A stretch of 60,335 nucleotides of DNA from Candidatus Daviesbacteria bacterium (GCA_016195715.1 JACPZA010000031.1:1-60335), one strand, 5' to 3'; shown: positions 1 to 60,335, counted from the stretch's first letter. Notes: generated by a model from the letters alone, not told the origin. Numbers and translations: made by a program.

Positions 1-720
1 ACTATTTATGCAATTTTAAAAATCATCAATACCAGAGAAAAAAATATCGCTACCATTGAAGATCCAGTTGAGTATGAAGTTGAGGGTATTAATCAGATTC
101 AAGTTAACCCCAAAACTAACCTAACGTTTGCAGATGGTTTGCGTTCAATTTTAAGACAAGATCCAGATGTAATTTTTGTTGGAGAGATTAGGGATGAAGA
201 AACAGCAGATATAGCTATTAATTCTGCAATGACTGGCCATCTAGTTTTATCAACACTACATACAAATGATGCAGCAACCGCTTTGCCAAGATTAATTGAT
301 ATGAAAGTTGAGCCTTTTTTAGTTGCCTCTACAGTTAATGTAATTATCGCGCAGAGGTTAGTCAGAAAAATTTGTGATAAATGTAAAGTTTCGCAAATAA
401 TTTCTAGGGTTGATTTAGCCAAACATATCAGTGATAGCTTAATTAAAAAATATTTAGGAGGAAAAAAAGAAATCAGAGCTTATCATGGAAAAGGTTGTTC
501 AGTTTGCCATCTCAGCGGTTACGTTGGTCGAGTTGGAATCTTTGAGATTTTAGAAATGAGCCCAAAAATAAAACAACTAATTACCGGAAAAGCGGATGCA
601 GATGTAATTAAAAATATGGCTATAAAAGAAGGTATGTTAACTATGCTAGAAGATGGTTTAGAAAAAGTTATTAATGGGGTAACTACTTTAGATGAGATTT
701 TAAGAGTCACCAAAAGTTAA
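1..720 (+). CDS. pilB: Type IV pilus assembly ATPase (PilB/GspE family), C-terminal part
   Basis: Hexameric cytoplasmic ATPase that powers pilus assembly. The frame is open from base 1, so the start lies outside the window; about 239 residues remain. Visible motifs are the Asp box ([16 protein letters not shown], residues about 54-69), the His box (TLHTND, about 87-92) and a zinc-type cysteine set, CxxC near residues 125-128 and CxxC near 166-169. The cysteine set is typical of PilB/GspE assembly ATPases and argues against a PilT retraction ATPase. pilC follows 13 bases downstream and prepilin genes after it, the usual order. The Walker A region is upstream of the window. Confidence 0.9.
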
Positions 721-733
721 AATATATTTAAAA

Positions 734-1810
734 ATGAATTTAAATGCCCAAGTTCAAATTTTTAATAGAGTTACACTTCTAGATAAATTGCTTTTTACCA
801 AGCACTTAAGCTTAATGATTAAAAGTGGTATCCCTTTATCTGAGGCGGTTACCACAATTAAAGACCAAACAGAAAAAACTGTTTTTAAAAAAGTTTTGGA
901 TGGGGTTTTAAAACAGCTTCTAAACGGGCAATCTTTGGAAAAATCACTGGAAAAATTTCCTAAAGTATTTGATCCATTATATTTAAGTTTAATTAGAGTA
1001 GGTGAGGAGTCAGGGGAATTAGAAAAAAATTTAGATTATTTAAGCTTACAGCTTAAAAAAGATTATGAATTTAGAAAAAAAATTCAGGGAGCAATGCTTT
1101 ATCCAGCTATAGTTTTTAGTGCAACTGCAATAGTTGGGTTTAGCGTGAGCTTTTTTTTACTACCTCAACTGGCAACGCTTTTTGAATCCCTTGGTTCACA
1201 TTTACCGCTTTCTACTAGAATTTTACTATTTATTGCCAACACTATGAAGAGCGATGGAATTTTTATTGCAATCATTATTGCTGGTTTAACCATAGGCTTT
1301 AAAGTTTTAATTGAAACTTCAACATTCAAACCGATCTGGCATAAACTACTTTTAAAAATTCCAATTTTTGGACCATTTTTACAAAATGTTCAACTTGCAG
1401 AGTTTTGTCGTAATTTAGGAACGATGTTAAAAAGCGGGCTACCAATTAATCAAGCCTTAGATATTGAATATGATGCCACTACTAATTTAGTTTTTAAAGA
1501 ATATATTAATAAAATAAAAACTTCAGTTTCTAAGGGTCAATTTATCGAGGCTATTTTAGAAACCACAAAATATAAATATATTCCCCCTATTGTTGCCAAA
1601 ATGGTGGGAGTTGGTGAAAAAAGTGGCAAGTTGGATGAGACTTTGCTTTATTTAGGAGATTTTTTTGAAGAAGAAGTTGATGACACTACTAAAAATTTAT
1701 CGAGTATTTTAGAGCCAATTTTACTTTTAGTAATTGGTTTGGCTGTAGCTTTTGTAGCTATGGCTATAATCTCTCCAATTTATGATTTAACAAATAGTAT
1801 TAAAAGGTAG
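734..1810 (+). CDS. pilC: Type IV pilus inner-membrane platform protein PilC/GspF
   Basis: Polytopic inner-membrane protein that couples the assembly ATPase to pilin insertion. It is 358 residues long, slightly short for the family (about 400). Two T2SSF repeats are visible: the first begins LLFTKHLSLMIKSGIPLSEA (about 18-37) and the second QLAEFCRNLGTMLKSGLPIN (about 220-239). Hydrophobic helices follow each repeat near residues 120-145, 170-195 and 330-350. The stop is separated by one base from the next pilin gene, indicating co-transcription with the pilB-like gene upstream. Confidence 0.93.
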   Translation: MNLNAQVQIFNRVTLLDKLLFTKHLSLMIKSGIPLSEAVTTIKDQTEKTVFKKVLDGVLKQLLNGQSLEKSLEKFPKVFDPLYLSLIRVGEESGELEKNLDYLSLQLKKDYEFRKKIQGAMLYPAIVFSATAIVGFSVSFFLLPQLATLFESLGSHLPLSTRILLFIANTMKSDGIFIAIIIAGLTIGFKVLIETSTFKPIWHKLLLKIPIFGPFLQNVQLAEFCRNLGTMLKSGLPINQALDIEYDATTNLVFKEYINKIKTSVSKGQFIEAILETTKYKYIPPIVAKMVGVGEKSGKLDETLLYLGDFFEEEVDDTTKNLSSILEPILLLVIGLAVAFVAMAIISPIYDLTNSIKR

Positions 1811-1811
1811 T

Positions 1812-2261
1812 ATGCAAAAAGGATTTACCTTAATTGAGCTTCTTTTGGTAATTGCAATAATGAGCTTAATCTCAGCTTTATCGGTTGCTTTTTATGCTCG
1901 GTTTATCACTCAAAATGCCGTAGCTAATGCTCAAGATCAGCTAGTAGGAGATTTTAGAAAAGCTCAAATTTATGCTATGGAGGGTAAATTAAATAGCAAT
2001 TGGGGAGTCAATTTTACCTCTAATACTATAGTTTTATACCAAGGTAGTTCTTATGTTGGGAGGACTGCAGCTTTAGATGAGAATTTTTCTGTTAATTCTA
2101 ATATCTCCATGACCAACATGGGTGATATTAATTATGCTAGGGTTACTGGTATCCCAACTAACGGTGGGGCAGCTATCACCACATTAACAATCACCATTTC
2201 TGGCCCAAATAATATTTCGAAAACAGTAACTATCATTTCTCAAGGTACTGTCAGTAAATAG
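1812..2261 (+). CDS. Type IV prepilin / pseudopilin (GspH-like)
   Basis: Small pilin-like protein (149 residues) with a classic class III signal: a four-residue leader MQKG followed by FTLIELLLVIAIM, with Glu at mature position 5. The prepilin peptidase would cut after the Gly. The rest of the first 30 residues is one hydrophobic helix; the C-terminal part is rich in Thr, Ser and Asn, as in extracellular pilin domains. Length and position right after pilC suggest a minor pilin or GspH-like pseudopilin. Spacing to both neighbours is one base. Confidence 0.85.
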   Translation: MQKGFTLIELLLVIAIMSLISALSVAFYARFITQNAVANAQDQLVGDFRKAQIYAMEGKLNSNWGVNFTSNTIVLYQGSSYVGRTAALDENFSVNSNISMTNMGDINYARVTGIPTNGGAAITTLTITISGPNNISKTVTIISQGTVSK

Positions 2262-2262
2262 A

Positions 2263-4119
2263 ATGCCAAATTTTAAACATCAAATATTAAAAAGAATTAA
2301 AAATTACTTACACAGCCAGACGGGTTTTTCAGTGCTTGAGATAGTGCTAGCTGCAGCTGTGTTTGTTTATTTTGGATCAGCCGCAGCTGTAGTAGTTTTG
2401 CAAGGCTTAAATACAAACAGGCTTGGTAATGAACAAACTATTGCTACTCAGTATGCTACAGAAGGAATAGAAATTGCTAGATCAATAAAAAATAAATCTT
2501 TTGCAACTCTTGCATCTGCTCCTGTTGGAAACAATGGGGTAGTATTTAGTGGAGGAGTTTGGACTTTTTCTGGAACTAGTAATACCTTAGCTTCAGATTC
2601 TCGCTTTGTCAGAACAATTGTTGTCACGGCTGTCCAGCGAGATTCCGGTGGAAATGTTGTTTCATCTGGAGGAACTGATGATGCGAATACCAAGAAAGTT
2701 ACATCTACAGTTTCTTGGAATTTTAATTCTGCCAGAGCGGACTCAGTTATTTTATCAGAGTATTTTACTAACTGGAAATCTCAAAAAGGTGGAATGATCG
2801 TTTATGGTGATGGGGGAACTACAACTGATGCAGTTAAATACCGAATCTTTGATGCTTCAGCTAATACTTGGGGGACTGCAACTGCAGCTTTTGATGTAGA
2901 TGGAGCAACCACTAATAAAGCTTTGCGGGCAATTCGGATGTATTCTTCCAAGACCAGAAATGAAAAAATCGCTCTAACTCGTCATTATAATGGAACAGCC
3001 CAATTTATTTATGCTACGGTTTGGAATGGTACTTCTTGGGGTACTCCCACCCAACTTTCAACCTGGACAGCTACTACATTTTTGGATGTTTTGAATTTTG
3101 ATGGCACTTACTTAAATGATGGAACATTTATGGTAATTTACTCTGATAATACAGTCATCCCTAAGTATAGAATCTGGAACGGTTCAACATGGGCAGCACA
3201 AGCATCTTTAACTACTTTAGGTACCAGCCAAATCCCCAATTATATTGTTGCCCAAGCTCGCTCAGCTACAAACGAAGTTATGGCGGCTTTTTTTACTCAA
3301 GGGTCTTCAGCAACAGCTGCTAATACAATTACTCAGTATTGGAGTGGCTCGGCTTGGTCTGCCATCACTACCCACTCGGCCGTTTCTATCACCAATACCA
3401 AACGCTATGTTGATTTTGAGTGGAGTCTTAATACCCCAACAACAGGTATACTAATTTACGCTGATTCAACCACTGATAAAACTTTGGTTGCCAGAGTTTT
3501 TGTTGCTAATGGAACAGGCGGAGGAAGTTGGGGAACCGCAGTTAATGATGGAACAGCCCAGACAAACAATTTAGGGGCGATGAATATTGAGCCTAGGCCA
3601 GGAGCTAGCGAGTTTCATGCTTGTAATAAAGACTCAGCAGTTACACCAACTATAGTTTGCCGCAAAATCACTTTTTCAGGAAACGTTCCAACTTTTTCCG
3701 CTCCCACCAACCCGATTATCGCCTCAGCTACAGATACAGGTATTCAAAGAAGCTTTGATATTGATTGGGAAAGTATTTCAGGAGATCCGATGCTTGCTGT
3801 TTACTCTGATAACACCGCAGCACCAAAGTTTAAAAAATATACCGCTTCAACTAGTACTTGGGATTCAGCAGCAACTACTATTTCAACCACTGGTTTTACG
3901 CCAGGGGTGTTTAAAGCTATTAGGATTGTTCCCCAAGACCAAGGGGATGATATGATCGCTCTGATGTCAGATGCTAATTTAGATGTTTATAGCATTTTTT
4001 GGCAAGGTTCAGCTAATGCTATGTATACAACCCCTGCGTCCAAAACGATCAATCAACATGGAATTAATGGTTCAGCCACAACTGAATTTTGGTTTGATTT
4101 TACATGGGATAAATTTTAA
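2263..4119 (+). CDS. Very large prepilin-like protein with a repeated beta-rich passenger
   Basis: This 618-residue protein begins with a prepilin-type signal: a basic leader ending in QTG, then FSVLEIVLAAAVFVYFG with Glu at mature position 5. It is three to four times longer than a normal pilin. The passenger carries recurring units in which 'YSDNT..PK(Y/F)' precedes a 'WNGS(T/S)W' type turn, seen near residues 280-310 and 510-530, with looser copies such as IYATVWNGTSWG and ITQYWSGSAWS. This pattern suggests a beta-propeller or stacked beta fold. In the operon it is flanked by normal-sized prepilins. I infer a tip-located minor pilin with an adhesive or sensing domain; the fold and ligand are not established. 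Confidence 0.78.
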   Translation: MPNFKHQILKRIKNYLHSQTGFSVLEIVLAAAVFVYFGSAAAVVVLQGLNTNRLGNEQTIATQYATEGIEIARSIKNKSFATLASAPVGNNGVVFSGGVWTFSGTSNTLASDSRFVRTIVVTAVQRDSGGNVVSSGGTDDANTKKVTSTVSWNFNSARADSVILSEYFTNWKSQKGGMIVYGDGGTTTDAVKYRIFDASANTWGTATAAFDVDGATTNKALRAIRMYSSKTRNEKIALTRHYNGTAQFIYATVWNGTSWGTPTQLSTWTATTFLDVLNFDGTYLNDGTFMVIYSDNTVIPKYRIWNGSTWAAQASLTTLGTSQIPNYIVAQARSATNEVMAAFFTQGSSATAANTITQYWSGSAWSAITTHSAVSITNTKRYVDFEWSLNTPTTGILIYADSTTDKTLVARVFVANGTGGGSWGTAVNDGTAQTNNLGAMNIEPRPGASEFHACNKDSAVTPTIVCRKITFSGNVPTFSAPTNPIIASATDTGIQRSFDIDWESISGDPMLAVYSDNTAAPKFKKYTASTSTWDSAATTISTTGFTPGVFKAIRIVPQDQGDDMIALMSDANLDVYSIFWQGSANAMYTTPASKTINQHGINGSATTEFWFDFTWDKF

Positions 4120-4128
4120 AAATTAACA

Positions 4129-4698
4129 ATGCTAAATTATAAATTACAAATAAAAAAGCTTATTCTCAACTCTCAACTCTTAACTCTGAACTCAAAGGGT
4201 TTTACTTATATTGAGGCAATTTTATATATTGCTATTGTTACACTTATGATGAATGCTCTAGTTTCTTTTGCTTGGAATATTATCAACAACAACGCTAGAT
4301 CTAGTACCCAACAAGAAATTTCATCGCAAGGCAGGTATGTCTCTGAAAGAATATTATATGAAATTAGAAACGCTTCAGATTTAAATGCTGGTACCTCAAC
4401 TTTTGGAACAAACCCAGGGACTTTATCTTTGGCAGAAACAGTTTCTGCAAATAATCCAACAATTATTACAGTTACCTCTGGTAAAGCTACAATTAAATTA
4501 GGAGCAGCTACAGCTGTAAATTTAAACTCAAATGATACAACAGTAACAAATTTAGTTTTTACCAATAATACTTCTGCTGATAATAAAACTAAAAATATTA
4601 GCTTTACATTAACTTTACAATCAAACACTACAAGTAATAGAGCAGATTACATAGGTTCAATTACAATTCAATCAACAGGAGAAATTAGGAGTAATTAA
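4129..4698 (+). CDS. Minor prepilin
   Basis: A 189-residue pilin-like protein. The leader is long (about 24 residues, ending LNSKG) and is followed by FTYIEAILYIAIVTLMMNAL, with Glu at mature position 5 and a hydrophobic helix. The remainder is Thr/Asn/Ser-rich, consistent with an exported beta-rich head. Its stop codon overlaps the next gene's start (TAATG), so the two are translationally coupled. Probably a PilV/PilW-like minor pilin; the exact class cannot be told from sequence alone. Confidence 0.8.
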   Translation: MLNYKLQIKKLILNSQLLTLNSKGFTYIEAILYIAIVTLMMNALVSFAWNIINNNARSSTQQEISSQGRYVSERILYEIRNASDLNAGTSTFGTNPGTLSLAETVSANNPTIITVTSGKATIKLGAATAVNLNSNDTTVTNLVFTNNTSADNKTKNISFTLTLQSNTTSNRADYIGSITIQSTGEIRSN

Positions 4699-5093
4699 TG
4701 TTAAATAAAAAAGGATATATTGCACTTTCTATGGTTTTAATATTAACTGCAGTTGTGATTGCTATCTCTGTAACAGTTGCACTTTTATCTATAGGTGAAG
4801 GACAATCTGCCTTAGCTTTATCAAAAGGGGAAGATGCTTTAACTTTTGCAGAAGGTTGTGCTGAGGATGCACTTTTAAAATCCAGAAATAGTACTTCTTA
4901 TAGTGGAGGAACTATTGGAAGACCTGGAACTGAAGGGACCTGCAGCGTGACTGTTTCTAAAGCTGGAAGTACATGGACAATTACTTCAACAACAAATGCT
5001 GCCTCCCCAGCTTACAAAAGAACTATCCAAAATACAGTTACTCAAAATGGTTATGGTGTCACAATTAATGCAGGTGGTTGGAAAGAGCAATAG
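4698..5093 (+). CDS. PilX-like minor pilin
   Basis: A 131-residue exported protein starting MLNKKG then YIALSMVLILTAVVIAISV. The Gly cleavage site and hydrophobic helix are present, but the usual Glu at mature position 5 is replaced (Ser), as in PilX/GspK-like minor components. It contains two cysteines at 'EGCAEDA' and 'GTCSVTV' (residues about 54 and 77) that could form a disulphide outside the cell. The start overlaps the previous stop and the end overlaps the likely start of the next gene. Confidence 0.7.
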   Translation: MLNKKGYIALSMVLILTAVVIAISVTVALLSIGEGQSALALSKGEDALTFAEGCAEDALLKSRNSTSYSGGTIGRPGTEGTCSVTVSKAGSTWTITSTTNAASPAYKRTIQNTVTQNGYGVTINAGGWKEQ

Positions 5094-6831
5094 ATTAAAA
5101 ATATTAATACTTATTATTATAGGTTTTTTAACCTATCTAAACTCTTTTCACAATTTATTTGTTTGGGATGATAGTCACTTTATAATTCAAAATATATTTG
5201 TTCATTCTTTAAGTTATATCCCACAAATTTTTACCTCTAATACTATAGCCGGCGCAGGCGCGACCAGTGATTATTATAGACCCCTGACGAGTTTATCTTT
5301 TGCAATTGACTATCATTTTTGGGGTAATAATGTTTTAGGCTATCACCTAACTAATACCTTTTTACATATAGCTTCTGGGATAATTTTGTTTTTGTTTTTG
5401 CTGAGAATAAAATTTAATAAAACTCTAAGCTTTTGGGTCTCAGCTATTTTTTTAGTCCATCCAGTCCAAACTGAAGCCGTTACTTATTTAAGTTCAAGAG
5501 GAGATTCGTTCTATTCGCTGCTTTTTTTAATTTCTTTATATTTATTTTCCAGCACAATTTACCTTCGAAAAACTACCATTCCTAAAATAGCTTTACTTTT
5601 TTTATCAATACTTTCTTTTGGTTTAAGCATTATAGCTAAAGAAACAGCTTTGGCGCTAACTCCAATTTATATTGGTGTTTTGTTTTTATATAAACTCCAA
5701 AATAATTTATCCCTTACATCCCTTCATCAAAAATATAGGAATCAAATTATTACCATCATGTTTATTTTTTTGCTTACCATAATTTATGTCATCATCCGAA
5801 TCAATTATTTATCATTCCATAATTTTTTCAACTTCACTGGTTTTGATGATATTTATACCCGCAGTTTGTTAGTCAGGTTTTATACTTTTTGTAAAGTTTT
5901 TTTTACTTATTTACAACTTTTAATTTATCCCTATCCACTTTATCTGGAAAGATCCACCACTTTTGTATTAAGTCCAATCTCACCATTTGTTGTCTCGGCA
6001 ATTTTAGTTTTTTTAATAGTTTTCTTTTTAGGGATACTTGAGATTAAGCAAAAAAAGCAAGCCTGGATTTTATTTGGATTGGTTTGGTTTGTGAGCCATA
6101 TACTACCTGCTTCCGGAATTATCCCGATAACTGGAACTCATCATGAAAATTGGCTTTATATGCCTTTGGTTGGATTTTTAATTACTACATTTTCAATTGC
6201 AAAATTTATTTTCCCAAAAGTAGTTTTGCCTAAATACAAAAAAATATTAACTTTTTTTGCGCTCGGGGTAGTAATTATTTTTATGTATATGACAATGCTT
6301 CAAAATACTAAATGGAAAGATAATATTACTTATTATGAACATAATTTAAAATTTGTTGATAGCGCCAGGGTTAATCTCAATTTAGGAAATGCTTATTTAG
6401 GTGCAAATATGGATGATAAAGCCTTAATTCATCTTAAAAAAGCTATCCAGATAAAAGATATTTATCCTCAAACCCATTACAACTTAGGAAAACTTTATCA
6501 AAAACAAGGCCAAGATGATCTAGCAGAAAAAGAGTATTTTAGTAGTTTAAGATTAGATCCAGATTTTATCTTTGCATATACTGCACTTATTAATCTTTAT
6601 TTAAAAGACCAAAAGTTTGATAGAGCTTTGCCGCTAGTGCAAACAATCCTTAAAATTTATCCTTTTGATGTGAGTATTAATTTACTACTCGCCAGTGTAG
6701 AAAATAGGTTAGGAAACACTGATTTAGCAAATCAGCAAATAGCCAAAATATCTACTTCAGATCCAAAAATTAATAATTTAATTACCCAAATCAAGCTCAA
6801 ACAAGATGATCTGACTTCTTATGTAAAGTAA
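5068..6831 (+). CDS. Membrane glycosyltransferase-like protein with C-terminal TPR repeats (TMTC/PMT-like)
   Basis: Predicted polytopic membrane protein of about 587 residues. After one N-terminal helix comes an acidic loop FVWDDSHF, characteristic of GT-C type mannosyltransferase-like proteins, then 'YYRPLTSLSFAIDY' and about ten hydrophobic helices. The last third is soluble, with TPR units (for example 'VNLNLGNAYLGANMDDKALIHL'-like and the adjacent 'THYNLGKLYQKQG' units). This layout matches bacterial TMTC-like proteins thought to O-glycosylate exported proteins. The frame extends upstream to 4996, but the ATG at 5068 puts the first membrane helix near the N-terminus and shortens the overlap with the pilin gene to 26 bases. 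Its place between pilin genes suggests pilin glycosylation (inference). Confidence 0.7.
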   Translation: MQVVGKSNRLKILILIIIGFLTYLNSFHNLFVWDDSHFIIQNIFVHSLSYIPQIFTSNTIAGAGATSDYYRPLTSLSFAIDYHFWGNNVLGYHLTNTFLHIASGIILFLFLLRIKFNKTLSFWVSAIFLVHPVQTEAVTYLSSRGDSFYSLLFLISLYLFSSTIYLRKTTIPKIALLFLSILSFGLSIIAKETALALTPIYIGVLFLYKLQNNLSLTSLHQKYRNQIITIMFIFLLTIIYVIIRINYLSFHNFFNFTGFDDIYTRSLLVRFYTFCKVFFTYLQLLIYPYPLYLERSTTFVLSPISPFVVSAILVFLIVFFLGILEIKQKKQAWILFGLVWFVSHILPASGIIPITGTHHENWLYMPLVGFLITTFSIAKFIFPKVVLPKYKKILTFFALGVVIIFMYMTMLQNTKWKDNITYYEHNLKFVDSARVNLNLGNAYLGANMDDKALIHLKKAIQIKDIYPQTHYNLGKLYQKQGQDDLAEKEYFSSLRLDPDFIFAYTALINLYLKDQKFDRALPLVQTILKIYPFDVSINLLLASVENRLGNTDLANQQIAKISTSDPKINNLITQIKLKQDDLTSYVK

Positions 6832-6843
6832 TAAAGATCCATC

Positions 6844-6872
6844 TTGACACAAACCTAGATTTAAATTAACCT
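6844..6872 (+). promoter_or_regulatory. Probable promoter of the major pilin gene
   Basis: A perfect -35 box TTGACA (6844-6849) is followed after 17 bases by TAACCT (6867-6872). The predicted transcription start is about 13 bases before the ATG at 6892. This would let the pilin at 6892 be transcribed separately from the upstream operon. Confidence 0.45.
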
Positions 6873-6891
6873 AAATTTAGAGTATTTTTTT

Positions 6892-7401
6892 ATGTTAAAA
6901 GCTGCCCAAAAGCTTTCTATTTATTTTAAAAAAGGTCGTGGTTTTACCTTAATTGAGCTTTTGGTGGTTATTTCTATAGTTATTGCTTTGGCTGTGGTGG
7001 TTTTTTCTGCTTTAAATCCTGGTCAAAGATTGAAAGACTCAAGAGATGCCAGACGAACTGCTGATGTAGATTCAATTCTAACCTCTATTCATCAATACAT
7101 AGTTGATAATAAAGGATCAAATCCAACTGGACTTTCCACTCTTGAACAACAATTAGGTACAGCAGCAAGTGCTTGTGCAATCGCGACAGGAGGTTGTAAT
7201 GTTACAGCTGCTGCATGTTTAGATTTAAGTACAGTTCTTGCAAAATATCTTAAGTCAATGCCGACGGATCCGCTAGCTGGTACTGCAGGAAAAACTAACT
7301 ATTCTGCAATCCAAGACAGTAATGGTTTAGTGACAATTAGAGCATGCGCAACTGGTACAGGCACTACAGAAGGTACTGCTAATATCTCTGCTTCAAGATA
7401 A
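6892..7401 (+). CDS. pilA: Type IV pilin, probable major subunit (PilA/GspG-like)
   Basis: A 169-residue prepilin: basic leader ending KKGRG, then FTLIELLVVISIVIALAVVV with Glu at mature position 5. It is followed by 'LNPGQRLKDSRDARRTADVDSI', a form typical of GspG/major-pilin N-termini in Patescibacteria. Three cysteines cluster near residues 97-112 and another lies close to the C-terminus, so disulphides are possible. It has its own promoter and is set apart from the minor pilins, which fits a highly expressed subunit. The assignment as major subunit is inferred. Confidence 0.8.
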   Translation: MLKAAQKLSIYFKKGRGFTLIELLVVISIVIALAVVVFSALNPGQRLKDSRDARRTADVDSILTSIHQYIVDNKGSNPTGLSTLEQQLGTAASACAIATGGCNVTAAACLDLSTVLAKYLKSMPTDPLAGTAGKTNYSAIQDSNGLVTIRACATGTGTTEGTANISASR

Positions 7402-7443
7402 ATTTTAAAGTTTATCTTGAAACTACACAGTTTAAAAAGAAGT

Positions 7444-7452
7444 TGCTACAAT
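7444..7452 (+). promoter_or_regulatory. Extended -10 promoter element
   Basis: TGCTACAAT (TGn plus TACAAT at 7447-7452) lies 16 bases before the ATG at 7469. No convincing -35 box is visible. An extended -10 can work without one. Confidence 0.35.
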
Positions 7453-7468
7453 TAAATAGACTATTTTT

Positions 7469-8569
7469 ATGGCAATTTTTTCATCTGAGAAAGTCATAGT
7501 TTACTTAAAAAATAAATCTATTGAATTTTATAAAGAAGGGGTCGGCGAGAAAGCTTGGTTGGAGTTTCCAGATAATATAATTTCTGACCAAGAGATTAAG
7601 GATCAATCTTCACTTGAGAAATTAATCTTTGAATTTTTAGAGAAAACTGGTTTAGAAAAACAGCAAGCTTTAATTATTTTATCTGATGAGCTTTCTTTTC
7701 AAAAGATAGTCCCAGCAACAGACAGTGAAAATGAGCAGTTTGAGGTTAAAAAGTTTTTAGAGCAGATTCCATTTGAGGCGCCAACTATTGCCACTTTGTT
7801 AGTTAGATCAGATACGCAGTTAGATATTTTTGCAGCAAATAAAAATCTTTTTTTTGGGATAAAAAATATTTTAGAGAAATATGGCTGGCAAGTAGTTGCG
7901 GTTGTGCCTTCTGCAATTTATGAAAATTTATCTAAAGATAGCTTAAAACCAGAAGAGGTAGTTAGAGCTTTAAATGATAAAAAACTTATAAAAAAGAGCA
8001 ATTTTTTAACTGAAACAAACTCAAGCCAGCTTACTATAAAGACCCCTCAAACAGCTTCTCTTTTAACTATTGTATTGGTATTCATTTTAGCTGGTATTTT
8101 AGGATTTCTAAGCTTAAAATTTAATCTTTTATCCAAGTTGCCACTTTTTAAAAGTAGTCATCAAGGCATCCCTCAAGATAAAGTACAAGAAACCTCTAGC
8201 TCGGGACAAAATAAAAATGCTTCTTCGGAATCAACCCAAAGCAGTAGCTTAAGTGCTAAGCCAAATACTAGTTTTGATAAACAGCAAGCCAAAGTCCAAA
8301 TTTTAAATGGTAGTGGAGTTTTTGGTCAGGCTACTAAGCTCAAAGATAAAATAGCTGAATTGGATTATAAAAATATCCAAACTGGCAATGCTACTAGCTC
8401 TTCTCAGCAGGAAACTACAATAACCTATACCGCTTTAGTTTCTACCCAAATTAGAGACGAATTAAATAATCTTTTAAATTCATTATTTGAAAAAGTAATA
8501 ATAAGTGAGGGAAGTTTAGATAGTTATGATATCTTGATAACCACTGGTCAATCAAAAGCCCCACTTTAA
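7469..8569 (+). CDS. Membrane protein with C-terminal LytR_C domain, pilus locus
   Basis: This 366-residue protein has a cytoplasmic N-terminal half (about 1-190) with weak resemblance to PilM/GspL-type actin-like folds ('EKVIVYLKNKSIEFYKEG', then 'QALIILSDELSFQKIVP'). One membrane helix follows at about 194-214 (LLTIVLVFILAGILGFLSL), then a Ser/Gln-rich linker and a C-terminal domain beginning 'AKVQILNGSGVFGQATKLKDKI' that matches the LytR_C family. Its position after the pilin gene suggests a pilus-alignment or cell-wall linking role. I do not recognise an enzymatic site. Confidence 0.65.
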   Translation: MAIFSSEKVIVYLKNKSIEFYKEGVGEKAWLEFPDNIISDQEIKDQSSLEKLIFEFLEKTGLEKQQALIILSDELSFQKIVPATDSENEQFEVKKFLEQIPFEAPTIATLLVRSDTQLDIFAANKNLFFGIKNILEKYGWQVVAVVPSAIYENLSKDSLKPEEVVRALNDKKLIKKSNFLTETNSSQLTIKTPQTASLLTIVLVFILAGILGFLSLKFNLLSKLPLFKSSHQGIPQDKVQETSSSGQNKNASSESTQSSSLSAKPNTSFDKQQAKVQILNGSGVFGQATKLKDKIAELDYKNIQTGNATSSSQQETTITYTALVSTQIRDELNNLLNSLFEKVIISEGSLDSYDILITTGQSKAPL

Positions 8570-8571
8570 AA

Positions 8572-9831
8572 CTATTTAACTTGTTTTGAAATAGCTTGCC
8601 ACAGTTTATCAGAGCTTCCTTCATATCCTAATGCCCAAATAGCCACTCCAGCTAGATTTTTTTGATTTACATATTCAAGTTTTTTGGCAATTGACTTTTC
8701 ATCTTCATAATAAATTTGTTTAATAGCACCACTTTGGGTGTATGAAAGCCAGGGGGAGGCTGTTTTATCATCAAAATAAAGTTTTAAATCATCTCTATTT
8801 CCTAATAGTTTTGATGTTCTATCTATTGTGGCTAAAGCACCTGTATTTTCTATAGTTGAAGCCTTATAACTATAACTTGTGGTTTGCCACTCATAACCAT
8901 AAAAAGGGATCCCTAAAACCACTTTTTCCAAAGGAACTCTACCAATTAATGAATTTACTGATTTATCAACACTATCTTCTCCTTGGCTTGAATATAAAGG
9001 AGCTATTGGCCCAGATATAGTTGAGTTTGCAGTTTTATAGTCATAAGCCATTAAGATAATTTGATCTATTACATCCCCAATTTTAACCATGTCATAGGCT
9101 TTATCAGATAAAACAGCATTTCCACTGATATCAGCTGAAATTATTAAATTTGAATTATCTTTTTTTAAACTATTTTTTAGAGTTGTAAAAAATTTATTAA
9201 AATATTTAAAAGTAGGATAATTTGAATCAGTTAAATATTCAAAATCTATATTAATGCCATCAAGTTTATAAGTTTTAATTAATTCATTAAGCTGTGTAAT
9301 AAATCTGTTGGTAGAATTTGGATTACTTACTAAATTATCAATATTTTTATTATCAAAATTTTTAATTGAAAGTAAAACTTTTGTCCCACTTTTACTAGCT
9401 TCTTTTTGTAAATCGCTAAATTCAGGAGAGTTAAAATATGTCCATTCAGCAACAGCTGCCCCTTTTTCATCAAATTTAACTAAGCTACCATCACTATTTA
9501 CTGCCAGTCCAAAATAAATTATTTGACTTAAATTTTTAGTATCTACCTTAATTTTTTTTGCTACCATCCATGATGGTAAAAATCCAATGATCTCTTTTTT
9601 AAAGCTATTGTGGGAGATTGATTGAGTTTTTTTAAGAGGAGGGTTTGTTTGGTGTAAAAATGAGTATAAATTATTTTTTTGACTAAAAAATATGGCTACT
9701 AAAACAACAATTAGAAAAAGAAATGAAGTAGCTAAAGCAGAAAGCCAGGAGTTTGGAAGTTGGCTTTGTAATCTGTTTAAAAAGCTTCTTTTAGATGGAC
9801 TAAAGGCGGGCGGTATAACCTGTTTACCCAT
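8572..9831 (-). CDS. Membrane-anchored GH18 family glycosidase
   Basis: Glycoside hydrolase family 18 domain on a signal anchor (419 residues). The N-terminus is cytoplasmic with one helix near residues 35-55; the catalytic barrel starts at 'KKEIIGFLPSWM' (about 89). The catalytic strand reads DGINIDFEY with Glu as the acid, close to the SleL/YaaH type, where the second Asp of the classic DGxDxDxE is Asn. The later 'ILMAYDYK' strand supplies the usual Asp/Tyr. Likely substrate is a cell-wall or exopolysaccharide N-acetylglucosamine bond; this is inferred. A TATAAT box lies six bases before the start, so the transcript should be leaderless. It ends three bases from the convergent upstream gene. 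Confidence 0.85.
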   Translation of the reverse strand: MGKQVIPPAFSPSKRSFLNRLQSQLPNSWLSALATSFLFLIVVLVAIFFSQKNNLYSFLHQTNPPLKKTQSISHNSFKKEIIGFLPSWMVAKKIKVDTKNLSQIIYFGLAVNSDGSLVKFDEKGAAVAEWTYFNSPEFSDLQKEASKSGTKVLLSIKNFDNKNIDNLVSNPNSTNRFITQLNELIKTYKLDGINIDFEYLTDSNYPTFKYFNKFFTTLKNSLKKDNSNLIISADISGNAVLSDKAYDMVKIGDVIDQIILMAYDYKTANSTISGPIAPLYSSQGEDSVDKSVNSLIGRVPLEKVVLGIPFYGYEWQTTSYSYKASTIENTGALATIDRTSKLLGNRDDLKLYFDDKTASPWLSYTQSGAIKQIYYEDEKSIAKKLEYVNQKNLAGVAIWALGYEGSSDKLWQAISKQVK

Positions 9832-9837
9832 GAATCT

Positions 9838-9843
9838 ATTATA
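9838..9843 (-). promoter_or_regulatory. -10 box for the GH18 gene
   Basis: TATAAT on the minus strand, six bases before the ATG at 9831. The -35 region is weak. It lies in the 115-base divergent gap that also holds the promoter of the gene at 9947. Confidence 0.5.
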
Positions 9844-9946
9844 GCTGTACTTAAACTTTCCTACTACAGTATTTCATTCGACATTCTTACTTAATCTTCA
9901 AAAAATTTAAAAGGATTTGGAATATATATACTAAAAAGAGGAGCAA

Positions 9947-10657
9947 ATGATATTTAAGGATCGGGTTGATGCTGGTAAAAAATTGGCTGAAAAACTAATT
10001 AAATATTCAGATCAAAATACAGTTGTTTTAGCGCTACCAAGAGGAGGAGTGCCAGTAGGTTTTGAGGTTGCTAAAAGACTTAAGGCGCCGCTTGATGTCT
10101 TGGTTGTAAGAAAACTTGGAGCACCCTCAAGTCTGGAGTTCGGTATTGGTGCTATAGCCCCAAATAATATTAAAGTTATAGATGAAATTTCTGTTGAAAA
10201 GCTAGGTATTTCTCGGAAAGATATTGAAAAGATTGAGAAAAAACTGCGAAAAGAGTTAGACCGACGGATAAAAAAATATAGAGGTAAAAATTCATTTCCC
10301 GATGTTAAAAACAAAACAGTAGTTCTGGTTGACGATGGAGTAGCTACCGGAGTTAGTGCAAAAGCCGCTATAAAAGCAGTACTTGAACAAAATCCGAAGA
10401 GGTTGATTATTGCTGTGCCTGTTTGTGCTCTAAATGCACTCAAGGGTATAAGTTCAGTTGTTCGTCCAATAAAAGATGAGGTTATATGTCTTTATACTCC
10501 TTATGATTTTTCCGCAGTTGGTCATTTTTATAAAAGCTTTAATCCTGTCTCAGATCAGGAAGTAATTAAATTATTACAAAGTAACAAGGTATCCTTATTA
10601 AAACAATCTCAAAGGAAAATCAAAAGAGGTAAGCAATTAAAAGTTTGGGCAGTTTGA
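9947..10657 (+). CDS. Phosphoribosyltransferase-domain protein
   Basis: Type I phosphoribosyltransferase fold, 236 residues. N-terminal 'VVLALPRGGVPVGFEVAKRL' is typical of stand-alone PRTase-domain proteins of unknown substrate. The PRPP-binding loop is 'TVVLVDDGVATGVSAKAA' (about 124-141), with the paired acidic residues and Thr. The C-terminal 'DFSAVGHFYKSFNPVSDQEV' is also characteristic of this subfamily. It is one of few genes here with a Shine-Dalgarno-like sequence (AGAGGAG, four to five bases before ATG). Substrate and pathway are unknown. Confidence 0.85.
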   Translation: MIFKDRVDAGKKLAEKLIKYSDQNTVVLALPRGGVPVGFEVAKRLKAPLDVLVVRKLGAPSSLEFGIGAIAPNNIKVIDEISVEKLGISRKDIEKIEKKLRKELDRRIKKYRGKNSFPDVKNKTVVLVDDGVATGVSAKAAIKAVLEQNPKRLIIAVPVCALNALKGISSVVRPIKDEVICLYTPYDFSAVGHFYKSFNPVSDQEVIKLLQSNKVSLLKQSQRKIKRGKQLKVWAV

Positions 10658-10672
10658 TATACTTTTTAGTTA

Positions 10673-10701
10673 TTGATTAAATAATAGTTATTTAGTATTC
10701 T
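10673..10701 (+). promoter_or_regulatory. Promoter of the DinB-like gene
   Basis: TTGATT (10673-10678), 17-base spacer, TATTCT (10696-10701); predicted start of transcription is about four bases before the ATG at 10712. Confidence 0.45.
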
Positions 10702-10711
10702 CAAAACGAAA

Positions 10712-11230
10712 ATGAATGCAGTTACACTGTTAAGAGAACAATTAAAATCAGCTCATGAGACTCAAGAAGCGACCATGGCAGATGTAACAGAGCAGTCTGC
10801 TCATTTTGCAGACACTAATAAAGCTCTCCCAGTTGGCGGCGCTTATGCTCATTCAATAATTAGTGAGGATGTAGTAGTTGCAACCATGTTTGCTCATACA
10901 ACTCCACTTTCTACTGATAATTCTCTAACTGGTTTGTCTGAACCAATGCCCTCAATGAGTGATTGGGATAAACATGAAGCTTGGTATAAAACTGTTAAAG
11001 TTGATTTAACAAAATTAAAAGAATTTGCCCAAAAAGTATATCTTGCCACAGATGATTATTTAGCTTCTCTAAAAGATGAAGATTTAGATCAAGAGATTGA
11101 TATGCCAGGAATGGGCAAACACAGCTTAGCTTTTTTTATTACTAATATTGTAATTTTACATATTGCTAATTTAACTGGTGAGATCTCATCAGTAAAAGGT
11201 TTGCAAGGGTTAAAGGGTTATCCTTTTTAA
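10712..11230 (+). CDS. DinB-like four-helix protein
   Basis: A 172-residue protein of the DinB/DfsB type, a four-helix bundle that usually binds a metal through three His. The visible family signs are an N-terminal helix with 'YAHSIISED' (His near 46) and the C-terminal 'VILHIANLTGEISSVKG' followed by 'GLKGYPF', a common DinB ending. The middle contains 'DKHEAWYKTVKVDLTKLKEF'. Function is unknown; members include thiol-dependent transferases. It has its own promoter with a very short leader. Confidence 0.6.
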   Translation: MNAVTLLREQLKSAHETQEATMADVTEQSAHFADTNKALPVGGAYAHSIISEDVVVATMFAHTTPLSTDNSLTGLSEPMPSMSDWDKHEAWYKTVKVDLTKLKEFAQKVYLATDDYLASLKDEDLDQEIDMPGMGKHSLAFFITNIVILHIANLTGEISSVKGLQGLKGYPF

Positions 11231-11245
11231 GTTATAATACAAAAT

Positions 11246-11605
11246 ATGTTGAATTTAAATTCTGTCATGATTGGATCAATGCAGCCTAAAGTTTTAGCAG
11301 AGTTTTATCAAAAAGTTTTTGATAAAAAACCTAATATGGAAGAGGGTGGTTACTCTGGTTGGCAGGTGGGTAATACTTTTTTTACTGTTGGGGAACATTC
11401 CCAAATGCAGGGAAAAACTAAAGATCCAGGTAGGGTAATGTTTAATTTAGAAACTAATGAGGTCAAAGAAGAGTTTGAAAGAATTAAAGCAATAGAAGGG
11501 GCAGAGGTGGTTAAAGAACCTTATCAAATGGAAAGTGCATGGATTGCTACTCTTGCTGATCCAGATGGCAACTACTTTCAATTAATGACCCCCTGGGAAA
11601 AATAA
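11246..11605 (+). CDS. VOC superfamily (glyoxalase/bleomycin-resistance-like) protein
   Basis: A 119-residue vicinal-oxygen-chelate fold protein. Family signs are the N-terminal 'LAEFYQKVFDKKPNM', the central 'YSGWQVGNTFFTVGEH' and the C-terminal 'ATLADPDGNYFQLMTPW'. The last motif usually supplies a metal-binding Glu, here replaced by Gln, so metal catalysis is uncertain. TATAAT at 11233-11238 lies seven bases before ATG. Specific substrate unknown. Confidence 0.8.
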   Translation: MLNLNSVMIGSMQPKVLAEFYQKVFDKKPNMEEGGYSGWQVGNTFFTVGEHSQMQGKTKDPGRVMFNLETNEVKEEFERIKAIEGAEVVKEPYQMESAWIATLADPDGNYFQLMTPWEK

Positions 11606-11625
11606 GACCCACCAAAGCTAGCTAC

Positions 11626-11654
11626 TGTTCCCTATAGAAAAGATTGTATATAAT
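11626..11654 (+). promoter_or_regulatory. ychF promoter, leaderless start
   Basis: A weak -35 TGTTCC (11626-11631), 17-base spacer and perfect TATAAT (11649-11654). Transcription should begin at or next to the ATG at 11661. Confidence 0.55.
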
Positions 11655-11660
11655 CTCCCC

Positions 11661-12755
11661 ATGTCTTTAAGAGTAGGAATAGTTGGTTTGCCAAATGTAG
11701 GGAAAAGCACACTTTTTAATGCTCTTTTGAAAAAAAGAGTAGCTTTGTCTGCCAATTATCCTTTTGCTACTATTGAACCTAATACTGGGATTGTTGCAGT
11801 CCCAGATTTTAGATTAGAAAAATTAGCAGAGTTGGTAAAGATAGAGGAAAAGATGGATCAACTGCCTCCTATTGTTCCAGCAGTAGTAGAGTTTGTAGAT
11901 ATAGCAGGACTGGTTAAAGGGGCTTCTACTGGAGCAGGTTTGGGCAATCAATTTTTATCTCACATCAGAGAAGTTGATGCAATAATCCATGTTTTAAGGG
12001 ATTTTGAAGATGAAAATATAGTCAGAGAAGGCAGTGAAAACCCGGATTCAGATAGATTAACAATAGAAACAGAGTTAGGTTTAGCAGATTTACAAACTTT
12101 GGAGAAATTAATTGTTGCCCAAGAAAAACAAGCCAGAGCATCTAAAGATAAATTAGACAGTGATAAACTCCAAATTTTAAATGATATAAAATCCCAGCTT
12201 GATCAGGGTAAAGCATTAGGTCACTATAATGTGGGGGATGAAAGGCTGAAAGAATGGTTTATAAAATTACCACTCTTAACCTTAAAACCTGTTCTATATG
12301 TTTACAATGTTGCTGAGGATATTTATAAACAAAAATTAGCTGATCATTTAAATGATAATGAGTTGGTAATCTCTGCTAGATTAGAAGAGGAGTTAGCTGA
12401 TTTATCAGAAGAAGAGAGAAAGGATTATTTATTAGAAATGGGAATTGAACAAACTGGTTTGGAAAGATTAATTAAAAAAGCTTACCACCTTTTAGGTTTA
12501 GTCTCCTTTTTAACTGCTGGCAAAAAAGAAATTAGAGCTTGGACTATTAAAAAAAATAATAAAGCTCCCCAAGCAGCTGGGGTAATTCACACTGATTTTG
12601 AAAAAGGCTTTATCAGAACTCAAGTTATAGAATATGCAAAATTAATTGAAGCTGGAAGTTATAGGATAGCTAAATTAAAAGGTTGGATTAGAACTGAAGG
12701 CAAGGAGTATCAGGTTCAAGATGGAGATGTAGTTGAGTTTTTAGTTAACAGTTAA
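11661..12755 (+). CDS. ychF: Redox-regulated ATPase/GTPase YchF (OLA1 family)
   Basis: Universal Obg-related P-loop protein that binds the ribosome. Full-length (364 residues). P-loop GLPNVGKST (9-17), switch region 'YPFATIEPNTG', G3 'DIAGLVKGASTG', and the diverged G4 typical of YchF ('LYVYNVAED'). Its final 80 residues form the TGS domain ending 'GDVVEFLVN'. The end overlaps the convergent next gene by four bases. Confidence 0.97.
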   Translation: MSLRVGIVGLPNVGKSTLFNALLKKRVALSANYPFATIEPNTGIVAVPDFRLEKLAELVKIEEKMDQLPPIVPAVVEFVDIAGLVKGASTGAGLGNQFLSHIREVDAIIHVLRDFEDENIVREGSENPDSDRLTIETELGLADLQTLEKLIVAQEKQARASKDKLDSDKLQILNDIKSQLDQGKALGHYNVGDERLKEWFIKLPLLTLKPVLYVYNVAEDIYKQKLADHLNDNELVISARLEEELADLSEEERKDYLLEMGIEQTGLERLIKKAYHLLGLVSFLTAGKKEIRAWTIKKNNKAPQAAGVIHTDFEKGFIRTQVIEYAKLIEAGSYRIAKLKGWIRTEGKEYQVQDGDVVEFLVNS

Positions 12756-13339
12756 CTTTCATCAATTAATTCAGCAGCTTCTAATGTTTGCCATCTTCTT
12801 GCCTCACGTGGTTTTCCTTGAGGTAATTCTATTCCCCCAAATTGTTTCGGGGCTACCTCAGCTACTCCTAATAATTTCTGGCGGGTTCTTTGAGGGTTTC
12901 GCAATAGCCAGTGAGAGTAAGTAATCATTTCGTCGCCCTCAACTAAAAGTTTAGAAGGATCACCGTCTCTCAGATACATACTAGGTTCAATAAAAAGGTC
13001 TAAATAAGTGTACCAATCAGTAAATGGGGCCAATTGTGTAACAACTTCTTTGAAAATTTGTCTTGCAGCCTCAGCCCTAATGCCAGCACGAATAAAATTT
13101 GCATCTGGATAATATGAGCCAGAGTAAAGAATTTTAGAAAGCATATCATCAGGGGATTGCTCTATTTGAAAATCTAATAATGTCGCTAATTTTTTAGTAT
13201 TAGAACCAATTAATCTGCGAACATCTCTTAAAAGAACCTGATGATTTTGTGAAGCGGACCAAAGCATTCCTCTAAATGGTGGCTCTTGATCAAATAAATT
13301 CTGTCCAGGTGCTAAGTGATCAGATCCAGCTTCAAACAT
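12752..13339 (-). CDS. Hypothetical protein, 195 residues
   Basis: I do not recognise this family. It is a soluble protein with no signal peptide or membrane helix, Arg-rich towards the C-terminus and with several aromatic residues ('DWYTYLDLFIEPSMYLRDGD'). A strong dedicated promoter (TTGAAT, 17 bases, extended TGC-TATAAT) ends eight bases before the ATG, supporting a real gene and this start. It converges on ychF with a four-base overlap. Confidence 0.65.
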   Translation of the reverse strand: MFEAGSDHLAPGQNLFDQEPPFRGMLWSASQNHQVLLRDVRRLIGSNTKKLATLLDFQIEQSPDDMLSKILYSGSYYPDANFIRAGIRAEAARQIFKEVVTQLAPFTDWYTYLDLFIEPSMYLRDGDPSKLLVEGDEMITYSHWLLRNPQRTRQKLLGVAEVAPKQFGGIELPQGKPREARRWQTLEAAELIDES

Positions 13340-13347
13340 AGAGGACT

Positions 13348-13376
13348 ATTATAGCAAAACAATGGTTTTAATTCAA
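13348..13376 (-). promoter_or_regulatory. Promoter of the 195-residue hypothetical gene
   Basis: Minus strand: TTGAAT (13371-13376), 17-base spacer, TATAAT (13348-13353) preceded by TGC, an extended -10. Start codon follows after eight bases. Confidence 0.6.
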
Positions 13377-13407
13377 CCCATAGTCTACAAAATCTTCATT
13401 TTGATCC

Positions 13408-13413
13408 TATAAT
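13408..13413 (+). promoter_or_regulatory. -10 box for the Nudix gene
   Basis: Perfect TATAAT 18 bases before ATG 13432; -35 region weak. It decides the start codon, because the ATG at 13414 directly follows it. Confidence 0.45.
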
Positions 13414-13431
13414 ATGCTAAAATTTAATAAT

Positions 13432-13902
13432 ATGGAATCTTTAATTATTTTTGATAGCTTTAATAAGCCACATAAAGTTAAAAAGTCTGAGATTATAAAG
13501 CGGCGCTCTGCTTATGGAATTTATATTCAAAATAATAAAGTTTTATTGATTATGGATTCATTTGCCAAAAAGTGGGAGTTTCCAGGAGGTGGTTTGGAAG
13601 AAGGAGAAGGTGATTTAGAAGGTTTAGAAAGGGAATTTTATGAAGAAACTGGTTTAAAATTAACTGGTGAGATTCAATTAATCAAAAATCTCAAGGGTTA
13701 TTTTTACAATTTGCCCTGGAAATTAGCTTGGGAAACAGATCGCTATTTTTATTTGATTAGAAAAGTAAGTGGGGGAAAAATCCTTACAAAAGGTAATGGA
13801 ACAGACACTTTAGCTGCCAAATATTTTAAGCTCGATAATCTGCCAGTTGATAAGATCAAGCCAGAATATATTGAAATTTTAAATCTAGCATTGTATAATT
13901 AG
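13432..13902 (+). CDS. Nudix hydrolase
   Basis: Nudix pyrophosphohydrolase of about 156 residues. The Nudix box is complete: GGGLEEGEGDLEGLEREF followed by YEETGL, providing the REUXEEXGU Glu residues that bind Mg. An in-frame ATG at 13414 exists, but it directly abuts the TATAAT box (13408-13413) and would lie upstream of the transcription start, so I choose the ATG at 13432. Substrate unknown. The promoter of the downstream ribosomal operon lies inside its last codons. Confidence 0.82.
   Translation: MESLIIFDSFNKPHKVKKSEIIKRRSAYGIYIQNNKVLLIMDSFAKKWEFPGGGLEEGEGDLEGLEREFYEETGLKLTGEIQLIKNLKGYFYNLPWKLAWETDRYFYLIRKVSGGKILTKGNGTDTLAAKYFKLDNLPVDKIKPEYIEILNLALYN
13871..13899 (+). promoter_or_regulatory. 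Promoter of the rpsF-ssb operon
   Basis: TTGAAA (13871-13876), 17-base spacer, TATAAT (13894-13899), inside the end of the Nudix gene. Predicted transcription start is about four bases before the GTG start of rpsF at 13910. Confidence 0.65.
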
Positions 13903-13909
13903 CTTCACT

Positions 13910-14179
13910 GTGAATTACAACTTAACACTAGTTATTAAAAATGAGGTAGATGAAAAAGCCCGCAAAGAGCTGTTGGATTCTATAACTCAAAAATTTGGCA
14001 AATTAGTTAAAGAAGATTTGTGGGGGGTTAGAGATTTAGCTTATCCTATTAAACATCAAGATAAAGCTTTTTATGCTAATTTTGAGTTTGAAGCAGAGCC
14101 TAAAAATATATCTTCGCTTGACAAAATGGTCAAATTAAACGAAGATATTTTGAGATACTTACTTATAAAAAGGGATTAG
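13910..14179 (+). CDS. rpsF: Small ribosomal subunit protein bS6
   Basis: Ribosomal protein of the 30S platform, partner of bS18. It is 89 residues (family 95-130) with the standard beginning 'NYNLTLVIKNEVDEKARKEL' and the 'WGVRDLAYPIKHQDKAFY' core that contacts bS18 and rRNA, ending 'LRYLLIKRD'. GTG start, placed by the promoter just upstream. It forms an operon with ssb (7-base gap), and rpsR follows, the conserved order. Confidence 0.93.
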   Translation: MNYNLTLVIKNEVDEKARKELLDSITQKFGKLVKEDLWGVRDLAYPIKHQDKAFYANFEFEAEPKNISSLDKMVKLNEDILRYLLIKRD

Positions 14180-14186
14180 TTTTTAA

Positions 14187-14747
14187 ATGGCTACAAGGAG
14201 CTGGAATAGAGTAGAGTTAATTGGGAATTTAACAAGAGATCCAGAATTACGTTACACCCCCTCAGGTGCCGCTGTAGTTAGTTTTTCAATCGCCACCAAC
14301 CGCACTTACATGAGTGATGGTGAGAAAAAAGAAGAAGCTGATTTTCATCGAATTGTCGCCTGGAATAAATTAGCAGAGCTTTGTTCTCAGTTACTTAAAA
14401 AGGGTAATCGGGTGTTTGTCTCCGGCCGACTCCAAAATAGATCTTGGGAAGGCCAAGATGGTCAACAAAGACAAACCACAGAGATTGTCATAGAAGATAT
14501 GATCCTTTTGACATCAAGAAGCTTGAGTGAAGGAAGCAGTGATTTTAATGAGCACAGCTCTTCTTCGAATGAAGATGTAACTCCAACTAGACCTGTTAGA
14601 CCAGCACCTAAAGTTGCCTCTGAATCTGAAGTTGCACCTGAAGTACCTGAAGAAACAAAAGAGGCCGCCTCTGAAGACTCTGGCGAGCCAAAGGAAGAAA
14701 AACCCAAAACAGAAGATCCTGGTAATTTAGATGATCTCCCATTTTAA
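14187..14747 (+). CDS. ssb: Single-stranded DNA-binding protein
   Basis: OB-fold protein coating ssDNA in replication and repair; 186 residues. N-terminal OB domain 'NRVELIGNLTRDPELRYTPS' to about residue 110, with the conserved 'FHRIVAWNKLAELC' and 'GRLQNRSWEG' strands. A disordered Pro/Glu/Ser-rich linker follows and the acidic tip ends DDLPF, the docking site for SSB partner proteins. Confidence 0.96.
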   Translation: MATRSWNRVELIGNLTRDPELRYTPSGAAVVSFSIATNRTYMSDGEKKEEADFHRIVAWNKLAELCSQLLKKGNRVFVSGRLQNRSWEGQDGQQRQTTEIVIEDMILLTSRSLSEGSSDFNEHSSSSNEDVTPTRPVRPAPKVASESEVAPEVPEETKEAASEDSGEPKEEKPKTEDPGNLDDLPF

Positions 14748-14749
14748 TT

Positions 14750-14778
14750 TTGATTTTTAAATCAAACTTAAGTATAAT
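14750..14778 (+). promoter_or_regulatory. Secondary promoter for rpsR
   Basis: TTGATT (14750-14755), 17-base spacer, TATAAT (14773-14778) just after the ssb stop, eight bases before the rpsR ATG. rpsR can therefore be made independently of rpsF and ssb. Confidence 0.6.
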
Positions 14779-14786
14779 CACAACTT

Positions 14787-15053
14787 ATGCCAATCAAAAA
14801 GAGAACTGAAAAGAAAACTAAAACAGATGAGGTTAGAATACCCAGGCCCAAAAAGGTCTGTCAGTTTTGTGAAGGAAAAAAAGAGCCTACTTATACAGAC
14901 TCAGCTAATTTAAGGAGATTTTTATCTGATCGTTCAAAAATTCAACCAAAGCTTAGGACTGGGACTTGTAGTAAACATCAGAGGGCAGTTTCTAGGGAAA
15001 TTAAATATGCTCGCTTTTTGGGTTTACTACCATTTATTACTAAAGCAGCTTAA
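14787..15053 (+). CDS. rpsR: Small ribosomal subunit protein bS18
   Basis: 30S platform protein, 88 residues. The core 'YTDSANLRRFLSDRSKIQP' and 'TGTCSKHQRAVSREIKYARF', ending 'LGLLPF', is diagnostic. A CxxC pair (CQFC, residues 25-28) and CSKH (59-62 region) form a zinc-ribbon version of bS18. The basic N-terminal tail is typical of this clade. Confidence 0.95.
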   Translation: MPIKKRTEKKTKTDEVRIPRPKKVCQFCEGKKEPTYTDSANLRRFLSDRSKIQPKLRTGTCSKHQRAVSREIKYARFLGLLPFITKAA

Positions 15054-15068
15054 AACTCTCCACTCTTC

Positions 15069-15098
15069 TTGACAAGCTCAGCTTAGATCCCTTACGCT
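15069..15098 (+). promoter_or_regulatory. Promoter of the gene pair at 15108
   Basis: Perfect TTGACA (15069-15074), 18-base spacer, TACGCT (15093-15098); the ATG at 15108 follows nine bases later. Confidence 0.45.
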
Positions 15099-15107
15099 AA
15101 ATTTAAT

Positions 15108-15692
15108 ATGCCCAAGTTGTCTGGGGTTTTTGAACAATTTAAGTCTTTAGAAAAGCTTCCTTTAGAAGAAATCAATCGTTGGCTAAAAATTAAACTTGAT
15201 GTTTATAAAATTAGCAATTATTTAGCAAATAGAGTTTTTTATCCCCAAACAATTCCAGCCACTACTCAAGATATGGAACTAGATTTAGCAATCCTCAGAG
15301 TTGCAATTAAGCAGAATCCTGCTAAATTTTATGATAGTATTAATAAGAAGGTAGCAATCCCTTTTGAGTTTAGCTTACGTTTTCACCCGCTAACATCACT
15401 AGTTGCTTGTTTTATTGACTCAATTCATTTAAAAGAATTGACTGAAGTTTTTTTAAGCTCAAGTGGAAATAGAAAACTAATTTGCTCAGTTTGTATTCCT
15501 GTTACTTTACCCAAACAAACTCCAATTACTGTCAGTATTAATCAACAAAACTATAAACTTAAACTCAATACTTTAACCTTACTACCTATTAAAGAAAAAA
15601 AATTGCAGGTTGTCATTCCCCCTACATTTAGTGTCTTGGCAGATGCAGGAGAGCTTGGAGTATTTATCGATTTAAGAAGAAGGAGCATTTAG
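15108..15692 (+). CDS. Hypothetical protein, 194 residues
   Basis: Not recognised. A soluble protein with an N-terminal helical half (about 1-70) and a C-terminal half that looks beta-rich ('KQTPITVSINQQNYKLKLNTLTLLP'). No signal peptide or membrane helix. Its last base is shared with the GTG start of the following gene, so the two are translationally coupled and probably work together. Confidence 0.65.
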   Translation: MPKLSGVFEQFKSLEKLPLEEINRWLKIKLDVYKISNYLANRVFYPQTIPATTQDMELDLAILRVAIKQNPAKFYDSINKKVAIPFEFSLRFHPLTSLVACFIDSIHLKELTEVFLSSSGNRKLICSVCIPVTLPKQTPITVSINQQNYKLKLNTLTLLPIKEKKLQVVIPPTFSVLADAGELGVFIDLRRRSI

Positions 15693-16819
15693 TGGAACTA
15701 ACAGCTAATTTAAGACCAAGAATTAGTCTAAGTACAGTCATTAGAATCAAGCGTTCACTTGCAGGTGAAGGTAAACTTACTATCACCAAAGGTCAAGAAG
15801 TTGAACCGGATGACATTTTAGGAAGCTATCAACTTTCCGCTGGTTTTTCAACAGTCAATTTGGCTAAAGAACTTGGTGTAAGTAAAGAAGCTGGTGGAGA
15901 TTACTTAAAAAGAAAAAAAGGCGAGGTAATTTATAAAGGCGAGTTACTAGCTTTAAAAACAAGTTTGCTGGGTAAAAGACAAGTTGTAGCTCCGACAGAT
16001 GCATTGATTGATGAGTATAGTCCAACTACAGGAGAATTGCTTTTAAAATTTGTTCCCAAAAGACTGCAGCTAACAGCTGGAGTTTATGGAATTGTTGATG
16101 AAGTTAGAAATTCATCTGGTGAGGTGTTTATTAAAACTTTAGTCAATGAAATTTTTGGAATCTGTGGCTCAGGTAAGGAGCGTTCTGGGATTCTTGAGCT
16201 AATTGATGGAAAAGGACATTTAACTACTAAAAATCAGGTCACCAGGGATATGAAAGGTCGTATTGTTCTGACTGGAGCGCTAATTTATAAAGAAGCGCTA
16301 AATCAGGCTATAGAGTATGGTATTGCTGGGGTAATTTCTGGGGGTTTAAATGCTAAAGATTATATTGCTATTGCTGGATCTGTTAATGCTTTTAATAGAG
16401 TTGGGACTGATGTTGGATTAACAGTTATTGTTACTGAAGGGTTTGGACCAATTCCAATCGGGGATGATATTTTCGCTTTAATTCAGAACTACTTAGGTAA
16501 ATATGTGTTTACTTATGGTAATTCCGCTAAATTAGTCTTGCCAGTTCAAAACGAAGATATTATAATAACCCTCAGAAAAACTATCCTTCCTCCCGTTGCA
16601 AGATCACCAGAACGCCAACCTGAGCTTTTGGTTAAAGAGATTAAAATTGGAAGTAAGGTGAGGATTATCTGGCCGCCTTTTGTGGGAAGTCAGGGTAAAG
16701 TAATTGGGATTGATAAATCTGTTTCAACTTTAACCAGTGGTATATCCACTATTTTATTAACAATTGAAACACCTCTTAGAAAGTTAAAGATCCCCTTTAC
16801 TAATATCGAACTAATTTAA
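15692..16819 (+). CDS. Hypothetical protein with KOW-like C-terminus
   Basis: A 375-residue protein with a GTG start overlapping the previous stop. Its N-terminal part has short Gly-centred beta hairpins ('KGELLALKTSLLGKRQVVAPTDALIDEY') resembling biotinyl/lipoyl-like folds. The middle has a Gly/Ala/Ile-rich Rossmann-like stretch ('YGIAGVISGGLNAKDYIAIAG'). The end 'IKIGSKVRIIWPPFVGSQGKVIGI' resembles a KOW motif, often used to bind RNA or RNA polymerase. The function is unknown. It is four bases upstream of the S41 protease gene. Confidence 0.6.
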   Translation: MELTANLRPRISLSTVIRIKRSLAGEGKLTITKGQEVEPDDILGSYQLSAGFSTVNLAKELGVSKEAGGDYLKRKKGEVIYKGELLALKTSLLGKRQVVAPTDALIDEYSPTTGELLLKFVPKRLQLTAGVYGIVDEVRNSSGEVFIKTLVNEIFGICGSGKERSGILELIDGKGHLTTKNQVTRDMKGRIVLTGALIYKEALNQAIEYGIAGVISGGLNAKDYIAIAGSVNAFNRVGTDVGLTVIVTEGFGPIPIGDDIFALIQNYLGKYVFTYGNSAKLVLPVQNEDIIITLRKTILPPVARSPERQPELLVKEIKIGSKVRIIWPPFVGSQGKVIGIDKSVSTLTSGISTILLTIETPLRKLKIPFTNIELI

Positions 16820-16823
16820 ACTT

Positions 16824-18038
16824 ATGAATTTTATAAAGAAAATTAATCTAAAAACTTTACTATTTTGTCTGCTAACTTTTATTATTGGCTGGCAACTTGG
16901 ACACAGAGATTTAAATTTGCAATGGCAAAATTATCAGCCCAAAGTTACTTTTCAAAATCAAGCTCCCAGTTTAGATAAAAATATTGACTTCAAACTTTTT
17001 TGGCAGACCTGGAATTTACTGACTAAAGAGTATGTTGATAAAAAAGCGCTTGATCCTCAAAAAATGTATTACGGAGCTATCCAAGGGATGGTTTCAGCTT
17101 TGGGTGATCCATATACAGTTTTTCTTCCACCTGAAGCACAAAAAAGCACTAAAGAAGAGTTGGGTGGCAGCTTTGAAGGAGTGGGAATTCAGTTAGGTTT
17201 TGATAAAGATAAAAGGCTAGTAGTAATTGCACCACTAAAAGGAACCCCAGCTGATAAAGCCGGAATTAAACCTGGAGATTTAATTTTAAAAATTGACCAA
17301 AAAGATACAACTGGAATGTCTTTGCCGGAAGCAGTTTCTTTAATTCGGGGCAAAAAAAGCAGCCAAGTAGCTTTGCAGATTTATCATGATGGAGATAAAA
17401 AGCCAATAGACTTATCTTTAACCAGAGATACAATTATCGTAAAAAGTGTTGAATATTCGCAAAAAACTACACCATCTGGTAAAAATATAGCTTACATTAA
17501 ACTTTCTAGATTTGGTGAAAAAACTAACTCAGAATGGGATCAAGCAATTTCAGATGCGCTATCTAAAGCTCCAGATGGGGTGATTTTAGATTTAAGGAAC
17601 AACCCAGGGGGGTTTTTAGACGGGGCAGTTTTTATTGGCTCTGAGTTTATTAGCAGTGGTGATATCGTATTACAACAAGGTGCTGATGGTAATAAAGTTG
17701 AGTATAAAGTTAACCGAGTTGGTAGGTTAACTAAACTGCCTTTGGTGGTACTAATCAATAAAGGTTCAGCATCTGCTTCAGAAATTGTGGCTGGAGCAAT
17801 CCAAGATTATAAGCGAGGTCAATTAGTAGGTGATCAATCTTTTGGCAAAGGAACAATTCAAGAAGCTCAAGAACTTCCAGAAGATACTGGTATTCATATT
17901 ACAACAGCTAAGTGGTTAACTCCCAATGGCAGATGGATTCATAATATTGGTTTAACACCAGATGTTGCAATTTCTTTGGGTGATGATACGACCAAAGATA
18001 ATCAATTGGAAAAGGCTTTAAGCTTACTTGATTCTTAA
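16824..18038 (+). CDS. S41 family C-terminal processing peptidase (CtpA/Prc-like)
   Basis: Membrane-anchored serine protease of 404 residues. One N-terminal anchor helix (about 10-25), a PDZ domain ('GVGIQLGFDKDKRLVVIAPL' to about 200), then the peptidase. Catalytic Ser lies in 'NKGSASASEIVAGA' (about 312-325) and Lys in 'GDQSFGKGTIQE' (about 338-349). 'VILDLRNNPGG' is the conserved strand. It should act outside the cytoplasmic membrane, trimming tails of exported proteins. The HtrA-like protease follows, so the two form an envelope quality-control pair. Confidence 0.94.
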   Translation: MNFIKKINLKTLLFCLLTFIIGWQLGHRDLNLQWQNYQPKVTFQNQAPSLDKNIDFKLFWQTWNLLTKEYVDKKALDPQKMYYGAIQGMVSALGDPYTVFLPPEAQKSTKEELGGSFEGVGIQLGFDKDKRLVVIAPLKGTPADKAGIKPGDLILKIDQKDTTGMSLPEAVSLIRGKKSSQVALQIYHDGDKKPIDLSLTRDTIIVKSVEYSQKTTPSGKNIAYIKLSRFGEKTNSEWDQAISDALSKAPDGVILDLRNNPGGFLDGAVFIGSEFISSGDIVLQQGADGNKVEYKVNRVGRLTKLPLVVLINKGSASASEIVAGAIQDYKRGQLVGDQSFGKGTIQEAQELPEDTGIHITTAKWLTPNGRWIHNIGLTPDVAISLGDDTTKDNQLEKALSLLDS

Positions 18039-18058
18039 GCTATTTCTCAGCAAAGTTG

Positions 18059-18067
18059 TGGTAAAAT
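18059..18067 (+). promoter_or_regulatory. Extended -10 element of the HtrA-like gene
   Basis: TGGTAAAAT (TG at 18059-18060, -10 at 18062-18067), about 20 bases before the ATG at 18087. A TATAAA at 18077-18082 is too close to the start codon to be the main -10 box. Confidence 0.4.
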
Positions 18068-18086
18068 ACCAAGACTTATAAAGTTT

Positions 18087-19193
18087 ATGGATAATTTTAG
18101 AATTTTAGTTCTTTTTATTATTATTGGTGTTTTAGCGGGAATCACTACTTTTCGTTTGGCTGCAGAGGGTAAACTTCCATTTAAGCTGAATAATTTACCA
18201 ATCCAAACTCAAAACACTCAAACCAGAACTGTAGTTCAAGAAGAAAATGCTGTTATCTCAGCAGTTGAAAAAGTTTCCCCATCTGTAGTCGCAATTGGAG
18301 TTAATCAGCGGATTTTTAACCCATTTGACCCATTTTCCCTGCCCAAAAATGAGCAAAGCACAATTGGGACTGGTTTTGTAGTTTCTGACAAGGGAATTAT
18401 TGTGACAAACCGTCATGTGGTAGCAGATCCCAACACCAAATATAGTGTAGTTTCAAAAGATGGTAAAAAATATGATGTGTCAAAAATTTATCGTGATCCA
18501 AATTTAGATTTAGCTTTAGTCCAAGTTAGCGGTTCTGATTTAAAATCCCTAGAGCTAGGTGATTCATCTAAGTTAAAAGTGGGGCAAACAGTGATTGCCA
18601 TTGGTAATGCTTTGGGCAGATTTGATAATACAGTTACAACTGGGGTAGTTTCAGGTTTGGGAAGGGCTCTAAATGCTGGAGATCCGTTTTCAGGGGAAAC
18701 TGAAAGATTAGATAATTTAATTCAAACCGATGCTGCCATTAATCCTGGTAATTCTGGTGGACCATTGCTTAACTCATCTGGTCAGGTAATTGGTGTTAAT
18801 GTTGCTACCACTGAAGGAGCGCAAAATATTGGCTTTACCATTCCTATTAACGCAGTTAAACCAGCTGTTGATGAATTTGTCCAAAATGGGACGATCTCCC
18901 GAGCCTTTTTAGGGATTAAGTATGTACTTGTCACAAGAGATGTAGCAATTTTAAATAAAGTTCCTCAAGGAGCTTATGTCCAAGATGTAGTAGCTGCCAG
19001 CCCGGCTGAAAAAGCTAACATTAATCCTGGAGATATTATTACAAAAATTGATAATCAAGATATTAGTGCTGAAAATACTATCTCAGATGTGATAGGTAAA
19101 AAAAAGGTTGGAGATAGTGTTAAGTTAGATGTTTGGACAGATGGTAAAACTAGATCAGTCAGCGCCACTTTAGCTGAATATCCTGGACAATAA
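18087..19193 (+). CDS. HtrA/DegP-like serine protease with PDZ domain
   Basis: Membrane-anchored trypsin-like (S1C) protease, 368 residues. An N-terminal helix (5-22) is followed by the protease domain with catalytic His in 'VTNRHVVAD', Asp in 'DPNLDLALVQV' and Ser in 'NPGNSGGPLL', then one PDZ domain ('GAYVQDVVAASPAEKANINPGD'). The 'IGTGFVVSDKGIIVTN' entry strand is diagnostic. It would degrade or refold damaged exported proteins. It has its own extended -10 promoter. Confidence 0.95.
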   Translation: MDNFRILVLFIIIGVLAGITTFRLAAEGKLPFKLNNLPIQTQNTQTRTVVQEENAVISAVEKVSPSVVAIGVNQRIFNPFDPFSLPKNEQSTIGTGFVVSDKGIIVTNRHVVADPNTKYSVVSKDGKKYDVSKIYRDPNLDLALVQVSGSDLKSLELGDSSKLKVGQTVIAIGNALGRFDNTVTTGVVSGLGRALNAGDPFSGETERLDNLIQTDAAINPGNSGGPLLNSSGQVIGVNVATTEGAQNIGFTIPINAVKPAVDEFVQNGTISRAFLGIKYVLVTRDVAILNKVPQGAYVQDVVAASPAEKANINPGDIITKIDNQDISAENTISDVIGKKKVGDSVKLDVWTDGKTRSVSATLAEYPGQ

Positions 19194-19212
19194 GTTAAAA
19201 ATCCGCTATATT
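19184..19212 (+). promoter_or_regulatory. glmS promoter
   Basis: TGGACA (19184-19189), 17-base spacer, TATATT (19207-19212), ten bases before the glmS ATG. The -35 box overlaps the last codons of the upstream protease. Confidence 0.55.
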
Positions 19213-19222
19213 TCTTGCATAA

Positions 19223-20968
19223 ATGTGTGGAATTTTTGGTTTAGTTGGCTCTGATAAAAATGCAGCCTCAGTAGTTTTAGAGGGTTTAAAATGCTTGGAA
19301 TATCGGGGTTATGATTCCTGGGGTGTTGGCGTAGCCAGTAATGGGCAGATAAAAATTGACAAACATTCTGGGAAAATTGGTAATTCTTTATTAAATCTTC
19401 CAGAAGGAAGTTTTGCTTTTGGGCACACTAGATGGGCAACACATGGGAAAGTGACAGATATCAATGCCCATCCTCACTTAGACTGCAGCGGAAAAATCTC
19501 TGTTGTGCATAATGGGATCATTGAAAATTATCAGCAGCTAAAATTAGAGCTTAAAAATCACCGTTCAATCTCTGAGACTGACACTGAAATTTTTGCCCAT
19601 ATTGTTGAAGATTTAAGAAAAAAGCACTCTTTAAAAGAAGCTGTTAGGCTTGGGTTTTTAAAACTTAAGGGTTTATCTGCATTTTTAGTAGCAGAAGCTG
19701 ACTCAGAAACTTTAATAGCAGTTAAAAATGGCTCTCCTTTAGTAATTGGTTTAGGCGATAAAGAAAATTTAGTAGCCTCAGATGCTCATAGCCTCATCCC
19801 TTTAACCAGAAAAATAATTTTTTTAGAAGATGGTCAATTAGCAGAGATTACAAAAAATAAAGTCAGAATTTTTGATGTTCAAACAGGTAGAGAACTAGAA
19901 CTAAAGATAGAAGAGGTTACTTTTAAAGCAATAGAGGCAGAAAAAGAAGATTATCCTCATTTTATGCTTAAAGAAATTAGTGAGGAACCAAAAGTTTTAG
20001 AAAATATTTTGCTTAATCTAAAAGAATCAATTATAAAATTTACTGATAGTTTAAAGAACCATTCAAAAGTTTATTTAGTAGCTTCAGGAAGTGCTTATTT
20101 TGCAGCTTTAGCTGGGAGTTATTTTTTCTCTAAAATTGCAGAGAAAGAATTAATTCCAGTTGCAGGAAGTGAATTTATCTATAAAGAAAAATTTTTAGAT
20201 AAAAATAGTTTAGTAGTATTTTTATCTCAAAGTGGGGAGACAATTGATATTATAGAGCCTTTAAAAAAGATCAAAGAAAAAGGCATTCAAACTGCTGCTT
20301 TAGTTAATGTTTTTGGTTCTACTTTGTATAGACTAGTTGATGAAAAAATTTGGCTTGAGGCGGGGCCAGAAATTGCAGTAGTATCTACAAAAGCTATGAT
20401 CGCTAAACTAGCAGTTTTGGGTTTATCAGCTTTTAGCTTTAATTCAAAATATGAAGCAGGAGAAAAATTGCTTTCGCAAACCATCTCAAATATGAAAGAT
20501 ATTTTAAAACAAAATCTAGACGAAGTAGTGAATTTTTTGCATGATAAAGAGCATATTTATGTAATTGGTAGAGGAATTTCTTACCCAGTTTCGCTGGAAG
20601 CAGCTTTAAAACTCAAAGAAGCTTGTTATATCCATACTGAAGGTTTCTCAGGTGGGGAATTGAAACATGGAGCTATTGCTTTAGTTGATAAAGGCACACC
20701 TTGTATTATCTTTGCACCCAAAGATGAAAGCTTTGACTCTGTTATCTCAAATGCTATGGAGATTAAAGCCAGAGGAGGGATAATTATTGGTCTAAGTGAG
20801 GAAAGAAATGAAGTTTTTGATCATTTTATTGAAGTAAAGGAGAGTGGTGATTTGACGGCAATTAATAATATTTTAATCTCCCAGCTTTTAGCTTATAAGA
20901 TAGCTATTAAGAAAGGTTTAGATCCAGATAAACCCAGAAATTTAGCTAAGTCTGTGACAGTTAAATAA
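19223..20968 (+). CDS. glmS: Glutamine-fructose-6-phosphate aminotransferase
   Basis: Makes glucosamine-6-phosphate, the first step to UDP-GlcNAc for peptidoglycan and surface glycans. Full length at 581 residues. It begins MCGIFG, with Cys2 as the glutaminase nucleophile, which fixes the start. 'GHTRWATHG' and 'HNGIIENY' belong to the glutaminase domain; two SIS isomerase domains follow ('ASGSAYFAALAG', 'LSQSGETID', 'GGELKHGAIAL'), ending 'PRNLAKSVTVK' as usual. No glmS ribozyme can be placed in the short upstream gap. Confidence 0.97.
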   Translation: MCGIFGLVGSDKNAASVVLEGLKCLEYRGYDSWGVGVASNGQIKIDKHSGKIGNSLLNLPEGSFAFGHTRWATHGKVTDINAHPHLDCSGKISVVHNGIIENYQQLKLELKNHRSISETDTEIFAHIVEDLRKKHSLKEAVRLGFLKLKGLSAFLVAEADSETLIAVKNGSPLVIGLGDKENLVASDAHSLIPLTRKIIFLEDGQLAEITKNKVRIFDVQTGRELELKIEEVTFKAIEAEKEDYPHFMLKEISEEPKVLENILLNLKESIIKFTDSLKNHSKVYLVASGSAYFAALAGSYFFSKIAEKELIPVAGSEFIYKEKFLDKNSLVVFLSQSGETIDIIEPLKKIKEKGIQTAALVNVFGSTLYRLVDEKIWLEAGPEIAVVSTKAMIAKLAVLGLSAFSFNSKYEAGEKLLSQTISNMKDILKQNLDEVVNFLHDKEHIYVIGRGISYPVSLEAALKLKEACYIHTEGFSGGELKHGAIALVDKGTPCIIFAPKDESFDSVISNAMEIKARGGIIIGLSEERNEVFDHFIEVKESGDLTAINNILISQLLAYKIAIKKGLDPDKPRNLAKSVTVK

Positions 20969-20981
20969 TATTTGGTATATT
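20954..20981 (+). promoter_or_regulatory. Promoter of the STAS/kinase module
   Basis: GTGACA (20954-20959), 16-base spacer, TATATT (20976-20981) preceded by TGG, an extended -10. The ATG at 20989 is seven bases on, giving a leaderless transcript. Confidence 0.5.
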
Positions 20982-20988
20982 CAAATAA

Positions 20989-21351
20989 ATGGTTAATAGT
21001 GTTTTTTTGGGCGAAGACAGTTTTATTTACAACCTCTATTTTGGAGATCAAAATTCCCAAACTGTTGCAGAATGTTCTGAACAGATTGATAAGCTTGCAA
21101 AAGAGTTAAGAAAACAACATAAAAAAGTTTTGATTATTGTGGATTTAACTAAAATGGGTAAAACTCACTCCAGCGCTAGAAAAGTAGGTTTAGAAGTTTT
21201 GAAAAATTTGGATTTTGATAAATTGGCAATTTTTGGAACAGATTTATATACTAAATATTTAGTGAACCTAGTAGTTTTAGCAACGGGTAGGTTAGATAAA
21301 ATTCAATATTTCTCAAATGAAGAAGAAGCTAGAGATTGGTTAAAAAAATAA
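20989..21351 (+). CDS. STAS/SpoIIAA-like protein
   Basis: A 120-residue single-domain protein resembling SpoIIAA-like/STAS folds: alternating strands and helices with 'KVLIIVDLTKMGKTHSSARK' (about 45-64) at the position of the regulatory loop and 'KLAIFGTDLYTKYLVNLVV' after it. Such domains commonly act as anti-anti-sigma or signalling adaptors. It begins a four-gene set with a DUF2378-like protein, a histidine kinase and a response regulator, with gaps of one to four bases among the first three. Confidence 0.65.
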   Translation: MVNSVFLGEDSFIYNLYFGDQNSQTVAECSEQIDKLAKELRKQHKKVLIIVDLTKMGKTHSSARKVGLEVLKNLDFDKLAIFGTDLYTKYLVNLVVLATGRLDKIQYFSNEEEARDWLKK

Positions 21352-21352
21352 T

Positions 21353-21892
21353 ATGCAAGAGCCAACAATTAAAGGAATTTTTGTTAATAGTCATATTAAA
21401 AATTTAAAAAAGCAAAAAGGTGAGGAAGGGATTGAGGAGTTAAGAAAAAGATATGGTAAGTCAATTGAATTTAGAAATTCTGAAAATGTTCCAGTAAGAG
21501 AAGAAGTTAAAATTATTGAAATTGCTTTGCAAATTTTAACCAACGATAGTGTACCAAAAGATCAAATTGCTTTTGAAGCGGGTAAACTTCATTTTAAAGA
21601 TTTTGTAACCACCCCACTGGCTAAGATAATTTTTTCTCTATTTAGAAATAATTTTAAGTTAATGATGCTCCAATCAAAAAATATCGCCGGACATGTTTTT
21701 AATGGAGTAAAGTTTTCTTCCGAGGAGTTAGGTCCAAAACAAGCACGGGTAATAATGGAAAATAATGATTATCCAATTGATCATTTTCGAGGATTATTTC
21801 AAGAATGGATGGATTACTCAGGTTTAACTGGAGTTGTTAAAGGGAAATTAAGAAAAGATGGGAGTTATGAGTATTTAATGACTTGGCAGTAA
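21353..21892 (+). CDS. DUF2378 (TIGR02265)-like protein
   Basis: A 179-residue soluble protein resembling the DUF2378 family known mainly from myxobacterial signalling proteins: 'IKGIFVNSHIKNLKKQKGEE' at the N-terminus, a central 'FEAGKLHFKDFVTTPLAKII' and a late 'GPKQARVIMENNDYPIDHFRG'. The fold is related to heme-NO-binding-like domains, but I see no clear heme ligand pattern. The gene sits between a STAS protein and a histidine kinase, so it is likely a sensor or adaptor in that pathway. The family match is by eye. Confidence 0.5.
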   Translation: MQEPTIKGIFVNSHIKNLKKQKGEEGIEELRKRYGKSIEFRNSENVPVREEVKIIEIALQILTNDSVPKDQIAFEAGKLHFKDFVTTPLAKIIFSLFRNNFKLMMLQSKNIAGHVFNGVKFSSEELGPKQARVIMENNDYPIDHFRGLFQEWMDYSGLTGVVKGKLRKDGSYEYLMTWQ

Positions 21893-21896
21893 ATTT

Positions 21897-23183
21897 ATGG
21901 AAGATAAAAATTACAAAGAGTATGCTAAAAAGATCTTAAGTCAGCTAACTCCAATTTTTGCCAAAGCTTCGGTTGGTGATTTTTCCCAAGATGTTGAGAT
22001 TCCTGATCAAGATGATGAGTTTACCCAAGTGTTTGTGGGTGTGCAAATTATGGTTGAGGTGATTAGAGAAAAAATTGCTGAACAAACAAGTTTAAATGAA
22101 GCCTTGTTAAAATCTTTAGAAGAAAAAGATGCTTTACTTGACAGTGTTGGAGATGGATTAATCGCTACAGATGAAAAAGGTCGGATTGTAGTTATGAATA
22201 AAGCAGCAGAGCAAATTTTGGGATGGACTTTAGATGAAATATTAGGTAAATTTCTAGCAGAAATTGTTTCAATCTTTGATGGTCAAGACTCCAACAAATC
22301 CTTAAGCAATCGGCCGATCACAGAAGCGCTAGTTTCTGGCAAAAAAGTAGTTGGGGATTTTTTTTATGCCAGAAAAAACCAAACAAAATTTCCAGTTGGA
22401 TTAACAGTTACTCCATATTTATTGGAAGGAAAGAGTATTGGAGCAATTGAAGTTTTTCGGGATATCACTTTCCAAAAAGAAGTTGATAAAATGAAAAGTG
22501 GATTTTTATCTTTAGCAGCCCATGAGCTTAGAACTCCTTTAGGGTTGATCCGCTGGCATTTAGAGTTGTTGTTGCAAGATCCACATAATTTTTTTTCTAA
22601 AGAAGTCAGAGAAGAGCTAAGGAAAGTTTATGGTGACAATTTAAGAATGTTAACTTTGGTTAATGATTTATTAAATGTTTCTCGAATTGATGAAGGTAAA
22701 GTTCCCAACACTCCTAAATTAATTGATATTAATCAAGAAATAAAAATGGCATTAAAAGAAGTTAGCGATTTAGTCAATAAAAAATTAATTAAAGTTAATT
22801 TTCAAACTCAAGATTTACCCCCAATTTTAATTGATCCAAAAAGATTTAAGGAAGTGATAGTTAATCTTTTAGCCAATGCTATTAAATATAATCAAGTTAA
22901 TGGTCAGCTGGACATTAATACTAAAAATGATAACCTAGAAATTGAAATTTCCATCAAAGATTCAGGAATTGGTATCCCTGATAATGCCAAAGCCCAAATT
23001 TTTAATAAATTTTTTCGGGCGGATAATGCTTCGCTTAGCGATTCTGAAGGAACTGGTTTGGGACTGTTTGTAGTTAAATCTTATGTTGAATCTTGGGGTG
23101 GGAAAATTTGGTTTGAGAGTCAACAATACCAAGGTTCAACTTTTCATTTTACCTTGCCCATAGCTAAAAAAATTCCTGCTTGA
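21897..23183 (+). CDS. Cytoplasmic PAS-containing sensor histidine kinase
   Basis: A 428-residue kinase with no membrane helix. The N-terminus (1-65) resembles a HAMP/linker coil, then a PAS domain (about 75-195: 'LLDSVGDGLIATDEKGRIVV', 'FRDITFQKEVDKMKS'). HisKA has the phospho-acceptor in 'LAAHELRTPLG' (about 208), and HATPase_c shows N box 'NLLANAIKYN', G1 'DSGIGIPDNA' and G2 'GTGLGLFVVKSYV'. Its likely input comes from the STAS and DUF2378-like proteins encoded just upstream, and its output is the receiver protein at 23222. Confidence 0.93.
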   Translation: MEDKNYKEYAKKILSQLTPIFAKASVGDFSQDVEIPDQDDEFTQVFVGVQIMVEVIREKIAEQTSLNEALLKSLEEKDALLDSVGDGLIATDEKGRIVVMNKAAEQILGWTLDEILGKFLAEIVSIFDGQDSNKSLSNRPITEALVSGKKVVGDFFYARKNQTKFPVGLTVTPYLLEGKSIGAIEVFRDITFQKEVDKMKSGFLSLAAHELRTPLGLIRWHLELLLQDPHNFFSKEVREELRKVYGDNLRMLTLVNDLLNVSRIDEGKVPNTPKLIDINQEIKMALKEVSDLVNKKLIKVNFQTQDLPPILIDPKRFKEVIVNLLANAIKYNQVNGQLDINTKNDNLEIEISIKDSGIGIPDNAKAQIFNKFFRADNASLSDSEGTGLGLFVVKSYVESWGGKIWFESQQYQGSTFHFTLPIAKKIPA

Positions 23184-23212
23184 TTGACATTTAATATAAG
23201 CAATTGTAAATT
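23184..23212 (+). promoter_or_regulatory. Promoter of the single-domain response regulator
   Basis: TTGACA (23184-23189), 17-base spacer, TAAATT (23207-23212); ATG at 23222 after nine bases. Confidence 0.55.
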
Positions 23213-23221
23213 AGTTTAAAG

Positions 23222-23587
23222 ATGGCAACTATTTTAATTGTTGAAGATGAGAAAGAGTACCGAGATTTACTGGCTAAAAAGCTTGAACAAGCAGGTTTTA
23301 ATATTCTAACAGCTAGTGATGGTCTCCACGGAATTAATGTGCTTAAAAATAATACAATTGATCTGATTATTTTGGATTTAGTAATGCCAGAGATGGATGG
23401 AAATAGATTTTTTTACCATCTTCGAGAAACTTTAAAAAAAGATATTCCAGTTGTTATTTTAACTAATTTAACTGAAACAGCTCATTCGTCAGTGGCTAAA
23501 GATTTTATTGTTAAATCTAATACTAGTTTAGATGAAGTTGTAGAAAAAGTTAAAGCAAATTTGCCCTACAAAGAAGAAAAAACTTAA
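23222..23587 (+). CDS. Single-domain response regulator receiver
   Basis: A 121-residue CheY-like receiver without an output domain. Phospho-acceptor Asp lies in 'LIILDLVMPEMDG' (about 53), the acidic pair in 'IVEDEKEY', Thr in 'VILTNLTE' and Lys in 'FIVKSN'. It presumably receives phosphate from the PAS kinase immediately upstream and acts through protein contacts. It has its own promoter. Confidence 0.92.
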   Translation: MATILIVEDEKEYRDLLAKKLEQAGFNILTASDGLHGINVLKNNTIDLIILDLVMPEMDGNRFFYHLRETLKKDIPVVILTNLTETAHSSVAKDFIVKSNTSLDEVVEKVKANLPYKEEKT

Positions 23588-23593
23588 TAGTAA

Positions 23594-23622
23594 TTGACAC
23601 ACTTATAGAAAAATGCTATAAA
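23594..23622 (+). promoter_or_regulatory. Strong leaderless promoter of the first HAF-repeat gene
   Basis: Perfect TTGACA (23594-23599), 17-base spacer, TATAAA (23617-23622) preceded by TGC (extended -10). An ATG lies at 23630, seven bases after the -10, at the expected transcription start. The box sequence and spacing are repeated before the paralogue at 24712. Confidence 0.8.
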
Positions 23623-23673
23623 AATTTTAATGTTTAAATCTTTAAGCAAAATAATTTCTGCTTCGCTACTATT

Positions 23674-24630
23674 TTGATTCTATTTTTATCTCCAAGCTTT
23701 GCTTTTGCTAGCCCTAGAATAATAGATTTAGGGACATATAATGGCCGAAATATTTATGTTTATGCCGTTAATAGCAGCAATCATCTAGCTGGCTCTTGTC
23801 AGGTTAGTGTTTCAGACTCTCATCCTTGTTTTTATAATGGGACTAATTGGGTGGATTTAGGCGGATTTGGAGGTCAAATTGGTTTTGCTAACAGTCTTAA
23901 TGATAGTGACCAGGTTGTAGGTGTTAGCTATGATGCTAATTTAAAACCTCATGCTTTTTTATGGCAGACTGGAGTTCTAACAGATTTGGGGGATTTAAGT
24001 ACTTTTGGTAGTAGTGCTGTAGCTATAAATAATCATGGTCAGGTTGTAGGCTATTCGTATATTGTTCAAAATCAATCCCATGCTACTTTATGGGAAAATG
24101 GACAGATTAAGGATTTAGGAACTTTGCCAGGAGGTAATATCAGTTCTGCTAATTCTATTAATAATAATGGTGATATTGTAGGAATAAGTAATGTGGCATC
24201 AGGTGACTATCATGCCTTTGTCTTTAGAAACAACCAAATGGCTGATTTAGGGGGAATTAAAACTAACACCACTCCTTTAGCTGTTAATGACTTTAGACAA
24301 TTTGTTGGTTTTACTACTAATGTTCCAGGAGCAGATGATGCTGCTTTTAGCTATAAAAATGGCAATTTTGTGACTTTGCCATGGAATAGTGGACCATCAT
24401 GGGCTAGAGATATTAACAACAAAGGTTTAGTAGTGGGGTTTGGGTATAATGCACCTCAAGGTGGGGTCAAACATGCAACTTTATGGGTTAATAATTCTGT
24501 GACAGAGTTAGGTAGTTTATCAGCATCAGGTATTAGTGAAGCTAGCTCAATTAATGATACTAATGTTATTGCTGGAGATAGTCCAGATAGTTCTGGGATA
24601 AATCATGCAGTTTTGTGGACTAAGAATTAA
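23674..24630 (+). CDS. Secreted HAF-repeat protein, copy 1 (signal peptide frame broken)
   Basis: A protein of about 318 residues built of HAF-type repeats, each combining 'HA(F/T)LW' with 'DLG.L' and 'IN..G.(I/V)VG'; about six units are visible. Such proteins are exported and of unknown function. The start is problematic. The promoter and an ATG at 23630 open a typical signal peptide, but that frame stops at 23675. One extra T in the run at 23672-23675 would join it to the present frame and give a complete signal sequence matching the paralogue. As read, the gene can only start at the TTG (23674), which leaves a shortened signal 'ILFLSPSFAFA'. It may be a frameshifted allele, a phase-variable site or a read error. 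Confidence 0.7.
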   Translation: MILFLSPSFAFASPRIIDLGTYNGRNIYVYAVNSSNHLAGSCQVSVSDSHPCFYNGTNWVDLGGFGGQIGFANSLNDSDQVVGVSYDANLKPHAFLWQTGVLTDLGDLSTFGSSAVAINNHGQVVGYSYIVQNQSHATLWENGQIKDLGTLPGGNISSANSINNNGDIVGISNVASGDYHAFVFRNNQMADLGGIKTNTTPLAVNDFRQFVGFTTNVPGADDAAFSYKNGNFVTLPWNSGPSWARDINNKGLVVGFGYNAPQGGVKHATLWVNNSVTELGSLSASGISEASSINDTNVIAGDSPDSSGINHAVLWTKN

Positions 24631-24676
24631 ATTTAACTCCTAAAATTCTGTCTTGAAGAAGATTCAAAATTGCCTA

Positions 24677-24705
24677 TTGACAATCCTTATAGTTAATGCT
24701 ATAAA
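24677..24705 (+). promoter_or_regulatory. Strong leaderless promoter of the second HAF-repeat gene
   Basis: Perfect TTGACA (24677-24682), 17-base spacer, TATAAA (24700-24705) with TGC before it. The GTG start at 24712 is six bases after the -10, so transcription should begin at the start codon. Confidence 0.8.
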
Positions 24706-24711
24706 AAAATA

Positions 24712-25722
24712 GTGAAAAAATTATTTATTCAAATAGTTTCTTTTCTAGGTTTGCTCCCACTCCTATTTTTGTCTCCTACTCTTACTTTTGCTAGTCCTAG
24801 ATTAACAGATTTAGGGACATATAATGGTAGAAGTATTCGGGTCAATAGTAGCAACATCAATAATCATGTGGTTGGATCTTGTATTGTAGATGCGATAGGA
24901 GATAGTCATGCTTGTTTTTATAATGGTACTACTTGGCAAGATTTAGGTAATTTTGCTAAAGATTTTTCTTCTGCCTTAAGCATTAATGATTTTGATCAAA
25001 TTGTTGGTTATGGTTTGGACACAACTAATACACCCAGAGCTTTTTTATGGGATAAAGGTGTGGTAAAAGACCTTGGGGGATTGAGTACTCTTGGAAGTAT
25101 AGCAGTAGCTATAAATAACAAAGGGCAGATTGTTGGTTATTCATCCATGCCTCAAAATCACAATCATGCTACTTTATGGGAAAATGGACAGATTAAGGAT
25201 TTAGGAACTTTGCCAGGAGGCAGCACTAGCGGCGCTTCTGCTATTAATGATCAAGGAGATATTGTTGGGACAAGCGATACTACTTCATTCAATCAGCATA
25301 TGTTTAGTTACAGAAACAATCAGATGGCAGATTTAGGAACTTTAAAAGCTAATACTTCACCTCTGGCTATTAATAACCAAAGACAGATAGTTGGATTTAC
25401 TACTGATTCACCTGGTGTTGATGACAGCGCTTTTGAATATCAAAATGGTAGCTTTGTTAACTTACCCTGGACTAGTGGTAACCCAAGCTGGGCCAATGAT
25501 ATTAATAATCATGGGGTAGCAGTAGGTTTTGGCTATACTGCACCACAAGGTGGACCTCGCCATGCTACTTTATGGATGAATAACTCTGTGACTGATTTAG
25601 GAGGTTTATCCACAATTCATGAAGGTAGTGTTGCAAGTTCAGTAAATGATAATGGAGTCATTGCTGGGCAAAGTCAAGATGATTCAGGAATAATTCATGC
25701 AGTTCTTTGGACACAAAACTAA
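24712..25722 (+). CDS. Secreted HAF-repeat protein, copy 2
   Basis: A 336-residue paralogue of the preceding protein. It has an intact signal peptide (VKKLFIQIVSFLGL then LPLLFLSP, cleavage near TFA/SPR) and the same six or so HAF units, such as 'HATLWENGQIKDLGTLPGGS'. A block of 56 bases (25165-25220) is identical to 24079-24134 in copy 1, indicating recent duplication or gene conversion. GTG start placed by the promoter. It converges with prmC, overlapping by four bases. Role unknown, probably extracellular. Confidence 0.85.
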   Translation: MKKLFIQIVSFLGLLPLLFLSPTLTFASPRLTDLGTYNGRSIRVNSSNINNHVVGSCIVDAIGDSHACFYNGTTWQDLGNFAKDFSSALSINDFDQIVGYGLDTTNTPRAFLWDKGVVKDLGGLSTLGSIAVAINNKGQIVGYSSMPQNHNHATLWENGQIKDLGTLPGGSTSGASAINDQGDIVGTSDTTSFNQHMFSYRNNQMADLGTLKANTSPLAINNQRQIVGFTTDSPGVDDSAFEYQNGSFVNLPWTSGNPSWANDINNHGVAVGFGYTAPQGGPRHATLWMNNSVTDLGGLSTIHEGSVASSVNDNGVIAGQSQDDSGIIHAVLWTQN

Positions 25723-26405
25723 AATTTAATTACTAAAATTCGATCTTTTTTAGCTAAGTCTTTTTTAATTTCAGCTTTTGATTTGGGAAGGTATCTATTT
25801 ACTTCTGCTAAAGCTAATTTGCCTTGATCCTCATCAATTTCACAAAGTAAATACTTGGGAAAAAAGTTTTTTTCATTCATTTGTTCAAACATTTTTCTAT
25901 AAACATCAAACCCATCATGTCCACCATCTAGCGCTAAAATTGGCTCAAAATCTTTAACTGAATTCTCTAATTTAGAAATTTTCCAAGTTGGGATATAGGG
26001 TAAATTTGCAACAATAATATCTGGGTTTAGCTTAACACCCTTGGGGTGGAAGGCTAAATTAGAAAATAAATCTGATTCTAGAAAAAAGATTTTATTCTCA
26101 ACTTTATTCAACTTAGCATTCTCCTCTGCTTGAACTAAAGCTTTTGAAGAGATATCTAAAGCTAAAATTCTTGCTTGAGGAAGATTTTTAGCAATGGAGA
26201 TAGCAATAACTCCAGACCCAGTACCTACATCAATAATGCGTATAGCGCGTGGGGGGTTGGGGGTATATGCTATATTTAAAACTTCATCAACTAAAATTTC
26301 TGTTTCAGGTCTTGGTATTAAAACATCAGGGGAGAGATTAAACTTAAGCTTGTAGAACTCAGTCCAGCCTTGAATATATTGAGCAGGTTTATTCTGTTGA
26401 TTCAT
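25719..26405 (-). CDS. prmC: Peptide chain release factor N5-glutamine methyltransferase, short form
   Basis: SAM-dependent enzyme that methylates the Gln of the GGQ motif in release factors. The methyltransferase domain is complete: '[20 protein letters not shown]', SAM site '[15 protein letters not shown]' and catalytic 'NLPYIP'. The usual motif is NPPY, so Leu replaces the first Pro. The N-terminal helical domain that docks onto the release factor is almost absent (about 228 residues against about 280). I choose the ATG at 26405, which overlaps the end of prfA by 17 bases. The partner gene prfA is directly upstream, the conserved arrangement. Confidence 0.88.
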
Positions 26406-27339
26406 TTGACGCTTCTTGCAAGGCTTTAATAATTGGATCAAGTTTACCTTCTAGGATATCTTCTAAATTATGCCAGGATTTATTAATTCTATGATCGGTG
26501 ATTCTATTTTGAGGATAATTATAAGTTCTAATTTTTTCATTTCGCTCACCAGTTCCCACCATTTGGGCTCTTTTGGCATCAATACTACCAAACTTTTCTT
26601 GTTGCTCTATCTCCCAAAGCTTAGCTCTAAGCAACTTCATAGCATTTTCTCTGTTTTGGAGCTGGGATCTTTCTGTCTGACAAGTTACAACTATTCCAGT
26701 TGGTAAATGTTTAATCCTAACAGCTGTATTTACTTTATTAACATTTTGTCCTCCCGCTCCACCTGATCTAAAAGCTTCAAACTCAATATCAGCTGGATTT
26801 ATAAAAACTTCTGATTCGGAAACCTCTGGTAAAACTGCCACAGTAGCAGTGGAAGTGTGGATTCTGCCAGAGCTTTCAGTTTTGGGAACTCTTTGCACTC
26901 TATGAACTCCAGATTCAAATTTTAAAAACTCAAAAGAATTTTTACCAGAAATTTTTAAAGTAATTTGTTTAATTTGACCTAAACCCCCCTCAGAGCGATC
27001 TAGCTCTTCAATTTGCCATTTTTGAGCTTCAGCAAAACGAGAGTACATTCTAAATAAATCTCCAGCAAAAAGCCCTGCTTCATCTCCACCGGCAGCTGAT
27101 CTAATTTCTAAAATTGCTACATTTGGGTTAACCTCATCCCCCTCCGCTAAAGCTTCGTGGGACAAGTCTTCTGATTCCATAGGAGTGGAAGCGGATTGCT
27201 CTAGCTCTTGTCTTTGTTTTTCTAACTCATTGATCTCTCCTTGAGCAAGTTCTGCTAACTCTGGATCTTGCAAGAGTAGCTTATTACCAGCAATTCTTTT
27301 GTCAATCTCTTCTAATTGTTCTTTTAAATAATCGTTCAT
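26389..27339 (-). CDS. prfA: Peptide chain release factor 1
   Basis: RF1 recognises UAA and UAG and triggers peptide release. 316 residues, shorter than the usual 355-360 because the N-terminal domain is reduced. The catalytic loop is intact in '[20 protein letters not shown]', with the GGQ Gln that PrmC methylates. '[23 protein letters not shown]' holds the stop-codon-reading region. A TATAAT box ends six bases before the ATG, giving a leaderless transcript. Confidence 0.95.
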
Positions 27340-27345
27340 GGATTT

Positions 27346-27351
27346 ATTATA
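27346..27351 (-). promoter_or_regulatory. -10 box of prfA
   Basis: Perfect TATAAT on the minus strand, six bases before the prfA ATG (27339). The -35 region is weak. Confidence 0.5.
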
Positions 27352-27386
27352 TTCCCGACCGGAGCGTAGAAGTATTTTGAGTTTAG

Positions 27387-27710
27387 CTAAGAAGAAGCTT
27401 TGCGGGCTTGCATTAAAAGATCTTTAAGCGATGGTTTGTCAGTTTTTTTCTCCACTACTTTTTGAGCTCTAGCTTGGAGAATTTGTTGTCTTTGGATCTT
27501 TTTACCTTCAGCTTCTTTAGCTTTCTTTTGGAATCTTTCAACTTGACCTAAAGTATCCACAAATTTTTGCTGACCAGTATAAAGTGGGTGACAATTTGAA
27601 CAAATCTCCACTCTAATTTCAGGCAAAACAGAGCCTGTGGTAAAAACATTCCCACAAGCACAAGTCACTTTTGCATCGTTATACCAAGTTGGATGAATAT
27701 CTGCTTTCAT
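27387..27710 (-). CDS. rpmE: Large ribosomal subunit protein bL31
   Basis: 50S protein, 107 residues. The zinc-binding version is evident from '[13 protein letters not shown]' and '[20 protein letters not shown]'. A Lys/Gln-rich extension of about 40 residues follows the normal end of the protein, making it longer than most bL31 (about 70). It has a very good promoter of its own. Confidence 0.94.
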
Positions 27711-27719
27711 AGTTTGAAA

Positions 27720-27748
27720 ATTATACTAAAAAGAGAGTTTAGGTTCAA
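27720..27748 (-). promoter_or_regulatory. rpmE promoter
   Basis: Minus strand TTGAAC (27743-27748), 17-base spacer, TATAAT (27720-27725); nine bases to the rpmE ATG. The -35 box lies in the gap after the upstream gene's stop region. Confidence 0.7.
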
Positions 27749-28188
27749 GTGATAGAAGTTTTAGTGTTGCTGGAAGTTATAATTTGATTACTAGCTTCTT
27801 CTGGTGGATTACTGGCACTTGCAGAACTTCTGGTATCAACTAATATATCTCTAGCAGCTTTTTCAGAAGGTAAGTCTTCAGTTGAAACTTGAGGCGGCTT
27901 AGTGTTCAAAAGGTCTTGTGCTACTTGGGCAACATCTGGGCCGACCTCAGCACCAGTGTTTAAAACTGCAGCTAGTGCCATAGAAGCTGCTTTTATTTTT
28001 GCCCTTTTAACTGCATCTGGATTTTTTCTATCAACTTGAGATGGTTTTTGAGATCTTTTAGCAAGATCAATTAAAGTTTGTCTAGCAGTTTTTGCAGCCC
28101 CAGTTATTTTTGTTCTTAAACTAACTTTAGCAGGAGCAATCTCTTGAGTTGGAGTAGTATCAATACTATTTTCAACTGTTTCAGCCAT
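27745..28188 (-). CDS. Hypothetical basic/disordered protein, 147 residues
   Basis: Not recognised. The N-terminal 75 residues are Lys/Arg/Ala-rich and likely helical ('KRAKIKAASMALAAVLNTG'); the C-terminal 50 residues are Ser/Thr/Pro-rich and probably disordered. No signal peptide. It follows the EamA transporter gene by nine bases and is probably the last gene of the hisS operon. An AGGAG sequence lies about 15 bases before the ATG. Confidence 0.5.
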   Translation of the reverse strand: MAETVENSIDTTPTQEIAPAKVSLRTKITGAAKTARQTLIDLAKRSQKPSQVDRKNPDAVKRAKIKAASMALAAVLNTGAEVGPDVAQVAQDLLNTKPPQVSTEDLPSEKAARDILVDTRSSASASNPPEEASNQIITSSNTKTSIT

Positions 28189-28197
28189 AACAATACT

Positions 28198-29145
28198 TTA
28201 ACTCCTATGATGTCTATAGATCAAGTGATGATGGTGGGGTTTACCTAAAGTTCCCCAGTAAACTCCTAAAACTATTAAAACAGTTCCAATTATAAAAGAA
28301 AAAGAGATGCGCTCACCTAACAGTGGTACAGCAACAGTAGCTGTTACAGCAGGTTCAACATATTGAAACAAATTAGCTTTTACCACATCAGTTTTTTTAA
28401 GTGCCCATTCCATTAGAAAAAAAGCAACTACTGAAGATAAAATACTGATATACAAAAATCCTAAAATTCCAACTATGCTGACATTAGATACCCAATTTGG
28501 ATTTTGAAAATATTCATTAGCTGTAGGAAGAACAAAAGCTAGCGTTGCAACTAAAAAAGCTACACCAGTTAAAACAAGGGGAGAGTATTTTGACAATAAA
28601 TCTTTGGATAAAATTGTTCCAGCTACAAAGGTTAAACCAGAAAGTAGAATCAACAAATCTCCAGTCAAATTTTCAGTTGAAAAATTACCAAAAAAAAGTA
28701 AATGAATTCCTAAAATTATTCCAGCACCAATTATGCCAAGTAAACTACCAACTAAATTTATAAAATAAATGTGTTCTTTTAAAAATAACCAACCCACAAT
28801 TATTGAGGATATTGGAATGACCAAAGATAATACTGAAGCATGAATGGCCGAGGTGTTTTTAAGTCCTTCATAACCTAAAGCAATAGTAATTGGAACCATC
28901 AGTAAGCTGGCTAAAATCAATCTAGGTAAATCTTGTGATCTAATTTTAATTTTGCTTCGATCAACATTGAAAAAAAATGGAGTTAAAAGTAGACTAGCAA
29001 AAGCAAAACGCAAAAAACTTAAACTCATGACTGGAAATTCCTGCAAAGTTAATTTTCCCACAACTGCCACAATTCCCCAGATAATATGAGCAATGACTAG
29101 AGCTAGATATGGCCAGGGGATTTTGACTAGATTAAAAATCCTCAC
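28198..29145 (-). CDS. EamA/DMT family transporter
   Basis: Ten-helix drug/metabolite transporter family member, about 315 residues. Two EamA repeats are visible: 'LALVIAHIIWGIVAVVGKLT' at the start and 'LLILLSGLTFVAGTILSKDL' in the second half; the Pro-containing 'VEPAVTATVAVPLLGERISF' is a family hallmark. I choose the GTG at 29145, one base after the hisS stop, rather than the upstream frame that would overlap hisS. The tail is His-rich. Substrate unknown; co-transcription with hisS under T-box control hints at amino-acid transport (inference). Confidence 0.85.
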   Translation of the reverse strand: MRIFNLVKIPWPYLALVIAHIIWGIVAVVGKLTLQEFPVMSLSFLRFAFASLLLTPFFFNVDRSKIKIRSQDLPRLILASLLMVPITIALGYEGLKNTSAIHASVLSLVIPISSIIVGWLFLKEHIYFINLVGSLLGIIGAGIILGIHLLFFGNFSTENLTGDLLILLSGLTFVAGTILSKDLLSKYSPLVLTGVAFLVATLAFVLPTANEYFQNPNWVSNVSIVGILGFLYISILSSVVAFFLMEWALKKTDVVKANLFQYVEPAVTATVAVPLLGERISFSFIIGTVLIVLGVYWGTLGKPHHHHLIYRHHRS

Positions 29146-29146
29146 A

Positions 29147-30367
29147 CTAAATATTGTTGAGTTTTTCCAAAAGAGTGTCAAGTGAAAGCTTTTCTTGAGA
29201 GTTAGTTTTTAGGTTCTTTAAAGTAACTAAACTCTCTACATCTTCTTCTGGTCCAATAATAATAGCATATGGAATACCCTTTTGATCTGCATATTTTAGC
29301 TGTTTTTCAAGTTTTGTGTTTGGGTCTAACCAAAGCTCAGTGGAAATATCTGCTGAGCGAAGTCGAAGCATAACTTCTAAAGAGTTTTGCACTAACTCTG
29401 AAGAAAAAATAGTTACTAAAACTTTAGAGCTTGTTTGGGAAGCATCTAAAACTCCTCTTTCTTCCATAGCTTCAATTGTTCTATCTAAACCTATTGCAAA
29501 CCCAACAGCAGGTTGTGGAAATCCTGTAAACTTACCGATCATCTCATCCCATCTACCACCTCCACAAAGAGAGGAAGAATTTGGGTCTTCTTTTAAAACA
29601 ACTTCCATTATCAATCCTGTGTAATAATCCAAACCTCTAACTAAAGTAGGATCAAACTGTAAAGAATCTTCTGGATAGCCCATTTTTTTATAGAGCTCAA
29701 TAATTTCTTGTAAGTTGTTAGAGAGTTGGAGTTTGATGATTTTATTGAGCAGTTCAGAAGCCTGTGGTTCAGATAAACCTTTAGCAACAAGTTCTTTTAA
29801 AACTCCATCGTTGCCAATTTTATTTAATTTATCTACAGCTGCTAGATATTTTGGTTCGATCCCCACTAAAAACGACCTATCATTAACTTTGATTATCACA
29901 TCTAAGTCAAGGTTCTTATAGATCTCATAAGCTAGCGCTAGTATTTCTGCATCTGCCAGGGGAGTAGAGACACCAATAATATCAGCGTCACATTGTAAAA
30001 ATTCTCTATATCTACCTTTTTGAGTATTTTCGCCCCTGTAAGCGGGTTGGATTTGATAGCGCTTAAAGGGCAAAGGGAGTGTTTGTTGACCGTTGGGACC
30101 ATATTGAGCTACAACACGAGCTAGTGGTACAGTTTGGTCATATTTTAGAGCTACTTTATCTCCACCTTTAGTTTCAAATTTATAGATTAACTTTTCTTCC
30201 TCTCCATATTTTCCAGTTAAAGTTTCTTCATATTCTAAAGTTGGAGTTTCCAGCGGATCAAAGCCAAACTTTTGAAAAACTTGGATAATTTTTCCCAAAA
30301 CAACCTGACGCGCCAGCGCATCCTTTGGCAAAAAATCTCTAAATCCTTTAGGTGTCTGTGCTTTCAT
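29147..30367 (-). CDS. hisS: Histidyl-tRNA synthetase
   Basis: Class II synthetase charging tRNA-His; 406 residues. Motif 2 region 'RYQIQPAYRGENTQKGRYREF', histidine-binding motifs 'LVRGLDYYTGLIMEV' and 'GGGRWDEMIG', motif 3 'GFAIGLDRTIEAM', and a C-terminal anticodon-binding domain. It begins with the standard 'PKGFRDFLPKDALARQ'. It is the second gene behind the T-box leader at 30757-31062. Confidence 0.96.
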   Translation of the reverse strand: MKAQTPKGFRDFLPKDALARQVVLGKIIQVFQKFGFDPLETPTLEYEETLTGKYGEEEKLIYKFETKGGDKVALKYDQTVPLARVVAQYGPNGQQTLPLPFKRYQIQPAYRGENTQKGRYREFLQCDADIIGVSTPLADAEILALAYEIYKNLDLDVIIKVNDRSFLVGIEPKYLAAVDKLNKIGNDGVLKELVAKGLSEPQASELLNKIIKLQLSNNLQEIIELYKKMGYPEDSLQFDPTLVRGLDYYTGLIMEVVLKEDPNSSSLCGGGRWDEMIGKFTGFPQPAVGFAIGLDRTIEAMEERGVLDASQTSSKVLVTIFSSELVQNSLEVMLRLRSADISTELWLDPNTKLEKQLKYADQKGIPYAIIIGPEEDVESLVTLKNLKTNSQEKLSLDTLLEKLNNI

Positions 30368-30385
30368 ATGCTTTGACCTATGTTA

Positions 30386-30727
30386 TCACAATTTAGCTGT
30401 GGTTGTGATCGCTTGGATATTCATCAACCTGGATGGGTTGGTGAGCACAACTAGAATCCAGGTATCAGTTCCGATAGTATTCACACCTCTTCCTGTTTTG
30501 CGGTTTAATGAAACAGTTTTAGGAGCTAATAAGTCTTCTACTTCTACTGAAACACTTCGCTCCCTTCTTTTTCCAGGATTAACCCCAGTTAGATCGACTT
30601 TGACTTTTTTCCCGTCTGGTTTCGTGTATTCACCACTTTTAGCAGGAACATCCGCTATTAATTTGTATCTTCTTGCAATATCAACTTTCTGAACCATAAT
30701 AATGTTTAATCTCGATTCAATTGTCAT
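30386..30727 (-). CDS. Hypothetical protein between the T-box and hisS
   Basis: A 113-residue protein of unknown family: basic, soluble, beta-rich in appearance, with 'KSGEYTKPDGKKVKVDLTGV' and 'TDTWILVVLTNPSRLMNI'. The ATG at 30727 is fixed by a nearly perfect Shine-Dalgarno sequence (30733-30740); an earlier in-frame start at 30745 would translate through that site and is unlikely. It is the first gene read after the T-box terminator, 18 bases before hisS, so its level should respond to tRNA-His charging. Confidence 0.65.
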   Translation of the reverse strand: MTIESRLNIIMVQKVDIARRYKLIADVPAKSGEYTKPDGKKVKVDLTGVNPGKRRERSVSVEVEDLLAPKTVSLNRKTGRGVNTIGTDTWILVVLTNPSRLMNIQAITTTAKL

Positions 30728-30732
30728 ATTTT

Positions 30733-30740
30733 CACCTCCT
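30733..30740 (-). promoter_or_regulatory. Strong Shine-Dalgarno site
   Basis: Minus strand AAAGGAGGTGAAAA, matching the 16S rRNA anti-SD over about ten bases, five bases before the ATG at 30727. Such a site is unusual in this window and decides the start codon. Confidence 0.8.
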
Positions 30741-30756
30741 TTCAAAAGTTTGCATT

Positions 30757-30815
30757 AAAAAACCTCCCGTTTCTTACACATTAACCACCAGGGCTAATGA
30801 GTAAGGAACGAGAGG
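30757..30815 (-). terminator. T-box regulated intrinsic terminator
   Basis: Minus strand: CCUCUCGUUCCUUAC (30815-30801) pairs with GUAAGAAACGGGAGG (30777-30763), with further pairing CAUUAGCC/GGUUAAUG inside, followed by six U (30762-30757). The 5' arm is the same sequence that forms the 3' arm of the T-box antiterminator, so the two structures exclude each other. Confidence 0.88.
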
Positions 30816-31027
30816 CTTAAAAAAAAGGACCTCCCGCGGTCCCATCCTTATTTCTAAAAATATTACTATTTCTAGACTCTTAGTATCGACTCCGCTAGGC
30901 TGACATCGAATGTGAATCTTTTTACGGCTTTCAACTTTTCCGTCAGGTATTTGGCCTGCTGCCTGTCCCAAGTAACTTTAGTGAAGTGGGACTTTTGGAT
31001 CGTGACTCCAATACAAACGCATTTAAC
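30757..31027 (-). ncRNA. T-box riboswitch leader (tRNA-His sensing) upstream of hisS
   Basis: About 270 bases of leader RNA. The T-box core AGGATGGGACCGCG (30848-30835) matches the consensus AGGGUGGNACCGCG at 13 of 14 positions. The antiterminator folds canonically: AAGGA (30849-30845) with UCCUU (30807-30803), a seven-base bulge UGGGACC (30844-30838), then GCGGGAGG (30837-30830) with CCUCUCGU (30815-30808). Just upstream is a stem III candidate, 20 bases at 30874-30855 with eight pairs. The alternative terminator is listed separately. A smaller GGACC/GGUCC hairpin followed by eight U (30842-30819) also exists within it. The bulge base N is G, which pairs with a C discriminator, the distinctive feature of bacterial tRNA-His; hisS is downstream. 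A CAC triplet followed by A at 30914-30912 is a possible specifier, but I could not fold stem I with confidence. Confidence 0.88.
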
Positions 31028-31033
31028 TATATT

Positions 31034-31062
31034 AGTATAACACAAAAAATTATTTTGGTCAA
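31034..31062 (-). promoter_or_regulatory. Promoter of the T-box/hisS operon
   Basis: Minus strand TTGACC (31062-31057), 17-base spacer, TATACT (31039-31034) preceded by TGT, an extended -10. Predicted transcription start is near 31027. Confidence 0.75.
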
Positions 31063-31084
31063 CTATAGGGTAAATAAAAAAGCA

Positions 31085-31108
31085 TTAAAAAAGTCCCTCT
31101 CGGGACTT
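31085..31108 (-). terminator. Intrinsic terminator after the DUF5666-like gene
   Basis: Minus strand stem AAGUCCC/GGGACUU (31108-31102 and 31097-31091) closed by a GAGA tetraloop and followed by a run of U (31090-31085). It ends the transcript of the minus-strand pair at 31230-32407, before the T-box promoter. Confidence 0.75.
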
Positions 31109-31229
31109 AAATTTCTTTTTTAGTGTTGTGCTAGTAATAATATCATCTTTAATTTTTTCAGTCAAGTAGTAAAATTTTTGAAGCCAAATCTTTACAATTT
31201 GAAGCTAATTTAAACCTCATAGTAAACTA

Positions 31230-31982
31230 CTAGTTAACAGTTGGTGTTGCAGAAGGAGAGGCAGATTTAATTTTTTTTAGATTTATAACCCCGCCTAAAG
31301 GAATAATATAAATATAATCAGCTTTTAAAATTTTATTTGAATTTAAAATTCCAACTCCAACTAAAAATTTACTTGGTTTAATATCTGATAAATTTGCTTC
31401 ATCACTACCACCAAAAATGTCAGCACTACTAGATACAACCAAAGTTTGAGTTTGATTATCTTTATCTTTTAAATTAATGGTGCTGCTTGTAACTGATTGA
31501 ACTTGTCCCCAAAGCATTTTTTTAGAATCTTCACTTGGTTGATCTAATTTAATAATTTTTTTAGCCACCAAATTATTTTTATCATCAACATCACCAAGAC
31601 CTACAATATAATCATCTTTTGTAAAATCAGCTAAAGTGGTTTTGCTGGATTTTTTGTGAGAATTTATGGAAGTTTGAATTTCATAAACTGTATAATCGTT
31701 AACTAAAATTACCCGATCTCCATTTTTGGAAGTTAAAGTTACTTGAGAATCAGTTTTTTCTTTGATAATACCAACAACCGCTTTGTTTTGTAATTTTTTA
31801 TTAATTTCCAGTTTTATCAAAGAGGCTTTTGAAGCAATTTCCGCTTTGAGTTGATTAATTTTGTCAATTAGCGAAGCTGAAGGACTGCTAGATGAGCTGG
31901 CATCTGTAGCATAGACAGGAATTATGAATGCTAAATTATAAATTATAAATGAAAAAAGCAGAAAATTTGTAATTTTTTTCAT
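31230..31982 (-). CDS. Exported protein, DUF5666-like
   Basis: A 250-residue protein with a signal peptide ('KKITNFLLFSFIIYNLAF', cleavage near VYA/TDA). Two repeats of a small beta domain follow: 'VGIIKEKTDSQVTLTSKNGD' (about 70-120) and 'WGQVQSVTSSTINLKDKDNQ' (about 160-215). These resemble DUF5666-type OB-like domains. Role unknown, outside the membrane. It overlaps the preceding gene by four bases (ATGA), so the two are translationally coupled. Confidence 0.65.
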   Translation of the reverse strand: MKKITNFLLFSFIIYNLAFIIPVYATDASSSSSPSASLIDKINQLKAEIASKASLIKLEINKKLQNKAVVGIIKEKTDSQVTLTSKNGDRVILVNDYTVYEIQTSINSHKKSSKTTLADFTKDDYIVGLGDVDDKNNLVAKKIIKLDQPSEDSKKMLWGQVQSVTSSTINLKDKDNQTQTLVVSSSADIFGGSDEANLSDIKPSKFLVGVGILNSNKILKADYIYIIPLGGVINLKKIKSASPSATPTVN

Positions 31983-32407
31983 AGTTTATCCTCTGAGTAA
32001 AAGATCGTCCGGGTAACTTGTTTGGTATTGCCTTTTTCATCAAAAGCAGCAATGGTAAAATTATTTAAGCCCTTGGATAATTCTATAACTTGGGAAAATT
32101 CACCACTGCCATTTGCTTGTAAACCTAAATTACTATCATCTGATGAGATAATTACAGTAGCTTTAGGGCTAGTTTTACCAGAAATCACTATTGATTTATC
32201 AAAAACTAAAGTTTCATCATCTGGGGAAGTTACATCCATACTAAAACTAACTGGCTTGATAGTTACTGGGCGATAATTTTGAAAAACAGAAGCACTCAAT
32301 TGATCTTTATTTAAAATATAATAAAGTCCAACTAAAAAATTTAAGCTAAGCAAAAGTATGAGCAGGTGAGAAATAATAAAAGTCTTTGGGGACAGAGTTT
32401 TATCCAT
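31979..32407 (-). CDS. Membrane-anchored protein with one Ig-like domain
   Basis: A 142-residue protein: short cytoplasmic N-terminus, one membrane helix (about 10-32, 'FIISHLLILLLSLNFLVGLY'), then one domain of about 85 residues with 'DKSIVISGKTSPKATVIISS' and 'NNFTIAAFDEKGNTKQVTRT', typical of bacterial Ig-like/cadherin-like folds used on cell surfaces. Encoded with the DUF5666-like protein and probably acting with it. A promoter TTGATT, 17 bases, TAATAT lies about 30 bases upstream. Confidence 0.6.
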   Translation of the reverse strand: MDKTLSPKTFIISHLLILLLSLNFLVGLYYILNKDQLSASVFQNYRPVTIKPVSFSMDVTSPDDETLVFDKSIVISGKTSPKATVIISSDDSNLGLQANGSGEFSQVIELSKGLNNFTIAAFDEKGNTKQVTRTIFYSEDKL

Positions 32408-32450
32408 GAGTGTTTAATAGCTAATCTTGTTTGTATATATTAAAACCATC

Positions 32451-32479
32451 TTGTTGATTAATCAATTGTCTGTTAAAAT
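32451..32479 (+). promoter_or_regulatory. Promoter of the MBL-dnaB pair
   Basis: TTGTTG (32451-32456), 17-base spacer, TAAAAT (32474-32479) preceded by TGT (extended -10); ATG at 32489 after nine bases. It lies in a divergent gap shared with the Ig-like gene. Confidence 0.55.
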
Positions 32480-32488
32480 TTTTGTCCA

Positions 32489-33127
32489 ATGGACATAATT
32501 TGGTATGGACAAGCTTGTTTTAAAATAAAAGGTAAATCTGCTTCAGTTGTTATTGATCCATATAGTCCAGAGATTGGTTTAAAGCCTCCCAAAGATTTAG
32601 AAGCAGATTTATGTTTAATAACTCACAATCACCCGGATCACAATAATGTCAGTTTAGTTTCAGAAAACGCAGTTAAAATTACTGGGCCTGGGGAATATGA
32701 AGTTAAAGGCGTGGCTGTAACTGGAGTTTCTGTTTTTCATGACAGTGAAAATGGAGCTGCTAGGGGGAAAAACACTGTTTATAATGTTTATATAGATAAT
32801 TTAAATATTGCTCATTTAGGAGATATTGGAGAGAGTCTAACTGAGGAAAAAGCTGATGAAATTGGGAGTGTTGATATTTTACTAATTCCAGTTGGAGGAG
32901 TTTACACTATTGATGCCAAACTGGCAGCTGAAGTTGTTGCCGAGCTTGAACCAAGCATCATTATTCCCATGCATTATGGAATTGAAGGACTTAAATATCC
33001 ACTTGATGGGGTAGATAAGTTTTTAAAAGAGATGGGTGTAGAAAATGTTACTCCAGTCAATAAGCTAACTATCACTAAAGAAAAACTTCCTAGTGAACCG
33101 CAAGTTATAGTGTTATCAAAAACTTAA
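32489..33127 (+). CDS. Metallo-beta-lactamase fold hydrolase (UPF0173-like)
   Basis: A 212-residue MBL-fold protein. The metal-binding motif is 'LITHNHPDHNN' (about 43-53), with later ligands in 'LNIAHLGDIGE' and 'IIPMHYG'. It starts 'MDIIWYGQACFKIKG', as in the UPF0173 group of predicted metal hydrolases. The substrate is unknown. It is seven bases upstream of dnaB and probably co-transcribed. Confidence 0.85.
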   Translation: MDIIWYGQACFKIKGKSASVVIDPYSPEIGLKPPKDLEADLCLITHNHPDHNNVSLVSENAVKITGPGEYEVKGVAVTGVSVFHDSENGAARGKNTVYNVYIDNLNIAHLGDIGESLTEEKADEIGSVDILLIPVGGVYTIDAKLAAEVVAELEPSIIIPMHYGIEGLKYPLDGVDKFLKEMGVENVTPVNKLTITKEKLPSEPQVIVLSKT

Positions 33128-33134
33128 GGCTTTT

Positions 33135-34526
33135 ATGCCAAGTATTACCTTTAACCAATCAAAAGATGGGGTTGTTAAACTCCCACCGCAAAATATTGAA
33201 GCTGAACAAGCTTTACTTGGAGCGTTATTGATTGATAAAGATGCCATTGTAGAGGTTGCAGAAATTTTATTGTCTGAAGATTTTTATAGAAGTGAACAGC
33301 ACGGTCAGATCTTTAATGCCATTTTACAACTTTTTGAAAAACGTGAACCAATTGATGTAGTTACAGTCACAGAAAAACTCAAGCAAAAAAATCTCTTAGA
33401 TAGCGTTGGCGGACCAGCTTACCTTGCGGAACTTGTGAATACTGTCCCAACTGCAGCCCACATTTTATCTTATGCCAGAATTATTAAAGAGCATGCTCTA
33501 AGAAGACAGCTTATTTCTTATTCGACAAAATTTATTGAAAGTTCATTTGATGAACGTCAAGAAATTCAACAAATTATTGAAAATTGTGAACAAGCTATTT
33601 TTGCTCTTTCCCAACAACATATTAAAAGAGATTTTATTCAACTTAAAGATGCATTGGCGCAAAGCTTTGATAGATTAGATGAGTTGCAAAAATCTTCTGG
33701 TAAACTTCGGGGTGTACCAACTGGATTTAGAGATTTAGATAATAAACTGGCTGGTTTTCAAGATTCAAATTTAATTATTTTTGCAGCGCGGCCTGGTCAG
33801 GGTAAAACTAGTTTTGTATTAAATGTCGCCCAACATGTAGCAGTTAATGCTGGTGTTCCAGTTGGGATTTTTTCTTTGGAGATGTCTCAAGAAGAATTAG
33901 TGGATAGGTTGTTAGTTACTCAAGCGGATATTGATGCTTGGAAGTTAAAAACTGGAAGACTGGATGAAAAAGATTTTGATAGGTTGTCTCATGCCATGGG
34001 ACAATTAGCTGAAGCACCTTTGTTTATTGATGATACACCGGGCAGTTCTATTTCTGAAATTAGAACTAAAGCCAGAAGGTTACAAGCTGAGCATGGACTC
34101 CGTTTATTAATTGTGGACTATCTGCAGTTAATTCGTGGCAGAAATTTGGAAAATCGAGTTCAAGAAGTTTCAGAGATTTCTCAAGGGTTAAAAAATTTAG
34201 CCAGAGAGCTAAAGGTGCCAGTTTTAGCTGTTTCTCAATTATCAAGAGCAGTTGAATCTCGTGGAACTAGAAAACCTCAACTGGCGGACTTGCGAGAATC
34301 TGGGGCAATTGAACAAGATGCAGATGTGGTGATGTTTATTTATCGAGAAGATCCAGAACAGATGGAACAAGTAAAGCTAGATATTCAAAAACATCGAAAT
34401 GGTCCAACTGGAGAAATTGATCTAATATTTAGAGCCGATCGGGTTAAATTTTATGGAATGGAAAAAACTAGAACTAAAACCCAAGCTCCAAAAGAAGCTG
34501 AAACAAAAGCTGCACTCGCTGCTTAA
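33135..34526 (+). CDS. dnaB: Replicative DNA helicase
   Basis: Hexameric helicase that unwinds DNA at the fork; 463 residues, full length. The N-terminal domain starts 'LPPQNIEAEQALLGALLID'. RecA-like domain: Walker A 'AARPGQGKTSF' (about 217-227), 'GIFSLEMSQEELVDRLL', Walker B 'LRLLIVDYLQLIRG', and the 'QLSRAVESRGTRKPQLADL' arginine-finger region. No intein is present. Confidence 0.97.
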   Translation: MPSITFNQSKDGVVKLPPQNIEAEQALLGALLIDKDAIVEVAEILLSEDFYRSEQHGQIFNAILQLFEKREPIDVVTVTEKLKQKNLLDSVGGPAYLAELVNTVPTAAHILSYARIIKEHALRRQLISYSTKFIESSFDERQEIQQIIENCEQAIFALSQQHIKRDFIQLKDALAQSFDRLDELQKSSGKLRGVPTGFRDLDNKLAGFQDSNLIIFAARPGQGKTSFVLNVAQHVAVNAGVPVGIFSLEMSQEELVDRLLVTQADIDAWKLKTGRLDEKDFDRLSHAMGQLAEAPLFIDDTPGSSISEIRTKARRLQAEHGLRLLIVDYLQLIRGRNLENRVQEVSEISQGLKNLARELKVPVLAVSQLSRAVESRGTRKPQLADLRESGAIEQDADVVMFIYREDPEQMEQVKLDIQKHRNGPTGEIDLIFRADRVKFYGMEKTRTKTQAPKEAETKAALAA

Positions 34527-34531
34527 ATCTA

Positions 34532-34561
34532 TTGTCAATTGCTAGCTTAGTAGGCTACACT
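34532..34561 (+). promoter_or_regulatory. Promoter of the rdgB-Nudix-HD group
   Basis: TTGTCA (34532-34537), 18-base spacer, TACACT (34556-34561); ATG 34569 follows seven bases later. Confidence 0.5.
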
Positions 34562-34568
34562 CAAACTT

Positions 34569-35123
34569 ATGAAAATTTATTTTATAACTGGAAACAAATT
34601 TAAGTTTGAGGAGGTTAAAAAAATGCTTTTCAGTGTTAAAAATTTGGAACTTGAACAACTAGATTTAGAGTTAGAAGAGATTCAAGAAATTGATCCAAGA
34701 AAAGTTATTGAGCATAAATTAAAACAGGCGCTAGAGCATGTCAAAGCTAATGTGATGGTTGAAGATACCTCACTTGGACTAGAATGTATAAATAATTTAC
34801 CTGGACCGCTGATAAAATGGTTTTTAAAGACAGTTAAAGAGGAAGGCTTATTTAAAATTGCAGAAAGTTTAGGTAATAATAAAGCTAGAGCTTTAGCCAT
34901 AATTGGTTTCGCTAAATCTAAAAAAGAAATTGATTTTTTTGAAGGAGAAGTTTCTGGAACAATTGATTCTCCAGCTGGTGAAAATGGTTTTGGTTGGGAT
35001 GTAATTTTTAGGCCTGAGGGATATAGCAAAACTTTTGGACAAATGGAAAGTTTAGAAAAAAATAAAATCAGTCATAGATTTTTAGCAATTAAAAAATTTA
35101 AAGAGTTTTTAGTAAAAAATTAA
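34569..35123 (+). CDS. rdgB: Non-canonical purine NTP pyrophosphatase (RdgB/HAM1)
   Basis: House-cleaning enzyme hydrolysing ITP/XTP. 184 residues. Family signs: 'IYFITGNKFKFEEVKKML' at the start, 'VMVEDTSLGLECINNLPGPL' (substrate pocket and Mg ligands), 'GENGFGWDVIFRPEG' and a terminal 'KNKISHRFLAIKKF'. Its stop is directly followed by the next start codon. Confidence 0.92.
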   Translation: MKIYFITGNKFKFEEVKKMLFSVKNLELEQLDLELEEIQEIDPRKVIEHKLKQALEHVKANVMVEDTSLGLECINNLPGPLIKWFLKTVKEEGLFKIAESLGNNKARALAIIGFAKSKKEIDFFEGEVSGTIDSPAGENGFGWDVIFRPEGYSKTFGQMESLEKNKISHRFLAIKKFKEFLVKN

Positions 35124-35621
35124 ATGGATATTAAATATTGCTATATTTGCGGAAGTGAGTTAGAAAAAAAGTCAGATGCTTTATTTATTTGCAAAAAAAG
35201 TGCTCACCATATTTATACTAATGCTAAACCTTGTAACGGTGTTATTATCGAAAATAAAAAGGGTGAAATTTTATTGGTTAAAAGAAAATTTCCTCCTAAA
35301 CAGGGCAGTTGGGATTTACCAGGTGGGTTTATAAATCCAGCTGAGAGTTTAGAGCAATCAGTAGTTAGAGAGATAAAAGAAGAATTAGAAGTAGAGCTAA
35401 AAAGAGAAATTTATGTTAAATCCTATTCTGATAGATATCTTTTTGAGGGAATAAATTACCATACTATTTGTGTAATTTTTACAGGCGAGATTGGAGAGCA
35501 AATTCCCAAAGCTGCAGATGATGCGCTAGAGTTAAAATTTTTTCCTAAAGATAAAATTCCATATTCAGAAATTGGTTTTGATGGAATAAAATTGGCGCTT
35601 AAAGATTATTTAAGAATATAA
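35124..35621 (+). CDS. Nudix hydrolase with N-terminal zinc ribbon
   Basis: A 165-residue Nudix enzyme. A possible zinc ribbon lies at the N-terminus ('YCYICGSEL', then 'FICKKSAHH'). The Nudix box is complete: 'GGFINPAESLEQSVVREI' followed by 'KEELEVE'. The arrangement resembles NudC-like or ADP-ribose pyrophosphatase subfamilies; substrate not predictable. It forms an operon with rdgB, suggesting a nucleotide-sanitising role. Confidence 0.88.
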   Translation: MDIKYCYICGSELEKKSDALFICKKSAHHIYTNAKPCNGVIIENKKGEILLVKRKFPPKQGSWDLPGGFINPAESLEQSVVREIKEELEVELKREIYVKSYSDRYLFEGINYHTICVIFTGEIGEQIPKAADDALELKFFPKDKIPYSEIGFDGIKLALKDYLRI

Positions 35622-35631
35622 CTATACGAAT

Positions 35632-36234
35632 ATGAAAGCAGTAGAATTTGCCTGTGACTTAGTTTCCAGTCCAGCAGTCAAGCCCCATTTAGAAAGTCTA
35701 GCAGGGTTTGATATTGGTACTTTTAGACACAGTGCGCGGATATTCTGGACAAGTGTTTTAGCTGGGGGAGAAATGGATCTAACTTTAAGACAATGGACAG
35801 AGCTAGCTTGTGGAGCATTATTTCATGATTTAGGTAAAACTGGTATTCCTCGTGGGATCATCGTTAATAATGGGTCACTTGACCCAAAACAAACAGAGCA
35901 AGTTAGATTGCATCCGGAATATGGTTTTGGAATGCTTGCTAATTTTCCTTTTAATGGAGCTAGAGGTCCAGTGATTGCTCATCATCGCTACAAAGAAAAT
36001 CCCTATCCAGAAGAAGGGCGTTCGCATATGTCTGAGTTAGCCGCCGTTGTGGCAGCGCTAGATCAATTTGATGCATTGGCTTATAGCCGCCCCTACCGCG
36101 ATGGTTTGTCAATGTCTAAAGTGGAGGAGATATTAAGAGCCCAATTTATCGGAGATCCAAACGTTATTGATCTAGCTATGCGTATTGGTAAGCAAAATCT
36201 TCCAGCAGAATTGGCTAGAAGGTTAAGAATTTAA
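35632..36234 (+). CDS. HD-GYP-like phosphohydrolase
   Basis: A 200-residue single-domain HD protein. Metal site residues: 'FRHSARI' (about 30-36), 'LFHDLGKTGIPRGII' (HD pair near 64), 'HPEYGF' (about 95), 'VIAHHRYKENPYPEE' (about 117) and 'ALDQFDALAYSRPYR' (about 143). The order matches HD-GYP phosphodiesterases, though the GYP triplet is degenerate (NPYP). No sensor domain. Substrate may be a cyclic dinucleotide or another phosphate ester. It overlaps the convergent kinase gene by 12 bases. Confidence 0.8.
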   Translation: MKAVEFACDLVSSPAVKPHLESLAGFDIGTFRHSARIFWTSVLAGGEMDLTLRQWTELACGALFHDLGKTGIPRGIIVNNGSLDPKQTEQVRLHPEYGFGMLANFPFNGARGPVIAHHRYKENPYPEEGRSHMSELAAVVAALDQFDALAYSRPYRDGLSMSKVEEILRAQFIGDPNVIDLAMRIGKQNLPAELARRLRI

Positions 36235-36786
36235 AAGCTTCTGAATGAAATCATTAACTTGGTTTTTAAACTCTTCAAAACTGCCATTGTTATTAATTGT
36301 AAAATCAGAGTTTTTAGCAATTTCAGGGATATCAACTTCAGTTGGAGCTTTTTCTTCTTCCATAAATTGCTCAAAAGTAGTCTCAATTTCACCATCCTTT
36401 TCTCCGCGAAGCTTAGTTCGCTCAAATCTGATTTTTGGATCAGCAGTTATATAGACTATTTTGCCATCAATAGATTTAATCATCTCTAAATCTGCCAGCC
36501 ATCTCATCCCATCCACTACAATAATTTCTCCGTTTAATCCTCCAATTCTTTTTTTAACTGCATCTGCTAAAACCTTTGGGCCAAAGCTGTCTCTCATTGC
36601 TACAACCAGCTTAATATAATTTTCTCTTGATTTATTTAAGCCCCAAATATTCAAAGTCTCTGTCATTACATCAGAAAAGGTTGTTCTGACAATTTTTTTA
36701 TCTGGTAACATCTCTTGCAATAGCTTAGGAAAAGTTCCTTTGCCAGATCCTTTTTCACCAACAATACCAATAACAACTTTATTCAT
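36223..36786 (-). CDS. P-loop nucleotide kinase-like protein
   Basis: A 187-residue P-loop NTPase. Walker A is 'GIVGEKGSGKGTFPKLLQ' (about 7-24). 'EIIVVDGMRWLADLEMIK' holds the Walker B region, and a lid-like 'DPKIRFERTKLRGEKDGEIE' follows. It resembles dephospho-CoA kinase or (d)NMP kinases, but no diagnostic motif decides the substrate. Located 11 bases after a methyltransferase gene on the same strand. Confidence 0.8.
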   Translation of the reverse strand: MNKVVIGIVGEKGSGKGTFPKLLQEMLPDKKIVRTTFSDVMTETLNIWGLNKSRENYIKLVVAMRDSFGPKVLADAVKKRIGGLNGEIIVVDGMRWLADLEMIKSIDGKIVYITADPKIRFERTKLRGEKDGEIETTFEQFMEEEKAPTEVDIPEIAKNSDFTINNNGSFEEFKNQVNDFIQKLLNS

Positions 36787-36797
36787 CTTAAGTTAGT

Positions 36798-37427
36798 TTA
36801 TAAGGGATTTTCAAACAAAAAACAATGTCCTAAATGCTGTAATCTTTTACCAAGTTTAGCTTTTCTATAATAAATTTCTTTGAAATCCTTGTAGGATCCT
36901 CTTATTTGACCTGCGGTTCGATAATACATCAGATTTCCATACTTTCCCTTAACTTTATCTTTCCCCCTTGCAAGTTCATCTTTTTCTGAATAACAAATTA
37001 ATAATAACTTTCCGCTTTTTTTTAGTAACTTTCTAAACTGTTTAGCATAAGAATTAATTTTATGATGGGGAATATGGTGTAGTAAGCTATAGTCAAAAAT
37101 AAAGTCAAACTTTTCTTTTAAAAGGTTTCTTAAATTTAATACATCTCCTTCAATAAATTTAACTTTTAAATCGTAAGCTTTAACTCTTTTTTGAGCAATT
37201 TCTAGAGCTTTTTTAGAAAACTCTTTTCCGGTTACTTGAAAACCTTTTTTTGCCAGATAGATACTATAGTTGCCAGTACCTGAACCTAACTCTAAAACTG
37301 TTCCAGGTAAAACAATTCTTTTATCAATAAGTTCTACCAGTTCAACTGGAGGTTGGGAAATTTCCCAGGGAATTGTTTCTAGAGGTAATTCATACATTGA
37401 GTCCCAGTGCTTAGCTTTAGTTTGCAT
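36798..37427 (-). CDS. Class I SAM-dependent methyltransferase
   Basis: About 210 residues. N-terminal 'HWDSMYELPLETIPWEI' is typical of thiopurine/tellurite-type small-molecule methyltransferases. Motif I 'VLELGSGTGNYSIYLAKKG', 'FIEGDVLNLRNLL' and 'FDFIFDYSLLHHIP' follow. I choose the ATG at 37427; a TTG at 37499 in the same frame would overlap the upstream gene. Substrate unknown. Confidence 0.85.
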   Translation of the reverse strand: MQTKAKHWDSMYELPLETIPWEISQPPVELVELIDKRIVLPGTVLELGSGTGNYSIYLAKKGFQVTGKEFSKKALEIAQKRVKAYDLKVKFIEGDVLNLRNLLKEKFDFIFDYSLLHHIPHHKINSYAKQFRKLLKKSGKLLLICYSEKDELARGKDKVKGKYGNLMYYRTAGQIRGSYKDFKEIYYRKAKLGKRLQHLGHCFLFENPL

Positions 37428-37491
37428 ATTTTTTATCCAAAAGCTGCGAAGAGAACCTCCACAGCTTTTGTAGAAGAAAACATGATTTAGT

Positions 37492-37683
37492 TTATGCAAC
37501 CATGCTTTTCATTTTTTCCATATTGGCATTTCTCTCTTCTTCAGTCATGCTAGCCAATTTATCGCCGTGTTTATTTTTAAGATGCGCCGTAGCTATATCC
37601 ATAGCTTCCTGACCATCTTCTGAAGTTACTGAAAAAGGACAATCCATGCCAAAATCTTTACAACTTAGTGTTTTTGCGTTCAT
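37492..37683 (-). CDS. DUF1059 family small protein
   Basis: A 63-residue protein. The pattern 'LSCKDFGMDCPFSVTSEDGQ' then 'ATAHLKNKHGDK' (two Cys, two His) is the DUF1059 signature and could bind a metal. It is preceded by a textbook Shine-Dalgarno sequence, unlike most genes in this window, suggesting high or specially tuned translation. Function unknown. Confidence 0.85.
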   Translation of the reverse strand: MNAKTLSCKDFGMDCPFSVTSEDGQEAMDIATAHLKNKHGDKLASMTEEERNANMEKMKSMVA

Positions 37684-37689
37684 TTAAAC

Positions 37690-37701
37690 AATCACCTCCT
37701 T
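37690..37701 (-). promoter_or_regulatory. Perfect Shine-Dalgarno sequence
   Basis: Minus strand AAGGAGGTGATT, fully complementary to the canonical 16S rRNA 3' end over 12 bases, six bases before the ATG at 37683. Confidence 0.85.
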
Positions 37702-37875
37702 ATTTGGTTAATATATACTTATCAGAGATTAATTAAAAGTAATAAATCAGTAAATTGCAGGTGCCCTTCATGCACTTTCATTCGAACACTTGCTGATCTG
37801 GATAGATCAACTCATGCGTGCATACAAAGCTAATCCTGATTATATCAAGAAAAAAAGAGTTTAAAGAACTTATAG
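37702..37875. other. Divergent intergenic region with small dyads
   Basis: Gap between the DUF1059 gene (minus) and the TyrA-like gene (plus). It contains two small hairpins, GTGC/GCAC (37761-37775) and TGATCT/AGATCA with a GGAT loop (37794-37809). On the minus strand these would lie in a 5' leader of the DUF1059 gene. I cannot match them to a known riboswitch. Confidence 0.3.
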
Positions 37876-37904
37876 TTGTGTAACTAAACCTATAGATCTA
37901 TAAT
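37876..37904 (+). promoter_or_regulatory. Promoter of the TyrA-like gene
   Basis: TTGTGT (37876-37881), 17-base spacer, TATAAT (37899-37904); ATG at 37915 after ten bases. Confidence 0.6.
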
Positions 37905-37914
37905 ACAAGCTTAT

Positions 37915-39048
37915 ATGAGTACTGAAAAAAGATCATTTGTTCCATATGGAGATAGAATTGCCACAGTTGTTGGGGGCAAGGGCCAACTAGGAAGAAAGAT
38001 AGTCACTGGTTTAGAATCTCTCAGTTTCAAACAAGTAAGAGTGTGCGAAACAGGAGATCCTTTTCTGACTTTTGTTGACCAATCCACAGATTTATTCTTT
38101 GCTGTTGACGATAGACAAATAATTTCTATGTTGCAAGCCAGCCATGATCTGTTGCAACCTTCCCACTCAATTCTTGACGGATCAAGTGTTAAAGAACCTT
38201 TGATAACAACTTATAGAGAACTGGATTATGCAAAAATTAGTGTTTGTTCAACCCATCTTGGAGCTGTCCCAACTCAACCATGGAGAGGAATCAAAGTATG
38301 GGTGTGTGAGGTTGGTCCAAATTCAGAACAAGCAAAAAGATTGGCAGTAGATCTTTTTTTATCAACAAACTCATCTATTCAAACAATTAATATTGACGAT
38401 CATAAAAATGTTGAAAGAGACCAATGGATAACTATGGCAATAGCTCATGTAGTAGCTGGAGCTCTAAGAGCTTCTGATTTCACCTTAAATCAATTTGACA
38501 GTTATTCAACCCTTAATGCAGAGTTGCTTGCTTTACCAGTAGGTAGAACACTCGGTCAAGGAACGAAAATACCTAGTGAAGTTCTATTTAATCAACCAAA
38601 GAAATCAGATTTTCTTGCAACTTTAAAAGAGGGCATTTCTCAGCTTGAACAATCATTAGACGATAGGGCTACTTTACAAGAATTAATGCAGCAAAATATT
38701 GATTTTCACAACAATCCTGATGGATTTGTGAACGCTCTTTTTAAAAAGGCTGGGATTATTGGAGCGAGAAATGCAAATATAAGAATGCACAAATTTAGCT
38801 TTCGCATTACCGATGATCAGCCTGGAGTTCTCCGTAGAATATTAGAACCTTTTTATGATGAAGGGGCAAATTTGACTGCCATTGATTCCATGCCTGGAAC
38901 TATTTCAGACGAGGAAAGAAGTAAGGGAGTTAACCCAGACAAAGTTGTTGATTTCGACATTGGAATTGATCCAAAAACGATAGATCCAGAGAAAGAGGAA
39001 AGAATTAAAAAAGGATTAATAGAGCTTGGCTGTACAGTTAGTGAGTGA
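37915..39048 (+). CDS. Prephenate dehydrogenase-like protein with ACT domain
   Basis: A 377-residue TyrA-type oxidoreductase. Rossmann motif 'VVGGKGQLGRKIVTGL' (about 18-33), then 'THLGAVPTQPWRGIKVWV' at the place of the 'HPMFGP' substrate-binding motif, and a C-terminal ACT domain starting 'KFSFRITDDQPGVLRRILEP' (about 298). TyrA oxidises prephenate to 4-hydroxyphenylpyruvate for tyrosine. No other aromatic-pathway gene is in the window, so the true substrate is uncertain. Confidence 0.78.
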   Translation: MSTEKRSFVPYGDRIATVVGGKGQLGRKIVTGLESLSFKQVRVCETGDPFLTFVDQSTDLFFAVDDRQIISMLQASHDLLQPSHSILDGSSVKEPLITTYRELDYAKISVCSTHLGAVPTQPWRGIKVWVCEVGPNSEQAKRLAVDLFLSTNSSIQTINIDDHKNVERDQWITMAIAHVVAGALRASDFTLNQFDSYSTLNAELLALPVGRTLGQGTKIPSEVLFNQPKKSDFLATLKEGISQLEQSLDDRATLQELMQQNIDFHNNPDGFVNALFKKAGIIGARNANIRMHKFSFRITDDQPGVLRRILEPFYDEGANLTAIDSMPGTISDEERSKGVNPDKVVDFDIGIDPKTIDPEKEERIKKGLIELGCTVSE

Positions 39049-39163
39049 TTAGAAAGAGAGTCGAACACTTGTCGAACCATTTTTGAGGCTAAAAAATGAC
39101 TGTCCCAAAAACTACTGAATTAGTCGAACACAACTCGAAGCTAGCTTTTTACCTTGACGCACT

Positions 39164-39249
39164 TGGTGCTGCGGGAGAGAGTCGAACTCTCACGATGTTG
39201 CCATCAGTGGTTTTTGAGACCACCCTGTATACCATTCCAGCACCGCAGC
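39164..39249 (-). tRNA. tRNA-Leu (anticodon CAA)
   Basis: 86 bases on the minus strand. Acceptor stem GCTGCGG (39249-39243) pairs with CCGCAGC (39174-39168), discriminator A, and the CCA end is encoded (39166-39164). Anticodon stem GTGGT/ACCAC encloses the loop CTCAAAA with anticodon CAA at 39216-39214. The long variable arm GATG-GCAA-CATC marks a class II tRNA, and the T arm is GAGAG/CTCTC around TTCGACT. Reads UUG codons. Confidence 0.95.
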
Positions 39250-39282
39250 TTTAAAGTGAATTATATCTTACCTTATTTGAAT

Positions 39283-39311
39283 TTGACAATTTAGGCAAGA
39301 AAAATTATATT
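39283..39311 (+). promoter_or_regulatory. pepA promoter
   Basis: TTGACA (39283-39288), 17-base spacer, TATATT (39306-39311). The predicted transcription start is at about 39318. Confidence 0.65.
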
Positions 39312-39346
39312 GTAGCGTGCTGCTAAGTAAGATTGCAGCTGTTTTT

Positions 39347-40813
39347 ATGGCTCTAAAGATTCAATTAGTTACTAAACCACTTTCAGAAATTAAAGCTGAC
39401 TTTATAGTTTTGCCAATTTTTGAAGAGGAAAAACCCAGCTTCACCGTCAATTTAATAAATGACTTTTTAACTGATAATCCTAAATTTGGCAAATTATTTG
39501 AATCTCAATTACTTTATCAAAAAGATAAAAAAATCTTACTTTTAGGTGTAGGGAAAAAATCCAAATATAGCTTTGAAACTCTGCAAAATTGGACTGGAGC
39601 GGCAATCAAAAGTTTATCTACAAAAGCAAAATTAATTAGCCTAGTTTTACCAAAAAGTGAAGTTTTATCTGCAGAGGAGTGTGGTGAAGCCATAGCTATT
39701 GGAGCAGAAATTGCTTTATATGATCCAGGCAAGGGCTATAAATCTGATTATCAAAATCCCAAATTGATTTCTCTTGAAGTAGTAGTCGAGCGAGCAGAAA
39801 AGGGTTACCAGGAAGGTTTGAGAAAAGGAGCAGTAATCGGTGAGGCAATTAATTTAGTTAGAAGACTTGGGGACATGCCGGCAAATGAGATGACTCCAAA
39901 TTACTTTTTAGATGTAGTTAAAAAGATTGCTAAAGAGCAAAAATTAAAATTAACTGTTTTAACCGAAAGCCAAGCTAAGAAAAAAGGCATGGGAGCTTTT
40001 GTAGGAGTAGCACAAGGATCTAGTGAACCATCATATATGATGGCACTTGAATATAAAGGGGATTTTAAATCCAAAGAAAAATGGGGACTAGTGGGAAAAG
40101 GAATTACTTATGATAGTGGAGGAGTTTCGCTTAAACCTTCTGATAAGTTACTTGAGATGAAATATGATATGTTGGGTGCTGCGACAGTTTTAGCTACAAT
40201 TATGGTGGTAGCCAAGCTTGGACTAAAAACTAATCTAGTCTCAGTGATGCCAGTCACTGAAAATATGATTGGTGGGAAAGCTTTTAAGCCAGATGATATT
40301 TTAAGGATGTATTCTGGAAAAACTGTGGAAATTATCACTACTGATGCTGAAGGCAGACTTGTCTTAGCAGATGGCTTAACCTTTGCTCAAAGAGATTTTA
40401 AAGCTACCAAATTAATTGATATTGCTCTTTTAACAGGAGCTGTAGTAATTGCTTTGGGAGATTTTATAACTGGTGCTTTTTCTAATAATTCTTTATTTAT
40501 TAAACAATTAATTGAAGCTGGTAAAAAAGTCGGGGAAAAGTATTGGGAATTACCTATGGATGAAGAGTTTGATGAAATGGTTAAAGGTAAGTTTGCAGAT
40601 TTAGATAATGTTGGACATGGTGGATCAATTGGCACCAGAACTGCTGGTCCAACCATGGGAGCAAAGTTTTTAGAAGCTGCAATTGAAGGAAATAAGCCTT
40701 GGATTCATTTAGATATTGGTGGTACATCAACAGATATGAAAGATAGAAGCTTTAGAAAGTTGGGTGCAACTGGAGTTGGAGTCAAAACTTTGGTAAAGTT
40801 ATTAGAAAGCTAG
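39347..40813 (+). CDS. pepA: Leucyl aminopeptidase (M17 family)
   Basis: Two-metal aminopeptidase, about 488 residues. Metal and active-site residues in 'WGLVGKGITYDSGGVSLKPS', 'EMKYDMLGAATV' and the signature 'TTDAEGRLVLADGLTFA'. The usual NTDAEGR begins with Thr here. I choose ATG 39347; a GTG at 39317 is also in frame and sits at the predicted transcription start, so a leaderless form ten residues longer is possible. Followed three bases later by efp. Confidence 0.94.
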   Translation: MALKIQLVTKPLSEIKADFIVLPIFEEEKPSFTVNLINDFLTDNPKFGKLFESQLLYQKDKKILLLGVGKKSKYSFETLQNWTGAAIKSLSTKAKLISLVLPKSEVLSAEECGEAIAIGAEIALYDPGKGYKSDYQNPKLISLEVVVERAEKGYQEGLRKGAVIGEAINLVRRLGDMPANEMTPNYFLDVVKKIAKEQKLKLTVLTESQAKKKGMGAFVGVAQGSSEPSYMMALEYKGDFKSKEKWGLVGKGITYDSGGVSLKPSDKLLEMKYDMLGAATVLATIMVVAKLGLKTNLVSVMPVTENMIGGKAFKPDDILRMYSGKTVEIITTDAEGRLVLADGLTFAQRDFKATKLIDIALLTGAVVIALGDFITGAFSNNSLFIKQLIEAGKKVGEKYWELPMDEEFDEMVKGKFADLDNVGHGGSIGTRTAGPTMGAKFLEAAIEGNKPWIHLDIGGTSTDMKDRSFRKLGATGVGVKTLVKLLES

Positions 40814-40816
40814 ATT

Positions 40817-41377
40817 ATGTTAAATGTGACAGAGCTTCGTAGTGGAGCAGTATTTAAAGAAGCTGGGAATTTTTTACAAGTGCTTTCATATGAGCATATT
40901 AAAATGGGTCGAGGCTCAGGTAATGTGAAAGTTAAAGTTAAAAATTTAAAAACTGGATCGACTACTGAGAAATCTTTTATTACTGGAGCCAGAGTAGATG
41001 AGGCAAATGTTGAGAAAAGAAAAGCTCAGTTTTTGTATCAAGATGGTGAGATTTTCAACTTCATGGATCCAGTTAGTTTTGAACAATATTCTTTGCCTAA
41101 GCAAGTAGTTTCAGATGCTTATAAATTTTTAAGAGATGGGTTAGAAGTTAATTTATTAGTCGTTGATGGGGAGCCGTTGGCTGTTGAGCTACCTTTGAGT
41201 TTAGTATATTCAATTTCAGAAACTGGACCAGAAGAAAAAGGTAATACTGTTTCTAGCGTTTATAAAGAAGCTGTTTTGGATAATGGATTGATTATTAAAG
41301 TCCCAATGTTTATGAAAGTTGGCGAGCATGTTAAAGTAGATACTAGAACAGGTCAATATGTAGAGCGGGTCAAGTAA
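40817..41377 (+). CDS. efp: Translation elongation factor P
   Basis: Relieves ribosome stalling on proline runs. 186 residues with KOW-like, S1-like and C-terminal OB domains, ending 'VKVDTRTGQYVERVK'. The tip loop reads 'EHIKMGRGSGNVKV', with Arg32 at the modified-residue position and Met in place of the usual Pro30. Arg32 occurs in EF-P forms modified by rhamnose, but no EarP-like gene is in this window, so modification cannot be inferred. Confidence 0.96.
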   Translation: MLNVTELRSGAVFKEAGNFLQVLSYEHIKMGRGSGNVKVKVKNLKTGSTTEKSFITGARVDEANVEKRKAQFLYQDGEIFNFMDPVSFEQYSLPKQVVSDAYKFLRDGLEVNLLVVDGEPLAVELPLSLVYSISETGPEEKGNTVSSVYKEAVLDNGLIIKVPMFMKVGEHVKVDTRTGQYVERVK

Positions 41378-41383
41378 AAGAAG

Positions 41384-42274
41384 ATGAAAAAAATTAAAAA
41401 AGCATTAATTCCAGCTGCAGGATTTGGAACTAGGTTTTTGCCTCAAACCAAAGCCATGCCTAAAGAGATGATGCCTTTGGTGGATAAACCCATAATTCAG
41501 CGAGTAGTTGAAGAGCTAGTTGAGGCTGGAATAGAAACAATTGTTATTATCACCGGTTGGAACAAGCGTTCAATTGAAGATCATTTTGACCATCAATTTG
41601 AATTAGAAGAAAAACTGGCTCGAAGTGGAAAAACCAAAGAGCTGGAGATGGTTCAAAAAATCTCAGATTTAGCTGAATTTGTTTATATTCGTCAAAAAGG
41701 TGTTTCTGGTAATGCTACACCAATTTTAAATGCTCGTCATATTATGAACAATGATCCATTTATGGTTTTTTGGGGGGATGATTTTGTGGATGCTACTCCA
41801 TCCAGGGCCAAACAGCTAATTGAAGCTTATGAAAAATATCAATCCACAATTCTTGGAGCTACTAAAGCCAAATCTGATGAATACTATAGAAAGTATGGTT
41901 TTGCTGGCGGAGAAAAGCAAGCAGATGGTGTAATTAAAGTTGACAAGGTTGTGGAAAAGCCAGGTAGTAAAGAAAACTCCCCATCTGATTTAGCAATAAT
42001 TTCTGGTTTTATTTTTACTCCAGAAATTTATGATTTCTTAGAAGAAGCAAAAAAAAATTTGGGAGAAAATGAAGAACTAGTTTATACTTTAGGTCTTCAA
42101 AAAATGATTGATCAGGGTATTCCAGTTCATGCGCTAGAGATTCAAAATGGTGTTTATCGAGATACTGGAAATAAATTAGAATATTTAAAAACTTTGGTTG
42201 AATATGGTTTAAGTCACAATGGATTGGGTAAAGAATTTGCTGAATATTTAAAAGCTTTAACTAAAACTCTTTAA
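41384..42274 (+). CDS. galU: UTP-glucose-1-phosphate uridylyltransferase
   Basis: Makes UDP-glucose for surface polysaccharides. 296 residues. 'ALIPAAGFGTRFLPQTKAMPKEM' region (nucleotide binding), 'VFWGDDFVDATPSRAKQL' (metal Asp), 'YGFAGGEKQADGVIKVDKVV' and 'VEKPGSKENSPSDLAIISGF' are all diagnostic. Six bases after efp. Confidence 0.95.
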   Translation: MKKIKKALIPAAGFGTRFLPQTKAMPKEMMPLVDKPIIQRVVEELVEAGIETIVIITGWNKRSIEDHFDHQFELEEKLARSGKTKELEMVQKISDLAEFVYIRQKGVSGNATPILNARHIMNNDPFMVFWGDDFVDATPSRAKQLIEAYEKYQSTILGATKAKSDEYYRKYGFAGGEKQADGVIKVDKVVEKPGSKENSPSDLAIISGFIFTPEIYDFLEEAKKNLGENEELVYTLGLQKMIDQGIPVHALEIQNGVYRDTGNKLEYLKTLVEYGLSHNGLGKEFAEYLKALTKTL

Positions 42275-42276
42275 GA

Positions 42277-42717
42277 TTAAATTCTTTTTAAAATAATCAC
42301 CAATAAAAAAACTGCCACTACTTGGGTGACAATTCCCCAAGGTAGCTTAGCTTTTCCTTGAATTGAAGACATAAATTTATAAATCCAGGAAAAAGGGGGA
42401 AAGCGCCAGTTCAAAAACCAATAAGGAGCTTCAATAATATCCAGAGCTTCTGAAGCTAAAACACAAGTTACAAAATAGCCAAAATTAACTCTTTGCCCAA
42501 AGATTAGATAAGATAATATAAATCCTAAACAGAGATCAAAAGCCGCCTCTAGGAAAAATTTCAACTTAGTTTTTTTTCTCCAACCCCAACCAAAATCCCA
42601 ATGGGGAACCATATCTAAAACTATGTGGGAAGTTAACGCTAAACTTACACCCAAGACTGGATCAGGAATTGTGGCTGCAATTGCTCCACCAACCAGAGCA
42701 TGGGTTGTAGCGGTCAT
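42277..42717 (-). CDS. Hypothetical integral membrane protein
   Basis: About 146 residues with three or four hydrophobic segments. The start 'MTATTHALVGGAIAATIPDP' resembles small membrane-bound hydrolase-like proteins with 'HIVLDMVPHWDFGWGW', where several conserved His and Asp could bind metal. I choose ATG 42717 because the longer frame (42744) adds a weak N-terminus. Convergent with galU, divergent from lgt. Function unknown. Confidence 0.6.
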   Translation of the reverse strand: MTATTHALVGGAIAATIPDPVLGVSLALTSHIVLDMVPHWDFGWGWRKKTKLKFFLEAAFDLCLGFILSYLIFGQRVNFGYFVTCVLASEALDIIEAPYWFLNWRFPPFSWIYKFMSSIQGKAKLPWGIVTQVVAVFLLVIILKRI

Positions 42718-42736
42718 AATGGCCAGTATATCCCAA

Positions 42737-42766
42737 TTGGTCAAAGTCAGTCAAATTTGGTAATAT
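42737..42766 (+). promoter_or_regulatory. lgt promoter
   Basis: TTGGTC (42737-42742), 18-base spacer, TAATAT (42761-42766) preceded by TGG (extended -10). It supports the lgt start at 42778 rather than the upstream in-frame ATG at 42700. Confidence 0.5.
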
Positions 42767-42777
42767 TGAGCAAGCAA

Positions 42778-43692
42778 ATGTATCCAATTCTGTTTAAAAT
42801 TGGTTCTTTATCTATCTCTTCCTTTGGACTCTTTCTATCTTTAGGACTACTTTTTGGCACTTTTATTATTTGGAGACTTTCTAAAGTTTATGATTTAGAT
42901 CCAGAGAAAACTTTAGATTTAATATTTCTGACTTTTTTTGGAGGGATTATTGGGGGAAGGCTTTATTATGTTTTATTCCATTTATCCGAATTTAAAAATT
43001 TAACTAGAATTTTTTTGATTAACCGTTACCCAGGCTTGTCTTTTTGGGGAGGCTTTTTTATTGGCTTTTTAATTTTAAATTATTTAACAAAGAGACAAAA
43101 ATTAAATTTTTGGTTAGTGGCAGATTTAGCTGCTGTAGGTTTTTTTGCAGGTTTAAGCTTAGGAAGCTTAGGTTGTCTTTTGGGTAGCTGTCAATACGGA
43201 GTAACATCAAATTTACCCTTTGCAGTTACTCAAATTGGGGTAATTGGCGGGAGGTTACCAGTTCAATTTGGTTATTTTATATTATTTTTACTGGCTTTAA
43301 TTTTTCTTTGGCGAATGTGTTTAAGATTTCATTTTACAGGCAAAGTTGCATCTGTTGCATTGATTCTGCTTGGCTTAATCAAGTTTCCACTAGATTTTTA
43401 CCGTGGCGACGAACCTAAAGTTTTAGGAAATTTTAACGAGGGACATTTCTTTGCTGTCTTCTCAGCTCTTTTAGGAATTGTTATCTATTACAGGCAAAGC
43501 AAAAAGTCCTTTATTACCGACTTAAAGTTTTTAGCCTATTTTTTTATAAATTCAAAAGTTAGGAATACTACACTATCAAAGTTTAATAAGACTTGGTATA
43601 ATCTTAAAGTTAATTTTAGGATTTCTTATCTAAATTTCAAAAAACAACTATTTAAAAAATTAAATGTTAAATCTAACCCGAACCAATTTTAA
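42778..43692 (+). CDS. lgt: Prolipoprotein diacylglyceryl transferase
   Basis: Transfers diacylglycerol to the Cys of prolipoproteins in the cytoplasmic membrane. About 304 residues, seven helices. 'MYPILFKIGSLSISSFGL' is the standard opening; 'FFGGIIGGRLYYVLFH' and 'PGLSFWGGFFIGFLI' are the conserved Gly-rich helices, then 'LGSLGCLLGSCQYG' replaces the usual 'GRIGNFINGE' signature, as in other Patescibacteria. 'RLPVQFGYFILFL' is the last motif. The C-terminus overlaps the next gene by 29 bases. Confidence 0.85.
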   Translation: MYPILFKIGSLSISSFGLFLSLGLLFGTFIIWRLSKVYDLDPEKTLDLIFLTFFGGIIGGRLYYVLFHLSEFKNLTRIFLINRYPGLSFWGGFFIGFLILNYLTKRQKLNFWLVADLAAVGFFAGLSLGSLGCLLGSCQYGVTSNLPFAVTQIGVIGGRLPVQFGYFILFLLALIFLWRMCLRFHFTGKVASVALILLGLIKFPLDFYRGDEPKVLGNFNEGHFFAVFSALLGIVIYYRQSKKSFITDLKFLAYFFINSKVRNTTLSKFNKTWYNLKVNFRISYLNFKKQLFKKLNVKSNPNQF

Positions 43693-44023
43693 CTCTATAA
43701 AAAATAAGCTTCTTAGACAAAAGCAAAAAGTTGAAGGAGAACTTAGAGAACTAGATAAAAAAGATCCAGTCATGTTAGACGGGTTGGCTGAAAGCAGTGA
43801 ACCTGGAACTGAGTCGTGGATGGCTGATGTGCACAATCAAGTGGTAGCAGTTAAGCAAAATTTACATGCGCTTCTTTCTAAAATTAAAAAATCTTTAGTT
43901 AATTTAAAAACTGGCAAATATGGAAAGTGTGAAGTTTGTGGTAAGATTATTGAAAGAGCTAGACTTGAAGCTATGCCAACTGCAACTGATTGTTTATCAT
44001 GTTCTAAAAAAGCTTTCAAATGA
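43664..44023 (+). CDS. DksA/TraR-type zinc finger protein
   Basis: A 119-residue protein with a coiled N-terminal helix pair (about 8-75) and a C4 zinc finger 'GKCEVCGKIIERARLEAMPT' ... 'DCLSC' (about 86-113). This is the DksA/TraR architecture that binds RNA polymerase through its secondary channel. Acidic tip residues between the helices ('DKKDPVMLDGLAESSEP') are at the expected place. Overlaps the lgt end. Confidence 0.88.
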   Translation: MLNLTRTNFNSIKNKLLRQKQKVEGELRELDKKDPVMLDGLAESSEPGTESWMADVHNQVVAVKQNLHALLSKIKKSLVNLKTGKYGKCEVCGKIIERARLEAMPTATDCLSCSKKAFK

Positions 44024-44116
44024 TCTTCTAGTTAAAACTTATATAACCCTCATGTTTACTTCTTACAAAACTTATCTAACTATTAATTTTGGGGCAAAAA
44101 ATATAGATCTTTTAAT

Positions 44117-45808
44117 ATGATGAGTAGTTCCTCTAAAAAATATTCTGACAAATATGTAATTGCAATTGACAAAGAGATCACTTATCAACCTCAAAAAATT
44201 GTTCTAAATGGAAAAAACTTAACGATTCAAGAAGTTTTAGCTGTTTCTAGAAATAAATTTAACTTCGAACTCACTACAGATTCTAAGGTGATTAATAGAA
44301 TAGAAGAATGCTTTCAAAAGATGATGGAGGATGTCAAAAATGGTGTGCCAGTTTATGGGGCTAATACAGGTTATGGTGCCCAAGCTTCTAGAGTATTAAC
44401 TCAGGGTTCACCAACAGAGCGGGTTAATTTGGCTAAATTGATCTCAGAAGGGATTGCGCATGTTGATGTAACAGTTGGGCCAACTTTTTCAGCTGATGTA
44501 ATAAGGGCAGCGATATTGATCAGGATTAATATGCTAATGCAGGGTGTAAGTGGGATTAAAATAGATGATTTAAAAATTTATCAGCAACTTTTAAATAATC
44601 AAATAACCCCAGTCGTCAATCAATATGGAGGAATTGGAGCCTCTGGAGACTTAGCTCACAATGGTCGGGTTTTAAGTGCTGCTCGAGGTTTAAAAGGGGT
44701 TCAGGTTTGGAATAAAACAGGCAAAATTGTCGAGGCCAGTGAAGCTTTAAAAAAAGCTCATATTCCACTGCTAAATTTAAACCCTAAAGCAGGATTAGGA
44801 CTTGTGAATGGAGATAATTTTTCATCAGCACTGGCACTTCTTTTAACTGTTGATACTTTGGAATTATTGCTGATTAGTACAGTTGTAGGTGCAATGATGA
44901 TTGAGGTTTTGCATGGAACAGACAGATCTTTTCATCCCGTATTAAGCGAGGTGCGTCCACATCCAGGACAAAGAGAAGTTGCTAGTCTGTATAGATATTT
45001 ACTCAAGGGAAGCAAATTGGCTTACCAGGAGATGTCCGGACATCAGTTAAGACCAGATGGCATTAAGGTTCAGGATGCTTATAGTTTAAGAGGAATTTCT
45101 CAATATCAAGGTGTTAATTTTGAAAAGATTAAATCACTTCTGGAAATAATTGAAATTAATATTAACTCAGTTTCTGATAATCCTCTTTGGGTACCTCCCG
45201 AATACACCGTAGACGATGAAAAACCCTGGCAATGGGTGAGTGGGGGAAATTTTTTAGCAATGCATATGGTAGAAGTTATGGATTCCCTTAGAAAAATTAT
45301 GACCCAAATTGTAAAGTTAAATGATCGTCATCTAGCTAGACTTGTTAATCCAAACGATAATAATGGTTTACCTCCTAATTTATCAGATAAGTCAGCTATA
45401 ACAGGTTGTGCGTTTAAGGGTGTACAAATTCAATCAGGTATGTTTGAGGTTTATTCATCGCTTTTGTCAATTCCAGTAAGTACTTTTTTTGGAGTTCATG
45501 AAGAGGGAAATCAAGATATAACTTCGCATGCTCTAACTTCTGGAATTTTTGGTTTGGAAAATTTAAGAATTGCTAGGTACTCAATAGCTCAAAATTTATT
45601 AGCAGTTGCTCAAGCTGTAGATTTTCGAGGAGGAATAACTAAGCTGTCCCCAAAAACTCAAGCAGTTTATAAGCTAATTCGAGATAGTGTAGATTACTTA
45701 GGAGAGGAAAAACCCTTGAATAATGATATTGAAGCTATCTATCAAGCTCTTATTAATGGTGATTTAATTAATTTAATTAGAGAGAAAGTTTTTAGTGAGT
45801 ACAGCTAA
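44117..45808 (+). CDS. MIO-dependent aromatic amino acid ammonia-lyase family enzyme
   Basis: HAL/PAL/TAL family member, 563 residues. The MIO cofactor forms from Ala-Ser-Gly in 'GGIGASGDLAHNGR' (about 174-187). 'VYGANTGYGAQASR' carries the catalytic Tyr and 'HGTDRSFHPVLSEVRPHPGQ' follows. The selectivity pair aligned with HAL Ser-His, PAL Phe-Leu and TAL His-Leu reads Leu-Ile here ('VNLAKLISEG'), so histidine and tyrosine are unlikely and a non-polar aromatic substrate or a mutase is possible. Two ATG codons are adjacent (44117, 44120). It overlaps the ligase gene by 14 bases; four genes form an apparent biosynthetic operon. Confidence 0.88.
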   Translation: MMSSSSKKYSDKYVIAIDKEITYQPQKIVLNGKNLTIQEVLAVSRNKFNFELTTDSKVINRIEECFQKMMEDVKNGVPVYGANTGYGAQASRVLTQGSPTERVNLAKLISEGIAHVDVTVGPTFSADVIRAAILIRINMLMQGVSGIKIDDLKIYQQLLNNQITPVVNQYGGIGASGDLAHNGRVLSAARGLKGVQVWNKTGKIVEASEALKKAHIPLLNLNPKAGLGLVNGDNFSSALALLLTVDTLELLLISTVVGAMMIEVLHGTDRSFHPVLSEVRPHPGQREVASLYRYLLKGSKLAYQEMSGHQLRPDGIKVQDAYSLRGISQYQGVNFEKIKSLLEIIEININSVSDNPLWVPPEYTVDDEKPWQWVSGGNFLAMHMVEVMDSLRKIMTQIVKLNDRHLARLVNPNDNNGLPPNLSDKSAITGCAFKGVQIQSGMFEVYSSLLSIPVSTFFGVHEEGNQDITSHALTSGIFGLENLRIARYSIAQNLLAVAQAVDFRGGITKLSPKTQAVYKLIRDSVDYLGEEKPLNNDIEAIYQALINGDLINLIREKVFSEYS

Positions 45809-47276
45809 TCATCTAAAAAAGTCAAATCAATTACTGTTTAAAAATTGGCTATTCAACCAATCCTTTTATGATACTAGCTTATTAAAAAATGAAGCTTTGC
45901 TTATAAAGATTGCTAAACAAAAAGCTTTAAAGTTATTTCATAGTGCAGCGCTTAGAGTTCCGGCATATAAAGATTTTTTAAAAAAAAAATCTATTAAACC
46001 TTCTTTAATTAAAACCTTTGCTGATTTTGAAAAAATCCCTGTAACTTCTAAAGAAAATTATATTGAGACTTATTCTATGAAGGAGCGGTGTTGGGATGGT
46101 CAACTTGAAGGTATGCACATGATCTCAACAAGTTCTGGTACAACTGGTAAACCACTTCTTTGGCCTAGGGACTTAATTAGCGAAATTGAGGGAGCATTTG
46201 CTCATGAACTAATTTTGAAAAATATTTTTTCTGTGGATAAAAAAAAGACTTTATTTTTAAATGGTTTTGCCATGGGGAATTGGATTGCTGGTACTTTTAC
46301 AACAGCTTGTGTTAATTTGGTTTCTTGGAAAGGTTATAAGCTAACTTTGATGACTCCAGGCTATGTCTTAAAAGCCATCGTAGATATTTTGCAAGAAGAG
46401 TTCATAAATGACTTTGATCAAATTATCCTAACTGGGCATACACCTTTTTTAAAAGAAATAGTTGAAGAAATTGTTAAACAAAAGATTAATTTAACTAAAA
46501 TTGATTTTCGGTTGCTTGGAACTGGACAAGCAATTAGTGAAAATTGGCGCGATTATTTAATTAATCTTTTAAAAGGCGATGAAACTTCAGTTATTAATCT
46601 CTATGGATCTGCTGATGCAGCTTTGATGGGATTTGAAACTCCCTTATCAATCAAAATTAGAAAATTTATCTTTGCAAATCAAAACATAAATAAAAAACTT
46701 TTTCAAAAAAATAGATTTCCATCAATTTATAATTTTGATCCAAGACTAACTTTTTTTGAGGCAATTGATGGAGAACTTTGTATTACCAAAAATTCTGGTT
46801 GTCCATTAATTAAATATAATATTCATGATGAAGGAGGAGTGTTAAAAAATCAGGAATTGAGTAGTTTACTGAGTGAAGATGTAGAATTTCAACTCCCATT
46901 TGTTTATTTATTTGGTAGAGAAAAGTTCATGGTAAAATTTTTTGGAGCCAATCTTTATTCAGAACATATCCAATTTGCTCTCAATCACCAAAAGCTTCAA
47001 CCATTTATCACTGGAAGGTATTTAGCAGAAGTGGGGACTGATGAATCTCATAATGATAAATTAATTTTTAAGATTGAATTAGCCAGTGGAGTAAACCAAG
47101 AGGAGAATTTAGTTAAATTAATACAAGAAACTTTTATGAATGAAGTTAAAAAAATAAATAGTGAGTATGATTATGTACTAAATCAAATGGGAGTGAAAGC
47201 AATACCAGAGATAAATTTATTTGAACACGGACATCCAGATTATTTTCCTTTAGATAAAATCAAAAAAAATGGTTAA
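45795..47276 (+). CDS. Adenylate-forming ligase (PaaK/CapK-like)
   Basis: A 493-residue acyl-activating enzyme of the phenylacetate-CoA ligase type. The ATP loop 'STSSGTTGKPLLWPRD' lies at about 112-127; the A5-like motif is 'NLYGSADAALMGFET' (about 270), with 'LFGREKFMVKFFGANLY' in the C-terminal hinge. It would activate a carboxylic acid, plausibly the product of the ammonia-lyase encoded just upstream, as an acyl-AMP or CoA ester. GTG start. It overlaps both neighbours (14 and 8 bases). Confidence 0.82.
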   Translation: MSTANHLKKSNQLLFKNWLFNQSFYDTSLLKNEALLIKIAKQKALKLFHSAALRVPAYKDFLKKKSIKPSLIKTFADFEKIPVTSKENYIETYSMKERCWDGQLEGMHMISTSSGTTGKPLLWPRDLISEIEGAFAHELILKNIFSVDKKKTLFLNGFAMGNWIAGTFTTACVNLVSWKGYKLTLMTPGYVLKAIVDILQEEFINDFDQIILTGHTPFLKEIVEEIVKQKINLTKIDFRLLGTGQAISENWRDYLINLLKGDETSVINLYGSADAALMGFETPLSIKIRKFIFANQNINKKLFQKNRFPSIYNFDPRLTFFEAIDGELCITKNSGCPLIKYNIHDEGGVLKNQELSSLLSEDVEFQLPFVYLFGREKFMVKFFGANLYSEHIQFALNHQKLQPFITGRYLAEVGTDESHNDKLIFKIELASGVNQEENLVKLIQETFMNEVKKINSEYDYVLNQMGVKAIPEINLFEHGHPDYFPLDKIKKNG

Positions 47277-48303
47277 AACAAAAAAAATTAAGCTTTCCAA
47301 TCGAGCAAAGCAGGAACTTCTAATTGAATTATGGGAGGATGCTGCGTTTAATAGAAATTCTTATCTGGAGCTGGAAAAGATGATTATAAACTATAAAAAG
47401 TCTAGACAAGAAAAATGTGATTTTGAATTAACTGATTTAGAAATTCTTTTTAATCTTTCTACATCACGAAATAGAAATTTAATAAATTATGAACAACAAA
47501 GAAACCTTTCAAGTAAGATAGTTGGTTTTTTTGGCTTAAGCGTTGGAAGTCACGCAGCCATTACTTGGATTATAGAATCAAGATCTAGAGTAATAAAAAT
47601 TTCGGATCCAGATAAAATTTCTCCAACGAACTTAAATCGTTTGAGGTTAGGTTGGGAAGATATTGGGAAAGATAAAGTTGATGTGGTTAAACATCAATTA
47701 CTTAAAATAAACCCTTATCTAAATATAGTTCTAACAAAAAAAACTGATTTTAATACCATAAACAATATTTTTAATAATTCTCCAAAACTATCTGCTGTTA
47801 TTGATGCGATCGACGATATGGAAGGAAAAATTATTTTAAGAAAACTAGCAAAAGAGAATAAAATTCCTTTAATCTCGGCTGCAGATGTTGGAGATAATAT
47901 CGTATTAGATATAGAGAGATATGACCAAGATTTAAATCTTGAGCCTTTCTTAGGAAGGATTAGTAAGCAAGAAATTCAGTCTTTTCCCAAAATGTCAGAT
48001 CTTGAAAAAAAGAAAATGATTATTAAATTAGTGGGTTTTGAAGAAAACAGCGAACAAATGCTTGATTCTTTACTTGCGTTAGGGAAAGATCTTTCGACTT
48101 GGCCTCAACTAGGTGCGACTGCTACTATCGCAGGCGGAATAATCACAACGACTTTAAAAAAGATTTTTCTGGGAGAAAAAATAAAATCAGGCAGGTATTA
48201 TTTCTCCTTAGATTCGATACTCGTTCAGGATTTTAATTCAAAAACTAACCAAAAAGTGCGCAATGAAAAAATTAAGCAAATTAAGACTAAGTTTAAAATA
48301 TAG
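47269..48303 (+). CDS. ThiF/E1-like adenylyltransferase-fold protein
   Basis: A 344-residue E1-like protein. Nucleotide motif 'VGFFGLSVGSHAAITW' (about 84-99) and 'DPDKISPTNLNRLRLG' (about 117-132) give the family, followed by 'GKDKVDVVKHQLLKINPYL'. The zinc CxxC pairs and catalytic Cys of MoeB/ThiF enzymes are absent, so it likely adenylates or rearranges a small molecule and not a ubiquitin-like tail. The layout with the next gene resembles the fused ThiF-nitroreductase protein Rv1355c (MoeY) of mycobacteria, here as two genes. Confidence 0.75.
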   Translation: MVKTKKIKLSNRAKQELLIELWEDAAFNRNSYLELEKMIINYKKSRQEKCDFELTDLEILFNLSTSRNRNLINYEQQRNLSSKIVGFFGLSVGSHAAITWIIESRSRVIKISDPDKISPTNLNRLRLGWEDIGKDKVDVVKHQLLKINPYLNIVLTKKTDFNTINNIFNNSPKLSAVIDAIDDMEGKIILRKLAKENKIPLISAADVGDNIVLDIERYDQDLNLEPFLGRISKQEIQSFPKMSDLEKKKMIIKLVGFEENSEQMLDSLLALGKDLSTWPQLGATATIAGGIITTTLKKIFLGEKIKSGRYYFSLDSILVQDFNSKTNQKVRNEKIKQIKTKFKI

Positions 48304-48312
48304 AATGTACTT

Positions 48313-49404
48313 ATGAATTTTAATTTAACTGATAAAGAGATAGAGACACTTTTTAGGGCAGGAGAGCAATCTCCTTCTGGAGGAAATGTTCAACCTTGGA
48401 ACGTATCTCTTAAAAAAAACCTAATAGAGGTTACTTTGGATCCGATTCGCTCTAAAATTAGTGATTTTTTAGATGTTCACTGCTTTGCTTCTATCTTTGC
48501 TCTAGGGTGTTTTACTGAAAATATCTTGATTGCTGCAAGAAGCTTAGGTTTAAAATTTAATTATGAATTAAAAACTTCAGAAAAAGTAGAGTATTTTAAA
48601 GTTCAGATAACGTTTTTCGGGAGAGAGAAAGTTTATACAACAGAAGATCTTAGTATCTACGTTCCAAAGCGAGTAACAAATCGTCAAATATCAGATGGCA
48701 CAGTAATCGATCAAAAAGATATTGAATTGCTCATTAAACAATGCTTAGCTTTTTCAAAAGGACAGTTTAATTTAAATACATGCTCATCAAGTACTTCAAA
48801 AAAAAATATTGCTAGAATTTTAGGTAAGGCTGATGGAATAAGAATGACAAAACAAGAAACCTACGAACAAATGATGAGAGAATTTCGTTGGTCTGAATCA
48901 GAGGCAAAGCTATCAAAAGATGGTCTAGATCTAAAAACCCTAGAGCTACCTGGCAATGTAGAAAAACTTTTTTTTCTAATTCGAGACTATCCATTTATAA
49001 GAGAAAAATTTCCTTTAAAAATTTTTGAAGATTTTGCAAAACCTTTACTTTTAAATAGTTCACATCTTTGTTGTTTATCTACAAATTCTTCATTGAGTCC
49101 TCAAGTACTATTTGAGGGAGGGAGGATTTTAGAAAGAATTTGGTTAATTTCTACTAAACTTAATCTAGCTTTTCAACCCTGGACACCTCTTATCTATTTT
49201 TTAATCAGAACTGATTATTTTAAGGGAGAAGGATTTTCTAAGGAAGAGATTAAGTCAGTAAGAAATTTAGGAAAATTATTACGTAAAGAATTTTCTTTGA
49301 AAAATAAAGCTAATTTAGTTTTCTTCTTTAGGCTTTCTAAAGCAAAACCTGCCAGTTATAGGTCTATTAAAAGATCTTGGAGTGAATTTGTAACTATAAA
49401 TTAG
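48313..49404 (+). CDS. Nitroreductase-like (Acg-type) protein
   Basis: A 363-residue protein with the flavin-binding nitroreductase opening 'FRAGEQSPSGGNVQPWNVSL' (about 14-33) and 'YVPKRVTNRQISDGT', where the 'K/R.RxTNR' pattern is typical of Acg-like members. The fold is duplicated and the second half is diverged. Nitroreductase-type oxidoreductases in biosynthetic clusters oxidise azolines or reduce double bonds. It follows the ThiF-like gene by nine bases. Confidence 0.72.
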   Translation: MNFNLTDKEIETLFRAGEQSPSGGNVQPWNVSLKKNLIEVTLDPIRSKISDFLDVHCFASIFALGCFTENILIAARSLGLKFNYELKTSEKVEYFKVQITFFGREKVYTTEDLSIYVPKRVTNRQISDGTVIDQKDIELLIKQCLAFSKGQFNLNTCSSSTSKKNIARILGKADGIRMTKQETYEQMMREFRWSESEAKLSKDGLDLKTLELPGNVEKLFFLIRDYPFIREKFPLKIFEDFAKPLLLNSSHLCCLSTNSSLSPQVLFEGGRILERIWLISTKLNLAFQPWTPLIYFLIRTDYFKGEGFSKEEIKSVRNLGKLLRKEFSLKNKANLVFFFRLSKAKPASYRSIKRSWSEFVTIN

Positions 49405-49443
49405 AAAATGTTTTAGTTGCAGCTTATGTCGTTTGGGATTTAT

Positions 49444-49449
49444 TATAAT
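49444..49449 (+). promoter_or_regulatory. -10 box of the 7TM histidine kinase gene
   Basis: TATAAT with the ATG (49454) only four bases downstream, so the transcript should start at or inside the first codon. The -35 box is weak. Confidence 0.4.
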
Positions 49450-49453
49450 ACAT

Positions 49454-51646
49454 ATGCTATCTTTTGATCTTTTATTTGTGATTATTGCCGTTATTGGTAA
49501 TTTCATTTTAGGTTTATTTACTCTTCGCAAAAACCCTAAAAGTGCTACTAATTTATTGTTTTTTCTTTTTACTATCTCTATCACTACTTATATAATTTTT
49601 AATTTCTTAGTTACTTATCAAAAAACTGACCAGGCAGCCTTTTTTTGGGTAAAAGCAGTGATGAGTAATGCTGTTTTTATTAATTTGTTGTTTTTTTTAC
49701 TTACTTCAACTTTCCCAAGTCCTAAATTTTCATTAAATCGAAAAATTTTCTGGGCTTCGACTATTTTTTCGCTTTTTTTGGCTCCCGCAGCACAGCTCAA
49801 TTTGATTTTTATATCCGCTAAGGCTTCAGGAGGTGGGGGAGTTCCAGGAATAGCTATGCCATTTTTTCTTTTGCATACTGCACTTTATTTAGGAGGCGGT
49901 TTTATCACTCTTGTAAAAACTTTTAGAAAATCTAATGGATTTGAAAAAGAACAAGTTAAACTTTTTTTATTTGGCACAATTTTAATGTTTATTTCTATTC
50001 TGTTTGGAAATTTACTTCTGATTTTAATTTTTAATAATAGTTCATTTATTGGGCTATTACCAATTTACACTTTAATTTTTATAAGCACTATAAGTTATGC
50101 AATCGTGAAGAATAAATTTTTAGATATTAACTTGCTAGTTGCAAGATCTGTAGTTTATACACTTTTGGTTTTCATAATCGCATTATTCTATACCGGCTCG
50201 ATATTTAGCGTAACTAATTTATTTTTTAATGGTCAGATAACTCGTTTGCAAGCCATAATTTATTCAGTATTTGCTCTTTTTGTCGCCCTAACTTATCCAT
50301 ATTTAAAACAAGCTATTGAAAAGTTAACTGATAAAGTTTTGTTTAAAAATAATTATGACTCAAATGAGCTTTTATCTTCTCTGACAAAAATAATGGCATC
50401 AACCTTGCAGCTTGAGGATTTAACTAGACTAACTTTGCATAAATTACTTGAGACAGTGCACATTAGCAAAGGAGCTTTTTTAATTTTGGAAGAACAGAAA
50501 TTTTACCCTCCAATAGCTGAAGGTTTTGATAATACTAATTTTAACAGCAGTTTAATGGAGTGGCTTTGTAGTTTTAAAAAAATCTTAATTTTTGATGAGG
50601 AAGAAAATCCTAAGATTAAAATAATTTTAAGACAATTGAATTTTTCAGTGGTGTTACCACTTTTTGTGGGCCAAACTATTCATGGACTTTTGGTTTTAGG
50701 CGATAAAAAGTCTGGTGAAATTTATTCAAGTCAAGATATTAAAATGTTGGAAATTTTTGGACCAGAAGTTTCGGTTGCAGTCCAAAATTCTAAAGCTTAT
50801 GAAGAGATTAAGCGCTTTAATATTACTTTAAAAGAAGAAATTGATAAAGCCACAAAAGATTTACAAGTTGCAAACAAAAGGTTGGAAGAGTTAGATAAAA
50901 TAAAAGATGACTTTGTCTCGGTTGCTTCCCATGAACTGCGGACTCCTATGACCGCGGTTAGGTCTTATGCTTGGATGGCGTTAAATAGACCAGATGTACC
51001 TTTATCTGAAAAACTTAAAAAATATTTGCAGCGAACTTTAATTTCCACAGAACGATTAATAAATTTAGTCAATGATATGTTGAATATCTCAAGAATTGAA
51101 TCAGGTAAAATTGAAATTAATCCTCAAGCATTTGATGTTGAAACTCTAGTTGATGATGTTTTACTAGAAGTTGGTCCAAAAGCCAAAGAGAAAAATCTGC
51201 ATTTAGTCTCTTATAAAACTCAAATTCCCAAAGTTTTTGCTGATCCAGACAAGGTTCATCAAGTATTGCTAAATTTAGTAGGCAATGCTCTTAAATTTAC
51301 CCCCGAAAATGGAGGGGTAAGTATTTCATTTTTTACGGATGGACAAATGGTAGATATTTCAATAAAAGATACTGGGGTTGGAATAAGTTCAGATGATCAA
51401 AGACGCCTCTTCCAAAAATTTGGCAGGCTTGATTATTCTTATGTTGCCTCAGCTACATCTGGGGGGACAGGTTTGGGACTATTTATTTGCAAAAGTTTAG
51501 TCAGCTTAATGAAAGGAAAGATTTGGGCAGAGTCTGATGGAATAAATATGGGTTCAACTTTTTCTTTTTCACTACCAGCAGCAACCCCAGAGGTTTTAAA
51601 ACAAGCGGGAAAATATACTACTAAAGTAGACGGTGAAGAGGGTTAA
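49454..51646 (+). CDS. Sensor histidine kinase with 7TM-type N-terminus and GAF domain
   Basis: About 730 residues. The N-terminus has eight or so hydrophobic helices (about 1-285), as in HisKA_7TM sensors, then a GAF-like region (about 295-450). HisKA has its phospho-acceptor in 'VASHELRTPMTAVRSYAW'; HATPase_c contains 'NLVGNALKFTPENGG', 'DTGVGISSDDQRR' and 'GGTGLGLFICKSLV'. The response regulator at 51710 is its probable partner. The ATG at 49454 is preferred over a TTG at 49433. Confidence 0.9.
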   Translation: MLSFDLLFVIIAVIGNFILGLFTLRKNPKSATNLLFFLFTISITTYIIFNFLVTYQKTDQAAFFWVKAVMSNAVFINLLFFLLTSTFPSPKFSLNRKIFWASTIFSLFLAPAAQLNLIFISAKASGGGGVPGIAMPFFLLHTALYLGGGFITLVKTFRKSNGFEKEQVKLFLFGTILMFISILFGNLLLILIFNNSSFIGLLPIYTLIFISTISYAIVKNKFLDINLLVARSVVYTLLVFIIALFYTGSIFSVTNLFFNGQITRLQAIIYSVFALFVALTYPYLKQAIEKLTDKVLFKNNYDSNELLSSLTKIMASTLQLEDLTRLTLHKLLETVHISKGAFLILEEQKFYPPIAEGFDNTNFNSSLMEWLCSFKKILIFDEEENPKIKIILRQLNFSVVLPLFVGQTIHGLLVLGDKKSGEIYSSQDIKMLEIFGPEVSVAVQNSKAYEEIKRFNITLKEEIDKATKDLQVANKRLEELDKIKDDFVSVASHELRTPMTAVRSYAWMALNRPDVPLSEKLKKYLQRTLISTERLINLVNDMLNISRIESGKIEINPQAFDVETLVDDVLLEVGPKAKEKNLHLVSYKTQIPKVFADPDKVHQVLLNLVGNALKFTPENGGVSISFFTDGQMVDISIKDTGVGISSDDQRRLFQKFGRLDYSYVASATSGGTGLGLFICKSLVSLMKGKIWAESDGINMGSTFSFSLPAATPEVLKQAGKYTTKVDGEEG

Positions 51647-51709
51647 GTTACTTGAGCCCGCAGCGCTTTAAAACTTGCTATTTTGGCTTAAATTCGCTAA
51701 ATTAAAACT

Positions 51710-52099
51710 GTGGATCCAAAAAATAAAAAGATTTTAATAGTTGAGGATGATCAATTTTTAAGGGAGTTTTATCAAGAACTTTTATCAACTGAAGGATTTG
51801 TGGTAGATGTAGCAGCAGATGGGGAAATAGCCAATACTAAAATTCACCAAGGTGGTTTTGATTTAATAATGTTAGATATCATGCTTCCCAAAAAAGATGG
51901 TTTGCAAATCTTGCGCGACTATAAAACTAACCCACCAGCAGTTGAAAACGGACCAATTGTAGTTTTAACCAATTTAGGCCAAGATACAATTATTAAACAA
52001 GCCTTTGATTTAGGAGCTTCAGGATATATTGTTAAATCTGCCTTAAATCCAGATCAAGTTTTAGATGAGATTCATAACTACTTAAAAGTCAACGCTTAA
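51710..52099 (+). CDS. Single-domain response regulator receiver
   Basis: A 129-residue CheY-like receiver. Asp in 'LIMLDIMLPKKDG' (about 60), acidic pair in 'IVEDDQFL', Thr in 'VVLTNLGQ' and Lys in 'YIVKSA'. No output domain. GTG start. It lies 63 bases after the 7TM histidine kinase. Confidence 0.9.
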   Translation: MDPKNKKILIVEDDQFLREFYQELLSTEGFVVDVAADGEIANTKIHQGGFDLIMLDIMLPKKDGLQILRDYKTNPPAVENGPIVVLTNLGQDTIIKQAFDLGASGYIVKSALNPDQVLDEIHNYLKVNA

Positions 52100-52108
52100 T
52101 TTTTTTCA

Positions 52109-52873
52109 GTGGCTGCACTAACTATTATTTACCAGGATCCAAATCTCTTAGTTATTGATAAACCAGCTGGTTTGACAGTTTCTCCAACTGAAACAAGTTC
52201 TGATGAAACTTTAGCAGATATCATTAAAAAAGATTTTAACATTGATTTAGAGCGAGCAGGCATAGTTCACAGGTTAGATAAAGATACATCAGGGGTAATT
52301 TTAGTTGCTAAAACTACTGAAGCTCTAGAAAATCTCCAACACCAATTTCAAACTAGAGAAGTTAAAAAAGAATATCTAACTTTAGTTCACGGATTTTTAC
52401 AAAGTGCTGGACAAATTATTGCTCCAATTGGCAGAAACCCAAAAAATAGAGAAAAGTTTACAGTTTTAGTTGGTGGTAAAGAAGCTCAAACTACTTATCA
52501 AACGCTTAAACACTTAGAAATGCCAGAGGATGTTTTGGATGAGCTTTTTGCTGATTTCTCTAAAATCCAGATGCGCAAATTAGCTAACTTAAACTATTCA
52601 AAATTTAGTTTAGTTAGAGTTTTGCCTTTAACGGGTAGAACTCACCAAATTAGAGTTCACTTAAAGCATATTGGTTTTGCGATTGTAGGGGATGAAAAAT
52701 ATGGTGGCAGAAAAATTGTCAGATTAGATCACAGATTTTGTCAAAGGCAATTTTTACATGCTAGTAAAATTTCCTTTAAACATCCAAAAACAAATGAGCA
52801 GTTAGTTTTTGAAAGCCCAATACCAGATGATTTAAAAAATGCCTTAAGTCTTCTTAAAAAGGTCACTATTTAG
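52109..52873 (+). CDS. RluA family pseudouridine synthase
   Basis: RNA pseudouridine synthase, 254 residues. The catalytic Asp lies in 'GIVHRLDKDTSGVILVAKT' (about 52-70); 'LPLTGRTHQIRVHLKHIG' and 'GDEKYGG' are the other family motifs. No S4 domain. GTG start, nine bases after the receiver gene. The target (23S rRNA or tRNA) is not predictable. Confidence 0.92.
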   Translation: MAALTIIYQDPNLLVIDKPAGLTVSPTETSSDETLADIIKKDFNIDLERAGIVHRLDKDTSGVILVAKTTEALENLQHQFQTREVKKEYLTLVHGFLQSAGQIIAPIGRNPKNREKFTVLVGGKEAQTTYQTLKHLEMPEDVLDELFADFSKIQMRKLANLNYSKFSLVRVLPLTGRTHQIRVHLKHIGFAIVGDEKYGGRKIVRLDHRFCQRQFLHASKISFKHPKTNEQLVFESPIPDDLKNALSLLKKVTI

Positions 52874-52890
52874 TATGATGTAATTAAGCT

Positions 52891-54546
52891 ATGAATACTA
52901 TTTTTTTACAGTTGGCTGCTGTGCTTTTTTTGTCTTCAGTATTTGGTTATTTAATTAAATTTTTAAAGTTACCCTTAATTGTGGCTTATTTACTAGCAGG
53001 AGTAACTATCTCCGGGGCAACAACTATTTTTAGCAGCTATAATCTCATACCTTCAAACTGGCAAGTTTTAACTTTTTTACCTGGAATTGGTTTAGCTTTT
53101 GTCCTGTTTTTAATTGGAATGGAGCTTGATTTAAGAGAGATTAAATCCCTGGGTAAACCGATTTTAATTACCTCTTTAGGCCAGATTACGATCACTTTTT
53201 TAGCTGGTTTTGCTATCTCAGGTTGGTTAGGCTTTAGCCAAGTAGAAAGTATCTTTTTGGGTTTAGGTTTATCTTTTTCTTCAACCATTGTGATAGTTAA
53301 GCTGCTGTTAGAAAAAAAAGATTTGGCCTCTTTATATGGCAAACTATCTTTAGGGATTACATTAGTAGAAGATTTGGTAGCCATCACTGCTTTAATGGTT
53401 ATTACAGTTGGCAGCTCTGTTTTTAACCTAGGTTTGCAACAAAGTTTTCCCATTCTGATTTTAATTGTTAAAGCAGCAGGTTTATTTTTATTAACATTTG
53501 TTTTATCGAAGTACGTTTTGGAAAATATCTTTAAAGCAGTAGCTAAAAATGTTGAGTTGCTATTTTTAACAGCTATTGCTTGGTGTTTTATTTTTACCTC
53601 TTTAGCTCTGCTTTTAGGTTTTTCTATTATTATAGGTGCTTTTTTAGCAGGAGTAGCTTTAGCATCTTCTCCATATCATTTTCAAATTCAAAGCAAAGTT
53701 AAGCCGTTAAGGGACTTCTTCTTAACCTTATTTTTTGTTTATCTAGGTTCTCAAGTTAAGTTAGGGGATTTATTATCAGCTTGGGGAGCTATTAGCGCAT
53801 TAACTCTTTATGCAATTGTAGTTAAGCCTTTAATTTTTTTGTTGCTTTTAGGAATCTTTGGATTTAGAAAACACACCCTTTTTCATACAGCTCTAAACCT
53901 CTCTCAAATCTCAGAATTTTCTTTAGTCATTATGTTATTTGGACTTAGCAATGGTTCTGTTAGACCGCTAGCTTTATCAGTAATTGCTATGGTTGGAGTT
54001 TTGTCTATTACAGTTTCTTCAACCATGATTACTTATTCCAGACAAATTTACCAAATCTTCTCTCCCTTCTTAAATTTCTTTGAACATAAATCAATGGTCC
54101 ATGTTCTAGAGAATAAGAAAAAAGAAGAAAAAAAGGACCATGTAGTAGTTGTTGGAGGAGAAGGAATAGGTGGGCCGGTGATTAGATTTTTAAAAAGAGA
54201 AGGAATTCCAGAGATGGTGGTGGATTTTAATCCTCATGTCATTGAAAGATTGCAAAAAAATGGAATTGAAGCAATTTATGGGGATATTGCTGACCCAGAT
54301 ATTTTAGATTTTTTGCAACTAGAAAATTCTAAAGTTATTATTTCAGCAGTTGATCATGATGAAGACAATGAACAGTTGCTAAGGGAGTTAAAAAGAAGAA
54401 AAATTAAAGCCTTAATGATCATTAGAGCTTCAGATCCAGACCAAAGTGAGTTGTTTAAGGAGTTGGGAGCAGATTATGTAGTTTTACCAGAGAAAGTCTC
54501 TGGTGAGTTTCTAGTTAATAAATTAAAAACTAGCTGGCTTCATTAA
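52891..54546 (+). CDS. Kef-type cation:proton antiporter with TrkA-N domain
   Basis: A 551-residue CPA2 family protein: about twelve helices (1-400), with 'FLPGIGLAFVLFLIGMELDL' and 'GLGLSFSSTIVIVKLLLEKK' as family motifs, then an RCK/TrkA-N domain from 'VVVVGGEGIGGPVIRFLKRE' (about 412) that binds NAD(H) or nucleotides and gates transport. Probably K+ or Na+/H+ exchange. A TATGAT box lies 11 bases before the ATG. Confidence 0.9.
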   Translation: MNTIFLQLAAVLFLSSVFGYLIKFLKLPLIVAYLLAGVTISGATTIFSSYNLIPSNWQVLTFLPGIGLAFVLFLIGMELDLREIKSLGKPILITSLGQITITFLAGFAISGWLGFSQVESIFLGLGLSFSSTIVIVKLLLEKKDLASLYGKLSLGITLVEDLVAITALMVITVGSSVFNLGLQQSFPILILIVKAAGLFLLTFVLSKYVLENIFKAVAKNVELLFLTAIAWCFIFTSLALLLGFSIIIGAFLAGVALASSPYHFQIQSKVKPLRDFFLTLFFVYLGSQVKLGDLLSAWGAISALTLYAIVVKPLIFLLLLGIFGFRKHTLFHTALNLSQISEFSLVIMLFGLSNGSVRPLALSVIAMVGVLSITVSSTMITYSRQIYQIFSPFLNFFEHKSMVHVLENKKKEEKKDHVVVVGGEGIGGPVIRFLKREGIPEMVVDFNPHVIERLQKNGIEAIYGDIADPDILDFLQLENSKVIISAVDHDEDNEQLLRELKRRKIKALMIIRASDPDQSELFKELGADYVVLPEKVSGEFLVNKLKTSWLH

Positions 54547-54557
54547 AAAAAGCTTAT

Positions 54558-54586
54558 TTGACAGAAAAGATTTTGGGTTTTATCAT
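54558..54586 (+). promoter_or_regulatory. Strong promoter of the 41-residue protein gene
   Basis: Perfect TTGACA (54558-54563), 17-base spacer, TATCAT (54581-54586). The ATG at 54597 follows ten bases later. Confidence 0.6.
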
Positions 54587-54596
54587 ATATTTCAAT

Positions 54597-54722
54597 ATGG
54601 CTTTAGGCTCATTTTATAAAGGTGAAAAGAAAAAAAAGAAAAAAGGGCAGGGCAGTGTTGTGAACTTTGCTCCAGTTTTTGTTCCTCCATCAGTGATTAA
54701 AAAAGGTAAAGATAAATTCTAA
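54597..54722 (+). CDS. Small basic protein, 41 residues
   Basis: A short open frame with its own strong promoter. It starts MALGSFYKGE, has a run of six Lys (residues 11-16), then 'GQGSVVNFAPVFVPPSVIKK' and ends KGKDKF. The tail-heavy Lys content could bind RNA, DNA or membranes. No family recognised. It fills the gap between the antiporter and the LytR_C protein. Confidence 0.5.
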   Translation: MALGSFYKGEKKKKKKGQGSVVNFAPVFVPPSVIKKGKDKF

Positions 54723-54775
54723 ATTTTGTGCTTGTGAAAAGTTTCTTTTTGGTTTAAAGTTAAATTAGCTTTAAA

Positions 54776-55915
54776 TTGATTCAAAAGCTTTTCAGACGGA
54801 AGAAAGGTAATCCTGAATCTAAAAAAGGGATTTTTAATGTGCTGGAAAGAAAAGGTACTCATTCTCACTTAAAATCTAAAAAAACACATATTCGAATAAA
54901 ATTTCATCCTCAGAAATCACCAGCCACTAAACTGGCATTTCTAGCCTTGGGATTGATATTGGGAGTATTAATTTTAGGAAAAATAGTTAATTTTTTTGAA
55001 GGTTTAAGTAAACCTTTTAGTCAAGATATTTTAACTAAAAGAAGCTATGTTTGGGATGGCAGTTTTGCAATCAGCATTGCTTTTAAAGGGAGTTCAATTT
55101 GGGTTTTAAATTATGATCCAGAAGAAAAAAAAGCCATAGTTTTAAAGATCCCTGAGGAAACTTATATGGATTTACCCAGAGGTTATGGTTCTTGGAGAGT
55201 TGGCAGTATTTATCAATTAGGGCAAGAAGAAATCAAGTCGATTGGCTCAGAATTGCTAAAAGAATCACTTGCCAAACTACTGGGTTTACCAATTGATGGG
55301 TTTATAACTTTAGATCAAGCCTCAAACCAAGATTTAGATAAAATAATTTTAAGTCTACGTAGTAATCCACTGGCTTTGATTAATTTTATTAGAAATATTA
55401 GAACAGACTTAACTCCTCTGGAAACTGTTTCTTTGCTTAGAGAATTAGCTAAAGTTAGATCAGATAAACTAGTCGCGCTCAATTTAGAAGAATCTAATAT
55501 CACCAAAAGTAAACTTTTACCAGATTCATCCCGAGTTTTGGGTGTAGATACTGTTAACTTAGATTTATTTATTCGAGATAAAATGTCAGATCAAAAAATT
55601 TCTCAAGAAAATTTAGAAGTAGCAATTTTTAACGCTACAACTCATCCAGGCTTAGCGCTTGATGTAGCCAGAGTTGTAACTAACTTAGGCTCTAATGCAA
55701 TTATTGTTTCAAACAGTGAAGATATTTTACAAAAATCTATAGTCACTTCTGAAAACAACCGGAACAGTTTAACATTTAAACGCTTGAGTCAAATTTTTGC
55801 ACCAGATTGTTTTAAAAAACCATGTCAAGCGAGTGATCCTAAAATAAAAAATTCCCGAGCTCAAATAAACATAGTTTTAGGAGAAGATTATTACAATGCA
55901 AATTATCAGCGCTAG
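54776..55915 (+). CDS. Membrane-anchored protein with C-terminal LytR_C domain
   Basis: A 379-residue protein with a basic cytoplasmic N-terminus rich in Lys/His, one membrane helix (about 53-72, 'LAFLALGLILGVLILGKIV'), an external region resembling a decayed LytR-CpsA-Psr domain ('VWVLNYDPEEKKAIVLKIPE'-like), and a C-terminal LytR_C domain starting 'LEVAIFNATTHPGLALDVAR'. The Arg/Asp set of active LCP enzymes is not obvious. The TTG start at 54776 is the only upstream option, because an in-frame stop precedes it at 54761. Confidence 0.62.
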   Translation: MIQKLFRRKKGNPESKKGIFNVLERKGTHSHLKSKKTHIRIKFHPQKSPATKLAFLALGLILGVLILGKIVNFFEGLSKPFSQDILTKRSYVWDGSFAISIAFKGSSIWVLNYDPEEKKAIVLKIPEETYMDLPRGYGSWRVGSIYQLGQEEIKSIGSELLKESLAKLLGLPIDGFITLDQASNQDLDKIILSLRSNPLALINFIRNIRTDLTPLETVSLLRELAKVRSDKLVALNLEESNITKSKLLPDSSRVLGVDTVNLDLFIRDKMSDQKISQENLEVAIFNATTHPGLALDVARVVTNLGSNAIIVSNSEDILQKSIVTSENNRNSLTFKRLSQIFAPDCFKKPCQASDPKIKNSRAQINIVLGEDYYNANYQR

Positions 55916-55937
55916 TTTTGTAATCGCAGGGGCAAGT

Positions 55938-56705
55938 TTATAAACTTAGTTCTTCAATATCAGACTCATTTGAATCAGAAATAGAATCATCATAAGATAA
56001 ACTAATGTGATCTGACGAATAAGTAATAACAGAGGAGTTATCTAAAAATGAGGGTTGATTTTTAAATCTTCTAGCTCTAAATACTTCTCTGATCAAAATC
56101 GACAATCCATTTGGTTTAACAGATTTTAGCAGAGCACAATATTTATTACCTCCTTTAATTAGCTTTAACAGATGATGAGCAGTGTCATCAGCGAGTACCC
56201 CTAAATAATTATTATCATTATCGGTAATAGAAATTCCTCTATTTTTAGTAACCAACTTAACCATTCCACCGGGGTAAAGCCGAGACAGCTTTTGGGGTTC
56301 AGCTACTTTTATTAAAGTTACTACTTTGGTAATTCCAGCTTCTTCTAAAAATAAAGATGGGGAGATGTTGGTTGAATTAGAAGAATTAGCTAGGCCCTCT
56401 TTTGGTTCATTTTTTTTAAAGGTAGAAACTCTTTTTAAATTTTTTTGAGCAATACTATTATAAGGATCAATTTCCAAAACGGATTGATAAATTTTTTTGG
56501 CTTGTTGGTATTTTCCAAGTTCAAAAAGTGCTCTGGCTAGTCTATTTAAACAAGCTGTATTTTGAGGATTTTCTTTGATAATTTGTTTATTAATCTCTTC
56601 AGCCTTGTTCCAATTACAATTTAGTGCTGCATCAATTGCCAAATTATCTAAGTTTTGAAAAGAATGGCTTGAATTAGTTGTAGAATTAAGCAAGTCAGCT
56701 GCCAT
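55938..56705 (-). CDS. TPR-containing protein
   Basis: About 255 residues. The N-terminal part has two to three TPR units ('NCNWNKAEEINKQIIKENPQ' and 'ARALFELGKYQQAKKIYQSV', about 25-95), a Ser/Asn linker, then a domain of about 100 residues ('LYPGGMVKLVTKNRGISITD') resembling small beta-barrels, and an acidic tail. The ATG at 56705 is fixed by a strong promoter; the longer frame to 56744 would run through the -35 box. Function unknown, probably scaffolding. Confidence 0.7.
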   Translation of the reverse strand: MAADLLNSTTNSSHSFQNLDNLAIDAALNCNWNKAEEINKQIIKENPQNTACLNRLARALFELGKYQQAKKIYQSVLEIDPYNSIAQKNLKRVSTFKKNEPKEGLANSSNSTNISPSLFLEEAGITKVVTLIKVAEPQKLSRLYPGGMVKLVTKNRGISITDNDNNYLGVLADDTAHHLLKLIKGGNKYCALLKSVKPNGLSILIREVFRARRFKNQPSFLDNSSVITYSSDHISLSYDDSISDSNESDIEELSL

Positions 56706-56715
56706 CAAGCTTAAA

Positions 56716-56744
56716 AGTATAGAAGCACTCAATAATAATGTCAA
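56716..56744 (-). promoter_or_regulatory. Promoter of the TPR gene
   Basis: Minus strand TTGACA (56744-56739), 17-base spacer, TATACT (56721-56716); ATG at 56705 after ten bases. It is divergent from the yebC promoter 40 bases away. Confidence 0.7.
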
Positions 56745-56760
56745 TATAGGAATGGAGAGG

Positions 56761-56789
56761 TTTGCACTTCAGTTTTTCTGTTATATAAT
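56761..56789 (+). promoter_or_regulatory. yebC-ruvC promoter
   Basis: TTTGCA (56761-56766), 17-base spacer, TATAAT (56784-56789); ATG 56802 follows after 12 bases. Confidence 0.55.
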
Positions 56790-56801
56790 TGCTGGATAAA
56801 T

Positions 56802-57545
56802 ATGAGCGGACATTCAAAGTGGTCTACAATTAAACGTCAAAAAGGTGCCGCCGATATTAAACGTGGCATGACTTTTACAAAACTTGCTAATGCTATTACT
56901 ATAGCTACTCGTTTGGGTAATTCAGGCGATGTAGATGCCAATCCAAGACTCCGTGTGGCAGTGGACTTGGCAAGAGCTGTTAATATGCCCAAAGAAAATG
57001 TGGAGCGGGCAATAGATAGAGGGCTAGGTAAGTTGGCAGGACAAACACTTGAGGAGGTAATTTATGAGGGGTTTGGTCCAGGCAAAGTGGCTTTTTATAT
57101 CGAGGCAGTTACAGATAATAAAATGAGAACACTGCAAGAGATGAGAAATTTATTTGAAAGATCAGGTGGGAACTTAGGTGGGCAAGGTAGCACCGCTTAT
57201 CTGTTTTCTCAAGTTGGAGAGATAAAAATTAGGACCAAGGGAGCTAGTATTGAAGATGAAATTTTGGAGTTAATTGACTTGGGAGCAGAGGATGTAGAAG
57301 ATTATAAAGATGAGGAAAATTTACAACATTATTTAGTTTACGTAAAAAGCCCAGAATTAAATACTATGAGTAAAAATATTACTCAAGTAGGGTATGAGGT
57401 AGAGAGTGCTGAGATAGTCTATAAACCAACCATGACTGTTGATATCAACGAACCAGAATTAGCCAAAAAGATCTTAGATTTTGCTGGCAAATTAGAAGAG
57501 CATGATGACATTCAAAAAGTTTATACAAACTTTGAGATAGTATGA
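56802..57545 (+). CDS. yebC: YebC/PmpR family protein
   Basis: 247 residues, full length, starting 'SGHSKWSTIKRQKGAADIKR', the family signature. 'NMPKENVERAIDRGLGKLAG' and 'YEGFGPGKVAFYIEAVTDNK' follow. Members act as transcription regulators or, as shown for some, help translation of proline-rich stretches. It overlaps ruvC by four bases (ATGA), the common genomic pairing. Confidence 0.96.
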   Translation: MSGHSKWSTIKRQKGAADIKRGMTFTKLANAITIATRLGNSGDVDANPRLRVAVDLARAVNMPKENVERAIDRGLGKLAGQTLEEVIYEGFGPGKVAFYIEAVTDNKMRTLQEMRNLFERSGGNLGGQGSTAYLFSQVGEIKIRTKGASIEDEILELIDLGAEDVEDYKDEENLQHYLVYVKSPELNTMSKNITQVGYEVESAEIVYKPTMTVDINEPELAKKILDFAGKLEEHDDIQKVYTNFEIV

Positions 57546-58093
57546 TAATTTTAGGAATTGATCCTGGTACTGCAACAACTGGATATGGAGTAATTAAAGT
57601 CCCTGATGATATTTTGGGTAGGGAATTTAAGTATGATTTAGAGCTAGTAGATTATGGCTGTATTAGCACTTCCAAAGATGAGATAATGACTAAACGGTTG
57701 GTTACTTTAAATCATGGTATTGAAGGGTTAGTAGAAAAGTTTAAGCCAGATTTAATAGTTATTGAGATGTTGTTTTTTGGAGCAAACACCAGGACGGCAA
57801 TTTCAGTTGGTCAAGCTAGAGGTGTAATTATGCTCTCGGCTGGATTTCATAATGTCCCAATTCAAGAATATACTGGGTTACAAGTTAAATTAATGGTAGC
57901 AGGCTCTGGTAGGGCAGATAAAAAACAAGTTCATGAAAATGTTAGAAGATGGCTTGGAAGAAATGGTAATAAAAGAGCAGAGCTGGTTCATCCGATGATT
58001 GCTGGCAAAAGAAGCAAACAAAAATTTTTGGATGATGCTACAGATGCATTAGCTATTGCCATTTGTCATGTTTTAAAAATTGTTGCTAAATGA
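57542..58093 (+). CDS. ruvC: Holliday junction resolvase RuvC
   Basis: Endonuclease resolving Holliday junctions. 183 residues. Catalytic acids: Asp7 in 'ILGIDPGTATTGYGV', Glu in 'LIVIEMLFFGANTRTA' (about 75) and the C-terminal pair in 'FLDDATDALAIAICH' (about 160). Translationally coupled to yebC and to the membrane protein downstream. Confidence 0.96.
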   Translation: MIILGIDPGTATTGYGVIKVPDDILGREFKYDLELVDYGCISTSKDEIMTKRLVTLNHGIEGLVEKFKPDLIVIEMLFFGANTRTAISVGQARGVIMLSAGFHNVPIQEYTGLQVKLMVAGSGRADKKQVHENVRRWLGRNGNKRAELVHPMIAGKRSKQKFLDDATDALAIAICHVLKIVAK

Positions 58094-58908
58094 GTAATTT
58101 TAAAAAAGTTAGTTTAAAAAAATCTGAAATCTTATTTTCGAAACGTCAAAAAATTGTTATTGCTTCAATATTTATTACTGTTGGCTTATTATTTTTTACT
58201 CAATTAAAGCCCTTATTAATTGCTCAGTATCAATATATTTTAGGATTATCAATTTTGGCTTATTTGCTATCTTTATGGGCACTCTGGGAAGGAATGAGTA
58301 GATTAAAAGCGGTAGTTTTATTAACTTTACCAACTCTTTTTACTTTAGGTCTAGCCAGTTTTTATTTTTTACTACCTGTAAGATGGTTAACCAGGCTGCC
58401 TGTAGCCATTATTTTTGGGTTATCTTTTTACTCATTACTACTGTCCCAAAATGTTTTTAATGTTGCCTCAGAACGAACTATTCCTTTATATCGAGCAGCA
58501 TCAACAGTAGCGTTTTTATTTACCTTAATCACAATCTTTTTTCTATTTAATGTAGTTTTTGCCTTAAAGTTAAATTTCTATTTGAATGGGTTATTAGTTT
58601 TTCTAATTAGTTTTCCATTAATTTTGCAAACCCTTTGGTCAATTGAAATGGAGCAAGTCACATCTCAAGTTTTAATATTTAGCTTTATTTTAAGTTTGGT
58701 AATGGGGGAATTTGCTATAGCATTTTCCTTTTGGCCAATCATTCCAACCATTTGGTCTTTGACTCTTTCCACCATGTTTTATTGTTTACTAGGGTTAACA
58801 ACTCAATTTTGGAAAGAAAGATTAAGCTTGAGATTAGTCCTAGAATATTTAGGAGTAGGGGGAGGGGTGCTAATTTTTACTATTTTAACCACTTCTTGGG
58901 TAGGTTAA
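58090..58908 (+). CDS. Hypothetical polytopic membrane protein
   Basis: A 272-residue protein with a basic N-terminus ('SNFKKVSLKKSEILFSKRQK') and about eight hydrophobic helices. No family motif seen. It overlaps ruvC by four bases (ATGA), so it belongs to the yebC-ruvC operon. Function unknown. Confidence 0.7.
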   Translation: MSNFKKVSLKKSEILFSKRQKIVIASIFITVGLLFFTQLKPLLIAQYQYILGLSILAYLLSLWALWEGMSRLKAVVLLTLPTLFTLGLASFYFLLPVRWLTRLPVAIIFGLSFYSLLLSQNVFNVASERTIPLYRAASTVAFLFTLITIFFLFNVVFALKLNFYLNGLLVFLISFPLILQTLWSIEMEQVTSQVLIFSFILSLVMGEFAIAFSFWPIIPTIWSLTLSTMFYCLLGLTTQFWKERLSLRLVLEYLGVGGGVLIFTILTTSWVG

Positions 58909-59042
58909 ACTTAATATCTAATTTGAAATAAAAATATTAGTTTGGACTATTAAAAAAAGCTAAACTAGCATTAAAAGTAGGAGAGTGCAAAATACTATGA
59001 GACTTAAATCTTGATATAGTTTGATATAGTTATTGGTTTCAA

Positions 59043-59051
59043 TGTGGATAA
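59043..59051 (-). promoter_or_regulatory. DnaA box-like sequence
   Basis: TTATCCACA on the minus strand, an exact DnaA box consensus. Only one perfect copy is seen in the gene-free region, so its role as an origin element is unproven. Confidence 0.3.
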
Positions 59052-59201
59052 CTATGGGACTTATTCTGATTACTGAGATGGATCTACTTTGAATATGGTG
59101 TGCTCGTTTTGATCATTGTAAAGAGTGCATTATCTAAAAGTCTACTCTATGCTAGTTTCTATCTAGCAATAAATCTTTATATCACTACTATCAAGATAGA
59201 G

Positions 59202-59217
59202 TTTACACGCGTGAAAA
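59202..59217. repeat. Inverted repeat resembling a parS-type site
   Basis: TTTACACG followed directly by CGTGAAAA, seven of eight positions paired. It shares the TTTCACG/CGTGAAA halves of parS but has two extra central bases. Confidence 0.3.
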
Positions 59218-59360
59218 ATTAGACTTCTTACTAAAAGAAGAGAGAGGTCATTTGATAGTTTATAAATGCTTAAAGAAGTAAATGAATAACTACTAGACTT
59301 ATCTCATAGGGAAGAGAAGAGCTTCTCTCTTGAAAGCAAGCTATGCTTAGCTTCTATTTA

Positions 59361-59369
59361 TGTCGGACA
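59361..59369. repeat. TGTCGGACA dyad, copy 1
   Basis: Odd palindrome TGTC-G-GACA followed by AAT. The same 12-base string (ATGTCGGACAAT) occurs at 60014-60025. Confidence 0.35.
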
Positions 59370-59573
59370 ATGTAGATTATGCGACGTCATGGATGAACTT
59401 TGAGAGGGGTGTCTATTGGCAGTTTGAATAATACTTTATGAGCCTAAAGATTGGTGAAATTTATATCTATTTAAAATAGCTTCATATTCTGTAATTTTAT
59501 ATAAAATTTTGACTGCATAAATTATATTTTTAATCAATGTTTGATTAGATTGTTGTGACAACCCAAACTTTAA

Positions 59574-59589
59574 ATGATTAATTAATCAT
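59574..59589. repeat. Perfect 16-base palindrome
   Basis: ATGATTAATTAATCAT, self-complementary over its whole length, 27 bases after a TAATCA/TGATTA hairpin using the same half-site. Confidence 0.4.
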
Positions 59590-60014
59590 CCTCCCCTGGA
59601 AAAAGCCGTTTTAGGGGGCATTTTGGAGCTCGTGCCTAAATAGCCTCAAAATAATGTGAGGTGTCTTATGGAGGAAACAAACCAGATAAAATTAGAGATC
59701 TTTAGTAGTTGCTTGTATTCACAAGAGATTCTTCACTTAAACGTTCAGAATGACAGATTTTATAAAGCATTATAAAGGTTTCTGTACTATTCGCTATTAT
59801 TTTGATAGTTATCAATGACTTTTTATCATTATTAGTTTGTTGTTAAGATTTAAAATTTTTAATTATCAGCTTATTTACTAGTTTTCTTGTAGTATATTCG
59901 ACGTCGTACAATGTTAATTGCAGCCTATTAAATGCTTGCTTAAATATTTTTGGCTTATTCTGAAAGTATGGTCTAGCTTATTACCCATTTGCATAAATAT
60001 ACATAGCTTTTTAA

Positions 60015-60023
60015 TGTCGGACA
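60015..60023. repeat. TGTCGGACA dyad, copy 2
   Basis: Second exact copy of TGTCGGACA, 654 bases after the first, near the promoter region of the gene starting at 60091. A degenerate copy, CGTCGTACA, lies at 59902-59910. Confidence 0.35.
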
Positions 60024-60090
60024 ATTTGCTCCTCTACTCTTGACTTTTCTTTTATAAAAGTTCTAATCTGAATATACCTACCATATATAA

Positions 60091-60335
60091 ATGGATCAGC
60101 AATTTCGTGACTTTTTTACTAAAAGAAATTTAATTAGTTTACTGGTTTTAGCAATCATAATTTTAACTATTCCGATTGGAGTGAGACTAGTCAGATTACA
60201 ACAAGAGCTAAAAACTAGAGCGGCTGGTTCAGCCATCTCATTTATTCCACCTGGTGTGGAAACAAGAACTTCTGCTTCTGGCTCAGCAATTTTAGTAGCA
60301 ACACAATCAGCTGTTGGGGTTAAATTAACGCCTCC
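60091..60335 (+). CDS. Membrane-anchored hypothetical protein, N-terminal part
   Basis: Open from ATG 60091 to the end of the window (81 codons). A short basic N-terminus 'MDQQFRDFFTKRNLI', one membrane helix (about 14-31, 'LISLLVLAIIILTIPIGV') and an external Ser/Thr/Ala-rich stretch follow. It has the look of a surface-exposed anchored protein. The family cannot be identified from this fragment. Confidence 0.6.
   Translation, partial: MDQQFRDFFTKRNLISLLVLAIIILTIPIGVRLVRLQQELKTRAAGSAISFIPPGVETRTSASGSAILVATQSAVGVKLTP

Follow-up and report, generated by a model that had tools for sequence, protein, structure and literature searches.

In the LuxM/LuxN and CqsA/CqsS systems, the synthase genes adjoin a gene for a multi-pass membrane receptor kinase, and the diversification of the synthase goes along with that of the sensor. 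Membrane kinases paired as receptors with a synthase are a known arrangement; the novelty of the locus described here lies in its enzymes, in their probable chemistry and in the grafting of the sensor. Compared with LuxM/LuxN and CqsA/CqsS, the enzymes are unrelated, the sensor is grafted on a resident kinase with a single-domain regulator, and the signalling is putative, being known here from the genes. Enzymes resembling those of our locus were described for the synthesis of oxazolones. In the mycobacterial TrzA-TrzS system (Rv1356c-Rv1355c), TrzS converts N-acyl-Trp, by ATP-dependent cyclisation followed by O2 desaturation, to tryptazolone (PMC12856293), and equivalent chemistry on N-acyl-Tyr was described for TyzB/TyzC (PMC10404671). 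In the TyzA-TyzC-TyzB system of M. tuberculosis and in OxzAB of Pseudoalteromonas rubra, a ThiF cyclase and an FDO desaturase, separate or fused, are encoded in one operon (PMC10404671). N-acyl dehydrotyrosine clusters, such as those for stieleriacines and thalassotalic acid (NAS, ThiF and nitroreductase), also hold ThiF and nitroreductase genes (PMC12479983). Oxazolones were likened to cell-cell signals, with no receptor named in the accessible portions of the two reports (PMC12856293, PMC10404671), and their physiological role was stated to be unresolved (PMC12856293). Acid hydrolyses them, and methanol reacts with them (PMC12856293).

Communication among the ultra-small, host-dependent Patescibacteria is an open question, which the module described below may help to address. 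In a survey of quorum sensing in CPR and DPANN, homologues of 74 known families were searched (PMC7567580). Like our study, it concerns genes predicted to serve communication in this radiation; the part of that survey at hand contains nothing resembling the module of ligase, ThiF protein and seven-transmembrane (7TM) kinase, and an earlier description of such a module was not found in the open-licence literature.

The stretch of DNA that we analysed (60,335 nucleotides, called the window) is one contig of a Candidatus Daviesbacteria bacterium, whose genome is, as the original prediction had stated, a reduced one (1.15 Mb, 99.5% complete). That prediction described four genes overlapping or lying within nine bases of each other, which would form one operon for a small molecule, without NRPS/PKS modules. 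Both the open reading frames and their spacing were confirmed: the four genes exist, lie close together and encode catalytically plausible enzymes. The single small-molecule operon is supported. The locus is composed of the following genes.

42700-43692: Lgt, left edge of the slot together with DksA (synteny in family members)
43664-44023, plus strand: DksA/TraR-type zinc-finger protein (Pfam), left edge of the slot together with Lgt
44117-45808, plus strand: MIO gene, 563 aa
45795-47276, plus strand: PaaK-like AMP-forming ligase gene, 493 aa, 14 bp overlap with the MIO gene
47269-48303, plus strand: ThiF/E1-like gene, 344 aa, 8 bp overlap with the ligase gene
48313-49404, plus strand: nitroreductase-superfamily gene, 363 aa, 9 bp gap after the ThiF gene
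49454-51646, plus strand: histidine kinase (7TM sensor, GAF, HisKA and HATPase; Pfam), 49 bp gap after the oxidase gene
51710-52099, plus strand: CheY-like single-domain response regulator (PF00072)
52109-52873, plus strand: RluA-like pseudouridine synthase, marking the slot's right edge (synteny; named from sequence without a family search)
52891-54546: KefB-like gene, after the RluA-like gene (synteny; named from sequence without a family search)

The kinase start was judged to be the ATG at 49454 by alignment with L002 and L003; a TTG at 49433 would add 7 codons. One tRNA was the sole Rfam match in the window. With TrzA-TrzS (PMC12856293), the cassette shares a ThiF-like cyclase and a flavin oxidase, which correspond to the halves of NF005901. 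In the window these are encoded by separate genes, which some relatives have as a fusion. Instead of an N-acyltransferase, the cassette has a ligase of PaaK-like type together with a deaminating front end, and a dedicated membrane kinase sensor is present. The Tyz and Oxz clusters contain an acyl-CoA N-acyltransferase, and no linked histidine kinase is described in the accessible text (PMC10404671), whereas in our cassette the situation is the reverse. The stieleriacine and thalassotalic acid clusters, in which ThiF likewise lies near a nitroreductase, differ in having NAS where the cassette has the ligase (PMC12479983); the cassette has, in addition, a MIO or dehydrogenase front end and the kinase.

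A profile search for the ligase gave matches in 27 of 374 genomes of the class and in 54 of the 380 Patescibacteria genomes sampled (about one in seven). We compared 78 ligase loci as same-strand runs, some of which end at contig ends, and labelled the neighbours by profiles from the first locus set. The original prediction depended on the neighbourhood recurring in relatives, and it does: ligase and ThiF occur together in 63 of the 78 loci, and all four families co-occur in one run (MIO, ligase, ThiF, oxidase) in 11. The remaining neighbours were an oxidase (43 loci), a response regulator (18), a ScyB-like dehydrogenase (22), a MIO protein (16) and an alpha/beta hydrolase (7). This association of genes is far beyond chance. 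Synthesis genes are linked to a kinase with a membrane sensor, that is, to a candidate receptor for a candidate signal, in 67 of the 78 loci. Nearly all kinases adjoining the ligase have a multi-pass membrane N-terminus, followed by HisKA directly or via GAF; PF16927 was found in the window kinase and in the two relatives scanned.

With a profile made of the first 300 kinase residues, we searched 26 genomes of the class that bear the ligase and 47 that do not. The 7TM sensor was found in 25 of the former, in one copy each, and in five of the latter (Fisher p 1.4e-13). The sensor matches adjoin the ligase, with the exception of G290, where contig ends lie between them. Among the five sensor loci lacking the ligase, L130 is a cassette truncated where its contig ends, with ThiF, oxidase, kinase and regulator left. 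In one a weakly ThiF-like protein adjoins the kinase (L132), in one a methyltransferase does so (L131), and one has, upstream of the kinase, a GNAT protein that weakly resembles N-acyl amino acid synthases (L134; PF12261 2.5e-4 and FeeM 0.022, both below the cut-off); the fifth, L133, is unexplained. The original prediction, which had a signalling pair following directly at 49454-52099, was right about its position, but the pair is not a mere neighbour, as the module includes its 7TM sensor.

Synthase and sensor also diversify together. In 59 loci, which are related to each other and hence give non-independent observations, ligase divergence correlated with that of the sensor (r 0.42; partial correlation 0.36 given the kinase), whereas the partial correlation with the kinase given the sensor was 0.03. 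An eight-member clade is common to sensor and ligase, with the kinase half falling outside it. Structure models of the ligase and the sensor, three sequences each, reached a pLDDT of only about 59; for the sensor, the GPCR-like Foldseek matches (E 4e-3 or worse) were taken as generic seven-helix similarity.

The history of the kinase is recorded in the slot which it occupies. In most genomes of the window's family that were examined, Lgt and DksA lie on the left, RluA and KefB on the right, and a resident pair of histidine kinase and response regulator between them. Where a family member lacks the ligase, its kinase is usually short, at about 450-500 aa; the one scanned has a GAF domain and a single membrane helix. 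Against these residents, the window kinase divides into the following parts.

49454-50860, plus strand: travelling kinase part, codons 1 to about 475 (7TM at about 49478-50128, GAF at about 50405-50785)
50860-50900, plus strand: graft point, just before HisKA (which starts at 50903), with the identity jump at codon ~481
50900-51646, plus strand: resident catalytic half, HisKA and HATPase, in a clade of family kinases

In comparison with ligase-less resident kinases, identity rises from 28-41% to 80-88% at codon ~481. The N-terminal part is 15-68% identical to cassette kinases per 40-residue block and is unalignable with, or at most about 40% identical to, the residents; from codon ~481 on, the protein is mostly 55-88% identical to them. 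Its catalytic half is 64-71% identical to the same-slot kinases of ligase-less family members and falls in a clade in which 19 of 19 kinases come from the window's family (support 0.999). The nearest relatives of the response regulator, about 73% identical, occupy the same slot in family members. By contrast with the kinase half, the sensor clade (support 0.993) consists of the eight loci with a window-type MIO gene, of which seven belong to other families, and the ligases of these eight likewise group in a single clade (98). The window kinase is, judging by these alignments, a chimera in which an imported 7TM-GAF part was joined to a resident HisKA-HATPase, and the response regulator is a resident as well. 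Since the sensor and ligase clades are shared while the kinase half and the regulator are resident, MIO, ligase, ThiF and 7TM-GAF appear to be one travelling unit. The window oxidase, which is only 22-28% identical to other cassette oxidases, need not have arrived with it. In four loci of the same family (L039, L054, L130 and L132), the kinase half is resident but the sensor and the set of enzymes differ; therefore, exchange at this slot took place more than once. The idea that a generic kinase merely happens to be the neighbour was rejected on the basis of the sensor-ligase co-occurrence and the graft.

If a sensor recognises the product or a pathway-specific compound, it is expected to move with the genes of the pathway and to leave the kinase half behind. 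On balance we consider it probable that the locus is a mobile module of synthase plus receptor for an amino-acid-derived signal of the oxazolone type. In the proposed mechanism, the MIO enzyme would deaminate an amino acid of aromatic type to an unsaturated acid, which the ligase would adenylate and use to N-acylate a second amino acid. The carboxylate still free would then be adenylated by the ThiF protein, the amide would close on it as an oxazolone, and the flavin oxidase would desaturate this ring. The 7TM domain of the neighbouring kinase may recognise the product, probably within the membrane, and the kinase would signal via the resident single-domain response regulator. A precursor or an unrelated cue is also conceivable as the kinase ligand. 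The wider proposal, quite possible if short of probable, is that Patescibacteria have a widespread cell-to-cell system, in which cassettes for diverse oxazolone-like signals and matching 7TM sensors were grafted onto resident pairs, with a pherotype-like exchange of specificity. The sensor graft is natural evidence of receptor specificity following the synthase. By tying a TrzS-like enzyme set genetically to a specific sensor domain, the module offers a testable ligand-receptor hypothesis, both for the role of oxazolones and for communication in Patescibacteria, and the joint transfer of enzyme genes and sensor between lineages suggests an undescribed chemical signalling system, found in about one seventh of those sampled.

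The strongest competing explanation, which may have a modest chance of being right, is that the cassette makes a specialised metabolite (an antibiotic, a host-directed compound or a pigment) under the control of the kinase, which would respond to another cue, the product not being the ligand. Regulated metabolites commonly have a two-component system encoded next to their enzyme genes, and Patescibacteria live on other cells. N-acyl tyrosine compounds of similar kind are antimicrobial (PMC12856293). A generic cue, however, would require neither that the sensor travel without the kinase half nor that it diverge along with the ligase.

The oxazolone chemistry is indicated by the ThiF protein and its partner. 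The ThiF protein matches PF00899 with 68 bits, and the nitroreductase-like protein matches PF00881 with 25.6 bits (cut-off 23.5). For both, the top-scoring family is NF005901 (Rv1355c), which the former matches at model positions 86-354 (E 4e-52, 177 bits) and the latter at 372-719 (E 1.5e-52, 179 bits); the whole-protein cut-off of 476 bits is missed, the gene being split and the two parts scoring separately. As each protein matches one half of the model, the two can be regarded as the halves of TrzS. The ATP-site pattern of ThiF is conserved in alignment with the Rhodococcus Rv1355c protein, and Asp182 occupies the place of the invariably kept ThiF aspartate, as a candidate counterpart of TrzS Asp217. 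For the oxidase residues Arg540 and Gln651 of TrzS, an arginine (Arg192) and a Gln are plausibly placed candidates, the M. smegmatis numbering being mapped inexactly. In its similarity to TrzS, the ThiF protein is most likely a carboxylate-activating cyclase, and the nitroreductase-like protein a flavin-dependent desaturase. This corrects the original prediction, which had foreseen adenylation/cyclisation and redox steps for the ThiF- and nitroreductase-like proteins.

It may also be considered that the ThiF protein forms another bond, giving a hydantoin-like ring, a peptide or protein conjugate or a sulfur transfer, and hence another class of product. Its closest solved structures, t6A dehydratases and MccB, are compatible with such a role. 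We nevertheless hold this to be unlikely: the TrzS model scores three times as high as any other ThiF family (177 versus 57 bits), and the cyclase gene is adjacent or fused (L042, L046, L081) to that of the TrzS-type oxidase. An anaerobic life, as supposed for many Patescibacteria, counts against an O2-using oxidase step in the oxazolone route. The TrzS/TyzC oxidase does use O2 (PMC12856293, PMC10404671).

No N-acyltransferase was found in the operon, and a FeeM-type N-acyl amino acid synthase (PF21926) was absent from the 17 ligase-bearing genomes searched, including G000. The ligase has no match in Pfam. It matches NCBIfam PaaK weakly (E 3e-11; 43 bits, short of the curated cut-off of 646) and BT_0428/PaaK among PDB profiles (E 1e-9), and it has the conserved motifs SSG(S/T)TG and FGR, in agreement with an adenylate-forming fold. 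Its model, of low confidence (pLDDT 59.5), gave PaaK-type enzymes as top Foldseek matches (E 9e-10), followed by amide bond synthetases of McbA type. The predicted role of acid activator is kept, and to it we add that the PaaK-like ligase probably stands in for the N-acyltransferase missing in comparison with known oxazolone clusters. We propose that it synthesises the amide from the acyl adenylate; because PaaK-type enzymes outrank the amide synthetases in the Foldseek search with this low-confidence model, it could also be a plain CoA ligase. An argument from cells devoid of fatty-acyl/CoA supply was dropped, PF08541 being present in 7 of 8 genomes (possibly as HMG-CoA synthase) and one FabF-like gene in G000.

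The first enzyme of the operon matches PF00221 with 380 bits (cut-off 27) and contains the Ala175-Ser176-Gly177 triad, the catalytic Tyr80 and Tyr322 and the carboxylate-binding Arg325, all invariant in 8 cassette homologues. By these residues it is classified as an ammonia-lyase or aminomutase of MIO type. Its relatives are 62-66% identical, the one at 66% being from a Candidatus Roizmanbacteria genome; like the neighbours at class level, they indicate Patescibacteria of the Roizmanbacteria/Microgenomatia kind. None of the curated PAL, TAL, HAL and aminomutase cut-offs was reached, by a wide margin (best PAL, 318 versus 519 bits). The selectivity pair is variable, differs from F-L, H-L and S-H and fits none of PAL, TAL and HAL; its region bears a 7-residue insertion that adjoins the invariant His115 and Asp117, and NGD-N-F stands where NGT is expected. 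Assignment as HAL, PAL or TAL by motifs was rejected, given the missed cut-offs and the variable pair.

A deaminating front end, either MIO or dehydrogenase, is present in half of the loci, and both together in none (p ~0.002 under independence, in a test that takes no account of relatedness). The dehydrogenase is nearest to the ScyB tryptophan dehydrogenase (257-293 bits, cut-off 600), except in L093, where it is nearer to glutamate dehydrogenase. Outside the class, most MIO proteins look most like FlxA, a tyrosine ammonia-lyase (cut-off 700 bits; the two that were scanned score 560-599), and that of L114 passes the tyrosine aminomutase and histidine lyase cut-offs alike. Thus, three mutually exclusive front ends share one position: window-type MIO, FlxA-TAL-like MIO and ScyB-like dehydrogenase. 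Their type tracks the ligase tree, a quick tree with 14 label changes against a shuffled mean of 33.9. What they most simply have in common would be that they deaminate an aromatic amino acid and so supply the ligase with an acid; the dehydrogenase could also run toward the amino acid. The oxidase is missing in 5 of 16 MIO cassettes and ThiF in 15 of 78 loci; therefore, the chemistry varies.

Another explanation confines the system to the single cell: the kinase would sense the product or a precursor in the cell or the membrane and balance amino-acid scavenging, with no cell-to-cell role. The core cassette has no exporter, and tryptazolones were more abundant in cells than in the supernatant (PMC12856293). 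Such a circuit seems unlikely, as the varied sensors and front ends swapped at one slot of the family look more like an exchange of specificity between cells. That four unrelated housekeeping enzymes (for amino-acid catabolism, phenylacetate-type activation, cofactor synthesis and nitro reduction) became neighbours by chance can hardly be right. Every family does have housekeeping members, but coincidence was rejected, as the linkage is phylum-wide, the genes overlap and are in places fused, and the front ends exclude each other.

The putative signalling module is compact throughout its range, its genes mostly overlapping or lying at most 15 bp apart; apart from ThiF with oxidase, fusions join dehydrogenase with ligase (L107) and oxidase with hydrolase (L083). 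One cassette (L034) contains a methyltransferase gene, as do some of the stieleriacine and thalassotalic acid clusters (PMC12479983). In some lineages the cassette adjoins type IV pilus genes, and one may speculate that these neighbours hint at attachment or DNA uptake as an output.

It is possible that the cassette-type 7TM receptor is served by another signal synthase, a GNAT protein encoded at locus L134. The genome in question lacks the PaaK-like ligase, yet there the GNAT gene immediately precedes a 7TM kinase of the same kind as in the cassettes:
L134:7923-8591, GNAT protein, 222 aa (PF12261, E 2.5e-4; FeeM, E 0.022; each score under the family cut-off)
L134:8656-10887, 7TM kinase, directly after the GNAT gene

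In cassette-less genomes of the window's family, a divergent Sua5/YrdC-domain protein (PF01300) often sits immediately before the resident kinase at the slot that holds the cassette in the window:
L141:4038-4883, Sua5/YrdC-domain protein
L142:6413-7288, Sua5/YrdC-domain protein
L143:3194-3958, Sua5/YrdC-domain protein
L156:1962-2837, Sua5/YrdC-domain protein

As for the output of the cassette system, the type IV pilus genes (PilB, PilC and pilin-like proteins) surrounding the cassette in L037, L038, L048, L050, L051 and L053 hint at pilus control. Other cassettes have large STAND-type proteins directly upstream, or adjoin HTH proteins with a weak toxin-like match:
L034:11177-13393, NB-ARC/TPR (STAND-type) protein
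L047:10583-15015, NB-ARC/TPR (STAND-type) protein
L044:6382-8190, HTH protein, weak PBECR2 nuclease match
L056:8220-9029, HTH protein, weak PBECR2 nuclease match

The pairing of ligase and flavin oxidase is not confined to Patescibacteria, since a related ligase and a cassette-type oxidase adjoin on a Gemmatirosa kalamazoonensis plasmid. In the actinomycete Nonomuraea gerenzanensis, a response-regulator match lies in an overlapping frame just upstream of the ligase:
L136:7580-10320, ligase and adjoining oxidase, Gemmatirosa
L135:8983-10359, ligase, 34% identity to the window's, Nonomuraea

The window's own reduced genome carries one clear gene for a FabF-like ketoacyl-synthase; in nine relatives tested, this enzyme gave short partial matches at most, or none:
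G000:C27:42906-43694, ketoacyl-synthase

The ligase of L056 (genome G111) is split into two overlapping reading frames, which could reflect a frameshift, decay or an assembly error:
L056:5164-6659, ligase, 354 + 151 aa
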